DNA of 64,000 bases, taken from Terriglobales bacterium (lineage in GTDB: Bacteria; Acidobacteriota; Terriglobia; Terriglobales; Acidobacteriaceae). The position numbers and the translations under genes are program-made. Below the pieces are notes generated by a model, which saw nothing but the letters and a program-made list of their open reading frames with translations, was not told where the DNA came from and made no database searches. The DNA lies in NCBI GenBank assembly GCA_035651995.1, contig DASRER010000022.1, positions 1-64,000 on the forward strand. The letters run 5' to 3'. Positions 1 to 64,000 of the stretch are shown in pieces (positions within the stretch are counted from its first letter, which is position 1; each line of letters opens with the position of its first letter).

Positions 1-495
1 GACAGGAAAATCACGGTCAAGATGGAGCGCGGGAAGCAGGAGGAGATCAGGCTCGATGCGCTGGAAAATCGACGCAGCCTTAAACGTTATGACCTGAGTT
101 CTGGGGAACGGCGATTCCATGTAGGGCTGGAGTCCGCCAAGCTGGGTTTGAGCGGTAAACTTGACCTGCTGCTTGTTTCCTCGAAGGGCTATTTCCCGGT
201 CGATTTCAAATACACTCGCGGCCGACCTCACCGCAATCATATCTTCCAACTCGCCGGTTATGGATTGCTGGTTGAAGAGGCGTTTGGAACGGAAGTTCGC
301 ACCGGCTTTATTTATTTGGCCCCCATTCAGAAGGTCGTTGCACTTGCGCTGACGCGGCAATTGAAGCAGCAAACGTTAGATCGACTGCAGCAAATCCGCG
401 CTATGATCCAAGAGGGGATTTTGCCGCCGCCAACTCCGGCCCGAAGCCGGTGTGAGGAGTGTGAGTTTCGGAATTATTGCGGAGATATTTTCTGA
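1..495 (+). CDS. cas4: CRISPR-associated exonuclease Cas4, 5'-truncated by window edge
   Basis: The reading frame is open to base 1, so only the last 164 residues are present. Visible parts are a RecB-type nuclease core (GKLDLLL, then VDFKY with the catalytic Asp and Lys, then QLAGYGLL) and a C-terminal cysteine cluster CEECEFRNYC, which in Cas4 holds three of the four Fe-S ligands. The fourth cysteine and the N-terminal helices must lie upstream. Cas4 trims prespacers and helps choose PAM-side orientation with Cas1-Cas2. The stop lies 115 bp before the first CRISPR repeat, so Cas4 is the gene next to the leader. No cas1 or cas2 lies between it and the array; they are presumably upstream. The Met at base 22 is probably internal. 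Confidence 0.88.
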   Translation, partial: DRKITVKMERGKQEEIRLDALENRRSLKRYDLSSGERRFHVGLESAKLGLSGKLDLLLVSSKGYFPVDFKYTRGRPHRNHIFQLAGYGLLVEEAFGTEVRTGFIYLAPIQKVVALALTRQLKQQTLDRLQQIRAMIQEGILPPPTPARSRCEECEFRNYCGDIF

Positions 496-610
496 TGCCC
501 GAAGACAAACTTTTCGCAAAACGAGGGGGTTTTTGTGTAAACTGGGTTCTTTCGCAAGATTGCCGTATTCTGCGTTTGCAAGTCATTGATAATGCAGGAA
601 ATCGCGAGCG
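496..610 (+). promoter_or_regulatory. CRISPR leader
   Basis: This 115-bp stretch between the cas4 stop and the first repeat is clearly richer in A and T than its surroundings (for example TTTTTGTGTAAACTG). It sits at the end of the array where repeats are perfectly conserved. By position and composition it should hold the array promoter and the adaptation anchor. No individual -10/-35 box is convincing. Confidence 0.7.
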
Positions 611-3374
611 CCTGAAGACCCTTCCCCGATGAAGAGGGGACTGAAAGCGATGAGTTTCAGGGCCACAAGGACGCGATGGCAATCCCTGAAGACCCTTCCC
701 CGATGAAGAGGGGACTGAAAGGTTCAAAGTGATCGCGCCGGGCGTGATGCTACTCGATCCTGAAGACCCTTCCCCGATGAAGAGGGGACTGAAAGTTGTT
801 GGTCGCCGCTTTGACTCGGAACGTGTTGCGACCTGAAGACCCTTCCCCGATGAAGAGGGGACTGAAAGAGACGATGAGCCGCACTTGCGCAAAGGTTCGG
901 ATACGCCTGAAGACCCTTCCCCGATGAAGAGGGGACTGAAAGGCAGACGCGTGTTGCTCAGGCTTCCACAGTTCCGGGCACCTGAAGACCCTTCCCCGAT
1001 GAAGAGGGGACTGAAAGTTACAGGCAAGAGTGCAACCGGCAAACCAAATGACGGCCCTGAAGACCCTTCCCCGATGAAGAGGGGACTGAAAGGATGTTCA
1101 GCAGACGCGCCCCGAACGGGGTGGCGGTCACCTGAAGACCCTTCCCCGATGAAGAGGGGACTGAAAGGGCCCGGTTACTGTTTCACAAATTGCAGTTTGG
1201 TTCCTGAAGACCCTTCCCCGATGAAGAGGGGACTGAAAGAGTGGGTAATCACAGACACAGCGCACGGCGCCAACTCCCTGAAGACCCTTCCCCGATGAAG
1301 AGGGGACTGAAAGTGTGTATCAGCATGCGCTCGCGCGTGCGCATCTGCTCCTGAAGACCCTTCCCCGATGAAGAGGGGACTGAAAGACCGGGCGCAGGAA
1401 CTGCCGTGGACACCAGTCGCAGCCCTGAAGACCCTTCCCCGATGAAGAGGGGACTGAAAGACGTGCACGAAGAGACCATCGCCGATCTCGAGCACTTCCT
1501 GAAGACCCTTCCCCGATGAAGAGGGGACTGAAAGTACGTCAGCCGCTCGTCGGTGGCGAAGAAATGCGCGCGCCTGAAGACCCTTCCCCGATGAAGAGGG
1601 GACTGAAAGACCATCCAGCTCAATACCGGGTCGCCGGAATGGTGCCTGAAGACCCTTCCCCGATGAAGAGGGGACTGAAAGGGTGGTTCCGCTGGCGAAC
1701 GACGCTGGCAGCCCGGGCCCTGAAGACCCTTCCCCGATGAAGAGGGGACTGAAAGATTGTGCAAACCAACGGGAGCGGAATCACAGACGTCCCTGAAGAC
1801 CCTTCCCCGATGAAGAGGGGACTGAAAGGCATCCACTTGCCACCGTGATAGCGCAGGATCGGCCGACCTGAAGACCCTTCCCCGATGAAGAGGGGACTGA
1901 AAGGATCATTGCGAAGTGGATTGACCTCGACGCGAAGGTGACCTGAAGACCCTTCCCCGATGAAGAGGGGACTGAAAGAGGTTGGTGCGCGCGGTGCTCG
2001 CGCTCGCAAGGTCGCCTGAAGACCCTTCCCCGATGAAGAGGGGACTGAAAGAGCGCCGTAGGACTCTGTGAGGCCGCGGCAATGCCCACCTGAAGACCCT
2101 TCCCCGATGAAGAGGGGACTGAAAGTGGCTTCACTTCTTCCCGGCTGGCGCTTCCGCCGGCCCTGAAGACCCTTCCCCGATGAAGAGGGGACTGAAAGGC
2201 CTTGCCGCCTTTGCGCGCCGTGATTCGCTCGTCGCCCTGAAGACCCTTCCCCGATGAAGAGGGGACTGAAAGTCCCCATCAGCAACAGGAAAGCGCCGCC
2301 CGCGCCGATCCCTGAAGACCCTTCCCCGATGAAGAGGGGACTGAAAGGAGAATTTGGTTTCGGCCGGTAGGCCACTTGTCCCTCCTGAAGACCCTTCCCC
2401 GATGAAGAGGGGACTGAAAGGTCAGTTGAATGACCTGCTTCAGTCCGGCGGGAAGCCTGAAGACCCTTCCCCGATGAAGAGGGGACTGAAAGGATGCCCG
2501 GTGAGCGGCGCCGCGGCGGCGCTCATCGCCCTGAAGACCCTTCCCCGATGAAGAGGGGACTGAAAGGCGATTACGGCGCGAAGGGCAAGTACACGGCCGC
2601 CGACCCTGAAGACCCTTCCCCGATGAAGAGGGGACTGAAAGGCTACACCCGCCAGGCGTTCGACGCGCTGAGCTGGACCTGAAGACCCTTCCCCGATGAA
2701 GAGGGGACTGAAAGGATTCACAATTGCGAGAGAGGGCGTCATCGGCTCAGCCTGAAGACCCTTCCCCGATGAAGAGGGGACTGAAAGGGTAGTACGTCGG
2801 CGCGTACTCGCGATACTCGATGATGCCTGAAGACCCTTCCCCGATGAAGAGGGGACTGAAAGGCGTAACCGACACCCGCAGCAATTCATGGGCACAGGCC
2901 TGAAGACCCTTCCCCGATGAAGAGGGGACTGAAAGAACAACCCGCCGAACAGACCGGCGATCGCGCCGATCCTGAAGCCCCTTCCCCGATGAAGAGGGGA
3001 CTGAAAGCTTCACCTGCTCGGAAGCCTGCAGCGGCACCTGGTAGCCCTGAAGACCCTTCCCCGATGAAGAGGGGACTGAAAGGTCGCGGCGACTGTCCGC
3101 TTTGTTACGCCGACGGGACCTGAAGACCCTTCCCCGATGAAGAGGGGACTGAAAGCTCTCTTAAGCTGGCAGAACTCCACGCACGCGAACCTGAAGACCC
3201 TTCCCCGATGAAGAGGGGACTGAAAGTCGCTCTCGGCAGAGATGACCAGATCGAGCGGGATGCCTGAAGACCCTTCCCCGATGAAGAGGGGACTGAAAGC
3301 AATTCGGATTCGCTTTGCGCTGCGCCGCTTCCGACTTCCTGAAGACCCTTCCCCGATGAAGAGGGGACTGAAAG
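611..3374 (+). CRISPR. CRISPR array, 38 repeats of 37 bp and 37 spacers
   Basis: The 37-bp repeat begins CCTGAAGACCCTTCCCC and ends GAGGGGACTGAAAG. The first copy is 611-647 and the last 3338-3374. I located every copy: all appear identical except repeat 33 (2971-3007), which has C instead of A at position 8. Spacers are 34-38 bp, mostly 36-38, and none looked duplicated. TCCCC and GGGGA inside the repeat can form a 5-bp stem. The 3' end ACTGAAAG resembles the 8-nt ATTGAAAC/G handle left by Cas6 in class 1 systems, which fits plus-strand transcription from the leader after cas4 and a type I or III system. The subtype cannot be set without the effector genes. Confidence 0.97.
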
Positions 3375-3658
3375 ATGACCTGGTGGCCTTCGCCGACTCG
3401 GTCGACGAGCCGACCGGGTCGGAAGGATCGATGTTATTTCCCATGGGAACGAGACTCAACCCAGATTTAGCTGTGGGTTTTGACCAGGCGCAGATTGGCC
3501 TGTTGGTAGTCGTGGGCTGTTGGCTGGATAGCCGGGGTTGGTGGAGGCGCGTTGGTAGTGAGGGGACTCACTGAATTGGAGCACTACCGGCGCATTCCAA
3601 TCCTCTCACCCACCAAGTTTCTCCGGAGAGAAAATTTCACAAATATCACGGCCAAGTA
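3375..3658. other. CRISPR trailer / intergenic region
   Basis: 284 bp between the last repeat and the 3' end of the convergent permease gene. I see no further repeat, degenerate repeat, RNA gene or credible reading frame here. Confidence 0.6.
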
Positions 3659-6049
3659 TCACGGTCCCGTCAGTGGCGGGCTGGGCGGTTCGGCGTCGGC
3701 GGGTTTGGGGGACTTGTCTTCATCGCCGGCCGGCGGACGAGGGCTGGTCGGCGGGGGCGGTGAAATACCGTCCGGCAGGGCGGCGGCGGGCGCCAGTCCG
3801 CGGCGGCGGTCTTCTTCCATCTGCAGTGTGCGCAGGATCTCGTCGCGATCGCGTCCGGCATAGTCGCGCGCGAAGCGCGTGAGCGCCAGGGTGACGATGT
3901 CGGAGTGGTGCATCTTTTCCAGCCCGCGCAGGCGGGTGAGGTCGAGCCACAGGCGGTGGACCAGGTGCACGTCTTCCGACTTCATGGTGGGCGTGTGCGG
4001 TCCGATGCGGTAGGTCTTTACGCTGCCATCGGGGCTGACCACGTGGAAGACGAACTGGCGCTTGGGCGGTGACATCGCCTCCCAGGCGCGTCCCAAATAG
4101 AAGGCCTGCTCCTCGGCCGACATCTTGGTGGATTGGCCGGCGACGACGGCGGCCGACTGCAGCGCGTTCGCCGTCTGCACGATGGCGGACCACACGTCGC
4201 GCGCCGGCACCACCAGCAGCGAGACGTGTTTCCCGTAGCTCTCGGCCACCGATACGGCGCGCGTGAACAGGGTTTGCTCGTAGTCGCTGAAGATCTGCTC
4301 CATCGAGAGGTCGTACTCGCCCGAGCCGGTGCCCAGCAGGCGGGCCACCATGACCACCACGTCCTGATCGGTGGTATTGGTGTGCTCCAGCGCCCAGCGC
4401 AGGTTGTGGAGCGCGTTGTAGTCGCGCACCGTGACCAGCACGTTGCCGGGGCGAATGCCGACCGACTCGCGCTCGACCGTTTCGGCGTGCTGCAGCTGGA
4501 AGTGCTCCTGCATCTGCTGCTCGGCGTGCGCGTGTTTTCGGCGATTGATCTTTTCCGAGGCCAGGAAGATGGCGAAGAACACCGCAGAGAAGATGATTCC
4601 CGAGATGGTCGCCACCGACTTGGTCAGCAGGTTGACCAGGGCCGTGGCCAGCAGCACGAGAAATACAGATCCGAGTCCAACCGGAACTTCAACGTGGCCG
4701 ATGGTGAGGTTGGGCGGCACCTTCCAGCCGCGCGGGCCCTTGTACTTGAAGCGCAGCACCAGCATGGCGAGGCTGTTGAAGGTGAAGCTCCAGATGACGC
4801 CGAAGGCGTAGGCCTCGCCCAGGAGGTAGACGTCGCCGCGGCTGACCAGGATGGTGAAGAGCTGGAGTCCGACGACAAGATTGATGATGCGGTAGCTGGT
4901 GCCGTACTTGCGATGCGGCCGGCGGAACCAGTCGGTGAGCACGCCGTCTTCCGACACCCGGTTGAGCACGCCGTTGGAGCCGATGATCGCGGTGTTCACC
5001 GCACCGGAAAGCATGAGGAAGCCGACGACGACGACGAAGATCCGGAACAGGATGCGCAGCGCCAGCGGCCCCGCCTGATACATGGCGATGCCGGCGATCA
5101 GGTTGTCCTTGTAGACGGCGATGCGCACGTCGTCGGGAATGAGCATGACGCCGAGCATGGTGGCGCCGCCGGTGAAGACGAAGCTGTAGATGGCGATGAC
5201 CAGCGCCGCGCGCTTCAGGTTCTTCAGCTTGGGGTGCGCGATTTCGCGATTGACCTGCGCCAGCGATTCCTCGCCGCTCATGGCCAGCACGGAGTGGCCG
5301 AACGCGATGAGGATGCCGAACAGCCCGAACATCTTCACCAGGTCGCCCCGGTTATGCAGGAAGCCCAGCGCCTCGGCGGAAAACCGCAGGTTCTCCGGCA
5401 GCGGCCAGGGCGGCAGGTGCGCACCGCGCGCGATGAGAGTGACTGCGGACCAGCCGAGCAGCACGACCACCATCACGGTGGTGATCTGCATGACGCGGAG
5501 GGCCTTGTCGCTCGACTCCTCGATGCCCTTGGTGTTTTCCCACCAGTAATAAAGGGTGACGCCCAGCGCGAAGACAACGGCCACCCAGTTTTCCGGCAGC
5601 GCAATTTTTACGGGCAGGAAGCCGTGGCGGAATCCGGTGAAGAGCAGTTCGTTGATGAGTCCGGCGATGTACTGCCCGGCCGACACGCCGGAAATCGGGC
5701 CGGTGAGGATGTAATCGAACATGAGCGCCGAAACGCTCAGTTTGGCCAGTGTGCCGCCCAGCGCCTCTTTGACGACGCGATACACGCCGCCGCGCACGAA
5801 CATGGAGCAGCTCTCCACGTACACCGCGCGCACGGTAAAGCTGAAGAGCATGACGCCGAGAATGAACCACGGCGCCGACTTGCCGATGGCCTGCTCGGCG
5901 ATGCCGCCGGCGTAAAAGGCCGACGAGCCCAGGTCGTTGAGCACGATGGCGGCGGCGCGCCAGAAAGAGATGAAGGTGAGCATCACCGACGTCGCAACTA
6001 CGATGCGAACGCGGTTGCTCTGCTGCGCGGGTTGTGACGGGGAAGGCAT
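3659..6049 (-). CDS. APC-family permease with C-terminal universal-stress-like domain
   Basis: A 796-residue membrane protein. The first ~510 residues carry about twelve hydrophobic segments with the APC amino-acid/polyamine layout (early helix FWRAAAIVLNDLGSSAFYAGG, later GVSAGQYIAG and SGEESLAQVNREI). From about residue 540 a soluble part begins NVLVTVRDYNAL and continues through VVVMVARLLG and HVSLLVVPARD, with the alpha/beta rhythm of a UspA-like domain. The C-terminal tail is proline-rich. Such fusions are thought to let a nucleotide-binding or stress domain modulate transport; substrate is unknown. A 55-residue membrane-protein gene lies just upstream in the same direction. Start ATG at 6049. 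Confidence 0.8.
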   Translation of the reverse strand: MPSPSQPAQQSNRVRIVVATSVMLTFISFWRAAAIVLNDLGSSAFYAGGIAEQAIGKSAPWFILGVMLFSFTVRAVYVESCSMFVRGGVYRVVKEALGGTLAKLSVSALMFDYILTGPISGVSAGQYIAGLINELLFTGFRHGFLPVKIALPENWVAVVFALGVTLYYWWENTKGIEESSDKALRVMQITTVMVVVLLGWSAVTLIARGAHLPPWPLPENLRFSAEALGFLHNRGDLVKMFGLFGILIAFGHSVLAMSGEESLAQVNREIAHPKLKNLKRAALVIAIYSFVFTGGATMLGVMLIPDDVRIAVYKDNLIAGIAMYQAGPLALRILFRIFVVVVGFLMLSGAVNTAIIGSNGVLNRVSEDGVLTDWFRRPHRKYGTSYRIINLVVGLQLFTILVSRGDVYLLGEAYAFGVIWSFTFNSLAMLVLRFKYKGPRGWKVPPNLTIGHVEVPVGLGSVFLVLLATALVNLLTKSVATISGIIFSAVFFAIFLASEKINRRKHAHAEQQMQEHFQLQHAETVERESVGIRPGNVLVTVRDYNALHNLRWALEHTNTTDQDVVVMVARLLGTGSGEYDLSMEQIFSDYEQTLFTRAVSVAESYGKHVSLLVVPARDVWSAIVQTANALQSAAVVAGQSTKMSAEEQAFYLGRAWEAMSPPKRQFVFHVVSPDGSVKTYRIGPHTPTMKSEDVHLVHRLWLDLTRLRGLEKMHHSDIVTLALTRFARDYAGRDRDEILRTLQMEEDRRRGLAPAAALPDGISPPPPTSPRPPAGDEDKSPKPADAEPPSPPLTGP

Positions 6050-6083
6050 CAGCAGCGATCAGGCTGGGGCGGCAACGGGCTCG

Positions 6084-6251
6084 TCATACTTCCGCGCTCA
6101 GACCGGCTTCGCCGGCCGGAGCGTCGCGCGCGATCAGCACTTCGAAGTCCTCGACCGTGGTGAGCACCAGTACCAGGGCAGAGCCGATGAGTCCGATCAA
6201 AAACAGCGCTTCCACCACCTTCACAAAGGCCTGGAACAAATGGAAGAGCAT
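6084..6251 (-). CDS. Small single-pass membrane protein (55 aa) upstream of the permease
   Basis: ATG at 6251 opens a 55-codon frame ending TGA at 6084-6086. The product starts MLFHLFQAFVKVVEALFL and has one hydrophobic helix (about residues 14-30, rich in L, I, V, G), followed by a charged tail containing TTVEDFEVLIARD. It ends 34 bp before the permease start on the same strand, so the two are probably co-transcribed. Function is unknown; an accessory subunit of the transporter is a reasonable guess. The strand-specific frame, clean helix-tail layout and operon spacing support a real gene, but I have no family match. Confidence 0.5.
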   Translation of the reverse strand: MLFHLFQAFVKVVEALFLIGLIGSALVLVLTTVEDFEVLIARDAPAGEAGLSAEV

Positions 6252-6354
6252 ACGCAGCAATTGTAAACAAAGCGAGTGCTTCGTCCCACATTGCGCGCAT
6301 CGCCGGTGTTTGGCGGGGACCGGGCGCGCGGCGCGGCTTTGCTACACTGCTGGG

Positions 6355-8004
6355 GTGCGGCAAATTCCCGCGAGCGCCTGGGGCCTGGCCATCCTCTCTG
6401 GAGCGTTGCAGGTGCTCATCTTTCCTTCGCCGGGCCTGTACTGGTTGTGCTGGGTTGCCCTCGCGCCGCTGATCGTTGCCATCCTCGGCCTTTACCGTCC
6501 ACGCAATACTGAACTGCTCGATGTCGCGGGCAGGGAAGTCCGCCCCGGGGCCGCTGCGGGCTTTCTGCTCGGATATTCGAGCGGCGTGATCTGGTACGCG
6601 GGCAGCTGCTACTGGATTTACCACGTGATGCACGTGTACGGCGGCGTGGGAGCGGCGGCGTCGGCGGGCATCGTGGTGCTGTTCTGTCTCTATCTCGGGC
6701 TCTACCACGGCCTTTTCGGATGGCTGCTGGCCAGGGCGGCGCGTCGCGGGAAGCACGGCATCCGGCGTGCGTTGCTGCTGGCGCCTTTTCTGTGGGTCGC
6801 CGTCGAGCTGGCGCGCGCGCGCATCACCGGTTTCCCATGGGACCTGCTGGGCACCGCGCAGGTGAACAACCTGCCGCTCACGCGCATCGCGACCTTCACG
6901 GGCGTTTACGGGATCTCGTTCGAGATCGCGCTCATCAATGCCGCGTTTGCGGCGGCGTTCGTGATTCCTCTGCGCGCGCGGGGCGCGATGCTGGGTTCGG
7001 CGCTGGCAGCGGCGCTCCTGCTGCAAGCCGGCGCCCTGGTGGCCCTGCGTCCGGCGCCGCGCGATCGCGTCGCGACGCTGGTGCAGTCGGACATTCCGAT
7101 CCTCGAGCCGGGCGAGTGGACGGCCGAGTACTTCGACCGCACCATCGTCGAGCTGGTCCGCCTGAGCCTGCCCGCGGCGAAGACGAACCAGGAGGCGCAG
7201 TCCGGACCGGGACTGATCGTGTGGCCGGAAACGCCGGCGCCGTTTTACGACACCGATCCGCGTTTTCGCGACGCGGTGAGTGGGCTGGCGCGACGCGCCA
7301 ACGCGTACGTGCTCGTGGGCAGCGTGGGCGTGCGCACCATGACACAGCACGGCCAGCAGGGCGCAGCCGGCGGCAATCCCGTGCCGGTGAGCTCAACCCG
7401 GGTGCTGAACTCGGCGGCGCTGGTGGGGCCGAACGGCGAGTGGGTTGCGCGGTACGACAAAGTGCACCTGGTGCCATTCGGCGAGTACGTGCCGTTCCGG
7501 CCGCTGTTCGCCTTCGCGGAGAAACTGACGAAGGAAGTGGGTGACTTCAGCCGGGGGAGCGAGCGGCGCGTCCTCGACCTTGGCGGGCGCAAAGTGGGCG
7601 CGTTCATCTGCTACGAATCGGTCTTTCCCGACGAAGTCCGCCAGTTCACGAAGAACGGCGCGCGGTTGCTGGTGAACATTTCCAACGACGGCTGGTTCGG
7701 CGAGAGCGGCGCTCCGGGCCAACACCTGAACATGGCGCGGATGCGCGCGATCGAAAACCAGCGCTGGCTGTTGCGCGATACGAACACGGGCATCACGGCG
7801 TCGATCGATCCGTACGGACGCGTGGTGGCGCGCGCTCCGCGCGGCGAGCGCCTGACGCTGCAGGCGCCGTACGCGCTGATCAGCGAAGTAACGTTCTACA
7901 CCGCGCACGGCGACTGGTTCGCGTGGACGTGTGCGATAATCGCTTTGGCGGGCCTCTTGGTACGCGCCCGCTTCAAGAGTCAAGTCATATGGTCGAAGAA
8001 CTAG
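6355..8004 (+). CDS. lnt: Apolipoprotein N-acyltransferase
   Basis: 549 residues from GTG 6355. The frame stays open upstream to 6034, but that extension is low-complexity and lies antisense to the small membrane gene. N-terminal hydrophobic helices precede a nitrilase-type catalytic domain. The triad is visible: Glu292 in VWPETPAPF, Lys369 in YDKVHLVPFGEY, Cys419 in FICYESVFP. One further transmembrane helix follows near the C-terminus (WTCAIIALAGLLV). Lnt adds the third acyl chain to diacyl lipoproteins at the periplasmic face of the inner membrane; a lipobox protein is encoded at 25959. Its last 16 bp overlap the start of prfB, indicating translational coupling. Confidence 0.92.
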   Translation: MRQIPASAWGLAILSGALQVLIFPSPGLYWLCWVALAPLIVAILGLYRPRNTELLDVAGREVRPGAAAGFLLGYSSGVIWYAGSCYWIYHVMHVYGGVGAAASAGIVVLFCLYLGLYHGLFGWLLARAARRGKHGIRRALLLAPFLWVAVELARARITGFPWDLLGTAQVNNLPLTRIATFTGVYGISFEIALINAAFAAAFVIPLRARGAMLGSALAAALLLQAGALVALRPAPRDRVATLVQSDIPILEPGEWTAEYFDRTIVELVRLSLPAAKTNQEAQSGPGLIVWPETPAPFYDTDPRFRDAVSGLARRANAYVLVGSVGVRTMTQHGQQGAAGGNPVPVSSTRVLNSAALVGPNGEWVARYDKVHLVPFGEYVPFRPLFAFAEKLTKEVGDFSRGSERRVLDLGGRKVGAFICYESVFPDEVRQFTKNGARLLVNISNDGWFGESGAPGQHLNMARMRAIENQRWLLRDTNTGITASIDPYGRVVARAPRGERLTLQAPYALISEVTFYTAHGDWFAWTCAIIALAGLLVRARFKSQVIWSKN

Positions 8005-9102
8005 AACGCGAATACGCCACCGTTCAGGACAAAGTCCGCGACCTGCGGAGTTTTCTTTGACGCCGCGCGCCTGCGCAGCCAACTAGCCGACATCGAAAAG
8101 CAGGTTGCCGATCCGGGCCTGTGGTCGAACCCTGAGCAATCCCAGAAAGTGATGCGCGAGCGCAAGCGCCTGGAAGCGGCGCTGGCGACCGACACCGACC
8201 TGGAGCGGCGCTTGGCCGACATCGCCGCCTACTTCGAACTGGCGCGCGAAGGCGAAGAGGTTGGCGGCGACCTGCGCCGCGAAATTGATTCGCTGCGCGC
8301 GGTCGCCGAGAAGCTCGAAACCGAGACGCTGCTCTCGGGCGAGCAGGATGCACTCAGCGCGATCGTCACCATCCATCCCGGGGCCGGCGGCACTGAGTCG
8401 CAGGACTGGGCGGACATGCTCCTGCGCATGTACCTGCGCTGGGCCGAGCGCCAGGGGTTCGAGACGGTGCTGAACGACCACCAGCCGGCGGAAGAGGCGG
8501 GGATCAAGTCGGCCACGTTCACGGTGAGCGGTCAGTACGCCTACGGGCTGCTGACGAGCGAGATCGGCGTGCACCGCCTGGTGCGGATTTCGCCCTTCGA
8601 CCAGGCCAAGCGGCGGCACACCTCGTTCGCCAGCGTGTTCGTGTCGCCGGAGATCGACGAGAGCATTGAGATCAACATCAAGCCCGACGACCTGCGCATC
8701 GACACGTACCGCTCCGGCGGGCGCGGCGGGCAGCACGTGAACACCACCGACTCGGCGGTACGCATCATTCACATCCCGACGGGGATCGTGGTGAGTTGCC
8801 AGAACGAGCGCTCGCAGCACAAGAACCGCGAGCGCGCGATGAAGATTCTGCGCTCCAAACTCTACGAGTATGAGCTGGAGAAGAAGCGCGAGCAGACGAA
8901 GAAGGTCGAGGACGCCAAGCTCGACATCGACTTCGGCTCGCAGATCCGCTCGTACGTGCTGCAACCGTACCGGATGGTCAAGGACCACCGCACCAAGCTG
9001 GAAATCGGAGACGTGGACCGCGTGCTGGACGGCGACATCAATCCGTTCATCAGGGCGTACCTGCTCATGCGGCGCGGAGACCAGGGTCCGAAAACCCAGT
9101 AG
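7989..9102 (+). CDS. prfB: Peptide chain release factor 2, with programmed +1 frameshift
   Basis: ATG 7989 opens a 23-codon frame closed by TGA at 8058-8060. The main frame starts at GAC 8059 after a +1 slip at CTT and runs to 9102, giving about 370 residues. The joined sequence passes smoothly into the usual RF2 N-terminal helix (ARLRSQLADIEKQVADPGLW). RF2 hallmarks are present: SPF in VRISPFD, which reads UGA and UAA, and the peptidyl-hydrolysis motif GGQ in SGGRGGQHVN. RF2 reads UGA, so low RF2 favours the frameshift and restores its own level. The start lies inside lnt. A gene call beginning at 8149 would be N-terminally truncated. Confidence 0.95.
8045..8061 (+). promoter_or_regulatory. 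RF2 programmed +1 frameshift site
   Basis: The sequence is GCGGAGTTTTCTTTGAC: a Shine-Dalgarno-like GGAG, four T residues, then the slippery CTT followed by in-frame stop TGA and C. This matches the layout of the classical RF2 site (internal SD a few bases upstream of CTT-TGA-C). Confidence 0.93.
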
Positions 9103-9141
9103 CGGTTCCGGCTGAAAGCTGAATTATGATGTGCGCGTCCC

Positions 9142-10293
9142 ATGGCGCGCATGATCGAACTGATCCGGCAATCGGCCGTTCCGGCCAACCTCATGCGTTC
9201 GGCCGCGCGCGGCGCGCTGGCCCTTCCTGCCGCCGAAATGATCGAGATCCTGGTGTACCTGGCCGGACACCCCGTCTTCGGCGAGCAGGCGCGGATGACG
9301 CTGGCTGGCTGGGACGAGCAGTCGGCGGTGGCCGTGGCGGCCGATCCAACGTCGCCGCCTGAGGTGCTGAAGTACTTCGCGGCGCCGCAAAACCTGCGCC
9401 CGGCGCTAATTTCCGCGCTTCTCGACAATTCTGCGGTGCCGGAGGAAACGTTGGTCGAGTGGGCCAGTTCGAATTCGCGCGAGCTGCTGGCGCGGATGGT
9501 GGAGAACCCGCGGGCGCGCAAGTCGTCGAATGTTCTTTACGCGCTGAGCGCGAACCCTTTGCTGACCGACGCTGAGCTGGCGCGGACCACGGCTGCGCTT
9601 GCGGCACTCGGGGAGGAAGCGCCGGAGACGGCCGCAGCCGAGGAGCAGGAAGACCCGGAGTTCGTGGCGCTGCTGGAGGCCTACCAGCGTGATCACGCGC
9701 ATGAGATTGCCGCCGAGGAAGGCAAGCCGTTCACGATGACCAGCGCGTCCGATGTGCTCGGCATCGAGGACGCGGTCCCGCCGGCGCCGAACGCCGGCGT
9801 GGGCGAGCTGGCGGTGAGCGCCGGGAGCGGAACGGGGGCCAAGCCAGCGAAGGGCGAAGAGTCCGAGCGCGAGTCCACGATTCAGAAAATTTCGAAACTG
9901 CGGGTGGGCGAACGCGTGCAGCTGGCGATGAAGGGCACGAAGGACGAGCGCTTCGTACTGATCCGCGACGGCGCCAAGGTCGTGTCACTGGCGGTGCTGG
10001 AGTCGCCCAAGCTGAGCGACGCCGAAGTGGAGACGTTCGCCGCCATGAAGAATGTGCAGGAAGACGTGCTGCGCGGCATCGCGCGCAAGCGCAAGTTCAT
10101 GAAGAACTACGGCGTGGTCCGCAGCCTGGTGAACAATCCCCGCGCGCCGCTCGATCTTTCTCTCTCGCTGGTGCCGCACCTGCTCGCCAACGACCTGAAG
10201 GGGCTTTCGATGAATAAGAACGTGGCCGACACCATCCGCAAAGTGGCGCTGAAGATGTTCCGGGAGAAGACGAGCGGCAAGAAAGGCGAGTGA
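9142..10293 (+). CDS. Conserved hypothetical protein with HEAT/LRV-like repeats
   Basis: 383 residues, soluble, no signal peptide. The first ~150 residues contain short helical repeats such as VAVAADPTSPPEVLKYFA, which resembles the leucine-rich-variant repeat (A-x-x-P-x-T-P-P-E-x-L). The C-terminal ~130 residues hold similar units (VRSLVNNPRAPLDLSLSLV). A central stretch (about 185-250) is acidic and disordered in character. The arrangement suggests a protein-interaction scaffold. It follows prfB by 39 bp in the same direction. I do not recognise a named family and assign no function. Confidence 0.7.
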   Translation: MARMIELIRQSAVPANLMRSAARGALALPAAEMIEILVYLAGHPVFGEQARMTLAGWDEQSAVAVAADPTSPPEVLKYFAAPQNLRPALISALLDNSAVPEETLVEWASSNSRELLARMVENPRARKSSNVLYALSANPLLTDAELARTTAALAALGEEAPETAAAEEQEDPEFVALLEAYQRDHAHEIAAEEGKPFTMTSASDVLGIEDAVPPAPNAGVGELAVSAGSGTGAKPAKGEESERESTIQKISKLRVGERVQLAMKGTKDERFVLIRDGAKVVSLAVLESPKLSDAEVETFAAMKNVQEDVLRGIARKRKFMKNYGVVRSLVNNPRAPLDLSLSLVPHLLANDLKGLSMNKNVADTIRKVALKMFREKTSGKKGE

Positions 10294-10383
10294 GCCACGT
10301 TTCCCAGGCCGGCGCCGCAAGGAGCGCGGCGCTAACGCGGGCGCCGCCGGCAAGCGGCTACAATCCCCGGCAGGAGGAGCCCA

Positions 10384-11229
10384 ATGGAAACCTACGGTTT
10401 TGGCAAGGGAAGAGTGGTCGATGCCGGCGGAAGTGGCGGCGTGATCCGCATGATCGGCGCGGTCGTGCTGGCGTTCTTCATCTTTGTTCTGTTGCTGTCG
10501 TCGGTGACGCGCGTCTCGTCGGGGCACGTTGCCGTGCTGACGCTGTTCGGGCGCGTGACCGGTGAGGCCTTGCCCGAGGGCATTCACCTCATCAATCCTT
10601 TCAAGGCCGCGCACGAGATGACCATTCGCACGCAGGAGATCAAGGAATCGGCGAGTGTGCCCTCCAGCGAGGGGCTGGTGATGTCTCTGGACACGTCTCT
10701 TTTGTTTCACCTGCAGGGTGATCGCGCGGCCGACGTCTATCAGAAACTAGGCCCGACCTACGTGGAGGTCATCGTCGAGCCGATGCTGCGGGCGGCCATC
10801 CGCGAGGCCACGGCCTCGCACAGCGCCAACGCGCTTTACACCGGTGAACGCGAGCAGGTGGCGCAGCAGATCAAGGTGCAGCTCACGGCGGAGCTGAGCA
10901 AACGCGGCGTGGAGGTGGAGAGCATCCTGCTGCGCGACATCCAGCTGCCCTCGTCGTTGAAGGCTTCCATCGAGCAGAAACAGCAGGCCGAGCAGGAGGC
11001 GCTGGCCATGAACTTCCGCCTGCAGCGGGAGCGGCAGGAAGCCGAGCGCAAGCGCATCGAGGCGCAGGGTATTCGCGACTTCCAGCAGATCGTGGCGCAG
11101 GGCATCAGCCCGGCGCTGCTGGAGTGGAAGGGAATTGAGGCGACCGAGAACCTGGCCAAGAGTTCGAATGCCAAGGTGGTGGTGATCGGGAGTGGAAAGA
11201 ACGGGTTGCCGGTGATTTTGGGGCAGTAG
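10384..11229 (+). CDS. SPFH/prohibitin-family membrane protein
   Basis: 281 residues. A single N-terminal helix (about 22-42, AVVLAFFIFVLLLSSV) is followed by an SPFH domain (SSGHVAVLTLFGRVTGEALPEG) and a long charged coiled coil rich in E, Q and R (about 190-235). The end has LEWKGIEATENLAKS and VVVIGSGKNGLPVI, typical of bacterial prohibitin homologues. These assemble into ring-like membrane scaffolds that influence protease activity and lipid organisation. GGAGGAG at 10373-10379 is a good ribosome-binding site 5 bp before ATG. The next gene begins 16 bp after the stop. Confidence 0.85.
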   Translation: METYGFGKGRVVDAGGSGGVIRMIGAVVLAFFIFVLLLSSVTRVSSGHVAVLTLFGRVTGEALPEGIHLINPFKAAHEMTIRTQEIKESASVPSSEGLVMSLDTSLLFHLQGDRAADVYQKLGPTYVEVIVEPMLRAAIREATASHSANALYTGEREQVAQQIKVQLTAELSKRGVEVESILLRDIQLPSSLKASIEQKQQAEQEALAMNFRLQRERQEAERKRIEAQGIRDFQQIVAQGISPALLEWKGIEATENLAKSSNAKVVVIGSGKNGLPVILGQ

Positions 11230-11245
11230 CCGGAGAAGCCTTTGC

Positions 11246-11701
11246 GTGAACGGTGGCGAGCGTTTACGCTGTGAGCCGGACGAAACCAACGTGCCTGACA
11301 ACGAAGCCGAACGCATCAGCGAACTGCTGAAGTCCGCGAAGAACATCGCTGTGGTGGGTTTGTCGTCGAGCCCGCTGCGCCCCAGCTATGGCGTGGCGGC
11401 GTACCTGCAGAGCCACGGCTACCGCATCATTCCGGTGAACCCGAACATCAAGGGCGCGCTCGGTGAGAAGGCCTACGCCTCGCTGGGCGCCGTGCCGGAA
11501 AAGATTGACATTGTGGACATCTTCCGCCGCTCGGAGAACGTTCCGCCAATTGTGGAAGAGGCGATCGCGCTCCAGCTGCCGGCGGTGTGGATGCAGGAAA
11601 CCGTGGTCCACGAGGAAGCCGCTGAAAAGGCGCGCCGCGCGGGGCTATTCGTGATCATGGACCGGTGCATCCTGAAGGAACATCGCAAACGACAAGGCTA
11701 A
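11246..11701 (+). CDS. CoA-binding domain protein (YccU-like)
   Basis: About 151 residues. A Rossmann-type CoA-binding fold is visible: NIAVVGLSSSPLRPSYGVA near the N-terminus, then YRIIPVNPNIKG, and VDIVDIFRRSENVPPIVEEA, VWMQETVVHEEAA and FVIMDRCILKEH, in the order seen in the YccU/succinyl-CoA-ligase-like family. The family binds CoA, but its reaction is not settled. GTG at 11246 gives the longest frame; GTG 11291 (VPDNEAERI) is an equally plausible start because family members usually begin shortly before the first strand. Confidence 0.82.
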   Translation: MNGGERLRCEPDETNVPDNEAERISELLKSAKNIAVVGLSSSPLRPSYGVAAYLQSHGYRIIPVNPNIKGALGEKAYASLGAVPEKIDIVDIFRRSENVPPIVEEAIALQLPAVWMQETVVHEEAAEKARRAGLFVIMDRCILKEHRKRQG

Positions 11702-11714
11702 CTGGAGCGATCCC

Positions 11715-12173
11715 ATGACCGACGCAACCGCCCAACCCGCCAGGCGCGGCGCCGCGGCGAAAGTCATGCTGTGGATGGGCGGGATTCTCGCCGTCTTCTT
11801 CCTGCTGATTGTCGGATCGTGCGTGGGCCTGATGGTGATGGCGCAGCGCCGGGGCGCCGAGCATGCCCGGCAAACTAAAGAGCGCGCGGCGCCGCTGCTG
11901 ACCGGCCTCGATCGCTACCGCCAGGCGCGCAGCGGATGTCCCAAGTCGCTCGACGAGCTTACGCCGGAGTTCATCGCGAGCGTGCCCAAGGTGCAGCGGC
12001 CTTCGGGCGAGCGCGATTTCCACTATCGCTGCGCCAACGGCCGGTACTGGCTCGCCTTCGACGACGCCTCCGGCATGTTCCTGCCGTCGGACATGGTGTA
12101 CGAGTACGACTCCGGCGCGAAGAGCTGGAGCGTGATGGATGTTTCGCAGTCGAACGCAGTGAAGTCGGAGTAA
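11715..12173 (+). CDS. Single-pass membrane protein with GspG-like periplasmic segment, function unknown
   Basis: 152 residues. A helix at about 17-43 (VMLWMGGILAVFFLLIVGSC) follows a short basic N-terminus. The exported part contains LDRYRQARSGCPKSLDELTPEF, resembling the residue pattern after the pilin helix in GspG-like proteins (polar helix, then P-x-SLDEL). Two cysteines in the exported region could pair. It starts 13 bp after the CoA-binding gene. No catalytic motif is seen and I assign no function. Confidence 0.65.
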   Translation: MTDATAQPARRGAAAKVMLWMGGILAVFFLLIVGSCVGLMVMAQRRGAEHARQTKERAAPLLTGLDRYRQARSGCPKSLDELTPEFIASVPKVQRPSGERDFHYRCANGRYWLAFDDASGMFLPSDMVYEYDSGAKSWSVMDVSQSNAVKSE

Positions 12174-12227
12174 GCGGAACAAACTCGCTCAGCCCAACAG
12201 AGGGATTGAGTGGGGCGCCGTCAACAG

Positions 12228-13496
12228 TTAAGCCTTGATCAGGATCAGCGTGGCGTCGTCGGCCGGGGCGCGTGCGCCGGCGAAGTGCTGCACCCCCGCC
12301 AGGATGCCGTCGGCCGTTGCGCCCGGCTCGAGCAATTGGTCGCGAAGCCGCTCGCGGCCAAATTCTTCGCCCGCGGCATTCAGCATCTCCGTCATTCCGT
12401 CGCTGTAGAGCAGCACGCGCGAGCCGCGCGGCAGGTGAATGGTGTTCACCGGGTAGACGTTGCCTGCGACGCCGAGCGGCAGACCGCTTTCGGCCTGCAG
12501 ATGCACTTCGCCATCGCCATGGGTGATGAGTGGCATGGGATGTCCTGCGCTGGCGAAGTGCAGGGTGCGCGCCGCCGGGTCGAGAATTCCGTAAAGCATC
12601 GTCACAAAGCGGCCTGTCGGGAAGTCGTTGAGCACGGCATCGTTGAGCCGGCCGAGCATCTCGCCCGGGCACGTGTGATGCTCGGCGAGTGAGCGCATCA
12701 TGGCGCGGGTGGCGCTCATCAGCAGCGCCGCCGCGGTTCCTTTGCCGGAGACATCGGCCAGCACCAGTCCGTGGCGGCCTTCGGGCAGCGGCAGGTAATC
12801 GTACCAGTCGCCGCCAACGGCGCGGGCCGGCGCCGAGAGGCCAGTAACTTCAAATCCCGGAGCGTAGGGTGACGCCTTGGGCAGCAGCGCCTGCTGGATG
12901 AGCCGCGCTTCGTCCGCGTCCTGGCTCATGCGCTGGCTGCGTACCTGCTCAACGCGGAAACGGCGCGCGTTGTTGATGGCCACGGCAATATGGTCACCCA
13001 GCGCGCGCAGCAGTCGCAGATCTTCCGGCGTGAAGGCGTTCAGCTCGTGGTGCTCCACACTGAAAACGCCGATCACGCGGCCGTTGATCTTGAGCGGAAT
13101 GTCTACCTCGGAGCGGGTGAGCGGCTCGCACGCCACATAATAAGGATCGAGGCGGACGTCGGGCGCGTAGCGCATCTGGCCGGTTTGTGCGACCCATCCC
13201 GACATGCCGAGCTGGTCCAAATACAGGCGATGGCCCTTGCTGTGCAGGCGGCAGCCGTGGACGGCGGCCAGCACCATTTCGCCCTCGCCTTCGTCGTGAA
13301 GATAAATGTTGGCTTCGTTGCAGCCGAACCAGCGGGCAACGTCGCCGACGGTCTTGTCGATGAGCTGGTCGAGATCGAGGGTGGAAGCGATGCGCTGCGA
13401 GGCGCGCTGAAGCTTCAGCAGCCCCTGAACGGTGCCGCCGCGAACGCGCCTGTGAGCAGGCACGCGAAAGTTGCTTGGGCTCGGAGAGGCAGACAT
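12228..13496 (-). CDS. GAF-SpoIIE (PP2C-type) serine phosphatase
   Basis: 422 residues. A GAF domain occupies about residues 30-185 (QRIASTLDLDQLIDKTV through LRALGDHIAVAINNARRF). A SpoIIE/RsbU phosphatase domain covers about 205-420, with metal-binding acidic motifs GGDWYDY, LADVSGKGTAAAL, LYSDGMTEM and the final ADDATLILIK. Members dephosphorylate anti-sigma-factor antagonists, linking a GAF-sensed signal to sigma-factor partner switching. No antagonist or anti-sigma gene is adjacent, so its target here is unknown. The gene is convergent with the preceding plus-strand gene, with 54 bp between stops. Confidence 0.88.
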   Translation of the reverse strand: MSASPSPSNFRVPAHRRVRGGTVQGLLKLQRASQRIASTLDLDQLIDKTVGDVARWFGCNEANIYLHDEGEGEMVLAAVHGCRLHSKGHRLYLDQLGMSGWVAQTGQMRYAPDVRLDPYYVACEPLTRSEVDIPLKINGRVIGVFSVEHHELNAFTPEDLRLLRALGDHIAVAINNARRFRVEQVRSQRMSQDADEARLIQQALLPKASPYAPGFEVTGLSAPARAVGGDWYDYLPLPEGRHGLVLADVSGKGTAAALLMSATRAMMRSLAEHHTCPGEMLGRLNDAVLNDFPTGRFVTMLYGILDPAARTLHFASAGHPMPLITHGDGEVHLQAESGLPLGVAGNVYPVNTIHLPRGSRVLLYSDGMTEMLNAAGEEFGRERLRDQLLEPGATADGILAGVQHFAGARAPADDATLILIKA

Positions 13497-13541
13497 TTTG
13501 GCAGACCGTCCACTGTGGGTATGGGATGTGCCAGGCGCCGG

Positions 13542-14930
13542 TTAGGATTCGGTCTTTTTTGTGGACGATTCGCGGTGGCCGGCTTTTCCGGCGCCGGGTT
13601 TGTGAGCTGTTGAGCGCTTTTTGCGGATCTCCTCCATCTGCTCGCGCAGCTTGCGTTCCCAACCTTCGGCAGTGGGATGGTAGTAGCGGCGATCGCGAAG
13701 GTTCTCGGGCAGACACTCCATGTCAGCTACTTTGCCCTCGAAATTGTGAGCGTACTGGTAGCCCTCGCCGTAGCCGAGGCCCTTCATAAGGCCGGTGGGA
13801 GCATTGCGGAGATGAAGCGGGACAGGCTGCGCCGCGGTTTGTTCCACGTCCTGCTGCACGGCGCCGTAGGCGGTGAGCAGCGCGTTCGACTTGGGAGCGA
13901 GCGCGAGATAAACGACCGCCTGCGCCAGTGCGAGATTGCCCTCGGGCATGCCGAGGAAGTCCACGGCGTCGCGCGCGGCCAGAGTGACGCCGAGCGCCAG
14001 CGGGTCAGCAAGGCCGATATCTTCGGCGGCCATCCGCACCACGCGGCGGGCGATATAGAGCGGGTCTTCGCCGGCCTCGAGCATGCGCGCCAACCAATAT
14101 AAGGATGCGTCGGCGTCGCTGTTGCGCACCGACTTGTGCAGCGCGGAGATCAGGTTGTAGTGCTCTTCACCCGCCTTGTCGTAGAGCAGCACGCGCTTTT
14201 GCAGCGCTTCGCGGACCAGCTCGGGCGCGATGTCTGCCGTGTTGGCCTGCTTGGCCAGCGAGGCGGCGAGCTCGACAACGTTGTAGGCGGAGCGCGCGTC
14301 GCCGGAGGCGTAGGCGGCGATGAGCGCGAGCGCTTCGTCGGCGGCGCTGAGTTTCATCTCGCCAAGGCCACGGTCGTTGTCCGTGAGCGCGCGGCGGAGC
14401 AGCGAAACAATCTGCGCTTCTTCCAGCGGCTTCAGCACGTAGACGCGGGTGCGCGAGAGCAGCGCGGAGATCACTTCGAAAGACGGGTTCTCGGTGGTCG
14501 CGCCGATCAGCCGGATGTTGCCCTTCTCGACGTGCGGCAGAAACGCGTCCTGCTGCGCCTTGTTGAAGCGATGGATTTCGTCGATGAAGACGATGGTGCG
14601 CGTGCCGTACTGGCGGGCGCGCTCGGCGTCGCTCATCACCTGCTTGATTTCCTTGATGCCGGCGAGCACCGCCGAAAACTCGATGAACTCGGCGCGGGTG
14701 ACGCTGGCGATGATCTTGGCGAGCGTGGTCTTGCCCACGCCCGGCGGCCCCCAGAAGATCATCGAGCCGGTGTCGTCCCGCTCGATCTGCACGCGCAAGG
14801 GCTTGCCCGGGCCGAGCAGGTGCTCCTGGCCGATGAACTCTTCCAGCGAGCGCGGCCGCATGCGATCGGCGAGCGGACGAGTGCGGTCGCGGAAGGTGTC
14901 GCGCTCGGGAATGGGCTGGAAGAGGCTCAT
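13542..14930 (-). CDS. rarA: Replication-associated recombination protein A (AAA ATPase)
   Basis: 462 residues from ATG 14930 (MSLFQPIPERD). The frame runs 15 codons further upstream, but that part is made of an intergenic repeat array. Motifs in order: LADRMRPRSLEEFIGQEHLL; Walker A GPPGVGKTTLA; Walker B TIVFIDEIHRFNKAQQDAF; sensor region LIGATTENPSFEV; and the C-terminal RarA oligomerisation domain (AMLEAGEDPLYIARRVVR, LKGLGYGEGYQYAHNF). RarA/MgsA acts at stalled replication forks with SSB. A short basic tail follows the conserved end. Confidence 0.93.
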   Translation of the reverse strand: MSLFQPIPERDTFRDRTRPLADRMRPRSLEEFIGQEHLLGPGKPLRVQIERDDTGSMIFWGPPGVGKTTLAKIIASVTRAEFIEFSAVLAGIKEIKQVMSDAERARQYGTRTIVFIDEIHRFNKAQQDAFLPHVEKGNIRLIGATTENPSFEVISALLSRTRVYVLKPLEEAQIVSLLRRALTDNDRGLGEMKLSAADEALALIAAYASGDARSAYNVVELAASLAKQANTADIAPELVREALQKRVLLYDKAGEEHYNLISALHKSVRNSDADASLYWLARMLEAGEDPLYIARRVVRMAAEDIGLADPLALGVTLAARDAVDFLGMPEGNLALAQAVVYLALAPKSNALLTAYGAVQQDVEQTAAQPVPLHLRNAPTGLMKGLGYGEGYQYAHNFEGKVADMECLPENLRDRRYYHPTAEGWERKLREQMEEIRKKRSTAHKPGAGKAGHRESSTKKTES

Positions 14931-14939
14931 GAACACCTG

Positions 14940-15123
14940 CCACAGAGACACAAAGGCACAGAAAGATCGAAACATTTCATAAAACCCGCCGAATGATGCC
15001 GCGGCTTAGCCGTAGCCCAGGCCCCAGGCATCGGCGGACTTCGGTCGCGGCGGCTATGATCGGCTCTGTTCCGGGGTCGCTTTCAGCCATGTTTTTCTCT
15101 GTGGTTCTGTGTCTCTGTGGTGG
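14940..15123. repeat. Inverted pair of period-8 degenerate arrays
   Basis: Left arm 14940-14965 consists of CACAGAGA-like 8-bp units. Right arm 15091-15123 is the same motif in reverse complement (TCTCTGTG, GTTCTGTG). About 125 bp separate them, between rarA and the TrmH-type gene. The right arm is read as the C-terminal tail of the methyltransferase. Confidence 0.75.
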
Positions 15124-15955
15124 AAGTTGATCGTTGCCGGGCGACCTCGTATAGCACGACTGCCGCGGCAACACCGGCGTTGAGCGAGTCCACGCGCTCC
15201 GAATGTGGGATGCGCACGACGGCGTCCACCGCCGCCAGGGCAGTCTTGGGAAGGCCGGCGCCTTCGTTGCCGATGAGCAGCCCCAGCGGCGCGATGAGCG
15301 CGGCGTCCGGCAGCGAATCGCCCTTGTGCGACGACGTGGCCACCAGGCGCAGGCCTCGCCGTCGCAATTCCGAGAGGGCGGCGTCCAGCGCGAGTTGGAT
15401 GATGGGAAGGCGAAAAACAGAGCCGGCGGACGCGCGGACCACCTTGGGATTGAAGTGGTTGACGGTGTTTTCCGTCGCGATGAGGCCGGAGCCGCCGAAT
15501 GCCTCGGCGGTTCGGATCATGGTGCCGAGATTTCCCGGGTCCTGAATGCCGCCGGCGATGACGACCAGCGGCTCGGGCGGGCGCAGCACGTCGTCGAGCG
15601 AGAAATTCTTCGTCTTGGCCAGCGCGGCCACGCCCTGAGGCGCGCCGGTCAGCACGGCGCTGGAGAAGACGTCGTCGGGCAGGAGCAGGGCCTCGGTGTG
15701 GGCCGAGAGCTGGGGAATGAGTTTCGTGGCGCGCTCCCGCGCGGAGTCGCTGAAAAACGCCGCCTTGAGCCGCAGCCCGGAGCGGATCGCCTCCTCCACC
15801 AGGTGCGCGCCTTCAACGGCGCAATGGCCATCGCTGGTGGCGGCGCCCTCAGCGAAGGCGCGGCGCAGTTCCTTCACCAGCGGATGCTGGCGGCTGGCGA
15901 CCGGCCGCAGGCGGCCCAGGGCCTCGCCCGCACGGTGTGTGGCATGGTTCGGCAC
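15083..15955 (-). CDS. TrmH/SpoU-family RNA 2'-O-methyltransferase
   Basis: 290 residues. The N-terminal substrate-binding part (VASRQHPLVKELRRAF, CAVEGAHLVEEAI) is like L30e-type domains of 23S rRNA methyltransferases. The C-terminal SPOUT domain has the three knot motifs: VIAGGIQDPGNLGTMIRTAEAF, LGLLIGNEGAGLP and VRIPHSERVDSLNAGVAAAVVLYE. The enzyme uses SAM to methylate a ribose 2'-OH in rRNA or tRNA; the exact target is not evident. The last ~17 residues (RSTSTTETQNHREKHG) come from a period-8 intergenic array and are probably not conserved. Confidence 0.88.
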   Translation of the reverse strand: MPNHATHRAGEALGRLRPVASRQHPLVKELRRAFAEGAATSDGHCAVEGAHLVEEAIRSGLRLKAAFFSDSARERATKLIPQLSAHTEALLLPDDVFSSAVLTGAPQGVAALAKTKNFSLDDVLRPPEPLVVIAGGIQDPGNLGTMIRTAEAFGGSGLIATENTVNHFNPKVVRASAGSVFRLPIIQLALDAALSELRRRGLRLVATSSHKGDSLPDAALIAPLGLLIGNEGAGLPKTALAAVDAVVRIPHSERVDSLNAGVAAAVVLYEVARQRSTSTTETQNHREKHG

Positions 15956-16072
15956 CAGAGGATGATACGCGAGCGCGTCGCTGGCCCGGAGCGGCGCTGG
16001 TTCGGCGGCGTTGCGGCGGCATCCGGGGATGTGTTACGGTTCGCCTTTTCAGCCGCTTGCGAGGGCCGCCGA

Positions 16073-16717
16073 GTGCGAACTGAAATCGTCCGCATTAACA
16101 GCGAACGTCCAGAGGGGCCTCTCGTCACCTACGTGGCCGAGCAGATCCGGTCCGGCAAAGTGCTCGGCATGCCCACGGACACCTTTTACGGGCTGGCTGC
16201 CGATCCGTTCAACCTGCGCGCGGTCGACCGCGTGTACGAGATCAAGTCGCGTTCGCGCCACAAGCCGCTGTCACTGCTGATCGAATCGGTGGACCAGGCC
16301 GAGGAACTTTCGCGCCCGCTGCCGAGCCAGTTCTATCTGCTGGCGCGCAAGTTCTGGCCGGGACCGCTGACCATCATTGTGCGCGCGGCATCGCGCCTTC
16401 CGCTGAAGGTGACGGCGAACACCGGAAACGTGGCGCTGCGCGTGCCGTCCGCAGCCATTCCGCTGGCCGTCATCAAGGCGGCGGGCATTCCCGTGACGGC
16501 GACTTCGGCCAACGTGAGTGGGGAAGCGGAGTGCACCACGGCGCAGGGCGTGAAGGAGCAACTGGGAGCCTCCATTGCACTGATCGTGGACGGCGGCCCT
16601 TCGCCGCGCAGCGTGGCTTCCACCATCGTTGACGTGACCGACGACGCCGGGCACTGGCGCGTGCTGCGCGAGGGCGCCATCCCGCGCAGCGAGATTTCCG
16701 AGGTCCTTGGCCCCTAG
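16073..16717 (+). CDS. tsaC: L-threonylcarbamoyladenylate synthase
   Basis: 214 residues from GTG 16073 (VRTEIVRIN); GTG 16031 is in frame and possible. The YrdC/Sua5 fold is clear: GKVLGMPTDTFYGLAADP, IKSRSRHKPLSLLI, FWPGPLTIIVRA, NVALRVPS, and VTATSANVSGE. The enzyme makes threonylcarbamoyl-AMP from Thr, bicarbonate and ATP for the t6A37 modification of ANN-decoding tRNAs. The length fits the short TsaC/YwlC type without the Sua5 extension. It is divergent from the TrmH-type gene. Symbol tsaC is used for function; ywlC is a synonym. Confidence 0.92.
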   Translation: MRTEIVRINSERPEGPLVTYVAEQIRSGKVLGMPTDTFYGLAADPFNLRAVDRVYEIKSRSRHKPLSLLIESVDQAEELSRPLPSQFYLLARKFWPGPLTIIVRAASRLPLKVTANTGNVALRVPSAAIPLAVIKAAGIPVTATSANVSGEAECTTAQGVKEQLGASIALIVDGGPSPRSVASTIVDVTDDAGHWRVLREGAIPRSEISEVLGP

Positions 16718-16730
16718 CGGCCCTCTCCTG

Positions 16731-17357
16731 ATGAACCGCGCTGCCCCGGCCCGACCGCGCCCCCGACGGCGCCGAAGATGGATCCGCTGGGTCGCCGCGC
16801 TGGCGGTGCTGGCGCTTGCCACCTTCTTCCTGGTTGCGTCGCGGCAGATCGTGCAGCAGTCGGGACGCGACGAAGCGCAGCCGGCCGACGTCATCGTAGT
16901 GTTCGGCGCCGCCGAGTATGCCGGGCGGCCGTCGCCGGTGTTCAAGGCCCGGCTGGACCACGCCTATGCGCTCTTCCGGCGGAACCTTGCGCCGATCGTG
17001 ATCGTGACCGGCGGGTCGGGGGACGATCCGCGATTCAGCGAGGGCGGCGTGGGGCGCGACTACCTGATCAGCCGCGGCATTCCCGAGCACAACCTGATCG
17101 CCGAGACGCAGAGCAGCAACACCAGCCGCGAAGCCGGGCGCGTGGCGACCATCATGCGCGTGAACGGCTTGCACAGCTGCATCGCGGTCAGCGACCGCTA
17201 CCACATGTTCCGCATCAAGGCGCTGCTGGAGAGCGAGGGCGTGGGCGTGTATGGATCGCCGCGTCCGGAGTCGAGGGCGGCATCAGGCTGGCAGGCGGCG
17301 CAACTGGTGGCGCGCGAGGCGGTGAGCTACATGCTGTGGCGCATGCACATTACGTAG
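16731..17357 (+). CDS. DUF218 (YdcF/ElyC-like) membrane-anchored protein
   Basis: 208 residues from ATG 16731. A very basic N-terminus (RPRPRRRRRWIRW) leads into one helix (about 18-38), giving a membrane anchor with the domain outside. The DUF218 core shows ADVIVVFGAAEY, PIVIVTGGSG, IAETQSSNTSREA and CIAVSDRYHMFRI. ElyC/SanA/YdcF relatives act in envelope maintenance; a nucleotide- or lipid-carrier-linked substrate has been suggested for some. It starts 13 bp after tsaC and is probably co-transcribed. Confidence 0.85.
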   Translation: MNRAAPARPRPRRRRRWIRWVAALAVLALATFFLVASRQIVQQSGRDEAQPADVIVVFGAAEYAGRPSPVFKARLDHAYALFRRNLAPIVIVTGGSGDDPRFSEGGVGRDYLISRGIPEHNLIAETQSSNTSREAGRVATIMRVNGLHSCIAVSDRYHMFRIKALLESEGVGVYGSPRPESRAASGWQAAQLVAREAVSYMLWRMHIT

Positions 17358-17358
17358 C

Positions 17359-17465
17359 ACTCAGCATTCAGCAATCAGCATTCAGCCACGAACGGCTTCT
17401 GTGAACAAGCGCGGCTTTTGCCGGGATAGGCAAGGGCTGAATGCTGAGTGCTGACTGCTGAGTTT
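17359..17465. repeat. Inverted pair of period-7 degenerate arrays
   Basis: 17359-17386 is a tandem of CAGCATT-like heptamers; 17436-17465 is the reverse-complement motif (GCTGAATGCTGAGTGCTGAC). About 50 bp separate them. They lie in the convergent space between the DUF218 gene and the Oar-like receptor. Confidence 0.75.
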
Positions 17466-17475
17466 CAAACGAAGC

Positions 17476-17524
17476 AGGCCGGAAACCGCCGCGTGAGCTT
17501 TCGCCCGCGCTGCGGTTCCGGCCT
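17476..17524 (-). terminator. Hairpin downstream of Oar-like receptor gene
   Basis: AGGCCGGAAACCGC (17476-17489) pairs with GCGGTTCCGGCCT (17512-17524), leaving one bulged A. It lies about 20 bp past the minus-strand receptor stop. There is no strong T-tract, so it may be a weak or bidirectional terminator. Confidence 0.45.
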
Positions 17525-17545
17525 GACCCCACTTGGGGCGTCCGC

Positions 17546-20500
17546 CTAGAAGATGATCTTCATGGCGAACTGCAGCTGGCGCGCCGACCCTGCGTCGCCG
17601 CCGGGTCCGCGCGTGGCGCGAATCACGCCAAACGTAGTGCTGTTGAGCTGCGCTGCCGTGCCCGGGTTGGCGAAGTTCGGGTGGTTGAACACGTCGAAGG
17701 CCTCAAATCGGAATTCGTGGCTGATGCGCTCGGTAATCTTCGTCGTCTTGGCGAGCGCCAAATCCACGTTCTTGAAATCCGGTCCAGGGATCGAGTTCCG
17801 GCCAATGTTGCCGTAGTGGTAGACGTTCAAGCCGCCCTGCACCACGATCGGCAGCGTAAACGGCTGGCTGCCGGTGCAGCTTGCCGGGCTGGTGGGATCG
17901 CAGAGCAAAGTGGTCGCCGGCGCGAACCATTGCACGTTTCCCGCCTGCGAGCCGGTGGTGATGATGGTTTTGCCCACCGACGGCATCGCGCCGGTCTGGT
18001 CAACTCGGATTCCGCCGCTCGTGAAGCCGCCCGGCGTCAGACCTGTCGCCGGGTTCCCGGCGGTGATGTTCAGCGGGTTTCCGCTTTGCAGCGTGACCAC
18101 GCCGCTCACGCGCCATCCCTTGACCAGGCGGTTGCTGTTGAACGGCAGTGTGTAGAGCCCGCTCAGGGTGAAGTGGTGCCGCGCATCGAAGTCCGAAGGC
18201 CCGTAGTCGAGGAAGGGACGCGTGCTGTCGGCCACGATGAGGCCGGCGCGCGACGTCTCATCCAGCGATTTCGACCAGGTGTAGTTGCCGGAGAACTCCA
18301 GCCCGTGCGACAGCCGCTTGTTGGCGGTGATCCACAGGGCGTTGTAGTTCGACGTGCCGATGCTGGCGCGGGTGTTGATCGAACCCAGCAGGCTGTTGGC
18401 AGCAATGGGGCTGTCGGCTGCAAGCCGCACGAACGGCCGCACGTAGTTGCCAGGCGCCTTGGTTGGGTCCTGGATCTGCTGGTTAAGGTTAACGACCGTA
18501 TCCAGGTGCGTTCCCTTGTTCCCGAAGTAGCCGATCATCACCCCCAGGGTGGGAGTGATCTGCTGCTGCAGGTTCAGGTTGTAGGACTGGATGTAATCGT
18601 TCTTGTAGTTCGGATCGACATTGCCCAGCGTCAGACCGCCGCCCGCCGCGTCAGCCAGGAGCGTGCCAAAAGTGGTCTTCGGCTTGGCGGTCGTGGGCGT
18701 GAACGACACCGGGTTGGCGAACGGGAAGTTGCCGCTGAAGACGAAGGGCCCGGGCAACGGCATGTCGTACAGGATCGCGTAGCCGCTGCGCAGCACGGTC
18801 TTGCCGTTGTGGAACAGGTCCCAGGCAAAGCCCAGGCGCGGCTGGAAGAGTTTGTTGTTCTGGTTGTAGGCGTTGTCGCGGCCGTTGGTGCCTACCTGCA
18901 CCAGCCAGTCCTTGGCTGGAACAAACAACGAGGACCGGTTCTGCGCCTCGGTCGGCGTGCCGTTCCACTCCCAGCGCAGGCCGTACTCGAGCGTCAGGTA
19001 CGGGCGGATCTTGAAGCTGTCGAGGGCGAACAAGCCCAGCGCGGTTGCATAGACGCGGGCCGGGCGATTGCCCGTTGTGATGGTGAACGCATTCGGCGCC
19101 GCATTGATGAAGTCGGTGACGTTGGCGAAGCCCAGCGTACCGGGGCTTGAGGTGAAGGCGTTGCCGTTGAAGCGCCGCAGTTCACCGCCAAACTTCAATG
19201 AATGACGGCCGCGGACATGGCTGACCGTGTCGGCCAGCACGGCGGTGTAGTCGCCGCGTCCCTGCGGGAAATTGTTGATGCCGCCGAACTGAAGGCCGAG
19301 ACCGCTGACGGTGATCTGCGGCGCGCCGACCGGGCCCGAAACGCCATTGTTGATACCCAGCTGGGACGGATCCAGGTCGTTTTCAGGCTGGAACGTGATG
19401 AAGATGCGGTTGAAGCCGAAACGGAAGTCGTTCACCGTGTTTGCGGTGAAAACGTGCGTCTCGTTGAAGGTCCCAATCTGGCGGCGTGCCCGGCGATGGT
19501 CCCCGGCTCCCGGCACCGTGCCGCCCTGCAGCGTCGGCTCTCCGCGGAAGTCGCGCTGGATGGCGTAGTAGCCGTGCAGGCGGTCGTTCTGGCCAATGTT
19601 GTGGCTCACGTCGCCGGTCCACTGGTCAATGTTGACCGGCGCCACCAGCGACCCCAGGAACTTTGAGCCGGTCGAATCGTTGGCCACAGGAATCAGCGGC
19701 AGCAGCTTCTGCATCGTGGCATTGTTGTTGGCTACGATCTGCTGCCGCTGCGCCGCCGTCAGCACGTTCGATGAAACCGTGATTCCCTGGCGCTGGCGCA
19801 GGCCCTCGTAGCTGAAGAAGAAGAACGTGTGGTCTTTCCAGACCGGCCCGCCCAACGCGCCGCCGAAGTTGTTCCGTTTGAAGGTGGACTGATCGGTGCC
19901 GCTCTTGTTGAAGAAGTTGCGCGCGTCCAGATCGTGGTTACGGAGGAACTCGAACGCCTCGCCGTGCCACACGTTGCTGCCCGAGCGCGTGGCCACCATC
20001 ATCTGCGAACCGGAGTTGCGTCCGAATTCAGCGCTGTTGGTCGAGTTGTCCATCTTGAACTCGGCCACCGTGTTGATCGACGGCTGGAACGTCACCTGGC
20101 CGTTCGCCATGTCGTTCAGGTTGATGCCGTTGATCATGAAATTCGTGGTGTCTTCACGCCCGCCGGCGGTGTTCACCCCGAACGATCCCTGCCCCCGCAA
20201 CGGCGCCGTGAGGAAGCCGTTGACCGGGGGTACCACCGTGCCGGCCACCAGGCCGGTCAGCTCCACGATGTGCCGGCCATTGAGCGGAATCTGTTGCACC
20301 GTGTTGCCGTCCACAACCTGCCCGACCGTGATGGTGGTGGTGTCCACCACCGGCGCCTCGGCGTTGATGGTGACCGATTGCTCCAGCGTCGCAGGTTTCA
20401 CGGTGAAGTCCTGCGAGACAATGCGGCCGACTTCCAGCACCAGGCCGGTAATCGTCTGCTTGCCCATCCCTCGCGCTTCGACTTCCACGCGGTAGGTGCC

Positions 20501-20731
20501 GATGGGCAGCGAAGGCAGCGAATAGAAGCCGCTGCTGTCGGTTTCGGTTGTGCGCTCAACGTTCGTGCCGACGTTGATCGCCTTTACTCTGGCGCCGGGA
20601 AGTACCGCGCCGCTTTGGTCCGACACCGTACCCTGCAACCTGGCGGTTGACTGCGCCAGTGCCAGAGAACTCAGCAACGCGACCGCCAGCAACGCGGCCA
20701 TCCGCCGGGCCAGGCTCAGTTGTCCGTTCAT
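17546..20731 (-). CDS. Oar-like TonB-dependent outer-membrane receptor with carboxypeptidase-regulatory domain
   Basis: 1061 residues from ATG 20731, which has an excellent ribosome-binding site (GGGAGGAAGC). A signal peptide (ALLAVALLSSLALAQ) is followed by a CarboxypepD_reg-like beta domain (ARLQGTVSDQSGAVLPGA, about 30-115), a plug domain (about 120-250) and a long beta-barrel ending in a C-terminal Phe. In-barrel signatures include RSGSNVWHGEAFEF and FSGNYTWSKSLDE, common in acidobacterial Oar-like receptors. They are thought to import oligosaccharides, peptides or siderophores; the substrate here cannot be told. Confidence 0.88.
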   Translation of the reverse strand: MNGQLSLARRMAALLAVALLSSLALAQSTARLQGTVSDQSGAVLPGARVKAINVGTNVERTTETDSSGFYSLPSLPIGTYRVEVEARGMGKQTITGLVLEVGRIVSQDFTVKPATLEQSVTINAEAPVVDTTTITVGQVVDGNTVQQIPLNGRHIVELTGLVAGTVVPPVNGFLTAPLRGQGSFGVNTAGGREDTTNFMINGINLNDMANGQVTFQPSINTVAEFKMDNSTNSAEFGRNSGSQMMVATRSGSNVWHGEAFEFLRNHDLDARNFFNKSGTDQSTFKRNNFGGALGGPVWKDHTFFFFSYEGLRQRQGITVSSNVLTAAQRQQIVANNNATMQKLLPLIPVANDSTGSKFLGSLVAPVNIDQWTGDVSHNIGQNDRLHGYYAIQRDFRGEPTLQGGTVPGAGDHRRARRQIGTFNETHVFTANTVNDFRFGFNRIFITFQPENDLDPSQLGINNGVSGPVGAPQITVSGLGLQFGGINNFPQGRGDYTAVLADTVSHVRGRHSLKFGGELRRFNGNAFTSSPGTLGFANVTDFINAAPNAFTITTGNRPARVYATALGLFALDSFKIRPYLTLEYGLRWEWNGTPTEAQNRSSLFVPAKDWLVQVGTNGRDNAYNQNNKLFQPRLGFAWDLFHNGKTVLRSGYAILYDMPLPGPFVFSGNFPFANPVSFTPTTAKPKTTFGTLLADAAGGGLTLGNVDPNYKNDYIQSYNLNLQQQITPTLGVMIGYFGNKGTHLDTVVNLNQQIQDPTKAPGNYVRPFVRLAADSPIAANSLLGSINTRASIGTSNYNALWITANKRLSHGLEFSGNYTWSKSLDETSRAGLIVADSTRPFLDYGPSDFDARHHFTLSGLYTLPFNSNRLVKGWRVSGVVTLQSGNPLNITAGNPATGLTPGGFTSGGIRVDQTGAMPSVGKTIITTGSQAGNVQWFAPATTLLCDPTSPASCTGSQPFTLPIVVQGGLNVYHYGNIGRNSIPGPDFKNVDLALAKTTKITERISHEFRFEAFDVFNHPNFANPGTAAQLNSTTFGVIRATRGPGGDAGSARQLQFAMKIIF

Positions 20732-21040
20732 GCTTCCTCCCCTACCATTTACCAATCAGTAATGGGCGCCGCCTGCTGTTCCCTCTGAGGGAACAGCGTG
20801 CTCTCCCGATAGCGGTTTTACTGCAAAAAATGAATTTGCAGTTTCGCGGCCAAAAGACCTGGATGGCTATCCGATTGTGAATGCGCAGCTTGCATCGCGG
20901 AACGCACAGGTGGGTACAGTTTTCGGGAGCAGCGGTTTCTGAATTTCAGAGGAATAATCCGTGAATCTGTAACGCGGGAAGCGAAAAGCCACGCCCGTAT
21001 CGCGCTCTGGAAAGCTTCTACTCCATTGACTGGAAAGTAG
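20732..21040. other. Upstream region of Oar-like gene with two perfect hairpins
   Basis: 309 bp. Two clean inverted repeats lie in the presumed 5' leader of the minus-strand receptor. One is CTGTTCCCT-CTG-AGGGAACAG (20776-20796, one more G-C pair outside). The other is CTGCAAA-N7-TTTGCAG (20821-20841, plus a flanking A-T pair). They could be protein-binding operators or RNA hairpins. Nothing else is recognised. Confidence 0.5.
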
Positions 21041-21823
21041 TTAGCGCAGAAGTGCCAAAATGCGCACCGGACCGCCGGAACCGCCCTCCAGCTTGGCCGG
21101 TCCGACTAGCACAATAGCGCCGGATTCCGGCACGCGATCGAGATCAGCGACATTTTCTAAGTGGTAAACGCTGCGGGACGACGTGTAGTGGTGGACGGGG
21201 TAGTCCCTGGATGGCCCGTAGTCCACGCTGAGGGTGTCGATGCCGAGCGCGACGACGCCGCGCGCGTCCACCAGGAAGCGCGCCGTGTCTTCGGCGAAGC
21301 CGGGAAAGTGGAGCGTGCCGCGCGCGTCGGGGTTGCGGTATGCGGCGGGCGTGTTCCACTTTTCCGACCACCCGGTGCGCGCCATCACGATCGCGCCCGG
21401 CGGAATGGCGCCGTTGGCCTTCTCCCAAATGGAGACATCATCGAGCGAGACCTGGTAGTCGGCATTCAGCCGCGCCTGCGCGCTCACGTCAATGACCACC
21501 AGTGGCCCGATGAGGCGGGCGGGCGGAATCTGGTCCACCGTCCAGCGGCCGGCGGCAAAGTGTGCCGGCGCATCGATGTGCGTGCCGAAGTGCTCGGGCA
21601 GGCAGATGTTCCGCAGGTAGTAACCGTCTCTTGCGATTTCTTTGACCGTGGTCGCCTTGTAGCCGGATTCCACCTCATAGCTGGGCGTTTTGTCGCCGAA
21701 GGAGTGGGTGAGGTCAACCACGCTGGCGAATTCGGGAGCCTTGGGCGCCGCGGCGCGGCGTTGCGCAAAGAGCAATAGGGCCGCGATCAGGGCGCAGGCC
21801 AGGATGAAAGTCTTCAACCGCAT
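21041..21823 (-). CDS. Cyclase-family (kynurenine-formamidase-like) metal hydrolase, exported or anchored
   Basis: 260 residues. An N-terminal hydrophobic segment (FILACALIAALLLFAQ) acts as a signal peptide or anchor. The family motif HFGTHIDAPAHF is present; it corresponds to the H-x-G-T-H-x-D-x-P-x-H metal site. Later motifs GIDTLSVDYG and the C-terminal IVLVGPAKLEGGSGGPVR are typical of this superfamily. Members hydrolyse N-formylkynurenine or cyclic amides or lactones, and the sequence does not decide which. A periplasmic location is unusual for a kynurenine-pathway enzyme, so a different substrate is likely. Confidence 0.82.
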   Translation of the reverse strand: MRLKTFILACALIAALLLFAQRRAAAPKAPEFASVVDLTHSFGDKTPSYEVESGYKATTVKEIARDGYYLRNICLPEHFGTHIDAPAHFAAGRWTVDQIPPARLIGPLVVIDVSAQARLNADYQVSLDDVSIWEKANGAIPPGAIVMARTGWSEKWNTPAAYRNPDARGTLHFPGFAEDTARFLVDARGVVALGIDTLSVDYGPSRDYPVHHYTSSRSVYHLENVADLDRVPESGAIVLVGPAKLEGGSGGPVRILALLR

Positions 21824-22021
21824 ATTACAGCAGACGATTCAAAAACCCGCGGGTTGCAGGGAATGTTGCAAACAATATAACCCGATTTTCGCCGGCGCGT
21901 TGTGGACGAGGGAGGAGCAGGTAACGGCTCCTCAAGAAAGTTGGATGCGATGTGATCGGGAGCGGGTCGCTTCTGCGGAATCCACACTTCAAGTCGACGC
22001 CCTCGGCGCGCGCCGCCGTTA

Positions 22022-22159
22022 CCCCGCGTTCGCGCCGCAGAGAACGCGGCGCCAACGCGGGGCACCCTCGCTACTGCTTGTAGCCTGCCTGCTGGCCGCG
22101 TAAGTGGTGAAGCCGACCGGCAGCGCCAACGCGGGGCACCCTCGCTACTGCTTGTAGCC
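22022..22159. repeat. Long hairpin and 37-bp direct repeat spanning a stop codon
   Basis: CCCCGCGTTCGCGCCGC (22022-22038) pairs with 22046-22062 at 16 of 17 positions across a 7-nt loop. The 37 bp at 22049-22085 recur identically at 22123-22159, 74 bp away. The second copy contains the last codons and stop of the D-aminoacylase-like gene, so the first copy is a duplicated gene end. The rest of 21824-22144 holds no credible gene. Confidence 0.8.
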
Positions 22160-23818
22160 CGGGCCGCGAAGGCCGCGGCCGCCCTGCTGCCCGGTCAGCT
22201 TTCCGTGCTCCAGCGAGAGCACGCCGTTGACGAAGACATACTCGATGCCGGTTGACGGCCGGTTGGGGTCCTCGAACGTGGCCACGTCGATGACCTTCTG
22301 CGGATCGAAGATGGTGATGTCGGCGAAGTAATCGGGCCGCAGCAGGCCGCGGCGGTCGAGCTTCACTTTTTGCGCCGCCAGCGACGTGAACTTGCGGATC
22401 GCTTCCTCGAGCCCCAGCATTTTTTCCTCGCGCACGTATTTGCCGAGAATGCGCGCGAAGCTGCCGTAGGCGCGCGGATGCGACTTGGACTCGCCGAGTG
22501 GCCCGTCGGGAGCAATGGCGCCGTAGTCGGTGCCGACGCTGACCCACGGCTGCTTCATCGCCAGACGGACGTCGGGTTCGCTCATGCTGAAGTAGACGGC
22601 GCCGGTGTTGTCGTGGTCGGCGATGACGATGTCCATCAACGTGTCGAGCGGATCTTTGTTTTCCAGGCGGGCGATCTCGGAAATTTTCTTGCCTTCGTAC
22701 TTCTTCAGGTCCGGATTCAGCACGCTGACCACCAGCACACCCTCAGGCCCGCCCACGCCGCGCCACATGTTTTCAGTGGAATCGCTCGCCGCCACGGTCA
22801 GTCGCTTGCGGATCTCGGCGCGCTGGGCGGGGTCTTTGAGGCGGGCGAGGAAGGCGTCGGTGCCGCCGGCGTGATACGACGCAGGAATGCTTGCGCCGAG
22901 CGATGTGGCCGAGGCGACGTAGGGATACTGGTCGGCAGTAACGTCGAGCCCGCGCTGCCGCGCCTGTTCGATGGCTTCGAGCACCTGCGGCATGCGTCCC
23001 CAGTTCCGCTGTCCGGAAACTTTCAGGTGGAAGATCTCCACCGGAATCTTCGCTTCGTCGGCGATGCGGAACGCCTCGGCGAGCGCGGTCATCTCAACGT
23101 CGCCCTCGTGGCGTATGTGGCTGGCGTAGATGCCGCCGTACTGCGCGGCAACTTTCGCCAGCGCGATGAGTTCGTCGGTCTTGGCATACGCGCCAGGCGC
23201 ATAAATGAGCGCCGTGGAGAGACCCATGGCGCCCTGGCGCATGGCGTCGGCCACGAGCGACTGCATACGGGCGAGCTCGTCGGCCGTGGGCGCGCGATTG
23301 GCGCGTCCCATCACGTAGGCGCGCACCTGCGCCGCGCCGACGTACGTTCCCAGGTTGATGCCGGGCTTTTCTTTTTCGAGGCGGCGGAAGTATTCGTCGA
23401 GGCTCCGCCAGTCGGCGTTCAGCTTGAAGTGTTCGAGGAAATCCTTCTGGTCTTTGATGAGCGCGTCGTTCAGCGGCGCGATCGAGTCGCCTTCGCCGGT
23501 GATCTCGGTCGTAATGCCCTGCGTGAGCTTGCTCACGGCGCGGTGGTCAATGAGCAGGTTGGCCTCCGACTGGCCGAGCATGTCAATGAAGCCCGGCGCG
23601 ACGATGAGGCCGCGCGCCTCGATAACGCGCGGCGCGGTTGCGCCCTCAGGCGCGCGGCCGACGAAGGCGACCTTGTCGCCGCGGATGCCGACGTCGCCGT
23701 AGAACCATGGGTTGCCGGTGCCGTCTACGATGCGACCGTTGCGGATAAGGACGTCGTACTGTTGCGCGAAGACGGCGGTACCGAGAAGGAAGACTGCGGG
23801 AATGAGTCGCTTGATCAC
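22145..23818 (-). CDS. D-aminoacylase-like amidohydrolase with altered metal site, secreted
   Basis: 557 residues from GTG 23818, giving a signal peptide (LIPAVFLLGTAVFAQQ). The fold is that of N-acyl-D-amino-acid deacylase: YDVLIRNGRIVDGTG, VIEARGLIVAPGFID, YASHIRHEGD, EIFHLKVSG, GTDYGAIAPDGP and the C-terminal FADITIFDP. Classical members have H-x-H after GFID and a metal-bridging Cys in a G-N-C motif. Here GFID is followed by MLGQSE (about 76-85) and the Cys position reads GEGDS (about 108-112). The later His residues are kept. It may be an acidobacterial subfamily with one or no metal, or another substrate. Alternative Met 23866 would spoil the signal peptide. Confidence 0.78.
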   Translation of the reverse strand: MIKRLIPAVFLLGTAVFAQQYDVLIRNGRIVDGTGNPWFYGDVGIRGDKVAFVGRAPEGATAPRVIEARGLIVAPGFIDMLGQSEANLLIDHRAVSKLTQGITTEITGEGDSIAPLNDALIKDQKDFLEHFKLNADWRSLDEYFRRLEKEKPGINLGTYVGAAQVRAYVMGRANRAPTADELARMQSLVADAMRQGAMGLSTALIYAPGAYAKTDELIALAKVAAQYGGIYASHIRHEGDVEMTALAEAFRIADEAKIPVEIFHLKVSGQRNWGRMPQVLEAIEQARQRGLDVTADQYPYVASATSLGASIPASYHAGGTDAFLARLKDPAQRAEIRKRLTVAASDSTENMWRGVGGPEGVLVVSVLNPDLKKYEGKKISEIARLENKDPLDTLMDIVIADHDNTGAVYFSMSEPDVRLAMKQPWVSVGTDYGAIAPDGPLGESKSHPRAYGSFARILGKYVREEKMLGLEEAIRKFTSLAAQKVKLDRRGLLRPDYFADITIFDPQKVIDVATFEDPNRPSTGIEYVFVNGVLSLEHGKLTGQQGGRGLRGPGYKQ

Positions 23819-23906
23819 AGGTCGGTTCCTCGAAGTCGAGCGGGAAAGTGTAATCCGCGCGGGCAAGGAGCGCGAGGGGGACCCGGTGAGAGACTTGAGG
23901 TCGAAG

Positions 23907-24749
23907 CTACGGCGCCCACAGAGTTGCGGTGACCGCGATCCCTGCGGCGAAGGCGGTGCTGAGCGTGTTCACGGCGTTGTTGTTCAGCCAGCGGCGTCGC
24001 TCGAGCGTGGCGCCGAGGAGGCTGTCGAACAGCATGCCCAAAACGCCGGCGATGGCCGCATAAGCTGCGACACGCGCGCTCATCAATGCCGCCGCCAGGG
24101 CGACGCCGGCAACGCCGGCCGCCGCCGCAATTCCCGCCACCGTTCCCGGCAGGCTTACGGCGCCGTCGGTTCCGGCGGGCACGACGGCGAATGTGGGCAG
24201 CAGCCGCGCGCGGTCGGCGGCTGCCTGGCCGACTTCACTGGACGCCGTGTCGGCGGCGGCTTCGGCGAGCGCGGCGACGCCGGCAATCACGCCCAGAACT
24301 CCACCGAACGCCACCGCTATGGCCGCCACGCCGACGTTGGCGGCCACCTGCGCTGCCGAGCGGCCGCGTCGCGCCTCGGCCAGGCCGGCGGCCGCCTTGC
24401 GCGCGGCGCCGAAGCGCGTAGCCAGCCAGGTGAGGCCGAACACCGAAATCAGGGCCAGAAAGGCGCCCGATCCGGCGGACTGCCACAAAACCAGTGCAAA
24501 TGCCCAACCAGCTATAGCGCCTCCCGGTGTGACACCCCTAAGGAATGTGGCAGCACCTGCGAATGCAACCGTCGCCGGAATGGCGAAGAGAGACCGGCGT
24601 CGTACAATGTCGCACGCTGCCTCACTTGTGGTGCACTCGTGCGCCACAAAGGCGGCGACAACAGCGAGCGCCAGCGCGACGGCAACCGCGTCTGCCGTTG
24701 CCGAAGTTGGCCGGCGATTCGTTGCCGAATGCTCAGTCGCGGGCGTCAC
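23907..24749 (-). CDS. DUF92 family integral membrane protein (VTE6-like)
   Basis: 280 residues with about seven hydrophobic segments rich in Ala. Family signatures are clear: ALAEAAADTASSEVG, GTDGAVSLPGTVAG and GMLFDSLLGATLERRRWLNNN. Plant and cyanobacterial relatives (VTE6) phosphorylate phytyl phosphate; the role in non-phototrophs is not established, though an isoprenoid phosphate kinase is plausible. It lies 88 bp upstream of the D-aminoacylase-like gene in the same direction. Confidence 0.83.
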   Translation of the reverse strand: MTPATEHSATNRRPTSATADAVAVALALAVVAAFVAHECTTSEAACDIVRRRSLFAIPATVAFAGAATFLRGVTPGGAIAGWAFALVLWQSAGSGAFLALISVFGLTWLATRFGAARKAAAGLAEARRGRSAAQVAANVGVAAIAVAFGGVLGVIAGVAALAEAAADTASSEVGQAAADRARLLPTFAVVPAGTDGAVSLPGTVAGIAAAAGVAGVALAAALMSARVAAYAAIAGVLGMLFDSLLGATLERRRWLNNNAVNTLSTAFAAGIAVTATLWAP

Positions 24750-24882
24750 AGAGGTGCGCTCCCAGTCTTCTATTTTGTGGCTGCCTGGCGCCGGATGCGG
24801 GGCATCCTAGCAAAAGAGGCGTAGCAGGAAAGTTTTCGCGGCGCGGGCCGAGTCTGTTGACGGAAGTCCGTAATTGCGCGCC

Positions 24883-24901
24883 GGCGGGCGAGACGCCCGC
24901 C
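24883..24901. repeat. Perfect 8-bp hairpin upstream of ku
   Basis: GGCGGGCG-AGA-CGCCCGCC, 28 bp before the ku start. No T-tract follows on either strand, so it is not a standard terminator. It may be a protein site or an RNA hairpin in the ku leader. Confidence 0.5.
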
Positions 24902-24928
24902 GCCAGATGAGCAAGGGGAGATGAACGC

Positions 24929-25780
24929 ATGCCATCGTCAGTTTGGACCGGTTACCTGACCTTCGGACTTATCTCGATGCCGGTGCGCCTGTTCAGCGGC
25001 GCGCGCGGCGCCCGCGTCTCTTTCCACATGCTGCATCGCGACGATCGCGCGCGGGTGAAGCAGCAGCTGGTGTGCTCGGAAGAGGACAAGCCGATCGACC
25101 GCAGCGAGGTGGTGAAGGGCTACGAGTACGCCAAGGGCGAGTACGTGGTGATCGAGCCGGACGAGATCAAGAAGATCGAGCCCAAGACCGCCAAGGCGAT
25201 GGAGATCCTGGAATTCGTGAAGGAAGAGGAGATTGATCCGGTTTACTTCGAGTCTTCGTATTACCTCATGCCCGAAGAAGCGGGACGGCGTCCGTATGCG
25301 CTGCTCTCCAAGGCGATGGAAGACACCGGCTATCTGGCCATCGCCAAGCTCACCATGCACAACCGCGAGTACACGGTGATCCTGCGCCCGCACAAGGGCG
25401 GGCTGATGCTGCACACCATGTACTACAAGGACGAGGTGAAGGAGGTCGAAGCGTTCGGGCGTCCGGACGTAGAGCTGAAAGACGCCGAGGTGAAGGTCGC
25501 CAACCAGCTCATCGAGGCGCTGGCGGGGCCGTTCGAGCCGGAAAAATATAAAGACACGTTTGAAGAGAACGTGAAGCAGCTCATCAAGGCGAAGCTCGAA
25601 GGGAAGGAAATGGCGCCCACGCCCAAGGTCCCGAAGCCCGCGCCGGTGGTGGACCTTATGTCGGCCCTGAAGCAGAGCCTGGAGCAGATGGAGAAGAAAG
25701 GTCCGCAGCGCGTTGCGGCGGCGCAGGCCGGTTCGGCCACGCACCATGTGCGGCGTCCGGCGAGCCGCAGGCGGGGTTAG
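24929..25780 (+). CDS. ku: Ku protein (non-homologous end joining)
   Basis: 283 residues. The bacterial Ku core is complete: VWTGYLTFGLISMPVRLFSG at the start, FHMLHRDDRARVKQQLVC, GYEYAKGEYVVIEPDEI, YLMPEEAGRRPYALL and the C-terminal core end FEPEKYKDTFEENVKQLI. A basic tail follows (HHVRRPASRRRG), often used in bacteria for DNA binding. Ku homodimers ring DNA ends and recruit LigD. No ligD is in this window. GGGGAG at 24915-24920 gives a ribosome-binding site. Confidence 0.95.
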   Translation: MPSSVWTGYLTFGLISMPVRLFSGARGARVSFHMLHRDDRARVKQQLVCSEEDKPIDRSEVVKGYEYAKGEYVVIEPDEIKKIEPKTAKAMEILEFVKEEEIDPVYFESSYYLMPEEAGRRPYALLSKAMEDTGYLAIAKLTMHNREYTVILRPHKGGLMLHTMYYKDEVKEVEAFGRPDVELKDAEVKVANQLIEALAGPFEPEKYKDTFEENVKQLIKAKLEGKEMAPTPKVPKPAPVVDLMSALKQSLEQMEKKGPQRVAAAQAGSATHHVRRPASRRRG

Positions 25781-25794
25781 CCTTTCAGCCTTAC

Positions 25795-25873
25795 ATCCCG
25801 AGCGAAGCGAGGGATCCCTGCTTAACCCGAGGGCACGTGGTGAGCGACTGGTCCCTCGCTGCTCTCGGGATTT
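25795..25873. repeat. Inverted repeat pair, CCCGAGCGAAGCGAGGGA family
   Basis: ATCCCGAGCGAAGCGAGGGA (25795-25814) and its near reverse complement at 25850-25873, about 35 bp apart, immediately after ku. Each arm is itself partly palindromic. It resembles a dispersed intergenic word seen in many soil bacteria. Confidence 0.65.
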
Positions 25874-25958
25874 CAGAGTGAGAGCAAGTCCCGCCCGATT
25901 CCGCGTTCTCCTCTTTGTTACAATTGATTTTCTTCACCTGAGCGGGAACACGAGCTAG

Positions 25959-27119
25959 ATGAGTCTGCGTCGCAGGGCCGCCCTGGCGGCCACTATCCTG
26001 GGATTGCTGCTGTGGAGCGGCTGCGGCGACGTGTTCCGTCCCGTAGCATCGCCCATTCCGCAGAATCCCGGCGACCCGCAGCCTTCCAAGGAAGCGGTCG
26101 TCATCAACAACAACAACGGCGGAACGGGCACGGCGCAGCGCATCAACAGCGCGGGCGACACGGTGACCGCGGTGAATCCGGTCGGCAAGGGACCGGTCCA
26201 CGGCGCGTGGCTGGCCGGCGGCGTGCAGATCTATACCGCCAACCAGGCCGACGACACAGTCTCTGTGTTCACCGTTGTGACCACGGCGGGAGACGATACG
26301 ACGACCGTTGTACTGCCGCCCGGCGCCGCTCCCGGTTTTGTGCTTGGCACGACCGGCGTGACCACCTACGTGGCCAACTCCGGGCTGAGCTCGATTTCAG
26401 CCATCGATAACGGGTTGAACGTGGTGACGCGCGTGGTCCCGGTGGGCCGCAATCCTTCGTCGATCGCCGCCAACGCCGATGCGAGCAAGATTTACGTCGC
26501 CAACCGCACCGACGGCACGGTGAGCGTTGTGCAGACGCGGGACTTCAGCATCAAGACGACGCTGCCGGTGGGCAGTTCGCCGGCATGGGCGGTCTCGTCC
26601 ACGGACGGGAACGTGGTGTACGTGGTGAACCAGGGCAGCGGCACCGTTTCGGTGATCGATACCACGACCGACATCGTGGTGGGCACGGTGCCGGTGGGCA
26701 CCTCGCCGACGTTCGCGCTGTTCGACAAATCGCTGAAGCGGCTCTACGTGACCAATCGCGGATCGAACAGCGTGACCATTCTTAAAGCGGACGTTACGCC
26801 GCCGGTGGTGCTGGCCAACGTTCCGGTGGGCAGCGCGCCGGTTTCGGTGACGGCGCTGGCCGACGGCAGCCGCGCCTACGTGGCCAACTCGGGCAGCAAC
26901 ACGGTCAGCGTGATCAACGCGCTGAACAACACGATCCTGCGGACGATCACGGTAGGCAACGCGCCCGTATCGATCGTGTCCACCCCCGATGCCAGCAAGG
27001 TCATCGTGGCCAACCGCGACTCCAACACCATTTCCGACATCCGCACGTCGGACGACACTGTCGTCGCGACCATTCCTTCCTCGTCGCCGCGGCCGGTGTG
27101 GGTGACGCTCCAGCCGTAG
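25959..27119 (+). CDS. YVTN/YncE-type beta-propeller lipoprotein
   Basis: 386 residues. The signal peptide ends in a lipobox-like LLLWSGCGD, so Cys25 should be lipidated, linking it to lnt. From about residue 85 come repeated blades of ~42 residues with the consensus VYVANxxSxTVSVID and VPVGxxP; about seven are visible. Such proteins are surface or periplasmic propellers. No catalytic residues stand out, so a binding or adhesive role is likeliest. Confidence 0.85.
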   Translation: MSLRRRAALAATILGLLLWSGCGDVFRPVASPIPQNPGDPQPSKEAVVINNNNGGTGTAQRINSAGDTVTAVNPVGKGPVHGAWLAGGVQIYTANQADDTVSVFTVVTTAGDDTTTVVLPPGAAPGFVLGTTGVTTYVANSGLSSISAIDNGLNVVTRVVPVGRNPSSIAANADASKIYVANRTDGTVSVVQTRDFSIKTTLPVGSSPAWAVSSTDGNVVYVVNQGSGTVSVIDTTTDIVVGTVPVGTSPTFALFDKSLKRLYVTNRGSNSVTILKADVTPPVVLANVPVGSAPVSVTALADGSRAYVANSGSNTVSVINALNNTILRTITVGNAPVSIVSTPDASKVIVANRDSNTISDIRTSDDTVVATIPSSSPRPVWVTLQP

Positions 27120-27125
27120 AAACTG

Positions 27126-27155
27126 TTTCAAGTTTCGAGTTTCCAGTTTCGAGAA
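27126..27155. repeat. Period-7 degenerate array (AGTTTCS heptamers)
   Basis: Four heptamers of the form AGTTTC(G/C/A) directly after the propeller gene. The same unit is used in the array pair at 32112-32222. Confidence 0.65.
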
Positions 27156-27247
27156 TTCATCCGGCCGGCGACCAAATCGCAGTGGACTTTAGAAAGATCG
27201 CGGAAAGAGCATGCCACCCGCCCGGCTGGTTGTGCCGGGGCGCAATC

Positions 27248-27276
27248 GAAAAACGGGGCCGGTTGCCCGGCCCCGT
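27248..27276 (-). terminator. Rho-independent terminator of the second Oar-like gene
   Basis: A perfect 10-bp stem ACGGGGCCGG / CCGGCCCCGT (27253-27262 and 27267-27276) with a 4-nt loop. On the minus strand it is followed by five T residues (27248-27252). It lies 35 bp past the receptor stop. Confidence 0.85.
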
Positions 27277-27310
27277 GCGAGAGCGCAGTGCTCCGACGGC
27301 CCACTGCTCA

Positions 27311-30300
27311 TCAGAACTCAAACTTCAGTCCCAGCTCCATCACGCGGTTGCCGCCGGTGAACTGTTTCTGGTTGAGGAACAGCGGCGAGGTGACGTTGGA
27401 GTACGTCGTACTCAGCGCATTGTTCACCGTGCCGATCAGCACGCCGGTCTGGAAGACGGTGGGCTGTGCCAGTGCGAAGTTGCGGTGGTTGAAGATGTTC
27501 TGCACTGACACGCGGAACTGGATGTTCGAGTTTTCCGTTATGCGGAAGGCCTTGACGGTTCCCATGTTCCAGATGTTGAAGCCGGGTGACCGGAACGTGT
27601 TACGCCCGACGTTGGTTTGCGCGCCGAGCTGGGCTTCAGCGAACCTGGCATTGGGATTGTCGGCCACGTAGCCGGCTACGGCGGCGCTGGCGCAGTTAGC
27701 CATCGGGACTACCGAGGTAACGCCGCCTGCGCCTACGCACACCACACTGCTGGTGGTGGTGCCGGTGTTGCCGACGCCGTTGGGATTGAAGATGGCCCGG
27801 TCACCGGCGGCGTCGCCGTTGCCGTTCGCGTCGGTATCCGTAAGGATGGATATCGGCTGACCACTCTGCACCAGGTAATTGCCGGTCCACTCCCATCCGT
27901 TCACCACGTGGTTGAAGAAGCCGTTCCCGATGGGGGCCCTGGGCAGGTCCCAAACCCAGGAGAGGGCGAACTTGTGGCGGACGTCGAGGGTGGAGTTTCC
28001 GCGGTCGAGCGCGAGATTACGCCAATCCAGGGGACGGCGCGGGTTCACGCGGCTGCTGAACAGCTCGTTGGTCGCGTCGTCAATATTGTGCGCGTAAGTG
28101 TAGTCGCCGCGGAGGAAGAAGCCTTTGGAGAACCGGTGTTGCACGTCAATCGCCCCGGAGTGGTAAATGCTGTTGCCCAGAGCGGGAAACGAGGTGGCCG
28201 TGCTGTTGAATTCCGGGAGCTGGGTGGGGGAGAAGGCTTCGAAATCCGACAGCCGCGAGCCGCCGGTGATGACGGCCGGCACCTGCGATGCCGAGAAGAA
28301 CGTCGGCAGGGGGGCAATGCCGGCATCGAATGCGGTAAGAGTGTTGAGTCGGGCCTGGACGGGCAGTTCGAGGCTGCGGGTTCCGAGATAGCGGAGTTCC
28401 AGCAGGGTGTCTTTCACGAGTTCACGCTGCAGGCTCAGGGTCCAGGTTGCCACCTTGGGCTCCACAGTATCGAGGATGAGGCCCTGCGTGGCGAGTCGTG
28501 CGTCTGCGGCGGTCGCCGGCGGGACGTTCACCTGTAATAGTCCGCCACCGCCGAGGAACCCGGTGCCCGGCCCTCCCGCAAGGAAGTTGGCGCACCAGGG
28601 CGGAGCACCAGGCAGACCGCAGGTAACGTCCGGGTCCTGCTGGGTCTGCAACTGCGGTGGAAGCGACAGCAGCGGGAAGTTCTGCGGCGTCACGTCATAG
28701 GAGAGTCCGAAGCCGCCGCGCAATGAGGTCCTGCCGTCACCGAACAGGTCCCAGGCAAAGCCGACGCGCGGCATCACGTTGTTGGTGTCGGTGTGCGGTT
28801 CGCGGAAGATCATTTGTGTTGGCAGGTTCTGGAGGGACGGCAGGAACGGGACCCCGGGCAGCGAAGAGATGCTGTTCAGGGTTTGGGTCTTCACGCCGTT
28901 GGGATTGCTGTACCACTCGTAGCGCGCGCCCAGATTCAGGGTCAGACGGGGCGTGACCTTCCAGTCATCCTGCAGGAATCCATACAGCGCGTACTGGTTG
29001 CCGTCGAACAGGCCGGTGCCGGCGCCGCGCAGCGCGCCATTGAAGCCGGTAGGCACCACGTCGTTCACCAGCTCGCTCAGATTGGCGTAGTCCCATTCAC
29101 CGCGCGAGCGGGGCAAAAAATCAGACGGAGCGATGTAACGCCGATACTCCGGTCCGAACTTGAAGGTATGGTTCCCCTTCACGATGGTGGTGATGTTCAG
29201 CGCCTGGTAGTTGTTCTGGGTGTAGCTCTGCGGCGAATTGCCTTCCGGCCCGATGTTGAGACCAAGGGTGTCGATCTCAGCGTTGGGGAAGTTGGCAAAT
29301 GGGGTCGGGACAGTGAACGCCTGCACAAAGCGTGAGTACGAGAAGCGAATATCGTTGACGACATGAGGCGTAATGGAAAAGGCATCGGTCAGGATGGCCT
29401 TGCGGGTGTCAGCCGCGATATCGCCGGTGAACTGCGCTTGGGGCGTATCCGGGTTCACGTTGGGCGTACGAGCCCGGTCCCACAAGAAGCGCGCGCGGAT
29501 CGCGTGCTTCCCCAGGTTCACGTCTCCGTTGATGTTGAAGGTGTGATCGTTGGAGAAGTTAGGCGCTGCCGGCTGGATGGGGCCGATGGGAATGGCGACG
29601 CCATTGACCACCTCACTGCCGTTCGCCACCGGCGCGGTGGGGAACTGGGCCAGTATGTCGCGCACCTGCGGGCTGGCGGCCATGGAGGTCAACGCAGCCA
29701 GTCCCGCCGGGGTGGGCGAAAGCTGCGCGACCGCCGCCGACGACAGGCCGATGCCGGTGAACTGATAGGCGCCGAAAATGAAGATCTTGTTCTTGACGAT
29801 CGGACCGCCGATCAGGCCGCCCGCGCGGTTGCGGTCGACGCGCCGTGGCTCGGTGAGTCCGACTCCTTTTTCAAGGTTGTCCATGGCGTTGAAGTTACGG
29901 TTGTTGTTGAAGCCGAATGCGGCGCCGTGCCAGTTGTTCGTGCCCGACTTCGTGATGACGTTGAACTGTCCACCGGCGGAATGGCTCTGCTCGGCGGTGA
30001 AGGCGTTGGTGACCAGTTGAAAGTCGTTCACCGCCTCGGGAATCACGTCGGTCGTGTGTCCGGTCACGTCGATGCGGTTGTCGTCAACGCCGTCGATATT
30101 GAAGCTGTTGAGACGCGGACGGGCGCCGCCGATCGAGCCGCCTTCACCCAGAACGCCGGCGCCCTGGGACGTAGTATTGGGCGCCAGCAGCGCCAGGTTG
30201 AGCGGACCCCCGCCGAGTCCCGGGCTGGGTAGATCAGCGACGGCCTTGGAGCTGAAGTCGTTGCTGAGCTGGTAGGTATTGGTCTGCACGACGGGCGCGC

Positions 30301-30667
30301 CAGCCGTGACCTCCACGGTCGTGGTCGCCGAGGCGAGCTGCATTCTGGCGTCGGCCGTCGTGGGCTGGTTGGGCAGCACTTGCACGTCTTTGCGCTCAAA
30401 CTTGGCAAAGTTGGGCGCGCTGACGGTCACGGTGTACATGCCCGGCAGGACGTTCGAGAAAACAAAGATGCCCGCCGACGTCGTCTTGGTCGTAGTGGCA
30501 ACACCCGTCTGCTGGTTGGTGGCTGTCACGTCTGCGCTGGGCACGACTGCGCCGGTCTGGTCCAACACCGTGCCGCGCAGGGTGCCGGCTATCTGTTGTG
30601 ACCAGGCAGCAACACACAACAACATTGTGATCAGCACAATTGATATTGCGTACGGCTTACCTTTCAT
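27311..30667 (-). CDS. Oar-like TonB-dependent outer-membrane receptor (second copy)
   Basis: 1118 residues from ATG 30667, which has GGAGG 7 bp upstream; the frame is open further upstream but without coding character. A signal peptide (AISIVLITMLLCVAAWSQQ) is followed by the carboxypeptidase-regulatory domain (GTLRGTVLDQTGAVVPSADV), the plug with RSHSAGGQ-type turns and KSGTNNWHGAAFGF, and a large barrel ending VMELGLKFEF with terminal Phe. It is clearly diverged from the copy at 17546-20731, so it is not a recent duplication. A terminator follows. The substrate is unknown. Confidence 0.88.
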   Translation of the reverse strand: MKGKPYAISIVLITMLLCVAAWSQQIAGTLRGTVLDQTGAVVPSADVTATNQQTGVATTTKTTSAGIFVFSNVLPGMYTVTVSAPNFAKFERKDVQVLPNQPTTADARMQLASATTTVEVTAGAPVVQTNTYQLSNDFSSKAVADLPSPGLGGGPLNLALLAPNTTSQGAGVLGEGGSIGGARPRLNSFNIDGVDDNRIDVTGHTTDVIPEAVNDFQLVTNAFTAEQSHSAGGQFNVITKSGTNNWHGAAFGFNNNRNFNAMDNLEKGVGLTEPRRVDRNRAGGLIGGPIVKNKIFIFGAYQFTGIGLSSAAVAQLSPTPAGLAALTSMAASPQVRDILAQFPTAPVANGSEVVNGVAIPIGPIQPAAPNFSNDHTFNINGDVNLGKHAIRARFLWDRARTPNVNPDTPQAQFTGDIAADTRKAILTDAFSITPHVVNDIRFSYSRFVQAFTVPTPFANFPNAEIDTLGLNIGPEGNSPQSYTQNNYQALNITTIVKGNHTFKFGPEYRRYIAPSDFLPRSRGEWDYANLSELVNDVVPTGFNGALRGAGTGLFDGNQYALYGFLQDDWKVTPRLTLNLGARYEWYSNPNGVKTQTLNSISSLPGVPFLPSLQNLPTQMIFREPHTDTNNVMPRVGFAWDLFGDGRTSLRGGFGLSYDVTPQNFPLLSLPPQLQTQQDPDVTCGLPGAPPWCANFLAGGPGTGFLGGGGLLQVNVPPATAADARLATQGLILDTVEPKVATWTLSLQRELVKDTLLELRYLGTRSLELPVQARLNTLTAFDAGIAPLPTFFSASQVPAVITGGSRLSDFEAFSPTQLPEFNSTATSFPALGNSIYHSGAIDVQHRFSKGFFLRGDYTYAHNIDDATNELFSSRVNPRRPLDWRNLALDRGNSTLDVRHKFALSWVWDLPRAPIGNGFFNHVVNGWEWTGNYLVQSGQPISILTDTDANGNGDAAGDRAIFNPNGVGNTGTTTSSVVCVGAGGVTSVVPMANCASAAVAGYVADNPNARFAEAQLGAQTNVGRNTFRSPGFNIWNMGTVKAFRITENSNIQFRVSVQNIFNHRNFALAQPTVFQTGVLIGTVNNALSTTYSNVTSPLFLNQKQFTGGNRVMELGLKFEF

Positions 30668-31176
30668 TGGTTGTCCTCCGGGAGGAGCGGGCGGGCGGCG
30701 AACCGCGCGACCGGCAGCCTCGTGGTAGCAGCGGCCATGGAGGGCCGCCGGCGGGTTAGACCGGCTGACCGAATCCGTAGGCCGCTCGTTGTTGAACAGA
30801 TGACCAGGGCCAGGCGAGACCCTGGCGGGCAGGAGCGATAACGACCACGCTCTTCGTGGAGCGAAATAAGGCCGGAAGCGGCGAAGACTGAGGAAGTCGT
30901 CCAGAGAGACAGCACCATGGTTCGGCCCTCTGGGCTCCACCGCCGGACGAGGGGAACGCGGTGGCGCGCAGATTACTCACCCTTCGTGGTGCACGCCCCT
31001 TGCCAGCGGGGAGAACAAACCGCGCCCGTAGGATGAACGACTTAGGGCTGGTAAGGTGAATCCAGTAGCAGCTCACTCCGGGAAAATGGAAAAAGCAGAG
31101 TTGCCGCCTTTGGAATTGCGGAGCGGCGCCGGAATGGAAGTTTTTACCCGTTTACTCTCACCGGCGTCGGCGCGGG
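30668..31176. other. Long intergenic region upstream of second Oar-like gene
   Basis: 509 bp between the receptor start and the cheX stop, both on the minus strand. It should contain the receptor promoter and leader. I see small imperfect hairpins (for example CCAGGG...CCCTGG near 30810) but no confident promoter, riboswitch or gene. Confidence 0.4.
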
Positions 31177-31665
31177 TCATTCGGACGAGCGCTCGGACTT
31201 GCGCCGGCGGTGGTAGCGCATGGCCACGTTTACGTACACAGCGCCGTGGTCCGTGGTGAAACACATGACCAGCGCCTCGGTGTCCTCCGAGCCGGCGAGT
31301 CCGGCTTCCTGCGCGTGCCGGGCGGGTGGATGCACCTTGAAGCGAAAACCCTGATCGTTGAGCGCGGTGACGGCGTTGCCGATGACCAGGTTCGCCAGTT
31401 CGCAGACGGCCTCGGGCAGCATCTCGTCGGTGGGCTCGGCGTCGCTGCCGAGCTGCTGCAGTACCCGCGAAGCGACGGGCGGTTCCATGTCGACGATCAC
31501 GCGGCCCTCGATCTCGCCGGTGATCTCGACGATGGCGGCGAGACCTTTGCGGCGATACGTCTCTTCGTCCATGCTGACGTCACCGACCTGCGGCGGCGCC
31601 TGCATGGTCTGGGCGAGCACGGCGTCGGCTGCGTTGATGAAGGGCTGAATGAGTTCCATTCTCAT
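31177..31665 (-). CDS. cheX: CheX-family chemotaxis phosphatase
   Basis: 162 residues. The CheC/CheX/FliY-type signature with catalytic Glu and Asn lies in CELANLVIGNAVTAL (Glu89, Asn92 three residues on). The N-terminal half (LIQPFINAADAVLAQTM) matches CheX. The protein should dephosphorylate the CheY-type receivers of this island. Its ATG overlaps the preceding cheY stop by 4 bp. It is the last gene of the minus-strand che operon. The C-terminal RYHRRRKSERSSE is a basic extension. Confidence 0.85.
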   Translation of the reverse strand: MRMELIQPFINAADAVLAQTMQAPPQVGDVSMDEETYRRKGLAAIVEITGEIEGRVIVDMEPPVASRVLQQLGSDAEPTDEMLPEAVCELANLVIGNAVTALNDQGFRFKVHPPARHAQEAGLAGSEDTEALVMCFTTDHGAVYVNVAMRYHRRRKSERSSE

Positions 31666-32096
31666 GAGCGCACGCTCACCGCGGCGGTCTGGGCGGCCGT
31701 ATCGTTGATCACGTACTTCAGCACTTCATAAAGGATGGAAGGGTTGACCGGCTTCTGCACGAAGTGGCGCGCGCCCTTCTGCAGCGCGGTCACGATGTTT
31801 TCCTGGTAGCCGACCGATGACACCATGACCACGCGCGCCCTGGGATCGAAGTCGATGATGCGCTGCAGCGCCTCCAGTCCCTCGACCTTGGGCATGGTGA
31901 TGTCCATCAGCACGACGTCGGGCGTGCAGCGCCGATATTCGGCCAGGGCGGCGGCGCCGTCGCCGGCTTCGCCCACCACTTCGACGCCGAACGAGTTCAG
32001 CATCTTGGCCAGGTTCTTGCGCGCGAAGATGGAGTCATCCACCACCAGGCAGCGCACCGGGTGTCCGTCATTGGATTGCAGAGGCGCGTACTCCAT
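31662..32096 (-). CDS. cheY: CheY-like single-domain response regulator
   Basis: 144 residues from ATG 32096, with GGGGG 5 bp upstream. Receiver residues: acidic pair in LVVDDS, phospho-acceptor Asp65 in VVLMDITMPK, Lys in HFVQKPVNP. A short C-terminal tail has no output domain. It should receive phosphate from the CheA encoded in the same operon and be reset by CheX. Between this gene and cheB lie 129 bp carrying a repeat pair. Confidence 0.88.
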   Translation of the reverse strand: MEYAPLQSNDGHPVRCLVVDDSIFARKNLAKMLNSFGVEVVGEAGDGAAALAEYRRCTPDVVLMDITMPKVEGLEALQRIIDFDPRARVVMVSSVGYQENIVTALQKGARHFVQKPVNPSILYEVLKYVINDTAAQTAAVSVRS

Positions 32097-32111
32097 AAAA
32101 ACCCCCAAAAG

Positions 32112-32222
32112 CAGTCTCCAGTTTCCAGTTTCAAGTTTCCAGTAAAACCAGCCGCCAACCCGTTGCTTGCCGGGTTCGTGCCTTCCCGCCCCAGCACCCC
32201 TTAAAACTTGAAACTCGAAACC
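32112..32222. repeat. Inverted pair of period-7 arrays between cheB and cheY
   Basis: 32112-32142 is a tandem of CAGTTTC-like heptamers; 32203-32222 carries the reverse complement (AAACTTGAAACTCGAAACC). About 60 bp separate them. The pair lies inside the che operon, so it would be transcribed as a potential long-range hairpin. Confidence 0.75.
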
Positions 32223-32225
32223 GCT

Positions 32226-33320
32226 TCATTCGTTGGCCGCGCGTGCCACCGGCAAACACTGCGCGATGATGGCGTTGGCCATCGCCTCGAGCGGCACTAC
32301 GCGCGCGGCAAAACCGCGCTCGATGGCTGCCTTCGGCATGCCATACACCACGCAAGATTTTTCGTCCTGGGCGATGGTCAGCCCGCCCGCGGTCTTCACC
32401 GCGCCCATGCCCTCGGCGCCGTCCTCGCCCATGCCGGTGAGCAACACGGCCATGGCGCGCGGGCCGAATGTCTCGGCCACACTCTGAAACAGGGCGTTCG
32501 CTGAAGGACGGTGGCCGCCGATCTTCAAATCGTCGCCCAGCGCGACCACGTCGCCCAGCGACATGCGGCGGACGCGCAGGTGCCGATTGCCGGGGCACAC
32601 GAGCACACGGCCGGCGAGCAGCAGGTCGCCGGATTGCGCCTCCTTTACTTCCAGCGCGCAGGTTTCGTTGAGCCGGCGGGCAAACATCTCGGTAAAGCCC
32701 TCGGGCATGTGCTGCACGACCAGAAGCGCGGCGGGTAAGTCCGCCGGAAGCTGCGCCAGCACGAACTGAAGCGCGTTCGGGCCGCCGGTGGACGCGGCGA
32801 TGGCAACCACCCTGTCGGGCCGGCGGCTCGCATCCGGGCGCGGGCGGCGCGGCGACGCGGCGCGAACAGCGTCGGGCAGGCGCAGCGCGGGAGGCGATTC
32901 GATCTGGGCGGCGGCCTTGATCTTACGCACGAGGTCGGCGGCGATTTCGCCCATGCCGGCGGTGACGTTCTCCGGCTTGGCGATGAAATCGACTGCGCCC
33001 AGCGCGAGCGCGTTCAGCGTGGCCGTGGCGCCCTCGGTGCTGTGCGCGCTCACCACGATGACCGGCAGGCGCCGCCGGCGCATGATCTCGCGGAGCGTTT
33101 CGATCCCGCTCATCCGCGGCATTTCCAGGTCGAGCGTGACCACGTCGGGCTTGAGCTCTTCGATCTTCCTCAGGGCGAAAGCGCCGTCCATCGCGGTGCC
33201 GGCGACCTCGATCGCCGGATCGCCCGCGAGCAGCTCGGGAATGAACTTGCGCATGAGCGCCGAGTCGTCAACTACGAGGACGCGAACGGGGCGCGACGTT
33301 GTTCGAATGCCGCCGGTCAT
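32226..33320 (-). CDS. cheB: Chemotaxis protein-glutamate methylesterase/deamidase
   Basis: 364 residues. The N-terminal receiver has phospho-acceptor Asp64 in VVTLDLEMPR. The linker (about 140-180) is Arg/Pro-rich. The C-terminal methylesterase has the catalytic Ser in AIAASTGGPNALQ, the His in VVQHMPEGFT and the Asp in LTGMGEDGAEGM. It removes methyl groups added by CheR from the receptor helices. Its start overlaps the cheA stop by 4 bp. Confidence 0.95.
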   Translation of the reverse strand: MTGGIRTTSRPVRVLVVDDSALMRKFIPELLAGDPAIEVAGTAMDGAFALRKIEELKPDVVTLDLEMPRMSGIETLREIMRRRRLPVIVVSAHSTEGATATLNALALGAVDFIAKPENVTAGMGEIAADLVRKIKAAAQIESPPALRLPDAVRAASPRRPRPDASRRPDRVVAIAASTGGPNALQFVLAQLPADLPAALLVVQHMPEGFTEMFARRLNETCALEVKEAQSGDLLLAGRVLVCPGNRHLRVRRMSLGDVVALGDDLKIGGHRPSANALFQSVAETFGPRAMAVLLTGMGEDGAEGMGAVKTAGGLTIAQDEKSCVVYGMPKAAIERGFAARVVPLEAMANAIIAQCLPVARAANE

Positions 33321-35386
33321 GGGCGCACCCCCAGGTCGCCGGACGACGCGGATTTGCGTGCCTCGCCTTGCTCCGCTGCGACCGAGAAGTGCGCCAGGCG
33401 TTGCGCCACCGCGGCGAGGTTCAGGATGAGCACCACGCGGCCGTCGCCGAGCACAGATGCGCCGCTGACCAGGTCGGTGGCCACGAGCTTGTCGTCGAAA
33501 CTCTTCACCACCAGCTCTTCTTCGCCGTGCATGCCGTCTACCACGAGGCCGATCTTGCGGTCGCCGAGAGCGACCACCACCACGAAGAAGCGGCGGCGCG
33601 CGACATTGGCTGACGCGGCCAGGCGGTCCATCCGGATGAGGGTGATCACCTGTTCGCGGAGGTGGAGCACTTCATGCTGTTCCACGCGATGAATGTCGGC
33701 TTCGCCGGCGCGCGTGATTTCGACAACCGACGACAGCGGCACGGCATAGAGGCGCTCGCCTGAGCGAAACAGCAGCGCCTTGATGATGGCCAGCGTCAGC
33801 GGCACCCGCACGCGGACCGTGGTGCCGCGTCCGGGCTCGCTTTCCAGCGAGACCGTTCCTTTGAGCGAGTGGACTACGCTGCGCACCACGTCCATGCCGA
33901 CGCCGCGCCCGGAAACTTCACTGATCTGGGAAGCGGTGCTGAAGCCGGGCTGGAAGATGAGATCGAGCGCCTCGCTGTCACTCAAGCGCCCGGCGGCAGC
34001 GGCGGAGAGCAGCTTCTTTTCGACCGCGCGGGCGCGCAGGCGCGCAGGGTCGAGGCCGCGTCCGTCGTCGCTGATCTCGATAACCACAAAGCCGGCCTGA
34101 TGAAACGCGTTCATGCGCACTTTGCCCTGGGGCGGCTTGCCGGCAGCGGCGCGCTCCTGGGGGGTCTCGATGCCGTGGTCCACGGCGTTGCGCACCACGT
34201 GCATCACCGGCTCGGGAAGCGCGTCGAGAATGGTTTTGTCGAGCTCGGTGCGTTCGCCGCCCATCTCCAAAGCCACGTCTTTGCCGCAGAACCGCGCGGT
34301 GTCGCGCACGATGCGCGGCACCCGGCGGAAGAGCTGGCGCAGCTCGACCATGCGGATCTTCATGACCGATTTCTGCAACTGGTTCAGCACGCGGCTGTGA
34401 AAGGCCATGGCGTCGGCCAGCCGCCCGCGCAGGGGATGGCGGCGGTCGATGTGTTCGCCGGCTTCGTGCACGGCCTGCTGCAGCACCGAGCGGGCGATGA
34501 TCAGCTCGCCGAGCAGGTTCATGACCGAGTCGATGCGTTCGGCCTCCACCCTCAGCAGCGGCGAGAGCGATGCAGGCGCCGGCTCGGCGGCTTCGGGTTC
34601 GGCCTTCGCCGCCGCAACCGAAGCGGCGGCAGCGTGATCGGCTGCCTGCCAGGGCTCGACGTCTACTTGCGAAATCAAGGCGGGCACGCGGCACTGCCGC
34701 GCGATGGCGTGTGCGTCGCGATCGGTGGCGACGACCGCGTGGAGAGCATTGATGCCGGCGATGTCGTCACCCTCATGCGGACGAACCGCCAGCACCAGCC
34801 CCAGCGACTGCAGCGCGCGCCGGCCGAGCTCGAACGCGGCGGCAGGCAGCGCGCATTGGGGATCGAGGTGCAAGGTAAGGGCAACCACGCGTTTGCCCGC
34901 GGACTGCGCGTTGCCGAAGGTGAGCCGTTCGTATTCGGTCCATTGCGGCGCGCCGGCGGCGGCCGGAGCGGGCTCGCTCTCCGTACGACGCTGCGGCTTC
35001 GCCGCGGAGCTGCGCAATTGCGCCACACGCCCGCGCAAGGCGGTTGCGGGGGCCGGCTGCGCCCCGCTGCGGTAGGCCGCGAGCATGCACTCAAACGCGT
35101 CGGTGCTGGCCAGGACGAGCTCGATGACTTCGCTCTTGGCGGGCAGCGCTTCGGGATCGAGCGCGTCTTCCAGCTCGTGCGCCAATTCGGTGACTTCACG
35201 GAAGCCGCACACGGCCGAATCGCCCTTGAGCGTGTGCACGGCGCGGCGGATGCTGCGAATGAGTTCGGGATGCGCGCCTTTGGCCTCGAGCGCCAGCGCG
35301 TCTTCGCTGAGCGAATGCAGGATTTCCTGGGCGCTCTCGAAGAACACCTGGCGAAGCTCGGCCATGCGCTGCTCGTCGCGCTTCAT
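33317..35386 (-). CDS. cheA: Chemotaxis histidine kinase CheA
   Basis: 689 residues from ATG 35386, which overlaps the cheR stop as ATGA. Domains: HPt with His51 in RRAVHTLKGDSAVCGF; a P2-like variable region (about 150-265); P3 dimerisation (LRVEAERIDSVMNLLGELIIARSVL); P4 ATPase with N-box VRNAVDHGIETP, G1 ISDDGRGLD and G2 VSGRGVGMDVVRS; and a P5 CheW-like regulatory domain (RSGERLYAVPLSSVVEI). No receiver is fused. It is the only CheA in the window although two receptor sets are present. Confidence 0.95.
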   Translation of the reverse strand: MKRDEQRMAELRQVFFESAQEILHSLSEDALALEAKGAHPELIRSIRRAVHTLKGDSAVCGFREVTELAHELEDALDPEALPAKSEVIELVLASTDAFECMLAAYRSGAQPAPATALRGRVAQLRSSAAKPQRRTESEPAPAAAGAPQWTEYERLTFGNAQSAGKRVVALTLHLDPQCALPAAAFELGRRALQSLGLVLAVRPHEGDDIAGINALHAVVATDRDAHAIARQCRVPALISQVDVEPWQAADHAAAASVAAAKAEPEAAEPAPASLSPLLRVEAERIDSVMNLLGELIIARSVLQQAVHEAGEHIDRRHPLRGRLADAMAFHSRVLNQLQKSVMKIRMVELRQLFRRVPRIVRDTARFCGKDVALEMGGERTELDKTILDALPEPVMHVVRNAVDHGIETPQERAAAGKPPQGKVRMNAFHQAGFVVIEISDDGRGLDPARLRARAVEKKLLSAAAAGRLSDSEALDLIFQPGFSTASQISEVSGRGVGMDVVRSVVHSLKGTVSLESEPGRGTTVRVRVPLTLAIIKALLFRSGERLYAVPLSSVVEITRAGEADIHRVEQHEVLHLREQVITLIRMDRLAASANVARRRFFVVVVALGDRKIGLVVDGMHGEEELVVKSFDDKLVATDLVSGASVLGDGRVVLILNLAAVAQRLAHFSVAAEQGEARKSASSGDLGVRP

Positions 35387-36294
35387 TCCGGCGGCTCCAT
35401 GCGCTGATAAGCAGTTCCGCCGCACTGGTGGACGATGCGGAACTTCTCGGTGAGCGGCAGCAGCGTTTCCGCGTGGCCGATGAACAGGTAGCCGCCGGGC
35501 GCGAGGCAGCGGTGGAATTTTTCCGTCAGGCGTTTCTGCTCGGCCGCGTCGAAGTAGATCATGACGTTGCGGCAGAAGATGAAGTCGTGACGCTGCGGCA
35601 GGAACCCGGCCTTCAGGTTGTGGAAGTCGAAGTGCACGATCTTCTTCAGCGCATCCTTGACCGCCGACTTTTCTCCCACGCGGTCGAAGAAGCGCAGGCG
35701 ATAGCTGTAGTCCACTGCCTCCATCTGCGATTGCGTGTAGAGGCCTTCCGCGGCGGCGCGCAGCACCGAGTAGCTGATGTCAGACGCGAGAATCTCCACC
35801 CGCCACGGCGGCGGCGCCAGCGGCCGCGGCTCGAGGGGCGCGGCGGCCGCGGCCACGGGCAGCGAATGGCGCACGTTGAAGAAGCCGAGCGTCTCGCAAA
35901 TCAGCATGGCCAGCGTGTACGGCTCCTGGCCGGTGGAGCAGCCGGCGCTCCACACGCGCAACGACCAGTCCTGGCGCTTGCACTTGCGCTCCAGCGCCTG
36001 CTCGAGCGCCACCTTCTGAAAGAGGTCCAGCTGCGGCTTGTTGCGGAAAAAGCTGGTCTCGTTGACGGTGAGGTTCTCCAGCAGGATGGCCAATTCCTGC
36101 TTGCCGGCGTCGCTGGTCAGCAGGCGGTAGTAGCTGTAGAAGGAGTCGAGCGCGCAGGCGCGGAGCCGGCGCTGGAGCCGGTCGCGCAGGAAGTGCGAGC
36201 GGCGCTCGTCGAACACCATGCCGCACTCGCGATACACCAGCGCCTGCAGCAGCTTTTCTTCGGATTCGTTCAGGCGCACCGGCGAGGCGGACAT
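35383..36294 (-). CDS. cheR: CheR-type receptor methyltransferase
   Basis: 303 residues from ATG 36294 (MSASPVRLNESEE). The N-terminal all-alpha domain ends in LLENLTVNETSFFRN, a CheR hallmark. The SAM-binding domain has RVWSAGCSTGQEPYTLAM, VEILASDISYSVL and HDFIFCRNVMIYFD. It methylates receptor glutamates as the counterpart of CheB. No TPR or C-terminal receptor-tether partner is evident. It sits 19 bp after cheW. Confidence 0.94.
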   Translation of the reverse strand: MSASPVRLNESEEKLLQALVYRECGMVFDERRSHFLRDRLQRRLRACALDSFYSYYRLLTSDAGKQELAILLENLTVNETSFFRNKPQLDLFQKVALEQALERKCKRQDWSLRVWSAGCSTGQEPYTLAMLICETLGFFNVRHSLPVAAAAAPLEPRPLAPPPWRVEILASDISYSVLRAAAEGLYTQSQMEAVDYSYRLRFFDRVGEKSAVKDALKKIVHFDFHNLKAGFLPQRHDFIFCRNVMIYFDAAEQKRLTEKFHRCLAPGGYLFIGHAETLLPLTEKFRIVHQCGGTAYQRMEPPE

Positions 36295-36313
36295 GGCGTT
36301 TGTTCTCTCGGCA

Positions 36314-36778
36314 TCAGGAGGCAGCCGATGCGCGCGGCGGCGCTTCGGCGCGGCGCAGAACGCGCGCCAGGTCAACCAGCAGAACGATGCGTCCGTTGAG
36401 CTTGCCCACGCCGATCACGTAGCCGGCGCCGCCTTCGCCTTCGCTCACCGCATGCGGCGGCGGCTCCACCTGCGAGGGCGCGAGCCTGAAGACCTCCGAT
36501 GCCGAGTCGACGATGAGGCCCACCTTGCGCTGATCCACCTCGACCACCATGACGCGGCTGCGCCTGCCGCGCTCGAGGTTGCGTTCGCCGAAGCGCTTGC
36601 GCAGGTCGACAACGGAAATGATTTTTCCGCGCAGGTTCATCACGCCTTCCACGTGCGCGGGAGCTTCGGGAACGGGCGCGATGTCGGGGACACGCAGGAT
36701 TTCGTGCACCTGCGCGATGGGCACGGCGAACGTTTCGCGGCCCACCTGGAAGCCGACCATCTGCATGTCCGCGCTCAT
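36314..36778 (-). CDS. cheW: CheW coupling protein
   Basis: 154 residues. The CheW double beta-barrel pattern is clear: MVGFQVGRETFAVPIAQVHEI, GVMNLRGKIISVVDLRKRFG, KVGLIVDSASEVFRL and LNGRIVLLVDLARVL. It bridges the receptor encoded just upstream to CheA. Its ATG lies one base after the mcp stop, so the two are tightly coupled. Confidence 0.93.
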   Translation of the reverse strand: MSADMQMVGFQVGRETFAVPIAQVHEILRVPDIAPVPEAPAHVEGVMNLRGKIISVVDLRKRFGERNLERGRRSRVMVVEVDQRKVGLIVDSASEVFRLAPSQVEPPPHAVSEGEGGAGYVIGVGKLNGRIVLLVDLARVLRRAEAPPRASAAS

Positions 36779-36779
36779 G

Positions 36780-38771
36780 TCAGAAACCCTGCCGGGGAAC
36801 GGCGGCGAGGCGCGCGGGCCCGCTCGATGCCGCCGCCGCAGTGCGCGCGCTGCGGCCCACCAGCGGCGATGCCTCGAGCGCGAAGCGGTCCATGGCGTCG
36901 AGCAGAGCGCGCGCCATCTTCGACATCTGCTCGGCCGACGCCGCCAGTTCGGCGGAGCCGGAGGTGGATTGCTGCATCAACTCGCGCATCTTTTCCATGG
37001 CGCGGACCACGGCCTGCGCGCCCGCTGCCTGCTCTTCCACCGCGGAGTTGATCTCGTGCGTAATTTCGTTCAGGCGAGTGGTCGTCTTGGCGATCTGCGC
37101 CGAGCCGTGCGACTGCTCGGTGGTGGCCGCGCCGATTTCCTGGGCGAACTTGTTCACCTCGCTCACGACGTGGGAGATCTTGGTGAGCGCGGTGCTGAGT
37201 TCGCCGCCGCGCGAAAGGCCTTCCTGCACCATGGCTGTGCTCTGTTCCATGTTGCTCACCGCCTGGCGCGCTTCGCGCTGAATGCTCTGCACCAGCTCGG
37301 AAATTTCCTTGGTTGAGTGCGCCGATTTTTCCGCCAGCTTGCGGACTTCGTCGGCCACGACGGCGAAGCCGAGGCCGTGTTCGCCGGCCCGCGCCGCTTC
37401 GATGGCGGCGTTGAGCGCCAGCAGGTTGGTCTGCTCGGCCAGGTCGTCGATGACTTCCACGATCTTGCCGATGTCGTCGGCGCGCTGATCGAGCGCGCTG
37501 ATGATCGCCGCCGAGGACTGGATGGCGCCGTGAATGCGGTTCAGGCCGTCGGTGGCCTTCGCCATTGTGCCCATGCCTTCCTTGACCTCGGTGCGCGAAC
37601 GGTTGGAGATTTCCAGCAGCACTCTGGCGGTCTCCGCCACGCGCTGAATCGAAGTGACCATCTGGTCGATGGAGGCGGAGGTCTCGCTGACGTTGGAGGC
37701 CTGCGCCTGCGTGGTGCGCACCATGTTCTGCACGTTCACGCTCATCTCGTGCATGGTGCTGGTGACCTCATCGATCGCCGATGATGCCTGGTTGCTGATC
37801 TTGGCCGATTCTTCCGACGCCTCGGCCACCTGGTTGGAGCCGCCGGCCACCTGCGCGGCGCTGTCGCGCACGCTGCGCACGAGCGAGCGCAGACCCTCGG
37901 TCATCTTCATGAAGGCGAGAGCGAGCGTGTCGCGGCGAGAGCGCGGTTCGACCTGAACGGTCAGGTCGCCGCCGGCGATGGCTTCCGAAACGGCGGCCAT
38001 TTCCTTCAGGTACGTCACCATGTTGTTGAAGCTGCGCGCCAGTTCGCCGATTTCGCCCTGCGCTTCCACTTCCACCTTCTGGTCAAGGTCGCCGCTGGAG
38101 CCGATCTCGCGCGTGACCGTGATCACACGGCTGAGCGGCTCGGTGATGGAGCGCGACGTGGTATAGGCGATCACGCCCCCCAGCAGCAACGCGAACAGCA
38201 TGCCCATGTAGGCAACGATGGAGGCGACGGAGGCCGCTGCTTCGTCGGACTTGCGCGACTCCTCCGCCATCTGCGTGATCGAGTGCCCGACTTCATCGAG
38301 CTGTCCGGTGGAGCGCGATACCCAGCTCGCCGGATTCAATTGCAGATAGTTGATCTGGAGTTCGGCGACGGTGAGCTTGCCGTCGTCCACCTGGCGGCGC
38401 TTTTCAATCAGGACGCTGGCGAAGTTCTTGAACCAGTCGTTCTCCATCTCGCCCACGCGCATCAGCGCGCGGCGCTGCGGTTCAGCCACTGAGGCGGCGT
38501 GCTGCAGAGCGTTTTCGAGCTGCTTCATGCCGCTCGTGAGGTTGTCGACCTCGCGCGTGTCGCCGCTCAGCAGGTAATTGCGCAGGTAGAGACGGTTCTG
38601 CATCATCTGGTAGCGGACCGAGGCGACCGCCTGCACCGCCTCGATGGCCGCGCCGGCTTCCGCCTTGGCGCGGTGCTCGCGCCGCAGCACGATGATGTTC
38701 AGCGCGAACAGAAACACCAGCATGAACAGGATCGCGCCAAACCCGAGGTAGACCTTTCTGGCAATCGTCAC
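36780..38771 (-). CDS. Methyl-accepting chemotaxis protein (four-helix-bundle sensor)
   Basis: 663 residues from GTG 38771 with GGAGGG about 10 bp upstream; the longer frame reads into the neighbouring gene. TM1 at about 7-29, a periplasmic helical sensor of ~155 residues, TM2 at about 188-210, then HAMP ([13 protein letters not shown]) and a second HAMP-like segment. The cytoplasmic coiled coil has the canonical hairpin tip [25 protein letters not shown]. The C-terminal tail lacks a CheR-tethering pentapeptide. The ligand is unknown. It is second in the operon after the TonB-like gene. Confidence 0.92.
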
Positions 38772-38823
38772 TTTGCCAACCCTCCACCATCCCGACGCGT
38801 TACAGCGCGCCCGTAAACCTGTA

Positions 38824-39171
38824 CTATCCGGGACTGAAGTTGAAGACCACAGTCTGCACGGTTTCGCCGCCGGCGCTTTCAAAGCGCCACTTCTTGAGCG
38901 CGTCGAGTGCCGACTGCACCAGCACCGGATGTCCGCCCACGACCTTGGTGCTTCGCACCACCCCGGACGGCGCAATTACTACCACCACGCGCACCGTCCC
39001 AGCCAGACGCAATTGGCGGGCGATGTCGGGATAGCCGGGCTGCACCTGCACCCTGACACGCCGCGCGCCGGACCCTTCCTGCGCGGATGCGCTCCCAGCC
39101 GCCAGACCAGCAGCCAGCAAAGCCAGCGCCAGGACGCGGTGAAGTCGTCGAAAATTGCGGTGACGAAGCAT
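38824..39171 (-). CDS. TonB C-terminal-domain protein, first gene of the che operon
   Basis: 115 residues. A signal peptide ([20 protein letters not shown]) is followed directly by a TonB C-terminal domain ([54 protein letters not shown]). There is no proline-rich spacer and, unlike true TonB, no retained transmembrane anchor if the signal is cleaved. Such stand-alone domains may bind outer-membrane or peptidoglycan partners; energy transduction seems unlikely. It stands 52 bp before the mcp and 28 bp after the predicted sigma-54 start, so it should head the che transcript. Confidence 0.78.
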
Positions 39172-39208
39172 GCGCTAATCAAAAGACGCAATGGGCCGGG
39201 GGTGACAA

Positions 39209-39226
39209 TTGCAAACAAACTGCCAG
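39209..39226 (-). promoter_or_regulatory. Candidate sigma-54 (-24/-12) promoter of the che operon
   Basis: Read on the minus strand: TGGCAGTTTGTTTGCA, with GG at 39224-39223, exactly 10 bp, then GC at 39212-39211. This nearly matches the TGGCAC-N5-TTGCA consensus. Transcription would begin near 39199, just before the TonB-domain gene. Confidence 0.72.
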
Positions 39227-39334
39227 CTTCCGGATCGGGACAAGCCTGATAAATGGTTTGTAAGTATTTGATGTGTAATATGTTATTCATGAACCACGTT
39301 TCCTCTCGGAAGCTGTTCGTTGCTGGATGACTGG

Positions 39335-39357
39335 ATTCGTCTCACAATGAGACGAAT
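39335..39357. promoter_or_regulatory. Palindromic activator site, 10-bp arms
   Basis: ATTCGTCTCA-CAA-TGAGACGAAT, perfect. Its centre is 122.5 bp from the -24 GG of the che promoter, a typical enhancer distance for a sigma-54 activator. The core GTCTCA-N3-TGAGAC is shared with the sites at 45114 and 46324. Confidence 0.78.
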
Positions 39358-39400
39358 TCCCCGCTTTGCAAAGTAGGAGCGGAGTTAAGGTAAATTGCTT

Positions 39401-39415
39401 GACTCAAAATGAGAT
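39401..39415. promoter_or_regulatory. Imperfect second copy of the palindromic site
   Basis: GACTCA-AAA-TGAGAT, with the inner CTCA-N3-TGAG intact. It lies 70 bp before the sensor-kinase gene and about 62 bp from the perfect site. It could assist activation of the che operon or control the divergent kinase operon. Confidence 0.5.
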
Positions 39416-39484
39416 TGCGCAGTAGTGTCCGTGTACTCACTCTCCCCTGAGGATCTCCAGCTCCTGTTTCGCTGAAGGCGAGGC

Positions 39485-42400
39485 ATGGCCTCAACCGGCA
39501 CTGAAAAAAGACTGGCTGCGCTCGCGGCCGGTGCTGCGCGTCCTGAAGACGCGTTTCAGCAGCTGTTGCTGCGGCTTTCGGCCGTGGCGGCCGAAGGCGG
39601 CGATTTCACTTCGCTCGTGCAGTTGCTGTGCGCTTACACCCGCCAGTTCTTTCAGGTGCACGGCGCCTACTACTGGAAGCTTCAGCCCGATGGATCGCTG
39701 CAAGGCGTGGCCGCCGAGGGACACATGGCGGCGCGGTTCGTGGGCAGCCACCTGCGCCTGAGCGATGCGTCGGTGGTGACGCGCGCCGTCCAGGAGCGGA
39801 AAGCGGTTTACGTCAACGATCCCGACGCCGCGCTTTATCCGATGGCGGCCGAGTACAACTCGCGCGCCGTCATGGCGGCCCCGCTGATCGTGAGCGGTGA
39901 AGCGATCGGCGCCTTTGTCCTGATTCACACTGCCGACCCCACCTTCTTTAATGAAGACCTGGCCGCCAAGGCGACGATCCTCGGCGCGGTCATGGCCACG
40001 CTGGTGGAAGCCTCGCGCATGGCGCAGGCCAGCCAGGAAGAGCGCCGGCGGTCGCAGGTGCTGGTGCGCTGCACGCGCGCGCTGCACTCCAGCCTCGACC
40101 GCCAGCAGGTGTTGCACGCCCTGGCCGAAGGAAGCCTGGAGCTGTTCCAGGGAAGGCTTGCCACCGCCGCCGTCGTGCAGGAAGGACGCGTGGCGAGCCT
40201 CGAGGTGGCCGGCGGACCGGCGGAGCTGGTGCAAGCCGTTCGCGGTGACATACCCGCTTGGTTGCGCGACGGCCTCATTGCCGTCGCCGAATCCGAAGGT
40301 CCGCAGTGGAGCGCCTTGCGCGGCCCATATCAACACCTGGCGCAGTTCACAGGCTCCTCGGAGGCGATCTCGGCGCCGCTGGCGAGCGGCGAGATTCGCG
40401 GGGCGGTGATCGTCTGCGCGGGCGAGAAGACGTTCGGCATTCCCGAGACCGCGCTGCTCGGCGTGCTCGGCGACTTCGGCGCCATGGCGCTGGCCAATTC
40501 GGAGCTCTATGCGCGCGCCAGCGCGCAGTCGCGCGAGCTGCAGCAGTTGCTCCAGATATCAGCGGAGTTGAGCGGAACCAGCGAGCTCGAGCGGTTCCTG
40601 CAGCAGTTCGTGGTGCGCGGCGCCGAGTTCCTGAACTTCAAGCGGTCGTTCATCGCTCTTTGCGAAGGCGACGGTTGTTACGTCCGCTGGGCGGCAGCCG
40701 ATGGCGAAGCGCGGCGCCAGGAGCGCAAGCTCACCGGACGCATCACCGACCGCGTTCTGCTGCAGAAAAAGCCTTACTGGACAGACAATCCTGCCGCCGA
40801 GCCCGACATGGACATCGCGGCGGTGCACGAGCTCGATGTCAGGCAGTACCTGGCGGTTCCGCTGCTGGGGTCGAACGGGGAGGCGCTGGGACTTTTCGGC
40901 GTGCTCGACAAGCGCGTGGGCAGCCCGATCAGCGCCGAAGACGTGCGTCGCGCGCAGGCGCTGGCGGCGGAAGTCGCGGTGGTGCTGGAGAGCACGCGCA
41001 ACCTGCACCTTTCCGAAGAGCATCGCCGGCGCGCGGAAAACCTGATGAGCCTGGCGCTGGAGCTGAATTCATCGCTTCGCCTGCCCGACTTCGTTCGCAG
41101 CTTCACGCTGCGCGCGGCTGACATGCTCGGCGCCCGCGCCGCCGCCCTGGCGCTGGCCCAGCGCGCCGCGCTGGAAACCGTCTTTTTCCACGACGAGGCG
41201 CATCCCGCCGACAAACAGGTCACGCGCCGCCTGAACCTGGCGCTGAGCGAGCTGGCCGCCAATCGCAGCGAAGAATTGATCCACGGAATGGCCGATGAAA
41301 TCTTCGGACCCGGATTGGCGGAGGCGCTCGGCTGGATGGACGTGACGCTCGCCCGCCTGACGGGAGCCGACCACGAGCTGATCGGCATGCTCTGCCTGGT
41401 GGACCGCGGCAAGTCGCCCACCGCCACGGACCGAAATCTCCTGCAGGCGCTCGGCGGGCACGCGTCGGTGGCGATGGAGAACGCGCGGCTGTTCTCGCGC
41501 ATCGCGCAGTCGAACAAGCAGTGGGCCGAGATCTTCGACGCCATCACTGACTACATCGTGGTCCACGACGAAGGCCACAAGGTGCTGCGCGTGAACCGCT
41601 CGCTGGCCGACTTCATCGGCGTGCGGCCGAATGAGCTGATCGGCGTGGGCATGCGCGCGCTCATCGCGATGGCGATCGAGCCGGGCGCGCAGCCGTGTCC
41701 GTTCTGCCGCGCCGGACAGGACGAGGATGACGAGTACATCCATCACGTCCTCGACCGGACCTACCTGGTTTCGACCTCGCGCATTCACGGGCCGCTGCAC
41801 GAGGGACGCCAGACCATCCACGTGCTGAAAGACATCAGCGACCGGCGCGAGGCGGAACGCCGCTATCGCGAGCTGTTCGACAACATCCAGGAAGGCCTGT
41901 TCTTCTCCGTGCCCGACGGCCGCTTCATCGAGGTGAACGACGCGCTGGTGCGCATGCTCGGCTACGACAGCCGCGAGGAGCTGCTGCAAACCGATCCCAA
42001 CACCCAGATCTACGTCTCGCCCGAGGAGAGCGCGAAGCTGCGGCAGGCGCTCGACGCGCAGGGCGTGGTGCGCAACTACGAACTCGCCATGCGCCGCAAA
42101 GACGGCACTCTGGTCCACACGCTGCAGAACACCTTCGCGGTGCGCGACCCGCAGGGCAAGCCGGCGCAGTATCGCGGGCTGATGCTCGACATCACCGAGC
42201 TGAAGAACTTCCAGTCGCAGCTCCAGCGCGAGCGCGACTTCAATTTAAAGATCCTGAACAACACGCTCAGCATGATCCTGGTGGTGGATACGGCCGGGCT
42301 CATTACCTACGCGAACCGCCGCTGCTTCGAGGCGGGCGGGTACACCGAGGCGCAACTGTTGGGGCGCAGGCTGGCCGAGCTGGTGGCGCCGTCGCGGCGC

Positions 42401-43309
42401 CAAGTGTTCGAGCAGGCGTTCAGCGCCGCCGTCGGCGGCCACCAGGGCGACAACCTGGAGCTGCAACTGGTGCGCGGGAGCGGCGGCCACGGGCACTTCT
42501 CCGTCAACCTCAGCCCGATGCGCGACGAGCAGGGCGCGGTCACCAGCATCGTCATCGTGATGACCGACATCACCGACGCCGCCATTCTCCAAGCGAAGCT
42601 GATGCACACCGAGAAGATGGCTGCCGTGGGCCAGCTCGTCTCCGGCGTGGCGCACGAGGTGAACAACCCGCTCACCGCGATTCTCGGCTTCTCCGACCTG
42701 CTGCTGGAAAAGCCCGATGTGCCGGAGAGCGCCAAGCGCGACCTGCGCATCGTGGTGCAGGAGGCGCATCGCACGAAAACAATCGTGCAGAACCTGCTGA
42801 GCTTTGCGCGGCAGGTGCCGCCGCGGCGCGAGCCGGTGCATTTGAATCCATTGCTGCGGCGGACGATCCAGTTGCGCTCCTACGACTTGGCGAATCACGG
42901 CGTGCAGGTGCGCGAGCAGTTCACCGAACCGCTGGCCAGCGTGATGGGCGATTCGCACCAGTTGCAGCAGGTGTTCCTCAACATTCTGAACAACGCCTAC
43001 GACGCGGTCCGCGAGAGCGGCCGCCAGGGACTGATCGACGTGCGCACGGCGCCGACGGAAAGCCACGTCGAGGTTGTGTTCTGCGACAACGGCAACGGCA
43101 TCGCGCAGCCGGAGCGCATCTTCGATCCCTTCTTCACCACCAAGGAAGTGGGCAAGGGGACCGGGCTGGGCCTGAGCATCTGCTACGGCATCGTGCGTGA
43201 GCACGGCGGCGAAATTCTGGCGGCCAACAATCCCGGCGGCAAAGGCGCAACGTTCACCGTCCGCCTGCCGCTCGCCGCGCGCCGCAGCCCAGGGGAAGCC
43301 GGGCCATGA
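39485..43309 (+). CDS. Multi-GAF, multi-PAS sensor histidine kinase
   Basis: 1274 residues, no transmembrane segment. About four GAF-like domains fill residues 20-670 (for example VTRAVQERKAVYVNDPDAALYP and AVPLLGSNGEALGLFGVL). Three PAS domains follow (about 680-1035); the first holds CPFCRAGQDEDDEYIHH, a Cys pair. HisKA has His1057 in SGVAHEVNNPLTAILGFSDL; HATPase has LNILNNAYDAVRE, CDNGNGI and GKGTGLGLSICYGIV. It is a soluble NtrB-like kinase that probably senses a small molecule or redox state. It overlaps the following receiver gene by 4 bp and should feed the sigma-54 activator. Confidence 0.93.
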   Translation: MASTGTEKRLAALAAGAARPEDAFQQLLLRLSAVAAEGGDFTSLVQLLCAYTRQFFQVHGAYYWKLQPDGSLQGVAAEGHMAARFVGSHLRLSDASVVTRAVQERKAVYVNDPDAALYPMAAEYNSRAVMAAPLIVSGEAIGAFVLIHTADPTFFNEDLAAKATILGAVMATLVEASRMAQASQEERRRSQVLVRCTRALHSSLDRQQVLHALAEGSLELFQGRLATAAVVQEGRVASLEVAGGPAELVQAVRGDIPAWLRDGLIAVAESEGPQWSALRGPYQHLAQFTGSSEAISAPLASGEIRGAVIVCAGEKTFGIPETALLGVLGDFGAMALANSELYARASAQSRELQQLLQISAELSGTSELERFLQQFVVRGAEFLNFKRSFIALCEGDGCYVRWAAADGEARRQERKLTGRITDRVLLQKKPYWTDNPAAEPDMDIAAVHELDVRQYLAVPLLGSNGEALGLFGVLDKRVGSPISAEDVRRAQALAAEVAVVLESTRNLHLSEEHRRRAENLMSLALELNSSLRLPDFVRSFTLRAADMLGARAAALALAQRAALETVFFHDEAHPADKQVTRRLNLALSELAANRSEELIHGMADEIFGPGLAEALGWMDVTLARLTGADHELIGMLCLVDRGKSPTATDRNLLQALGGHASVAMENARLFSRIAQSNKQWAEIFDAITDYIVVHDEGHKVLRVNRSLADFIGVRPNELIGVGMRALIAMAIEPGAQPCPFCRAGQDEDDEYIHHVLDRTYLVSTSRIHGPLHEGRQTIHVLKDISDRREAERRYRELFDNIQEGLFFSVPDGRFIEVNDALVRMLGYDSREELLQTDPNTQIYVSPEESAKLRQALDAQGVVRNYELAMRRKDGTLVHTLQNTFAVRDPQGKPAQYRGLMLDITELKNFQSQLQRERDFNLKILNNTLSMILVVDTAGLITYANRRCFEAGGYTEAQLLGRRLAELVAPSRRQVFEQAFSAAVGGHQGDNLELQLVRGSGGHGHFSVNLSPMRDEQGAVTSIVIVMTDITDAAILQAKLMHTEKMAAVGQLVSGVAHEVNNPLTAILGFSDLLLEKPDVPESAKRDLRIVVQEAHRTKTIVQNLLSFARQVPPRREPVHLNPLLRRTIQLRSYDLANHGVQVREQFTEPLASVMGDSHQLQQVFLNILNNAYDAVRESGRQGLIDVRTAPTESHVEVVFCDNGNGIAQPERIFDPFFTTKEVGKGTGLGLSICYGIVREHGGEILAANNPGGKGATFTVRLPLAARRSPGEAGP

Positions 43310-43710
43310 CGCAGGCGGCCAAAGCGGGGCGCCCGCCGGTCCTGGTGATTGAAGACGAGCCGTCGGTGATCGCCTTCATCCAGGCGGCCCTGGAGCGCAG
43401 CGGTTATCACGTGAAGCCGGTGGCCAGCGGCGCCGAGGCGCTCGAGTTGCTGCGCGACGGCGGCGATGACTATCTCGGCATCATTTCCGACATGCGCACG
43501 CCGGGAGGCGTGACCGGCGCCGACGTCTATGCCTGGATCACTTCGCACCGGCACGATCTGCTCGGGCGCGTTGTGTTCATCACCGGCGACACGGTGAACG
43601 AAGAGACGCTGCAACTGCTGCAGAGCACCGGCGCGCCCTGCATCGAGAAGCCGTTTCGCGTCCAACAGCTCATTGCCGCGGTGGAAGAAACCTTCGGGAG
43701 GAGCGCGTAG
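43306..43710 (+). CDS. Single-domain response regulator
   Basis: 134 residues. Receiver features: VLVIEDEPS acidic pocket, phospho-acceptor Asp62 in IISDMRTPGG, Thr in VVFITGDT, Lys in CIEKPFRV. No output domain. ATG overlaps the kinase stop by 4 bp and the stop abuts the activator ATG, so the three genes form one unit. It may act as a phosphate sink or as an intermediate in a relay. Confidence 0.88.
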   Translation: MTQAAKAGRPPVLVIEDEPSVIAFIQAALERSGYHVKPVASGAEALELLRDGGDDYLGIISDMRTPGGVTGADVYAWITSHRHDLLGRVVFITGDTVNEETLQLLQSTGAPCIEKPFRVQQLIAAVEETFGRSA

Positions 43711-45099
43711 ATGCACGACCTGAAGCTCCAGTTCCTGATCGTGGACGATCAGGTCACCATCCGCAAGCTGTGCACCACCATCGGCGCGTCGCTGGGCTTC
43801 GAGTGCGCTGAGGCGGAGAGCGCCGAGGCGGCGCTGGCCCACATCCAGAACAACTCGCCCGAGATCATCCTCGCCGACCTGCGCATGGACAACATGACCG
43901 GGCTGGAATTCCTGGAGAAGGTGAAGAAGGTCCTGCCGCGCACCGAAGTCGCCATCATGACCGGCTACGGCTCCATTGAGAGCGCGGTCACCGCCATGAA
44001 GCTGGGCGCGTACGACTACATCACCAAGCCCTTCCGCGTGGAGGAACTCAAGCTGGTGCTGGCGCGCATGGCGGAAAAAGTGCGCCTCGTGGCGGAGAAC
44101 GAATTCCTGCAGGCGCGATTGGATTCCGACATCGCGCTGCACGGCATCGTCGGCTCATCGCCCAACATCCAGGACGTGCTGCGCATGGTGGCGCGCCTGA
44201 AGGACACCCGCACCCCGGTTCTCATCAGCGGCGAAAGCGGCACCGGAAAAGAGCTGGTGGCGCGCGCCATCCACTTCCACGGCAGCTTTGCCAAGCGGCC
44301 GTTCGTGGCGGTGGATTGCGGCTCGCTGGTGCCCACGCTGATCGAGTCAGAGTTGTTCGGATACGAAAAAGGCGCCTTCACCGGCGCCCTGCGATCGAAG
44401 GAAGGACTGTTCCAGGCGGCGAACGGAGGAACGATCTTCCTTGACGAGATCGGCGAGCTGCCCCCGGAGATGCAGGCGAAGCTGCTGCGCGTGCTGCAGG
44501 AGAAAGAAGTGCGCCCGGTGGGCAGCAATCAGCGCGTGCCGGTGGACGTGCGCGTGATCGCGGCCACCAATCGCGACCTGGAAGCCGCGTATCGGCAGGG
44601 AACGTTTCGCAAGGACCTCTACTTCAGGCTGAATGTGGTGACCGTGCATCTGCCTGCGCTGCGCGAGCGCAAGAGCGACATCCCGGCGCTGGTGCACTGG
44701 TTCCTGGAGCGGCACGCGCCCGGCCGGCGCGTGCAGATCACGCCCGCGGCCATGCGCTGCTTCATGGACTACGAGTGGCCGGGCAACGTCCGCGAGTTGC
44801 AGAACTGCATCGAGCGCGCGCTGGCGCTCGGCAATCAGTCGCAGATCGACCTTGCCGACCTGCCCGCGCCGCTCTACACACCAGCCGCAGAAGCCGCGCC
44901 CGGCGAAGCCGTCCCTGGAAACGGCGCGACCGACCTGGAAGAACTGGAGCGGGTCACCATTCGTCGCGTCTTCGAGCAGGTGGGCGGCGACAAGACCCTG
45001 GCGGGCAAAATGCTGGGTATCAGCCGCGCCACGCTTTACCGGAAGCTGAAGCGCTACAACATCCTGCGCTCGGCGATGGAAGCCGGCGCGGGCAACTAG
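43711..45099 (+). CDS. NtrC-family sigma-54-dependent response regulator
   Basis: 462 residues. Receiver with Asp56 in IILADLRMDNM; AAA+ domain with Walker A GESGTGKE (174-181), the sigma-54 contact loop GAFTGA (221-226), Walker B GGTIFLDEIGEL, and the arginine-finger region FRKDLYFRLNVV; C-terminal Fis-type HTH (GDKTLAGKMLGISRATLYRKLKRYNI). It should hydrolyse ATP to open sigma-54 promoters from distal enhancer sites. Three candidate promoter-plus-palindrome pairs flank it at 39209, 45213 and 46452. A fourth copy of the site, degenerate, lies before the kinase gene. Confidence 0.95.
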   Translation: MHDLKLQFLIVDDQVTIRKLCTTIGASLGFECAEAESAEAALAHIQNNSPEIILADLRMDNMTGLEFLEKVKKVLPRTEVAIMTGYGSIESAVTAMKLGAYDYITKPFRVEELKLVLARMAEKVRLVAENEFLQARLDSDIALHGIVGSSPNIQDVLRMVARLKDTRTPVLISGESGTGKELVARAIHFHGSFAKRPFVAVDCGSLVPTLIESELFGYEKGAFTGALRSKEGLFQAANGGTIFLDEIGELPPEMQAKLLRVLQEKEVRPVGSNQRVPVDVRVIAATNRDLEAAYRQGTFRKDLYFRLNVVTVHLPALRERKSDIPALVHWFLERHAPGRRVQITPAAMRCFMDYEWPGNVRELQNCIERALALGNQSQIDLADLPAPLYTPAAEAAPGEAVPGNGATDLEELERVTIRRVFEQVGGDKTLAGKMLGISRATLYRKLKRYNILRSAMEAGAGN

Positions 45100-45113
45100 G
45101 GCTGAGCCGGAGC

Positions 45114-45130
45114 CGTTTCAAGTTGAGACA
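45114..45130. promoter_or_regulatory. Palindromic activator site downstream of the activator gene
   Basis: CGTTTCA-AGT-TGAGACA, one mismatch from the GTCTCA-N3-TGAGAC core. It starts 15 bp past the activator stop; its centre is 93.5 bp upstream of the -24 GG of the promoter at 45213. Confidence 0.62.
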
Positions 45131-45212
45131 GCCGGCCTGAACTTACGCCCGGGCGAAAGCTGCTCCCCACGATAAATCAATAACTTGTAGACGTTGCGCA
45201 CTCCTCGTTTAT

Positions 45213-45229
45213 TTGGCCGTCGCCGTGCA
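45213..45229 (+). promoter_or_regulatory. Candidate sigma-54 promoter of the PilZ-like operon
   Basis: TTGGCCGTCGCCGTGCA, with GG at 45215-45216, 10 bp, then GC at 45227-45228. The -12 element is a poorer match than the other two. A start near 45240 would give a leader of about 170 nt before the PilZ-like gene. Confidence 0.5.
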
Positions 45230-45288
45230 CTATTGCCGTTGTTCTGGCAAAGCCCGCAACACCATAAATCAGACTTGTACCTGGCCGG

Positions 45289-45325
45289 ACCTGCGAAGCG
45301 CAGGTTTGAGCGGCCTGGGAGGCCG
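45289..45325 (+). other. Two adjacent perfect hairpins in the PilZ-like leader
   Basis: ACCTGCG-AAG-CGCAGGT (45289-45305) and CGGCCT-GGG-AGGCCG (45311-45325), five bases apart. They lie in a 310-bp gene-free stretch (45100-45409). No known riboswitch consensus was recognised. Confidence 0.55.
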
Positions 45326-45409
45326 AGAGTGCTGCGTCACAGGGCGACGATTCTCCGCGACAACTCCTCAATTCCGGCGCTGGCCCGCTTCTTTCCGCGG
45401 GCGGTGCCG

Positions 45410-45676
45410 ATGCGTACCAGCGTTTCGATCAGCGGCACGGACCGCTGCGGCCGCGCTTTCAACGAGCAGACGCGCATCGAACTGGGCACGCCCACCGAGA
45501 TGATTTTCACCTCGGCGCTGCCGTTTGAGAGCGGGGACAACCTGCGCGTGATCAACAAAGACGGGTCGCTGGACGTTACAGTCACCGTGGTGGCAACGCG
45601 CTACCACAACGGCAAGACGGCGGTTGCGGCGCGCGTGCTCGATAGCGCCGACAGCCTGCCGATTCGTAAACATTGA
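45410..45676 (+). CDS. PilZ-like beta-barrel protein lacking canonical c-di-GMP residues
   Basis: About 88 residues from ATG 45410; the frame is open to 45194 but that part lies in the predicted leader. The layout (VSISGTDRCGRAFNEQTRIEL, FTSALPFESGDNLRVINKD, VVATRYHNGKTAVAARVLD) matches the short PilZ-like proteins common in Acidobacteriota. The RxxxR and D/NxSxxG c-di-GMP motifs are not present, so it may not bind the nucleotide. It is followed by the HisKA-only gene 17 bp later. Assignment is by pattern, so moderate. Confidence 0.55.
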   Translation: MRTSVSISGTDRCGRAFNEQTRIELGTPTEMIFTSALPFESGDNLRVINKDGSLDVTVTVVATRYHNGKTAVAARVLDSADSLPIRKH

Positions 45677-45692
45677 GCAGCGGCTTCTTCGA

Positions 45693-46391
45693 ATGCAGGA
45701 AAGCGACAACAAAGCGCAGATCGTGCTGATCGTGGCCGGCGATGAGAGCCAGGCGCTGGCGCTGCAGGGCCGCTGGAGCAGCGATGCCGCCGCGCCGCAG
45801 TTCGTTGTCGCCAGCGCTTCGCGGGCCGCAGCGCAGGCCGTGAAGTGCGACCTCGCCGTGGTCGCCGGCCTTGCCGGCGAGCGCCTCGATCTTCTGCTGC
45901 AAGCCCTCTCGCGCATCGCAAAACTTTCTGTCGTGTGCTTCGCGGAGTCAGCCCAGACGCGCGAATACGGCGCGCCAACCATTGTGCTCCAGCAGCATGA
46001 AGACTGGATCGATACGGCCGTCGTTCTTGGCCGGGAAATTCTTCGCCGACAGCGGCTGGCGGAGATGGCGCGCCGGGCCGAAGAGGCCGCCGCGGCGTCG
46101 CTCGGTCATGCCACGGTGGGGCGCTACGTGCTGGAGATGCGTCACAACGTGAACAACGCGCTTACGTCGGTGCTCGGGAATGCCGAACTCCTGCTGATGG
46201 GCGAGGCGTTGGCGCCAGAGGTCCGCGCCCAGGTCGAGATCATCCACAGCATGACGATGCGCATGCACGAGATCATGCGGCGGCTCGCGTCGCTCGCGTC
46301 GGAAATGCGCTTCGCCACCGCCCCGTCTCAGTCTGAGACGCGCTTTCCACCCGAGGAACGGCGGTCGCGGCGCCTTCGCCACAGCGCCTAA
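45693..46391 (+). CDS. HisKA-only protein with pseudo-receiver-like N-terminus
   Basis: 232 residues from ATG 45693. Residues 8-118 have the alpha/beta rhythm of a receiver (IVLIVAGDESQAL, DLAVVAGL, SVVCFAESA) but no phospho-acceptor Asp pocket. Residues 120-205 form a helical hairpin with His151 in MRHNVNNALTSVLGNAELLL, closely matching HEVNNPLTAILGFSDLLL of the kinase at 39485. No ATPase domain follows; the rest is a short basic tail. This suggests a phosphotransfer or docking protein, Spo0B-like in concept. The 3' end carries an activator palindrome (46324-46340) within the coding sequence. Confidence 0.65.
   Translation: MQESDNKAQIVLIVAGDESQALALQGRWSSDAAAPQFVVASASRAAAQAVKCDLAVVAGLAGERLDLLLQALSRIAKLSVVCFAESAQTREYGAPTIVLQQHEDWIDTAVVLGREILRRQRLAEMARRAEEAAAASLGHATVGRYVLEMRHNVNNALTSVLGNAELLLMGEALAPEVRAQVEIIHSMTMRMHEIMRRLASLASEMRFATAPSQSETRFPPEERRSRRLRHSA
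46324..46340. promoter_or_regulatory. Palindromic activator site inside the 3' end of the HisKA-only gene
   Basis: CGTCTCA-GTC-TGAGACG, perfect 7-bp arms. Its centre is 122.5 bp upstream of the -24 GG of the promoter at 46452, the same distance as for the che operon. Confidence 0.76.
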
Positions 46392-46451
46392 GTTTTCTTC
46401 GCCAAATCTGTAACTTAGCGCTTCCGCGCCATTGCCTGCCGGGTTACTCGG

Positions 46452-46469
46452 TTGGAGTGCTGATTGCAT
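46452..46469 (+). promoter_or_regulatory. Candidate sigma-54 promoter of the second chemosensory operon
   Basis: TTGGAGTGCTGATTGCAT, with GG at 46454-46455, 10 bp, and GC at 46466-46467; the -12 TTGCAT is perfect. Start would be near 46479, upstream of the CheW ATGs at 46497 and 46524. This argues against a start at 46464. Confidence 0.7.
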
Positions 46470-46523
46470 TCTGCACGGCCAAGGACTAGTGTCGGCATGC
46501 TTTTTTCCACTGCACAGGCTGAC

Positions 46524-46859
46524 ATGAACGAGCCACGAGGTCGCTGGTGTGTTTTTCGCGCCGGGAGAGAGCTGTGTCTTCCCGCGGAGCAGGTTCATGA
46601 GATCCGCGCCTGGCCGGCGGTGGCCTGTTTGCCGCTCGCGCCTGGCCGCGTGCTGGGTTTGTTTGCGCTGGGCGATGAAGCGGTGCCGGTGATCGCAGTC
46701 CAGGCGGGCGATGGAGATTCCCCGGAATTCACGCATGTCCTGATCGCGGGCCGGTCCAGGGCGAGGTTCGCGATTGCGGCATGCGGGCCCCGGCTGGTGG
46801 AGCAGGAAACGCCGCCGGCGGAAGTCGTCGACACAAAGGGAATGCTGGCTGAACTGTGA
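46524..46859 (+). CDS. Short CheW-like protein
   Basis: 111 residues from ATG 46524 (MNEPRGRWCVFRAGRE); ATG 46497 is in frame. The CheW pattern is recognisable (CVFRAGRELCLPAEQVHEIRAW, GRVLGLFALGDEAVPVIAVQ) but compact, about 30 residues shorter than normal, and the second barrel is reduced. It begins an operon with a degenerate receptor, a CheR and another CheW-like gene, but no CheA. It may couple these to the CheA at 33317 or act without a kinase. Confidence 0.7.
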   Translation: MNEPRGRWCVFRAGRELCLPAEQVHEIRAWPAVACLPLAPGRVLGLFALGDEAVPVIAVQAGDGDSPEFTHVLIAGRSRARFAIAACGPRLVEQETPPAEVVDTKGMLAEL

Positions 46860-46886
46860 GTGGTTGTGCGGGGGCGGGAGGAAAAA

Positions 46887-48323
46887 GTGAAAGGGCGGCT
46901 GAGTTCGGTCCTTTGGCGGACGATCGGAATTAACCTGGCGGCGTTGTTGGCGGTATTTGCGCTGGCCTACAGCGCGGGCGCGCGCAGCGGCGGCTTGTCG
47001 CTCGTCGACTTCGGCGCGCTGCCATTTGCTGCCGGTCTGCGCTTATGGATTGCGGCGCTCGTGGCAGTGATGGTTCTGTTCTCGCTGCTGTGGCTGGCGA
47101 CGCGCATCCTGAAGCCGCTGAACGAGCTGACCACCTACGCGGAGACGATGGAGTGGCGCGAGGATTCCGGCACGCGGCCGGTTTCCAGCGACGATGATTT
47201 CGCTTTTCTTGCGGACCGCATAACCGAGCTTGCCCGGCGCATGGCTGCCGCCACCGCCGATCAGCAGGAACTGGCCTCGCTGCGGCAGCGGATCAGCGAA
47301 TTCTCTGTGGCCGCATCGCAGGCGGCGAGCGGCGACCTCAGCGCCCGCGGCGTCGGCGGCGATGACGACCTGGGCCGCGCCATTGCCAACTTCAATCGCA
47401 CCCTGGAAGCGGCGGGCGTGGTGTTGCAGTCGGGCCGCAAGCTGGCGCAGCAGCTCGCCGGCAATGCGGCGGATGCGCTCACCCTGTCGCAACACTCGGG
47501 GCGCACCGTCGGTGAGCAGGAGCGCGAGGTGGCCAACGCCACCGAAGCCTTCGCGGCGCTGCCGCCCTCCATCAAGCAGGTGAGCGACAACTTCGACGCG
47601 GTGCTGCGGGCTTCACAGCAGGCCGCCGGCGCGGTGCAGCAGGCGCACAAGCAGATCACCGGCACGCGCGGCGACCTGGACCGCATGGGCGCGGCGCTGG
47701 AGTCGGCGCGGCAGGCGGTGGAGAAGCTGCAGCAGTCCTCCGATTCGGCGCTGCAGATGCTGCATCCGCTGGCGCAGGTGACGGAAAACGCAACCCTGCT
47801 CGCACTGAACGCGGCCATCGAGTCGGCGCGCGCCGGCGCGGCCGGGCGCACGTCGCCGCTGGCCGCCGAGCGTTTCCGCGAGCTGGCCGAAGACGCCGCC
47901 AGCATCAGCCGCGGCATCGCGCAATTGATCTCCGGGATGAGCGAAGAGAGCGCGGCGCTGAAGCGCGCTCTGGAAAGCGAGCGGCGTGCGGCCGAGGCGT
48001 CGTCGCAGAACTCGGGGCAGGCGGCACAGGCGCTGGAAGGCGCGCTCGCGGCAGTGCAGGAGGCGAGCGCGCGCGCGGAAGTGATCACTGTTGCCTGCGC
48101 TCGCCAGGCCGACGCGGCGCGCACGGTGAGCGCGGCGCTGCAATCGGCCACCGACCTGCTCCGCCTCGCCGGCCAGCACGCGCGGCGCGGCACACTCAAC
48201 GCCGAGCAGGCGGAGAAGCTGGCGCAGCAGCTCGCGGCGGCGCTGGCCGGGCTGCGCGCCTCACCGCTGGAAACCGCCCTCCTGAGTGACGCAGCCAAGT
48301 CGGCCGCCGGCAACAACGCGTAA
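46887..48323 (+). CDS. Divergent methyl-accepting chemotaxis protein
   Basis: 478 residues from GTG 46887, which has GGGAGG upstream; GTG 46860 is the longer option. Two helices (about 13-33 and 50-74) enclose only ~16 external residues, so no periplasmic ligand domain exists. A HAMP-like segment follows. The hairpin tip keeps [20 protein letters not shown], but the flanking E-Q-T-N is changed to TENAT and the downstream [12 protein letters not shown] reads RTSPLAAERFRELA. CheA/CheW contact may therefore be weakened or different. It could sense from the cytoplasm or membrane. Confidence 0.78.
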   Translation: MKGRLSSVLWRTIGINLAALLAVFALAYSAGARSGGLSLVDFGALPFAAGLRLWIAALVAVMVLFSLLWLATRILKPLNELTTYAETMEWREDSGTRPVSSDDDFAFLADRITELARRMAAATADQQELASLRQRISEFSVAASQAASGDLSARGVGGDDDLGRAIANFNRTLEAAGVVLQSGRKLAQQLAGNAADALTLSQHSGRTVGEQEREVANATEAFAALPPSIKQVSDNFDAVLRASQQAAGAVQQAHKQITGTRGDLDRMGAALESARQAVEKLQQSSDSALQMLHPLAQVTENATLLALNAAIESARAGAAGRTSPLAAERFRELAEDAASISRGIAQLISGMSEESAALKRALESERRAAEASSQNSGQAAQALEGALAAVQEASARAEVITVACARQADAARTVSAALQSATDLLRLAGQHARRGTLNAEQAEKLAQQLAAALAGLRASPLETALLSDAAKSAAGNNA

Positions 48324-48327
48324 CACG

Positions 48328-49194
48328 ATGAGCGAGCGCAAGGCCAAACTCGACGACGCCCAGATCGAGGACCTGGTCAGGCGCCTGGAGGGGCGCTCCG
48401 GCCTGGTTTTCGAAGGTGAGCGCCGCGCATGGCTGGCCGCCCAGGCGGAAGACTACGCGCGCTCCCGCCGCGTCGCGCCGGCGGACCTGTTGCGCGCGGT
48501 TGGCGCGTCAGCCGCCGAGTACGAGGGCCTGCTCGATCGCGTGCTCGCGTCGGAAGGAAAGTTTCGCCGTTACGCGGCCATCTTCGACGTCTTCGAGCGC
48601 CGCGTCCTGCCCGAGATGCACATGAAGAAATTCTGGGACCGGCCGCGCGCGCTGCGCGTGTGGAGCGCCGGGTGCGGAGCGGGCGAGGAGGCGTATTCCA
48701 TCGCCATCAGCGTTCTGGAGACGCTCGCGTCGCTCGACGCCTGGAACATCGAGCTGCTGGGCTGCGATCTGAGGCGGCACGCCATCCAGACGGCCGAGCG
48801 CGGCGTTTACCCGCGCAGCGCCTTCAACTCCATGCCGCCCGAGCAGATCGAGAACTACTTCGCGCGCGCCGGAGAAATGCTCATGGTCAAGCCGCGTCTG
48901 CGCGGAATGGTGAAGTTTGCATGCGCCAACCTGCTCGAGGGCGAATACATGGGGCGCTTCGACTGCATCTTCTGCCTCGATGTGCTCGGCTGGCTGGCGC
49001 GGCCCCGCCGCGCGCATCTGCTGGAGCGCTTCCACGAGCACCTGGAGCCGGGCGGCTACCTGCTGCTCGCGCCCGGAGAGGCGGCCACGATGCAGTCGTA
49101 CGGGCGCTTCGCCGCGGTGGAGCGCGAGGGCGAAATCGTGTTGCAGAAGCCCGCGGGCATCAGCCGCAACCTGGCCGTCGCCGGAGGCATGTGA
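48328..49194 (+). CDS. CheR-type methyltransferase, divergent
   Basis: 288 residues from ATG 48328. The SAM site is clear (RVWSAGCGAGEEAYSIAISVLETL, IELLGCDLRRHAIQTAERG), as is the later FDCIFCLDVLGWLARPRR, where the usual CRNVLIYF is altered. The N-terminal domain lacks the NET-SFFR loop seen in the other CheR and reads GKFRRYAAIFDVFERRV. Substrate recognition is probably different, most likely the degenerate receptor encoded just upstream. Its stop overlaps the next start (TGATG). Confidence 0.8.
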   Translation: MSERKAKLDDAQIEDLVRRLEGRSGLVFEGERRAWLAAQAEDYARSRRVAPADLLRAVGASAAEYEGLLDRVLASEGKFRRYAAIFDVFERRVLPEMHMKKFWDRPRALRVWSAGCGAGEEAYSIAISVLETLASLDAWNIELLGCDLRRHAIQTAERGVYPRSAFNSMPPEQIENYFARAGEMLMVKPRLRGMVKFACANLLEGEYMGRFDCIFCLDVLGWLARPRRAHLLERFHEHLEPGGYLLLAPGEAATMQSYGRFAAVEREGEIVLQKPAGISRNLAVAGGM

Positions 49195-49829
49195 TGGACA
49201 ACGTGCTCGACCTCTTCGACCGGCAGCCTGCCCCTGAGCCGAGCGTCGCGCTCGACCGGGCGCTCGCCGGGCTGATGGATCAGCGGCTGCGCCTGGAAGC
49301 GCGGCTGGCGGAACTCGATCGCGTGCGCGCGCAGTTCTCCGCCGCGCGGCTGGAACCTGCGCTGATGGCCGCGGCGTCGAAGCTCGAGGAGCAGATCCGC
49401 GAAATGGACCGCGACCTGACACGACTGGCCGACGCCATCCACGGGTTGCGCGTGGAGCTGGAGGCGCGCGCCCAGATCGCGCCCGGCGCCTTCGGCGCCA
49501 TGGCGGTGCTGTTCGTCTCAGCCGGCGGGCAGCGCTTCGCCGTTCCCATAGATCAGGTGAAACAGGTTCGCGACCCGGATGGAAGTGCTGCCTCGCGTTT
49601 GGATGCGCTGCTGGGATTGCGGCCGGTTGCAACGCGCACCGCCCGTGTGCTGGTGGGTGAGGACCTGGCCGTAGTCGTCGACGAGGTCTTGCGCCAGGAC
49701 GAAGTGCGCGTGCTGCCGCTGAGCACCGCCTTGGGCAGCATGAAGATCTACATGGGGGCGGCCCTCACCGCCGGCGACGTGCTGGTCCCCGTCCTCAACC
49801 TGCGCGAACTCACTCGTCGCCCCGCGTAG
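49194..49829 (+). CDS. CheW-like protein with N-terminal coiled coil
   Basis: 211 residues from ATG 49194. Residues about 15-95 are a long charged helix (ALAGLMDQRLRLEARLAELD, LEEQIREMDRDLTRLADAI). A CheW domain follows (AVLFVSAGGQRFAVPIDQVKQV, VLVGEDLAVVVDEVLRQDEV, AGDVLVPVLNLREL). The coiled coil probably dimerises it, which could cross-link signalling units in place of CheA dimers. It is the last gene of the CheA-less chemosensory set. Confidence 0.75.
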   Translation: MDNVLDLFDRQPAPEPSVALDRALAGLMDQRLRLEARLAELDRVRAQFSAARLEPALMAAASKLEEQIREMDRDLTRLADAIHGLRVELEARAQIAPGAFGAMAVLFVSAGGQRFAVPIDQVKQVRDPDGSAASRLDALLGLRPVATRTARVLVGEDLAVVVDEVLRQDEVRVLPLSTALGSMKIYMGAALTAGDVLVPVLNLRELTRRPA

Positions 49830-49868
49830 GTCCCACGCCGGACCGTCCCAAGCACTCCGGATGAGACA

Positions 49869-50594
49869 ATGACTGGCATGTGGCGCGGCGCCAGCAACGA
49901 GGAAACCGGACCTGTCAGCGCGGAAAAACCACTTCGGCTCACGCTGGCTGAAATCACCGGCCGCGTCAGCTCACTCGTCCCGCCGGAAAAACTCGAGCCA
50001 CCTGAGCGCGCCATTGACGACCTGCGGGCTTCAGGGATAACCGAGCGCATCCTTCGCGTCGGCGCGACGGCGCCCGATTTCGAACTAGTCGACCAGCGCG
50101 GGCAAGTGGTCCGCTCGGCGGACCTGCTCGTCCGCGGGCCGCTGATCGTCGTGTTCTTCCGCGGGCGCTGGTGCCCGTACTGCGTCGCTACCCTCGAAGC
50201 CTGGCAGGCGCGTTTGCCGCAGGTTCAAGCCGCAGGCGCCTCGCTGGTCGCCATCTCGCCGCAGAAGCCGCTCCACACCAGCTTCACCGCCGAGCAGCAC
50301 AAGCTGACGTTCCCCGTCCTGAGCGACACAGGCAACGCGGTCGCGCGCCAGTTCGGGCTGGCGTACCGCGTGCCCGATTACCTTGAGCGCCACTACCGCG
50401 GCATCTTCATCAATCTGCCGAACTCGAACGGCGATCCGAGCTGGGAGCTGCCGCTGGCGGCAACGTTCGTGATCGCCGGTAAGGACGCGGGCGAGGTCGC
50501 CCGCGTCCGCACGGTCCGGTTTGCCTATGCCAGCCCCGACTTCAAGGACCGAGCGGAACCGGCGGACGTCCTCCGGGCGGCTGGTCAGAGTTGA
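49869..50594 (+). CDS. Peroxiredoxin-like protein (AhpC/TSA family)
   Basis: 241 residues. The thioredoxin fold starts at about residue 60 (VGATAPDFELVDQRGQVV); the active site is VVFFRGRWCPYCVATLEAW with a C-x-x-C, as in the peroxiredoxin-like branch rather than classical AhpC. Then SLVAISPQKPLHTSF and FPVLSDTGNAVARQFGL. It is probably a cytoplasmic thiol peroxidase or reductase. ATG 49869 gives an N-terminal extension of ~55 residues, typical for this branch. Confidence 0.86.
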   Translation: MTGMWRGASNEETGPVSAEKPLRLTLAEITGRVSSLVPPEKLEPPERAIDDLRASGITERILRVGATAPDFELVDQRGQVVRSADLLVRGPLIVVFFRGRWCPYCVATLEAWQARLPQVQAAGASLVAISPQKPLHTSFTAEQHKLTFPVLSDTGNAVARQFGLAYRVPDYLERHYRGIFINLPNSNGDPSWELPLAATFVIAGKDAGEVARVRTVRFAYASPDFKDRAEPADVLRAAGQS

Positions 50595-50604
50595 GCATCG
50601 GGTG

Positions 50605-50841
50605 ATGAGGCCGCCGAGGAAGGTCCATGGCCGCGCTGCCAACCGAGCCGAAGTGCTCGACTTCACCATCGAGCCGTTCGCATTCGGCGGTTTCAGCCTG
50701 TCCATCGCCTATCTCGGTCCCGAGAAAAGCAACGTAACCGCCGGCGGCGTGTGGCCCGATATCGAAAAAGCGAAGGCAATCGCCGAGCAGGCGGCCGGGC
50801 GTCTGTTGCGCGGAGCAACGGTTCGTTGGGATTCGGAATAA
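50605..50841 (+). CDS. Small hypothetical protein (78 aa)
   Basis: Starts ATG 50605 (MRPPRKVHGR), 10 bp after the peroxiredoxin-like stop. The product has an alternating hydrophobic/polar pattern (VLDFTIEPFAFGGFSLSIAYLG) and a helix rich in Ala, Glu and Lys (DIEKAKAIAEQAAGRLL). The end (ATVRWDSE) suggests a compact alpha/beta fold. No family is recognised. Coding potential is moderate. Confidence 0.5.
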   Translation: MRPPRKVHGRAANRAEVLDFTIEPFAFGGFSLSIAYLGPEKSNVTAGGVWPDIEKAKAIAEQAAGRLLRGATVRWDSE

Positions 50842-50864
50842 CCAGCCCTGCGCGCGCTCGCGAG

Positions 50865-50894
50865 TTGCTAATTCCGCGCTGTTTACGCCATAAT
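50865..50894 (+). promoter_or_regulatory. Candidate sigma-70 promoter of the rpsP operon
   Basis: TTGCTA (50865-50870), 18 bp, CATAAT (50889-50894), in a short A/T-rich island about 95 bp before rpsP. It is the only reasonable promoter ahead of the ribosomal operon. Confidence 0.5.
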
Positions 50895-50988
50895 ATGAGG
50901 CTCTGCCCGCTGCGGCTGCGCCTGAGGTGCGCCCTCCCGGAGTCAGAACCGGTTTCCCGGTAAGCACAAGAAAGGACAACATTTTCCA

Positions 50989-51240
50989 GTGTTAATGATT
51001 CGTCTTTCGCGCGTTGGTGCGCGCAAACAGCCCTACTATCGCGTGGTGGTGATTGACAAGCAGCGCGCGCGCAATGGACGCTCGGTGGAGGTGGTGGGCA
51101 CGTACAACCCGCGCACCAACCCGGCGACCGTGGACCTGGACCGCGAGCGCGTTGATTACTGGCTCTCGAAGGGCGCGCAGCCGTCGGAAACCGTGAACAA
51201 GCTGCTGCAGAAGCCCGCGCCGGCGCCCACCGCGGCCTAG
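50989..51240 (+). CDS. rpsP: 30S ribosomal protein S16
   Basis: 83 residues from GTG 50989 (ATG 50995 is also possible). The sequence MIRLSRVGARKQPYYRVVVID, then VEVVGTYNPRTNPATVDLD and VDYWLSKGAQPSETVNKLL, is unmistakable. AAGGA lies about 13 bp upstream. It heads the conserved rpsP-khpA-rimM-trmD-rplS operon. Confidence 0.97.
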   Translation: MLMIRLSRVGARKQPYYRVVVIDKQRARNGRSVEVVGTYNPRTNPATVDLDRERVDYWLSKGAQPSETVNKLLQKPAPAPTAA

Positions 51241-51295
51241 CCGCGTTAAGCAGCGCCGCCATACCACGTCCCAACGGCAGAAAGAGAGGCCGCTT

Positions 51296-51547
51296 ATGAC
51301 AGGAGAGAGCGGGGACATGCGCGCCCTAGTGGAGGAAATCGCCAAGGTGCTGGTGGACGATCCGAGCCAGGTGTCGGTCGAGGCGGTGGACGAGGGTGGC
51401 GAAACCGTCCTGGAGTTGCGCGTCGCCGAGAGCGACCTCGGCAAGGTGATCGGCAAGCAGGGGCGCACGGCGCGCTCGCTGCGCACCATCCTGGCGGCCG
51501 CGAGCATGAAGCTGCACAAGCGCTACACGCTGGAGATCATCGAATAG
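51296..51547 (+). CDS. khpA: KH-domain RNA-binding protein KhpA
   Basis: 83 residues. A single type-II-like KH domain with GXXG loop in LGKVIGKQGRTARSLRTIL and the N-terminal MRALVEEIAKVLVDDPSQV. KhpA (YlqC) pairs with KhpB in many bacteria and binds RNA; this is its usual place between rpsP and rimM. ATG 51317 (MRALVEE) matches the typical start of relatives, so the first seven residues are uncertain. Confidence 0.92.
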   Translation: MTGESGDMRALVEEIAKVLVDDPSQVSVEAVDEGGETVLELRVAESDLGKVIGKQGRTARSLRTILAAASMKLHKRYTLEIIE

Positions 51548-51591
51548 CCGGCCGCACGAAGGACGAGCGCGATCAGCCGGGCCGCGACCTG

Positions 51592-52203
51592 GTGAGCATC
51601 GCGCGGATCATCAAACCGCAGGGAAGGCGCGGCGAAGTTGCCGCCGAACTGCTCACCGATTTTCCCGGGCGGTTTGCTGAACGCAAGCATGTTCACCTGC
51701 TGTTGAAGAGCGGCCAGTGGCGCGGGCAGCTCAGCGGGTTTGAGATTGAAGACTTTTGGCCCCACAAAGGCCGCATGATTTTGAAGTTCCGCGGCGTGGA
51801 TTCGATCTCCGACGCGGAAAAGCTGGCCGGCGCCGAAGTGCAGATCGAGCGAGGCCAGCGCGCGCCGCTGGAAGGCAACGCAGCCTACGCCGGCGACCTG
51901 GTGGGATGCGCGGTCGTCGAAGTTGGCCGAGAGACGCCCCGCCAGTTGGGCGTGATTGACGATGTTCTCGCCGGCGCCGGCGAAGCGCCGCTGCTGGTGG
52001 TAAAGAGCGGCAGCAGGGAATTGCTGGTCCCGTTCGCGGAAGAGTTCCTGCGGAAGATGGACGTTGGCGGGCGGCGGATCGAGGTTGCGCTGCCGGAAGG
52101 CCTGCTCGCACTCGACGCGCCTCTGAGCGCGGCAGAGAAGCAGGAGCAGCACCGGGGCGCAGAAACGAAAGGCAAAAGGAAAAAGGAAAAAGGAAAAAGT
52201 TAA
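51592..52203 (+). CDS. rimM: Ribosome maturation factor RimM
   Basis: 203 residues from GTG 51592 (VSIARIIKPQGRRGEVAAEL). The RimM N-domain is followed by the PRC-barrel-like C-domain (AYAGDLVGCAVVEVG, LLVVKSGSRELLVPFAEEFL). It assists 30S head assembly and binds S19. No better start is found upstream, because the frame closes into khpA. The last ~17 residues (AETKGKRKKEKGKS) are translated from a period-7 array (52161-52204) and are unlikely to be conserved. Confidence 0.93.
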   Translation: MSIARIIKPQGRRGEVAAELLTDFPGRFAERKHVHLLLKSGQWRGQLSGFEIEDFWPHKGRMILKFRGVDSISDAEKLAGAEVQIERGQRAPLEGNAAYAGDLVGCAVVEVGRETPRQLGVIDDVLAGAGEAPLLVVKSGSRELLVPFAEEFLRKMDVGGRRIEVALPEGLLALDAPLSAAEKQEQHRGAETKGKRKKEKGKS

Positions 52204-52259
52204 AGCGCTTGAGGGGAGAAGTTTCCTGCTTTTGCCTTCTACTTTTTCCTTTTGCCTTG
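52161..52259. repeat. Inverted pair of period-7 arrays at the rimM/trmD junction
   Basis: 52161-52204 is a tandem of GGAAAAA heptamers; 52227-52259 is the reverse complement (TTTTGCC, TTTTTCC). They are 22 bp apart and could form a long hairpin. The left arm encodes the RimM tail and stop; the right arm ends exactly where the TrmD ATG begins. Confidence 0.82.
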
Positions 52260-53087
52260 ATGGCAATGAAGTTTGATTTACTGACGATTTTCCCCGGCTT
52301 CTTCCGCGGCCCGCTCGATCACGGCATTGTGCGGCGGGCGCAGGAGGCGGGACTGGTGGACGTTGCCGTGCACGACCTGCGGGCCTTTACTCGCGATCGT
52401 CATCGCACGGTGGATGACAGGCCCTTCGGCGGCGGCGAGGGCATGGTGCTCAAGCCCGAACCGCTGTTCGAGTGCGTCGAGTCGCTCGGCCTGGCGCCGC
52501 GCGGCGAGCGCCGGCGGGAAGCGGTGATCGTGCTCTCGGCGCAAGGGCGGCTGTTTCGCCAGGAAGTGGCGCGGGAGCTGGCGCAGCTGGAGCGGATTGT
52601 GCTCATCTGCGGCCGCTACGAAGGCGTAGACGAGCGCGTGAGCGAGCACCTGGCCGACCGCGAGCTGTCAGTCGGCGACTACGTGCTGAGCGGCGGCGAG
52701 CTGGCGGCGGCGATCGTGGTGGACGCCGTCACCCGCCTGTTGCCCGGCGCCCTGGGGAACGAAGCCTCGGCGCGGCAGGAGAGCTTCACCTCCGGCGCTG
52801 GCGGATATACTGGACTGGAGACGGGCGCCGCGCCCGATTCCACCTGCGGTTCCGGCGGGCTGCTGGACTATCCGCATTACACGCGGCCGGCAGACTTTCG
52901 CGGGATGAAGGTCCCCGAGGTGCTGCTGGGCGGAAACCACGACCAGATCCGCCGCTGGCGCCGGCAGAGAGCGCTGGAGAAAACGCTGCGCAACCGGCCG
53001 GAGCTGCTCCGGCAGAGCGAGCTCGCCGAAGAAGACAGGGAATTCGTGGCCCGCGTGATTGCCGAGCCGGGCGGAGAGAAGCAGTGA
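52260..53087 (+). CDS. trmD: tRNA (guanine-N1)-methyltransferase
   Basis: 275 residues from ATG 52260 (MAMKFDLLTIFPGFF); ATG 52266 is as good. Upstream frame to 52209 is read from a repeat. TrmD features: DHGIVRRAQEAGLVDV, DDRPFGGGEGMVLKPEPLF, the SPOUT knot with ICGRYEGVDERV and LSVGDYVLSGGELAA, and YPHYTRPADFRGMKVPEVLLGGNH. It methylates G37 of tRNAs. An insertion of about 15 residues (GGYTGLETGAAPDSTCGSG) lies before the YPHYTRP motif; similar loops vary in the family. No Shine-Dalgarno is visible because the array abuts the start. Confidence 0.95.
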   Translation: MAMKFDLLTIFPGFFRGPLDHGIVRRAQEAGLVDVAVHDLRAFTRDRHRTVDDRPFGGGEGMVLKPEPLFECVESLGLAPRGERRREAVIVLSAQGRLFRQEVARELAQLERIVLICGRYEGVDERVSEHLADRELSVGDYVLSGGELAAAIVVDAVTRLLPGALGNEASARQESFTSGAGGYTGLETGAAPDSTCGSGGLLDYPHYTRPADFRGMKVPEVLLGGNHDQIRRWRRQRALEKTLRNRPELLRQSELAEEDREFVARVIAEPGGEKQ

Positions 53088-53112
53088 ACCATTGCGGCGC
53101 ATGGAAGGCCGC

Positions 53113-53161
53113 TGGCACTGAGCACAGGCCTCGACGGCCAAATGCCAGCTGCTGAGTGCCA
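53113..53161. repeat. Inverted repeat upstream of rplS
   Basis: TGGCACTGAGCA (53113-53124) pairs with TGCTGAGTGCCA (53150-53161) at 11 of 12 positions. Inside is GGCCTCGACGGCCAAATGCC (53127-53146), which recurs almost exactly at 56271-56290. Confidence 0.7.
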
Positions 53162-53201
53162 ATTGCGAATTTGAAGGCGTTAAGCGCCAGAGGAAAAGAC
53201 A

Positions 53202-53594
53202 ATGTCGACATCACCCATCATTCAACGGCTGCTCGCCAAGGTGCAGCGCACCGATATTCCCGCGTTCCGCGCCGGCGACACCATCCGCGTGCACGTGCGC
53301 ATCAAGGAAGGCGATAAGGAGCGCACGCAGGCGTTCGAAGGCATCGTGATCTCGCGCACCGCGGGCCCGCAGGCCAGCTTCACCGTCCGCAAGATCAGCT
53401 TCGGACAGGGCGTGGAGCGCATCTTCCCGCTCAACTCCAAGGTGATCGACAGGATTGACGTGGTGCGCTCCTCGCGCGTGCGCCGCGCCAAGCTCTACTA
53501 CCTGCGCAACCTGCGCGGCAAAGCTGCCCGCCTGCGCGAGGTGGAGAAGCAGGAAGGTGCGCCCGTTGCCGCCGCTGCGGCAGAGAACACCTAG
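53202..53594 (+). CDS. rplS: 50S ribosomal protein L19
   Basis: 130 residues. The core ([76 protein letters not shown]) is standard L19. A short Ala/Glu-rich tail follows. AGAGGAAAAG upstream supplies a ribosome-binding site. It lies at the 30S/50S interface. Confidence 0.97.
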
Positions 53595-53597
53595 GAG

Positions 53598-53891
53598 ATG
53601 GTGGTGGCTTCGCCTGAGATAGCGCTGACGTCCTCGGTGCGCATTGCGCCTGACGTGATCTACCGTGACCTGGAAGACGAGGCCGTGCTGCTCGACCTCA
53701 AGACCGGCACCTACTTCGGCCTCGATCCGATGGGCACCCGCATGTGGCATCTGCTGGAAGAGAATGGCTCGCTGCAGTTGGTGGCCCAGCGCATCACCGA
53801 GCAGTACGACGTCACCGCCGACGTCTGCGAGCGCGACCTGCGGGAATTTGTGGAGCGTCTGCGGGAAAAAGGATTGGTCGAGCTGGTTTAG
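53598..53891 (+). CDS. PqqD-like (RiPP recognition element) protein
   Basis: 97 residues. The pattern VRIAPDVIYRDLEDEAVLLDL, TGTYFGLDPMGTRMWHLLEE, VAQRITEQYDVTADVCERDL and LREFVERLREKGLVEL is that of the PqqD family, whose winged-helix fold binds leader peptides of ribosomally made peptides. It starts 3 bp after rplS, so it should be co-translated with L19. No precursor peptide, radical-SAM enzyme or ABC exporter is nearby. Function is unknown. Confidence 0.85.
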   Translation: MVVASPEIALTSSVRIAPDVIYRDLEDEAVLLDLKTGTYFGLDPMGTRMWHLLEENGSLQLVAQRITEQYDVTADVCERDLREFVERLREKGLVELV

Positions 53892-54063
53892 CAATCAGCA
53901 GTCAGCCCTCAATCCAGCCGGTGCAGGGTCGCGGTTGTTCCAAAGAAACAAAAGCCGGGCTCGCCGCCCGGCTCTTTCGTTGTGCCCTTCGTGTCGGGCC
54001 GTTGATCTTCGTCTGCGCCAGCACGAACGTCCGTGGGCTGAACGCTGACTGCTGAGTGCTGCT
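53891..54063. repeat. Inverted period-7 arrays flanking a terminator
   Basis: Left arm 53891-53910 (CAGCAGT-like heptamers) and right arm 54037-54063 (reverse complement, GCTGACTGCTGAGTGCTG). They bracket the hairpin at 53953-53973 in the convergent space between the PqqD-like gene and glmS. Confidence 0.75.
53953..53973. terminator. Bidirectional intrinsic terminator
   Basis: AGCCGGGC-TCGCC-GCCCGGCT, a perfect 8-bp stem with a 5-nt loop. On the minus strand it runs into TTTTGTTTCTTTG (for glmS) and on the plus strand into CTTTCGTT (for the rpsP operon). Confidence 0.8.
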
Positions 54064-55942
54064 ACTCCACGGTCACCGACTTCGCCAAATTGCGCGGCTG
54101 GTCCACATCGCAGCCGCGCTTGACCGCGATGTAGTACGCCAGCAGCTGCAGCGGCGCCACTTCCAAAATCGGCAGCAGCAGCTCCGGCGCCGGCGGCACG
54201 AACACCACGTTGTCGGCGGCTTCCTTGATCTCTTCGTCGCCTTCGGTGGCAATGGCGATCACGCGTCCTGAGCGCGCCTTCACTTCCTTCAGGTTGGAAA
54301 GCGTCTTCTCATAGCGCGTCACCGAGCCGCGGTCGTTCTTGTCGCAGGTGGCCAGGATGACGACCGGCAGGTTTTCGTCGATGAGCGCGTTGGGACCGTG
54401 CTTCATCTCGCCGGCGGGATAGCCTTCGGCGTGGATGTAGGAAATTTCCTTCAGCTTGAGCGCGCCCTCCAGCGCGATGGGGTAGTGAATTCCGCGGCCG
54501 AGGAAGAGGAAGTCGTGCGCCTTGCCGTACTCGCGCGCGAGGTCCTCGCAGACCTCGGCGTGGGTGAGCAGCGACTCCAGTTTTCCCGGAACGAGCCGCA
54601 ATTCGTTCAGCAGGCGGCGCGCTTCATCGGTCTTCAGCGTGCCGCGCAACTCCGCCAGGTAAACCGCGAACAGGTACAGCGCCGTGAGCTGCGCCGTGAA
54701 TGCTTTCGTCGAGGCCACGCCGATCTCCGGTCCGGCGTGGGTATAGATCGTGCCGCTGGCTTCGCGCGCAATCATGGAGCCCACCACGTTGCAGACGCCC
54801 AGCGTCTTCGAGCCCTTGGCCTTGGCCTCGCGTTGCGCCGCGATCGTGTCGGCTGTTTCGCCCGACTGCGTGATCAGCAGCGTGATGTCCTTCGGATCGA
54901 TGATCGGGTCGCGGTAGCGCCACTCGCTGGCGTAGTCCACTTCGGTGGGGACCCGCGCCAGGCGCTCGATCATGAACTTGCCCGCCAGGCCCGCGTGCCA
55001 GCTGGTTCCGCAGGCGGCGATGTTGATCTTCTGCGTGGCGCGGAACTCGGCCTCGGTGATCTCCATTTCCTCCAGGTAAACGGTGCCTGAATCCGGCGAG
55101 ACGCGGCTGATCATGGTGTCGCGCACGGCGCGCGGCTGCTCAAAAATTTCCTTGAGCATGAAGTGCTTGAAGCCGCCCTTTTCCGCCATGATCGGGTCCC
55201 AGGTGACGTGTTGCACCTGGCGCGAAATCGGCTGGCCGTTGAAGTCGGTGAGCTGCACGCCGGTGGCCGTGATGACCGCCAGGTCGCCGTCGGCGAGGAA
55301 GAACAGGTCGCGCGTGTGATACAGGATGGCCGGAACGTCGCTGGCCACGAAGTATTCGTCTTTTCCCAGGCCGATGACGGCCGGCGGCCCGTTGCGCGCC
55401 GCCACAATTTTGTTCGGCTCGTCTACTGTGATGACCGCCAGCGCGAAGACGCCGGTCAGCTCGCGCACCGTGCGGCGCACCGCTTCTTCCAGCGCCATGT
55501 GCCCGTGGCCGTTGCCGCCGCTGGAGGCCAGGTGCTTCTCCACCAGGTGCGCGATCACTTCCGTATCGGTCTCGGTGACGAACTTGTGTCCCTGCTCGGC
55601 CAGCTTGCGCTTCAGCGAGAGGTAGTTTTCGACGATGCCGTTGTGCACCACCACCACGCGGCCGGTACAGTCGCGGTGCGGGTGGGCGTTCTCTTCCGTG
55701 GGACGTCCGTGGGTGGCCCAGCGCGTGTGTCCAATGCCGTAGGTGCCGTCGAGCGGCTTGAGGCGGATGGCCTCTTCCAGGTTGCGCAGCTTGCCTTCGG
55801 CTCGGCGCACCTGGAGCCCTTCGCCGTTGCCGGCGACCGCGATGCCTGCCGAGTCGTACCCGCGATACTCCAGCCGTCGCAGCCCGTCCACGATGACCGG
55901 CACCACGCGCTTCTTACCGACGTATCCCACTATGCCGCACAT
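54062..55942 (-). CDS. glmS: Glutamine-fructose-6-phosphate aminotransferase (isomerizing)
   Basis: 626 residues. It begins [13 protein letters not shown] with the catalytic Cys after Met. The glutaminase domain continues with [19 protein letters not shown] and [14 protein letters not shown]. Two SIS domains follow ([55 protein letters not shown]), and the end is [10 protein letters not shown]. It makes glucosamine-6-phosphate for peptidoglycan and LPS. Length is standard. Confidence 0.97.
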
Positions 55943-56329
55943 AAAAACACTCCCGTGCCGCGTGAGGGCGCGAATGCTAAGTCGCTGAAAAAGCGGGCCT
56001 GACGATTAGGTGAGAGCCGCCCAAACGCAGCTTCATACATGTCCAGCTTCATTATGGGCCAACCACGGCCAGATTGACAGGCGCAAGCCCGGTTACCGAC
56101 GTTACCGGGAGTGGACAGGAAGGTAACCACGAAGCGCCCCACGTTCGCGTCGGCTTGCGTGCGGCGCTATCGTGGGGTAATGATGGCTGGCGCAACCGCT
56201 GCTGCTCGCGTCACCCTTCATGTGCCTTTCGTGTCCTTCGTGTGAACCGCTCTTACCCAACTCAGCACCGGGCCTGCACGGCCAAATGCCAAGTGCTAAC
56301 TGCCAACCGCCGGGCAGCCAAGCTGCGCC
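55943..56329. other. Intergenic region upstream of glmS with several repeats
   Basis: 387 bp. CCCGGT...ACCGGG forms a small hairpin near 56088-56109. A period-9 array (CGTGTCCTT units) lies at 56216-56248. A period-7 array (CCAAATG, CCAAGTG, CTAACTG units) lies at 56279-56310, preceded by a near-copy of the word found at 53127. No glmS ribozyme-like core or gene was recognised. Confidence 0.55.
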
Positions 56330-56575
56330 TCACTCCTCGATCCGGTAGCTGAACTCCTCGATGACGGGGTTGGTAAGCACGTCGCGCGCGATCTTCTCCA
56401 CCTGCGCCTGCGCCTGGGCGCGGTCCACGCTTTCGCCGAGGGCGATCTCGAAGAACTTGCCCTGGCGGACATCGCTCACCGACCGGTAACCCATCTTCTT
56501 GAGCGCGCCCTGGATGGTTTTCCCCTGCGGGTCGAGCACCGACTTTTTCAGCGAAACGTAAACGTAAGCTTTCAT
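56330..56575 (-). CDS. purS: Phosphoribosylformylglycinamidine synthase subunit PurS
   Basis: 81 residues. KAYVYVSLKKSVLDPQGKTIQGALKKMGY, then VRQGKFFEIALG and VLTNPVIEEFSYRIEE, is the full PurS pattern. PurS bridges PurL and PurQ in the fourth step of purine synthesis. Neither purQ nor purL is adjacent, which is less usual than the purSQL cluster. The product is full length. Confidence 0.93.
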   Translation of the reverse strand: MKAYVYVSLKKSVLDPQGKTIQGALKKMGYRSVSDVRQGKFFEIALGESVDRAQAQAQVEKIARDVLTNPVIEEFSYRIEE

Positions 56576-56587
56576 TCGCTCCTGAGT

Positions 56588-56616
56588 AATCCGCGTTCAT
56601 CCGCGTTGATCCGCGG
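56588..56616. repeat. Period-10 array (ATCCGCGTTS units)
   Basis: ATCCGCGTTC, ATCCGCGTTG and ATCCGCGG in tandem between purS and the LytTR regulator. No inverted partner was found nearby. Confidence 0.7.
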
Positions 56617-56623
56617 TAGGGTC

Positions 56624-57406
56624 TTACAGCCCGAACAGCTCGCGAAGCCGCCGGGTCTGCGCGCGGCTCACCGGCACTTCCGTCTGCTTCTTGTCGTCCA
56701 TGCGCAGCTGGTAGCTCGACTTGAACCACGGCACCACTTCTTTAATGCGGTTCACGTTCACCAGGTACGAGCGGTGCGCGCGCCAGAACAGTTTCTGGTC
56801 GAGCGAGGTAAGCAGCTCCTCCAGCGTCCGGCAGTTCGACTGGCCCTCCATGCCGCTGGCGGTCACCACCGTGATCACGCCGTCTTCGATGGAGGCGTAG
56901 CAGATGTCTTTCTGGTCCGCCAGGAACAGCCGGCCGCCGGCGCGCAGCACGATCTTGCTCGACCTCGCCTGCTGCGATTGCTGCGCTTCCAGCATGTGCA
57001 CGAGGGCGTCCAGGCGCTCGCTCGAGGGCGCTTCGTTGTGCAGGTTGCGCCGCGCCTTTTGTACCGCCTGCAGCACGCGCTTCTTGTCGAAGGGCTTGAG
57101 CAGGTAGTCAACCGCGTTCACCTCGAACGCCTTCACCGCGTACTGATCGAAAGCGGTGGCGAATACGAACTGCGGCAGCGGCGTCTTCTTCTCGATGAGC
57201 TTCTTGATGACGCCGAAGCCGTCGAGCCCCGGCATCTGCACGTCCAGAAAAACAAGGTCGGGCGCATGCTCGCGGATCAGGCTCACGGCCTCGAGGCCGT
57301 TCTTGCCCGTGGCGACAACCTGCAGGTCGTCCACCGACTTGAGCAGATAGGCGAGCTCGTCGCGCGCCGGCTGCTCGTCGTCCACGATCATGGTTGTCAG
57401 CGGCAT
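56624..57406 (-). CDS. LytTR-family response regulator
   Basis: 260 residues from ATG 57406 (MPLTTMIVDDEQPARDEL); upstream frame to 57481 is repeat sequence. The receiver has the acidic pair in IVDDEQ, phospho-acceptor Asp in LVFLDVQMPGLDG and Lys in YLLKPFDKKRV. The LytTR DNA-binding domain covers about 155-258 (FLADQKDICYASIEDGVITV, FWRAHRSYLVNVNRIKEV, VPVSRAQTRRLRELFGL). No partner kinase is adjacent. Confidence 0.92.
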   Translation of the reverse strand: MPLTTMIVDDEQPARDELAYLLKSVDDLQVVATGKNGLEAVSLIREHAPDLVFLDVQMPGLDGFGVIKKLIEKKTPLPQFVFATAFDQYAVKAFEVNAVDYLLKPFDKKRVLQAVQKARRNLHNEAPSSERLDALVHMLEAQQSQQARSSKIVLRAGGRLFLADQKDICYASIEDGVITVVTASGMEGQSNCRTLEELLTSLDQKLFWRAHRSYLVNVNRIKEVVPWFKSSYQLRMDDKKQTEVPVSRAQTRRLRELFGL

Positions 57407-57450
57407 ATGGCTGGCCAGAACAGAAAAGTATAGATGATGGACAGAAGGCA

Positions 57451-57533
57451 TTTCACACGAAGGACACGAACGTCTCACCAAGGCCGCTCACCGAAGCTGC
57501 TTTGTGTGCCCTCTGCGTCCGTTGTGTGAAACG
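57451..57533. repeat. Inverted pair of period-9 arrays
   Basis: Left arm 57451-57472 (TTTCACACG, AAGGACACG) and right arm 57500-57533 with the reverse complement (GCGTCCGTTGTGTGAAACG). They lie between recJ and the LytTR regulator, which run in the same direction. Confidence 0.72.
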
Positions 57534-57542
57534 CCTTTGCTC

Positions 57543-59339
57543 TTATTCGCCCGCGCTGGCGGCGATTTGCAGGATTTGCGGCGCAGCGGGTGCGACTGCT
57601 CGCTGCGCATCCACCAGTTCCAGCTGCAGTCCGCCGCCGAATTCCTGGCTGACGTTTTTCTCCACGCGAAACGCAATGTCGAGCGTGTCGCCGGTGAGCA
57701 ACGGCGATTCGTGGAACAACTCTGCCATGCGCCAGCCCACGGCATCGAAGCTGCGATGCGTCTTGCGATCGCCCGCCGTGGGCTGCTGCAGGCGCAGCTT
57801 CAAATGTTTCTCCTTGAGCACGCGCGGAGGCAGAACCAGGCGCGCGCCGCGCGCCGCGAACGTGGGCTGCGGGTTGCCGATGCCGAACGGCTCCATCTGC
57901 CGAAGAAGCTCGTAGAACTCCGGCGTCACGGCGTGAATCGGCAGTTCGGCGTCAATCGCGACCCGGGGCTCAAAGTCCGCCGGCGTGAGCCGCGCCCGCG
58001 CGTGCTTGTCGAGCGCAGATCGCAGCTCGCCGATACGTTCGCTCGGCAATGAGAACCCGACTGCATGCGCGTGTCCGCCGAAGCGCGTAAACAGCGTGCG
58101 GCACGATTCCAGCGCTTCCAGCAGATGAAAACGAGAAATGGACCGGCCCGAGCCGTGCGCTTCGCCGGTATCGTCGCGGGCGATGACCAGTGCCGGACGC
58201 CCGTACCGCTCCACCACGCGCGTGGCGGCGATGCCGATCACGCCACGATGCCAGCCGTCGCCGTCCACCACCAGGCAGTAGGGCTCGCGCGCGCCGGGTT
58301 CGGCCAGCAGCTTCTCGATCTCCTCGATGATGCGCGCCTCTTCCTGCTGGCGCTCACCGTTGAGCTGGTTGAGCTTCTCCGCCAGCTCGCGCGCGCGGGC
58401 CGCGTCGCGCGTGCTGAACAGCTCGACCACGTCGCGGGCCACATCCATGCGCCCGGCTGCATTGAGCCGCGGCCCCAGGCGGAAAGCGATGTCGGCGGAG
58501 GTCAGCCGTCGCGAAACGTCCACCGTCGCAACTTCGATCAGCGCCTTCAGCCCGGCATTCACCGGCGAGCGCAAGCCATCCAGCCCGAGCGCGGCGATGA
58601 CGCGGTTCTCGCCGGTGAGCGGCACCGCGTCGGCCACGGTGGCGATCGCCACCATCTTCAGGAACGACTTCAGCAGCGCGTCGATCTGCACGGCGCGCGT
58701 GAGTATGGCGTCGGGCGAAGTAAGCAGCGCCTGCGCCAGCTTGAATGCCACGCCCGCGCCGCACAGCGCCTTGCACGGATACTCGCAGCCGCTCTGGTTG
58801 GGGTTCAGCACGGCAAGCGCGCGCGGCGCCTCACCCTCCTCCGGCAGGTGATGATCGGTCACGATCAGGTCCACGCCCAGCCGCGCCGCCGCTTCGGCCG
58901 CCGACATGGCGCGAATGCCCGTATCCACGCTGATGATGAGCCGAACGCCCTCGGCCGCGGCGCGCTCAATCACGTCTTCGCGCATGCCGTAGCCTTCGCG
59001 GATGCGGTGCGGCACGTGGAACTCAGCCGCGCCGCCGCACAACTCGATCGCCGCTTTCAGAATGACGATCGCGGTGGTGCCGTCCACGTCGTAGTCGCCG
59101 TAGATCAGGATTTTTTCCTGGCGCGCGATGGCGGCCAGCAGGCGCGACACCGCCGCGCGCATTCCGGTCATGAGAAACGGTGAATGCAGGCGGTCGAGGG
59201 CAGGGTGCAGGAATTCGTCGGCGGCTTCCGCCGTCACCATCCCGCGAATCGCAAGCAAGCGCGCCAGCACCGGCGGAATGCCGACGGCGGTCAACGACGC
59301 CACGGCGCCATCGTCGGCAGCTCGCAGGTCCCAGCGCAT
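57543..59339 (-). CDS. recJ: Single-stranded-DNA-specific exonuclease RecJ
   Basis: 598 residues. DHH-superfamily motifs in order: ILIYGDYDVDGTTA, IISVDTGIRA, LIVTDHHLPEEGEAP, GAGVAFKLAQAL; then the DHHA1 domain with SGRSISRFHLLEALE and FGGHAHAVGFSL. It is a 5'-3' ssDNA exonuclease for mismatch repair and recombination. A C-terminal OB-like domain is present (LVLPPRVLKEKHLKLRLQQ). It is divergent from the antiporter gene. Confidence 0.95.
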   Translation of the reverse strand: MRWDLRAADDGAVASLTAVGIPPVLARLLAIRGMVTAEAADEFLHPALDRLHSPFLMTGMRAAVSRLLAAIARQEKILIYGDYDVDGTTAIVILKAAIELCGGAAEFHVPHRIREGYGMREDVIERAAAEGVRLIISVDTGIRAMSAAEAAARLGVDLIVTDHHLPEEGEAPRALAVLNPNQSGCEYPCKALCGAGVAFKLAQALLTSPDAILTRAVQIDALLKSFLKMVAIATVADAVPLTGENRVIAALGLDGLRSPVNAGLKALIEVATVDVSRRLTSADIAFRLGPRLNAAGRMDVARDVVELFSTRDAARARELAEKLNQLNGERQQEEARIIEEIEKLLAEPGAREPYCLVVDGDGWHRGVIGIAATRVVERYGRPALVIARDDTGEAHGSGRSISRFHLLEALESCRTLFTRFGGHAHAVGFSLPSERIGELRSALDKHARARLTPADFEPRVAIDAELPIHAVTPEFYELLRQMEPFGIGNPQPTFAARGARLVLPPRVLKEKHLKLRLQQPTAGDRKTHRSFDAVGWRMAELFHESPLLTGDTLDIAFRVEKNVSQEFGGGLQLELVDAQRAVAPAAPQILQIAASAGE

Positions 59340-59424
59340 GTGTGCCAGATTAGCTCAACTTGCCGCCGCGCGACGAGCCGCGCGCAATCGGGGCGCGATA
59401 TCATCGTGAGGCGCCGCTTCCGTC

Positions 59425-60600
59425 ATGCCGACGCCGCAAGTCCTCTACCGCGATCTAGCCTACGTTTTCGTTGCCGCCGTGTGCGGCGGGCTGGCGGCCC
59501 GCGCGTTGCGCCAGCCGCTCATTCTTGGCTACGTGCTCGCCGGCATCCTGATCGGCCCGTTCACGCCCGGGCCGACCGTCGGCGACCTTCACGCCCTCGA
59601 GCTGCTGGCCGAGATCGGCGTCATCCTGCTGATGTACTCGATCGGCATCGAGTTCTCGTTTCGCGATCTGCTGGAGGTGAAGTGGGTAGCGCTGCTGGGC
59701 GCGCCCCTGGGGATCGCGCTGTCGATCGGGATCGGGCTCGCCGTGGGACGCATCGCCGGCTGGAGCACGCTGCCAAGCGTCGCCATCGGGGCCGTGGTCA
59801 GCGTGGCCAGCACCATGGTCCTGTCGCGCCTGCTGATTGACCGCGGTGAGCTGCGCAGCCAGCACGGCCGCGTGATGATCGGAATCACGCTGATGGAAGA
59901 CGTGGCCGTGGTCATGCTGACCGTGCTGCTGCCGGCCATGAATGCGCCGGGCGGAAACCAGCTCCCGGCGCTGATGCGCAGCATTGGGCTTGCTCTGGCC
60001 CTGATCGTGCCGCTGGCATTCGTGGCCGCACGGGTGGCGCCGCCGCTGCTGGCGCGCGTGGCCGCAACCGGCTCGAAGGAACTGTTCGTGCTTGTATCGG
60101 TGGCGCTCGGCTTCGCCACGGCCGCCGTGACGCAGGCGCTCGGACTGTCGCTCGCTCTGGGCGCGTTCCTCGCCGGCCTGGTGATCAGCGGTTCGGAGTA
60201 CGCGCATCGCACTCTCGCCGACCTGCTTCCGATTCGCGACGTGTTCGTGGCGCTCTTCTTCGTCACCATCGGGGCGCTTGTCAACCCAGGTGTGCTGCTG
60301 TCCCATCCCGCGCTGCTCGCCACTCTCCTGCTGATGATCGTTCCCGGCAAATTCGTGATCTGGACGGCGGTCGTTCGCCTGTTTCGCTCTCCCCTGGCGA
60401 CGGCCGTTCGCGTGGGCATCGGACTCACGCAGATCGGCGAGTTCTCCTACGTCCTGATCAGCGTTTCGCGGCGCGCCGGGCTCGTGGACGACGCCGTGTA
60501 TCACGCCACGCTCACCGCCTCACTGGTTTCAATTCTCGCCAATGCGGCGCTGATGCGGCTGGTTGGGGTGGGCAAGCGCGGGCCGGTCATGGCTCAATAA
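59425..60600 (+). CDS. CPA2-family cation/proton antiporter (KefB-like membrane part)
   Basis: 391 residues with about twelve hydrophobic segments. Family motifs: LRQPLILGYVLAGILIGP, MYSIGIEFSFRDLLEVKW, SVASTMVLSRLLIDRGE, LGAFLAGLVISGSEYAHR and the C-terminal GLTQIGEFSYVLISV. It ends after the transmembrane domain and has no RCK/TrkA regulatory domain, unlike KefB/KefC. Likely exchanges K+ or Na+ for protons. Its 3' end overlaps the convergent hypothetical gene by 7 bp. Confidence 0.9.
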   Translation: MPTPQVLYRDLAYVFVAAVCGGLAARALRQPLILGYVLAGILIGPFTPGPTVGDLHALELLAEIGVILLMYSIGIEFSFRDLLEVKWVALLGAPLGIALSIGIGLAVGRIAGWSTLPSVAIGAVVSVASTMVLSRLLIDRGELRSQHGRVMIGITLMEDVAVVMLTVLLPAMNAPGGNQLPALMRSIGLALALIVPLAFVAARVAPPLLARVAATGSKELFVLVSVALGFATAAVTQALGLSLALGAFLAGLVISGSEYAHRTLADLLPIRDVFVALFFVTIGALVNPGVLLSHPALLATLLLMIVPGKFVIWTAVVRLFRSPLATAVRVGIGLTQIGEFSYVLISVSRRAGLVDDAVYHATLTASLVSILANAALMRLVGVGKRGPVMAQ

Positions 60601-61067
60601 GGTCTCTCGTCGTCCTGGTCGGTCTCGTCGCTCACCATGCCGCCGAACTCTTCGGCCATTTCCATCAGGCGCTGATAGCGCTCGTACCATTCGGTGGACG
60701 ATTCGAACACAAAGACCAGTCCCTGGTGCGACCAGCCGAGCTGCACGAAGCCTGTCTTGCCGACGTGGGTGCGCAGCCACTTGGCCTCGTCCACTTCGTC
60801 GTCGTCGGCGAAGTGCGAGTTGCGCAGCGTGTCGATCACGTAGTCCAGGTCTTCACGCGAGAGCGTGAACGAATTCATGGTGAGGAACGGGGAGCCGCTG
60901 GCCTTGGCGAGCTCGACGAAGTCTTTCCAGCTGTCGGGATTGTCGCCCGCGTCGAAAGGCACGCAGGGGACCTCCTCCGAGTTCACGAACCCGGAGTAGC
61001 GGCGCATGCCGTGGCCTTCGATGAAGGCGGTCATGTCTTCTTTGAGGCCGGTGAGGTCGTCGTGCAT
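60594..61067 (-). CDS. Conserved hypothetical protein (157 aa)
   Basis: A soluble, very acidic protein (MHDDLTGLKEDMTAFIEGHG; EWYERYQRLMEMAEEFGGMV near the end, then DETDQDDERPY). The middle has mixed alpha/beta character (SPFLTMNSFTLSREDLDYVI, TGFVQLGWSHQGLVFVFE). I do not recognise a family. The frame is intact, and the codon pattern matches neighbours. It is convergent with the antiporter, overlapping 7 bp. Confidence 0.65.
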   Translation of the reverse strand: MHDDLTGLKEDMTAFIEGHGMRRYSGFVNSEEVPCVPFDAGDNPDSWKDFVELAKASGSPFLTMNSFTLSREDLDYVIDTLRNSHFADDDEVDEAKWLRTHVGKTGFVQLGWSHQGLVFVFESSTEWYERYQRLMEMAEEFGGMVSDETDQDDERPY

Positions 61068-61131
61068 GTGGTCATCATACTCCCGCGTGCCGATTGCGTG
61101 CGCCCGGCAACATGCACTACGCTACGCCCGA

Positions 61132-62283
61132 GTGGCCGCCGGCGCGCCATCACGAGAGGCATCGCAAACGGGCGCGCGACTGCCGAGTCTCGACGGACTG
61201 CGCGGCCTCTCCATCGCCTTCGTGCTCGTCTCGCACGCCGCGCTGCCCCTGGCGGGCGCAAACCGCATCGGCCTGCGGCTGCTGGAGTGGATGGGCGCGC
61301 TCGGCGTCTCGGTCTTCTTCATCATCTCGGGATTCCTGATCACCTACCTGCTGCTCCAGGAAGAAGACCGCTACCGGCGCTTCAGCCTGCCGCGCTTTTA
61401 CCTGCGCCGCGTCTTCAGAATCTTTCCCGCTTACTACGTGTTTCTCGGCGCGACGGCGGCCGCGGCCAGCGTCGGCTGGATGCTGGTTTCCCGGCGCGAC
61501 CTGCTGGCGGCGTCCACTTTTCTGTGGAACTACTGGCCGGGCGGCGGCGGATGGAACCTGGCGCACACCTGGTCGCTGAGCGTGGAGGAGCAGTTTTACC
61601 TGCTGTGGCCGGTCACGCTGCTGCTTGCCGGGCGGCGACACGCGTTGAAAATCTCAACGGCCCTGATCGTGCTGGCGCCCTTTGTCCGCGTGGCGACCTA
61701 CTTTCTGGCTCCCGCCTGGCGCGGACATATCGGCATGATGCTGCACACGCGCGTGGACAGCCTGATGTTCGGTTGCGCGCTGGCCCTGGTGTGGGATTCG
61801 GATGGGTTCGCGCGCGTGCGGCCGCGGCTCTTCCGTCCGGCCCTGCTTTGGCTGGCGCTGCTTGCGCTCCTGCTGGCCTCCCCGGCGCTGACGATTGCTT
61901 TGGCCGGCCGCTACACACTGGCGGCGGGATTCTCGCTGCAGGCGCTTTGCGCCACGCTGCTGCTGGCCTGGTGCGTGAGCGAATGGCGGAGCGCGGCGGG
62001 ACGCGTGCTCAACGCGCGTCCGCTGGTGCATCTGGGGCTGATCTCTTACAGCCTCTACCTGTGGCAGCAGCCGTTTGCCCGGCCTGACGGCTGGTTCGCG
62101 CTCCACGGGCCGCTCGGCATCCTGCTGCCGGCGGTGCTGGCGGCGGAGGTCTCGTATTTCGTGGTCGAACAGCCGTTCCTTCGGCTGCGCAGCAGGATTG
62201 AAGCGCGGCTTCCGCCACGCCCCCGCGCCGCCGCAGCCGTCGCCGCGGCGCAACCTATGCCGGTTGAAGGACAGCTTCCGTGA
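61132..62283 (+). CDS. Acyltransferase 3 (OafA/YrhL-like) membrane protein
   Basis: 383 residues from GTG 61132; the frame is open further upstream but lies antisense to the hypothetical gene. Signatures: RLPSLDGLRGLSIAFVLVSHA, GALGVSVFFIISGFLITYLL, LPRFYLRRVFRIFPAYY, THTWSLSVEEQFYLLWP-type (HTWSLSVEEQFYLL), and LGLISYSLYLWQQP. About ten transmembrane helices. Such enzymes O-acylate extracytoplasmic glycans. The next gene, an SGNH hydrolase, overlaps by 4 bp (GTGA); SGNH domains are often fused to this family, so the two probably work together. Confidence 0.9.
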   Translation: MAAGAPSREASQTGARLPSLDGLRGLSIAFVLVSHAALPLAGANRIGLRLLEWMGALGVSVFFIISGFLITYLLLQEEDRYRRFSLPRFYLRRVFRIFPAYYVFLGATAAAASVGWMLVSRRDLLAASTFLWNYWPGGGGWNLAHTWSLSVEEQFYLLWPVTLLLAGRRHALKISTALIVLAPFVRVATYFLAPAWRGHIGMMLHTRVDSLMFGCALALVWDSDGFARVRPRLFRPALLWLALLALLLASPALTIALAGRYTLAAGFSLQALCATLLLAWCVSEWRSAAGRVLNARPLVHLGLISYSLYLWQQPFARPDGWFALHGPLGILLPAVLAAEVSYFVVEQPFLRLRSRIEARLPPRPRAAAAVAAAQPMPVEGQLP

Positions 62284-62990
62284 GCCGCGGCTGGCGGGCC
62301 GTGGCGATCGCGATGACCGCCCTGGCGCTGCTGCTGGGCGCGGCGCTGTTTGTCCTGTGGCGCCGGCACGAGCGTTTGCGCGCGCTCAGCCGCGACTGGG
62401 CCGGCGTAACTGTCTATGCCGAAGTCAATCGACGCGATGCGGCAGGGCAGGGCGGATTCGTGCTGATCGGCGACTCCATCGCCGAGCGCTGGCAATTGGA
62501 TCAGAGCTTCCCGCGACAGCGCGCGTTGAACCGCGGTCTTTCCAGCCAGAACACCTCGCAGGTGCTGGCGCGCTTCCGCAGTGACGCCCTCGAGCTGCAT
62601 CCGCGCGCCATCGTCGTACTGGCCGGCAGCAACGACCTGGCGGCCGGAACGGCGTTGCCCGAAGCCGTCACGCGCGGCAACTTCCAGTCCCTGGCCGAGC
62701 TGGCGCGCGCACAGAGCGTAAAGCTGGTGGTCGTCTCTGTGCTGCCCACTTTTCCCGACGCCAAAGGCCTCCCCTGGCGCTCGAACGACCGCATTGCCGA
62801 GCTGAACCGCTGGCTCCGTGACTTCGCCGCGAAGCAGGGAATTGAATACGCCGACTGCTACAGCGCGATGGTCGCGCCCGGCGGCCAGTTGCGCCGCGAG
62901 TTCTCCGACGACGGGCTGCATCCCAACGCCGCCGGTTTCCGCGCCATGACGCCCATCGTTCAGGCGGCGCTCGACCGCGCCCTGCGCTGA
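62280..62990 (+). CDS. Membrane-anchored SGNH/GDSL hydrolase
   Basis: 236 residues from GTG 62280. An N-terminal helix (AVAIAMTALALLLGAALFVLW) anchors it with the catalytic part outside. Blocks: FVLIGDSIAERW (Ser), RGLSSQNTSQVLARF (Gly), VVLAGSNDLA (Asn), and DDGLHPNAAGF (Asp-x-x-His). It is an esterase or acyl-transfer partner. GTGA overlap with the acyltransferase gene indicates coupling. A hairpin and T-tract follow. Confidence 0.9.
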   Translation: MSRGWRAVAIAMTALALLLGAALFVLWRRHERLRALSRDWAGVTVYAEVNRRDAAGQGGFVLIGDSIAERWQLDQSFPRQRALNRGLSSQNTSQVLARFRSDALELHPRAIVVLAGSNDLAAGTALPEAVTRGNFQSLAELARAQSVKLVVVSVLPTFPDAKGLPWRSNDRIAELNRWLRDFAAKQGIEYADCYSAMVAPGGQLRREFSDDGLHPNAAGFRAMTPIVQAALDRALR

Positions 62991-63013
62991 AGCGAAGGCC
63001 CTGCCGCCTGCTC

Positions 63014-63076
63014 GCTGCTGGCCACGGCGAAGAGGGTTTGGCCAGCAGCAAGCGGCCGGAAACCGGCAGCGTTTTT
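63014..63076 (+). terminator. Double hairpin terminator after the SGNH gene
   Basis: GCTGCTGGCCA (63014-63024) pairs perfectly with TGGCCAGCAGC (63039-63049). Then GCCGG-AAA-CCGGC (63055-63067) is followed by AGCG and five T residues (63072-63076). Confidence 0.7.
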
Positions 63077-63113
63077 CAGCTGTGCTAAACTCGAAGGTTC
63101 CACGACGGCGCGC

Positions 63114-63392
63114 ATGCTCTTCTCCAGGGAATATGTGGGCTACCTGGCCCGCGAGATCACAAAAAAGCTGATTGCCGGTGAGTTCATCGAGACCTCGGAC
63201 GTCCCGGCGGCGACCGAGCGCGTCAACGCCGCGCTGATGGAAGAGCTCACCGTCGAAGACCGCATCAACGACGACGTGCGCAAAATCCTCGAGCAATACT
63301 CGGAAGAAATGGCGCGTTCCGGCGCCAATTACCAGGAAATGTTCAAGAAGATCAAGAACGAGCTGGTCCGGAAATACAAGGCGGTGCTCTAA
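63114..63392 (+). CDS. DUF507 protein, copy 1
   Basis: 92 residues (MLFSREYVGYLAREITKKLI start; DRINDDVRKILEQYSEEM middle; MFKKIKNELVRKYKAVL end). All-helical, charged. DUF507 proteins occur in Acidobacteriota and some Deltaproteobacteria lineages, usually as tandem pairs as here; role unknown. Its stop abuts the start of copy 2. Confidence 0.88.
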   Translation: MLFSREYVGYLAREITKKLIAGEFIETSDVPAATERVNAALMEELTVEDRINDDVRKILEQYSEEMARSGANYQEMFKKIKNELVRKYKAVL

Positions 63393-63668
63393 GTGCGTTT
63401 ATCGCGCGACAAGGTGAACAAGCTGGCGCACGCGGTGAGCGACGCGCTCGCCGAAATGGACGCCGTCGAGTTCATCGAGGACCGCAACAGCATTCGCCTG
63501 GAAGTGCGCCGCCTGCTGGAGGAGCTGCTGGCGCAGGAAGCGCGCATTGATGCCGCCGCGCGCGCCAAGATCGAGTCGCAGCGCCGCACCATCATGGAGG
63601 GCTCCCAGGAGTGGGACATCCTCTACCGCAAGTACTACACCGAGGAAGTGAAAAAGCTCGGGATCTGA
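63393..63668 (+). CDS. DUF507 protein, copy 2
   Basis: 91 residues from GTG 63393 (VRLSRDKVNKLAHAVSDALA), same helical layout as copy 1 with low identity (shared pattern LSRD-VNKLA and EEVKKLGI at the end). Zero-base spacing with copy 1 implies co-translation, and possibly a heteromeric complex. Confidence 0.86.
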   Translation: MRLSRDKVNKLAHAVSDALAEMDAVEFIEDRNSIRLEVRRLLEELLAQEARIDAAARAKIESQRRTIMEGSQEWDILYRKYYTEEVKKLGI

Positions 63669-63698
63669 GAGGACGTCCCAGATCCCGGTTTCCATTCT

Positions 63699-63929
63699 CT
63701 AGCGGTTGCAGTTGGCGCGCGCCCGCTCCAGTTGCTGGCGCCATTTCTCCGCCTGGCGGCTGTGCTCGCCATGCTTCCGCACTGCTTCGCGCAGGTGCGC
63801 CTCGTCGCGGCGAATCTTCTCTTCACAGTTTTTGCGGCGTGCGCGAGCGAACGCCGGCGAAGCGCTGCCCATCAACAAAAGAACAGCAAGGAATGCTGCT
63901 CCGATCTTCGTAACCCGATGCTGCAACAT
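63699..63929 (-). CDS. Small exported protein with helical charged domain (76 aa)
   Basis: A signal peptide (KIGAAFLAVLLLMGSASPAFA) and a mature part of ~47 residues, rich in R, E, K and Q, with two Cys (RRKNCEEKIRRDEAHLREAV and RANCNR end). The two Cys could join the ends of a helical hairpin. AGGAGG is placed 4 bp before ATG, an excellent ribosome-binding site. No family is recognised. Confidence 0.65.
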   Translation of the reverse strand: MLQHRVTKIGAAFLAVLLLMGSASPAFARARRKNCEEKIRRDEAHLREAVRKHGEHSRQAEKWRQQLERARANCNR

Positions 63930-64000
63930 CTCTCCTCCTGATTTGGAAAAAACCTGTAGCTGACAACCCGCCCCGGCGACGGGAGTTGCGCAATCCGCCC

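Follow-up and report, generated by a model that had tools for sequence, protein, structure and literature searches.

What can a protein do that looks like a sensor kinase without its ATP-using half, fused to a dead receiver? One such protein, here called HisKA-only, is encoded by a soil acidobacterium within the 64,000-nucleotide stretch of DNA that we analyzed as a whole (the window). Its reading frame, 45693-46391 (+), is open, contains RHNVNNALTSVLGNAELLL, and places a His at residue 151, and the ATG at 45693 is consistent with the start region in orthologues. The gene and its parts are as follows:

45693..46391 (+): HisKA-only gene, encoding a pseudo-receiver and a DHp hairpin in 232 aa (ORF, Pfam, orthologues)
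45717..46061 (+): pseudo-receiver, residues about 9-123, with Ala replacing the phospho-Asp (AlphaFold, VIA-align, alignment)
46104..46307 (+): DHp helical hairpin, residues about 138-205, the best-conserved part (AlphaFold, Pfam, identity comparison)
46143..46145 (+): His151 codon, His in 70/73 orthologues (alignment)
46155..46160 (+): codons of Asn155, at the HisKA phosphatase position (72/73), and of Ala156, where kinases have Pro and orthologues never do (alignment; roles from PMC3510030)

The genes that surround it are the following:

39485..43309 (+): GAF/PAS histidine kinase with full HisKA and HATPase_c (Pfam)
43306..43710 (+): single-domain response regulator with Asp/Thr/Lys intact, the best co-occurring gene (Pfam, co-occurrence)
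43711..45099 (+): NtrC-like sigma-54 activator with REC, AAA+, and Fis HTH (Pfam)
45410..45676 (+): small conserved protein, PilZ-like by eye only and with no Pfam match, ending 16 bp before the HisKA-only start
46464..46859 (+): CheW (Pfam)
46860..48323 (+): methyl-accepting chemotaxis-type protein (Pfam)
48286..49194 (+): CheR, which in many relatives lies directly downstream of HisKA-only (Pfam)

The ORF at 49194 is CheW-like solely through its similarity to CheA.

The first-pass annotation had read the protein as a HisKA domain lacking an ATPase domain and preceded by a receiver-like fold devoid of its Asp, and both parts of this reading were borne out. Residues 148-202 match HisKA (PF00512; E=3.4e-6, above the gathering score), as do 14/14 full-length orthologues (best E 1.4e-8). 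Pfam found no HATPase in the protein and, because the next gene downstream is CheW, we rejected a split kinase with its ATPase encoded next door. The Spo0B helical-domain and Hpt models gave no match at E≤1 in the window protein, for which Pfam returned HisKA alone, and both are absent among the Pfam families matched by the 14 orthologues; by its sequence, HisKA-only falls outside the Spo0B family. Origin from the cluster's own kinase is unsupported as well, the better matches being other kinases of the same genome.

The AlphaFold model based on 14 orthologues (mean pLDDT 84) contains (i) a receiver-like beta-alpha fold to about residue 100, with pLDDT mostly above 80 at the N-terminus; (ii) an unbroken helix from 105 to 169 followed by a helix from 175 to 212, which yields a receiver, one continuous helix, and a DHp hairpin; and (iii) about 20 mostly low-confidence residues after the hairpin, with no degenerate ATPase-like C-terminal domain. 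For residues about 6-123, 49 of the best 50 VIA-align matches are receivers or receiver-containing proteins, including Spo0F, DivK, PhoP, and KdpE (Z 12-13.6; rmsd 2.7 over 116 residues), the lone non-receiver being a de novo designed protein. The receiver assignment rests on predicted structure, because Pfam saw no receiver domain at the N-terminus and an hhalign comparison between the family and the cluster receiver yielded no useful alignment (probability 1.2); a profile search of solved-structure sequences returned one designed protein and nothing else. At the phospho-Asp position after beta-3, aligned by sequence pattern and not by superposition, the window has Ala, and Gly occurs in 60/72 informative relatives and Asp in four. 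HisKA-only is a conserved, kinase-dead DHp protein behind a dead receiver. Two further observations concern this domain. In G003 the pseudo-receiver is gone, leaving a 123-aa DHp with the His and both Asn residues. In genus g239, two His-less orthologues with a full N-terminus, as well as the His-bearing G517, carry an Asp on or adjacent to the pseudo-receiver site that is Gly in relatives.

HisKA-only was found in 75 of the 150 genomes sampled from its own taxonomic family and at 80 named loci, mostly MAGs, from Terriglobia/Acidobacteriales, Candidatus Sulfotelmatobacter, and Candidatus Korobacter; one of the carriers is a MAG named Candidatus Korobacter versatilis (L137). Its cross-genus identity of 31-43% indicates conservation above chance, with a mean pairwise identity of 67% in the DHp versus 35% in the pseudo-receiver. 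Residues of the H-box were counted over 73 informative sequences of the genome-search set other than the window, and His conservation was counted on this set only, because the patterns used to scan the named loci contain His. Absence of His151 from orthologues had been named beforehand as a possible refutation of the phosphotransfer proposal, and for most of the family it was not realized: the position is His in 70/73, with Ser, Thr, or Ile in the remaining three. The next residue (H+1) is acidic in 0/73, being Ser, Gly, Asn, Thr, or Ala (Asn in the window). H+4 is Asn in 72/73 (Asn155 in the window) and Asp in 1/73, and H+5 is Ala in 65, otherwise Thr, Cys, or Leu, and Pro in 0/73. The proposed resemblance to the kinase motif also held, the cluster kinase of the window carrying HEVNNPLTAILGFSDLLL; HE-x-N-N-P-L was found in 45 of 49 matching cluster-kinase ORFs, a count given in this form because the search pattern itself contained Glu and Pro. 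At H+12, HisKA-only has Asn whereas the cluster kinase has Phe, and docking specificity may therefore differ between the two. Among the named loci, L258 is an outlier with Glu at H+1.

The roles of these positions are known from CrdS (PMC3510030), in which (i) the acidic residue after the His is required for kinase but not phosphatase activity; (ii) the H+4 Asn is required for phosphatase but not kinase activity, an Asn-to-Asp change abolishing the former; and (iii) the H+5 Pro-to-Ala mutant P376A has lowered kinase activity and has lost much phosphatase activity, with near wild-type phosphotransfer. Taken together with the orthologue residues, these roles indicate that the HisKA-only family has lost kinase-only features and kept receiver-facing ones; the first-pass annotation had noted neither that the Glu and Pro of kinases are gone nor that the phosphatase Asn is retained. 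One possible reading, to which we give a minor share of our confidence, is a dedicated phosphatase in which Asn155 would position water for hydrolysis of the phosphorylated receiver or NtrC and His151 would just assist, much as the DHp of EnvZ or NtrB is by itself sufficient for phosphatase activity (PMC3510030). The absent Glu and the near-invariant Asn, which all three His-less orthologues keep, would suit such an enzyme, and CrdS H371A retains most of its phosphatase activity (PMC3510030), but the Ala at H+5 mimics precisely the P376A change, some orthologues carry the Asp that abolished CrdS phosphatase at H+4, and PhyT, initially termed a phosphatase, showed no such activity (PMC5898713).

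The His is lost in three genomes of one genus (G431, G488, and G534), in all of which the receiver Asp is intact. Pairwise comparisons of the His-less genes gave dN values of 0.28-0.43, or 0.10-0.26 when restricted to the DHp, whereas dS exceeded 1.2 or was saturated, and since dN/dS is well below 1, a His-independent function exists in that genus. Among the named loci, the three orthologues of genus g239 without the DHp His lie at L246:17882-18559, L248:1690-2385, and L257:13641-14072. Two genomes of another genus (G293 and G499) keep the kinase, receiver, activator, and Che genes and lack HisKA-only, with 257 bp and 195 bp, respectively, and no gene remnant at the expected site; in G459, the gene is reduced to a short tail remnant. 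An obligatory relay is disfavored by the loss from the full cluster in G293 and G499 together with the three His-less orthologues under purifying selection. The persistence of the latter would be explained if the kinase-dead DHp did no phosphate chemistry itself and simply bound receivers, in competition with the kinase. Conservation within the protein is highest in the DHp face, and PhyT likewise sequesters its regulator (PMC5898713). Docking of this kind would nevertheless leave the near-invariance of both catalytic residues in the rest of the family beyond its needs, and we regard it as unlikely.

Which receivers might HisKA-only serve? In relatives, the genes usually run kinase, single-domain receiver, NtrC-like activator, small protein, P528, and HisKA-only, followed by either CheR alone or RR2-CheW-MCP-CheR-CheA-CheB. 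Upstream sequence of at least 7.5 kb was available at 55 loci, of which 48 have P528 and 47 have NtrC; P528 lies directly upstream of HisKA-only in most relatives. CheR occurs in 42 of the 55 loci with 7 kb downstream. The window locus is atypical in being without P528, RR2, and CheA; its genome has two P528 paralogues on another contig (G000:C42), and an ORF resembling CheA lies near 33.4 kb. Over 150 genomes, which as relatives are not independent and for which p-values should therefore not be read at face value, HisKA-only (75 genomes) and the single-domain receiver (78 genomes) share 71 genomes with a phi of 0.85. The corresponding values are 0.81 for P528, 0.78 for NtrC, which is low because of the strict cut-off used for it, and 0.33 for the chemosensory receiver RR2. 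The linkage to the receiver (43306) and activator (43711) that the first-pass annotation named is thus backed by neighborhoods and co-occurrence alike. The sister family f2 has a short HisKA protein with a Rec-like N-terminus, whose DHp is homologous to that of HisKA-only (hhalign probability 97.9 over 52 columns) and keeps HE-x-x-N-P; its gene directly follows an NtrC homologue, and neither a kinase nor a receiver lies beside it. In G496 (g255), HisKA-only adjoins the receiver and NtrC was not detected, and in G447 just a 64-aa HTH remnant lies between receiver and HisKA-only. From these arrangements, the single-domain receiver and NtrC both remain candidate partners. A chemosensory partner (RR2, or the CheA/CheB receivers), with HisKA-only as a CheY-phosphatase-like protein or phosphate sink, would fit the position of RR2 as the next gene wherever a full Che set follows and the retention of HisKA-only beside RR2 and Che genes in G447 and G496. 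However, an RR2 orthologue is absent from 52/75 genomes with HisKA-only; because the window genome is one of them, RR2 cannot be a universal partner, and we consider this reading highly improbable.

Roughly half of the family members sampled keep HisKA-only next to the same receiver genes, which implies that it most likely shuttles or removes phosphate there and does not make it. We regard His-dependent shuttling of phosphate between receiver and activator, possibly with phosphatase activity, as its most likely action, at about an even chance. The protein would descend from a Rec-controlled histidine kinase through loss of the ATP-binding domain, and its DHp would form a dimer that does not phosphorylate itself from ATP. 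This dimer would dock onto receivers encoded by its neighbors, namely the single-domain receiver (43306) and/or the NtrC-like activator (43711), and phosphoryl groups would pass reversibly between them via His151, in the manner of PhyT or Spo0B, with Asn155 able to help dephosphorylation. HisKA-only would thereby tune the kinase-receiver-activator pathway without being an obligatory link in it. The relay between receiver and activator proposed in the first-pass annotation therefore keeps the support of linkage and of a conserved His, but not in an obligatory form, given the two genomes that lack the gene and the three that lack the His.

By analogy, HisKA-only most likely works like PhyT/Spo0B. 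PhyT (PhyP) of Sphingomonas melonis acts in a relay, Pak-SdrG-PhyT-PhyR, in which its HRxxN DHp, attached to a dead ATPase, moves phosphate from a single-domain receiver to an output regulator (PMC5898713). PhyT is a precedent for the shuttle because a single-domain receiver, a DHp protein, and an output regulator all sit in the present cluster. Both proteins have a DHp His, a nonacidic H+1, an Asn at H+4, and no working ATPase; both are encoded at the locus of an output regulator; and the single-domain receiver with which PhyT works has a counterpart here. PhyT differs in being membrane-bound, in retaining a degenerate ATPase domain, and in having no pseudo-receiver described in the passages covered, and its output regulator, PhyR, targets a sigma-factor switch whereas the output of the present cluster is an NtrC-like activator. 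The same source describes Spo0B and ChpT as dimeric, kinase-derived DHp-type His phosphotransferases between receivers (PMC5898713), a type that HisKA-only is predicted, from sequence and model, to share. Unlike these, it lacks a Spo0B helical-domain match and a degenerate C-terminal ATPase-like domain, and its gene is lost in relatives that retain the pathway. The conserved His, the DHp hairpin, and the absence of a working ATPase are those of a dimeric DHp phosphotransferase; the HATPase_c and the acidic residue after the His that mark a histidine kinase are both missing; and H+4 carries one of the residues (Asn/Thr) of HisKA-type phosphatases.

The pseudo-receiver points to a further parallel. 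LvrB of Leptospira (8vc9), the prototype Rec-controlled histidine kinase (Rec-DHp-CA), is among the top Foldseek matches, and its receiver alpha-5 runs on through the signaling helix into DHp alpha-1 without a break (PMC13269768), as in the HisKA-only model; this layout was absent from the first-pass annotation. LvrB-type kinases differ in having a catalytic domain and a phosphorylatable receiver Asp. The dead receiver of HisKA-only probably controls the conformation of the DHp through the continuous helix, with partner binding in place of phosphorylation as the trigger. A more ambitious and quite tentative proposal is that this family, with no ATPase remnant, is a bifunctional shuttle and phosphatase between the single-domain receiver, the NtrC-like activator, and, for some members of the clade, a chemosensory array; that the dead receiver is a nonphosphorylated sensor switching the DHp; and that the lineage that dropped the His retains phosphatase action or docking only. 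Joint control of the NtrC-like CrdA by a kinase and a chemosensory cluster in CrdS-CrdA-Che3 of Myxococcus xanthus is a possible parallel, as is CheS3 of Rhodospirillum centenum, a DHp protein inside a che cluster with N-terminal receivers, one of them without Asp; unlike HisKA-only, CrdS and CheS3 are full kinases.

The origin of phosphorelay proteins from kinases is an open question, for which one acidobacterial family supplies natural variants: a homologue in f2 whose kinase H-box is complete, many proteins without the kinase-only residues, three His-less proteins, proteins with Asp at H+4, a protein with no pseudo-receiver, and clean gene losses. With these, it becomes testable which DHp residues serve transfer, phosphatase activity, and docking. 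HisKA-only is also a case for control of a DHp by a pseudo-receiver without phosphorylation, and a 2025 review calls the switching of bacterial pseudo-receivers a mystery (PMC12632262).

Several minor observations concern the neighbors and relatives. P528 (e.g., L038:10464-12050 (-)) is conserved and confidently all-helical over about 290 residues, followed by a variable disordered tail; Pfam returned nothing for it, and no PDB fold matched it with confidence. A sigma-54 promoter scan stayed at chance level. In three genomes, the NtrC-like activator lacks the AAA+ sigma-54 domain and consists of a receiver and a Fis-type HTH, RegA-like (L051:17055-17777 (-), L176:4504-5139 (+), and L252:2640-3239 (+)). 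The orthologue at L128:6218-6826 and G472:C100 is apparently split in two ORFs, which may be an assembly artefact because the public record shows a stretch of X at that place, standing for masked or unknown bases. The CheR downstream of HisKA-only is 360-390 aa long at L104:9741-10844, L110:9768-10859, and L074:2210-3373, and its match to the CheR model is broken into three, which suggests that insertions split the methyltransferase domain in that lineage. Finally, other acidobacterial families have stand-alone HisKA ORFs of 111-134 aa with a full HE-x-x-N-P box and without a receiver (L184:7213-7617 and L185:6740-7075).
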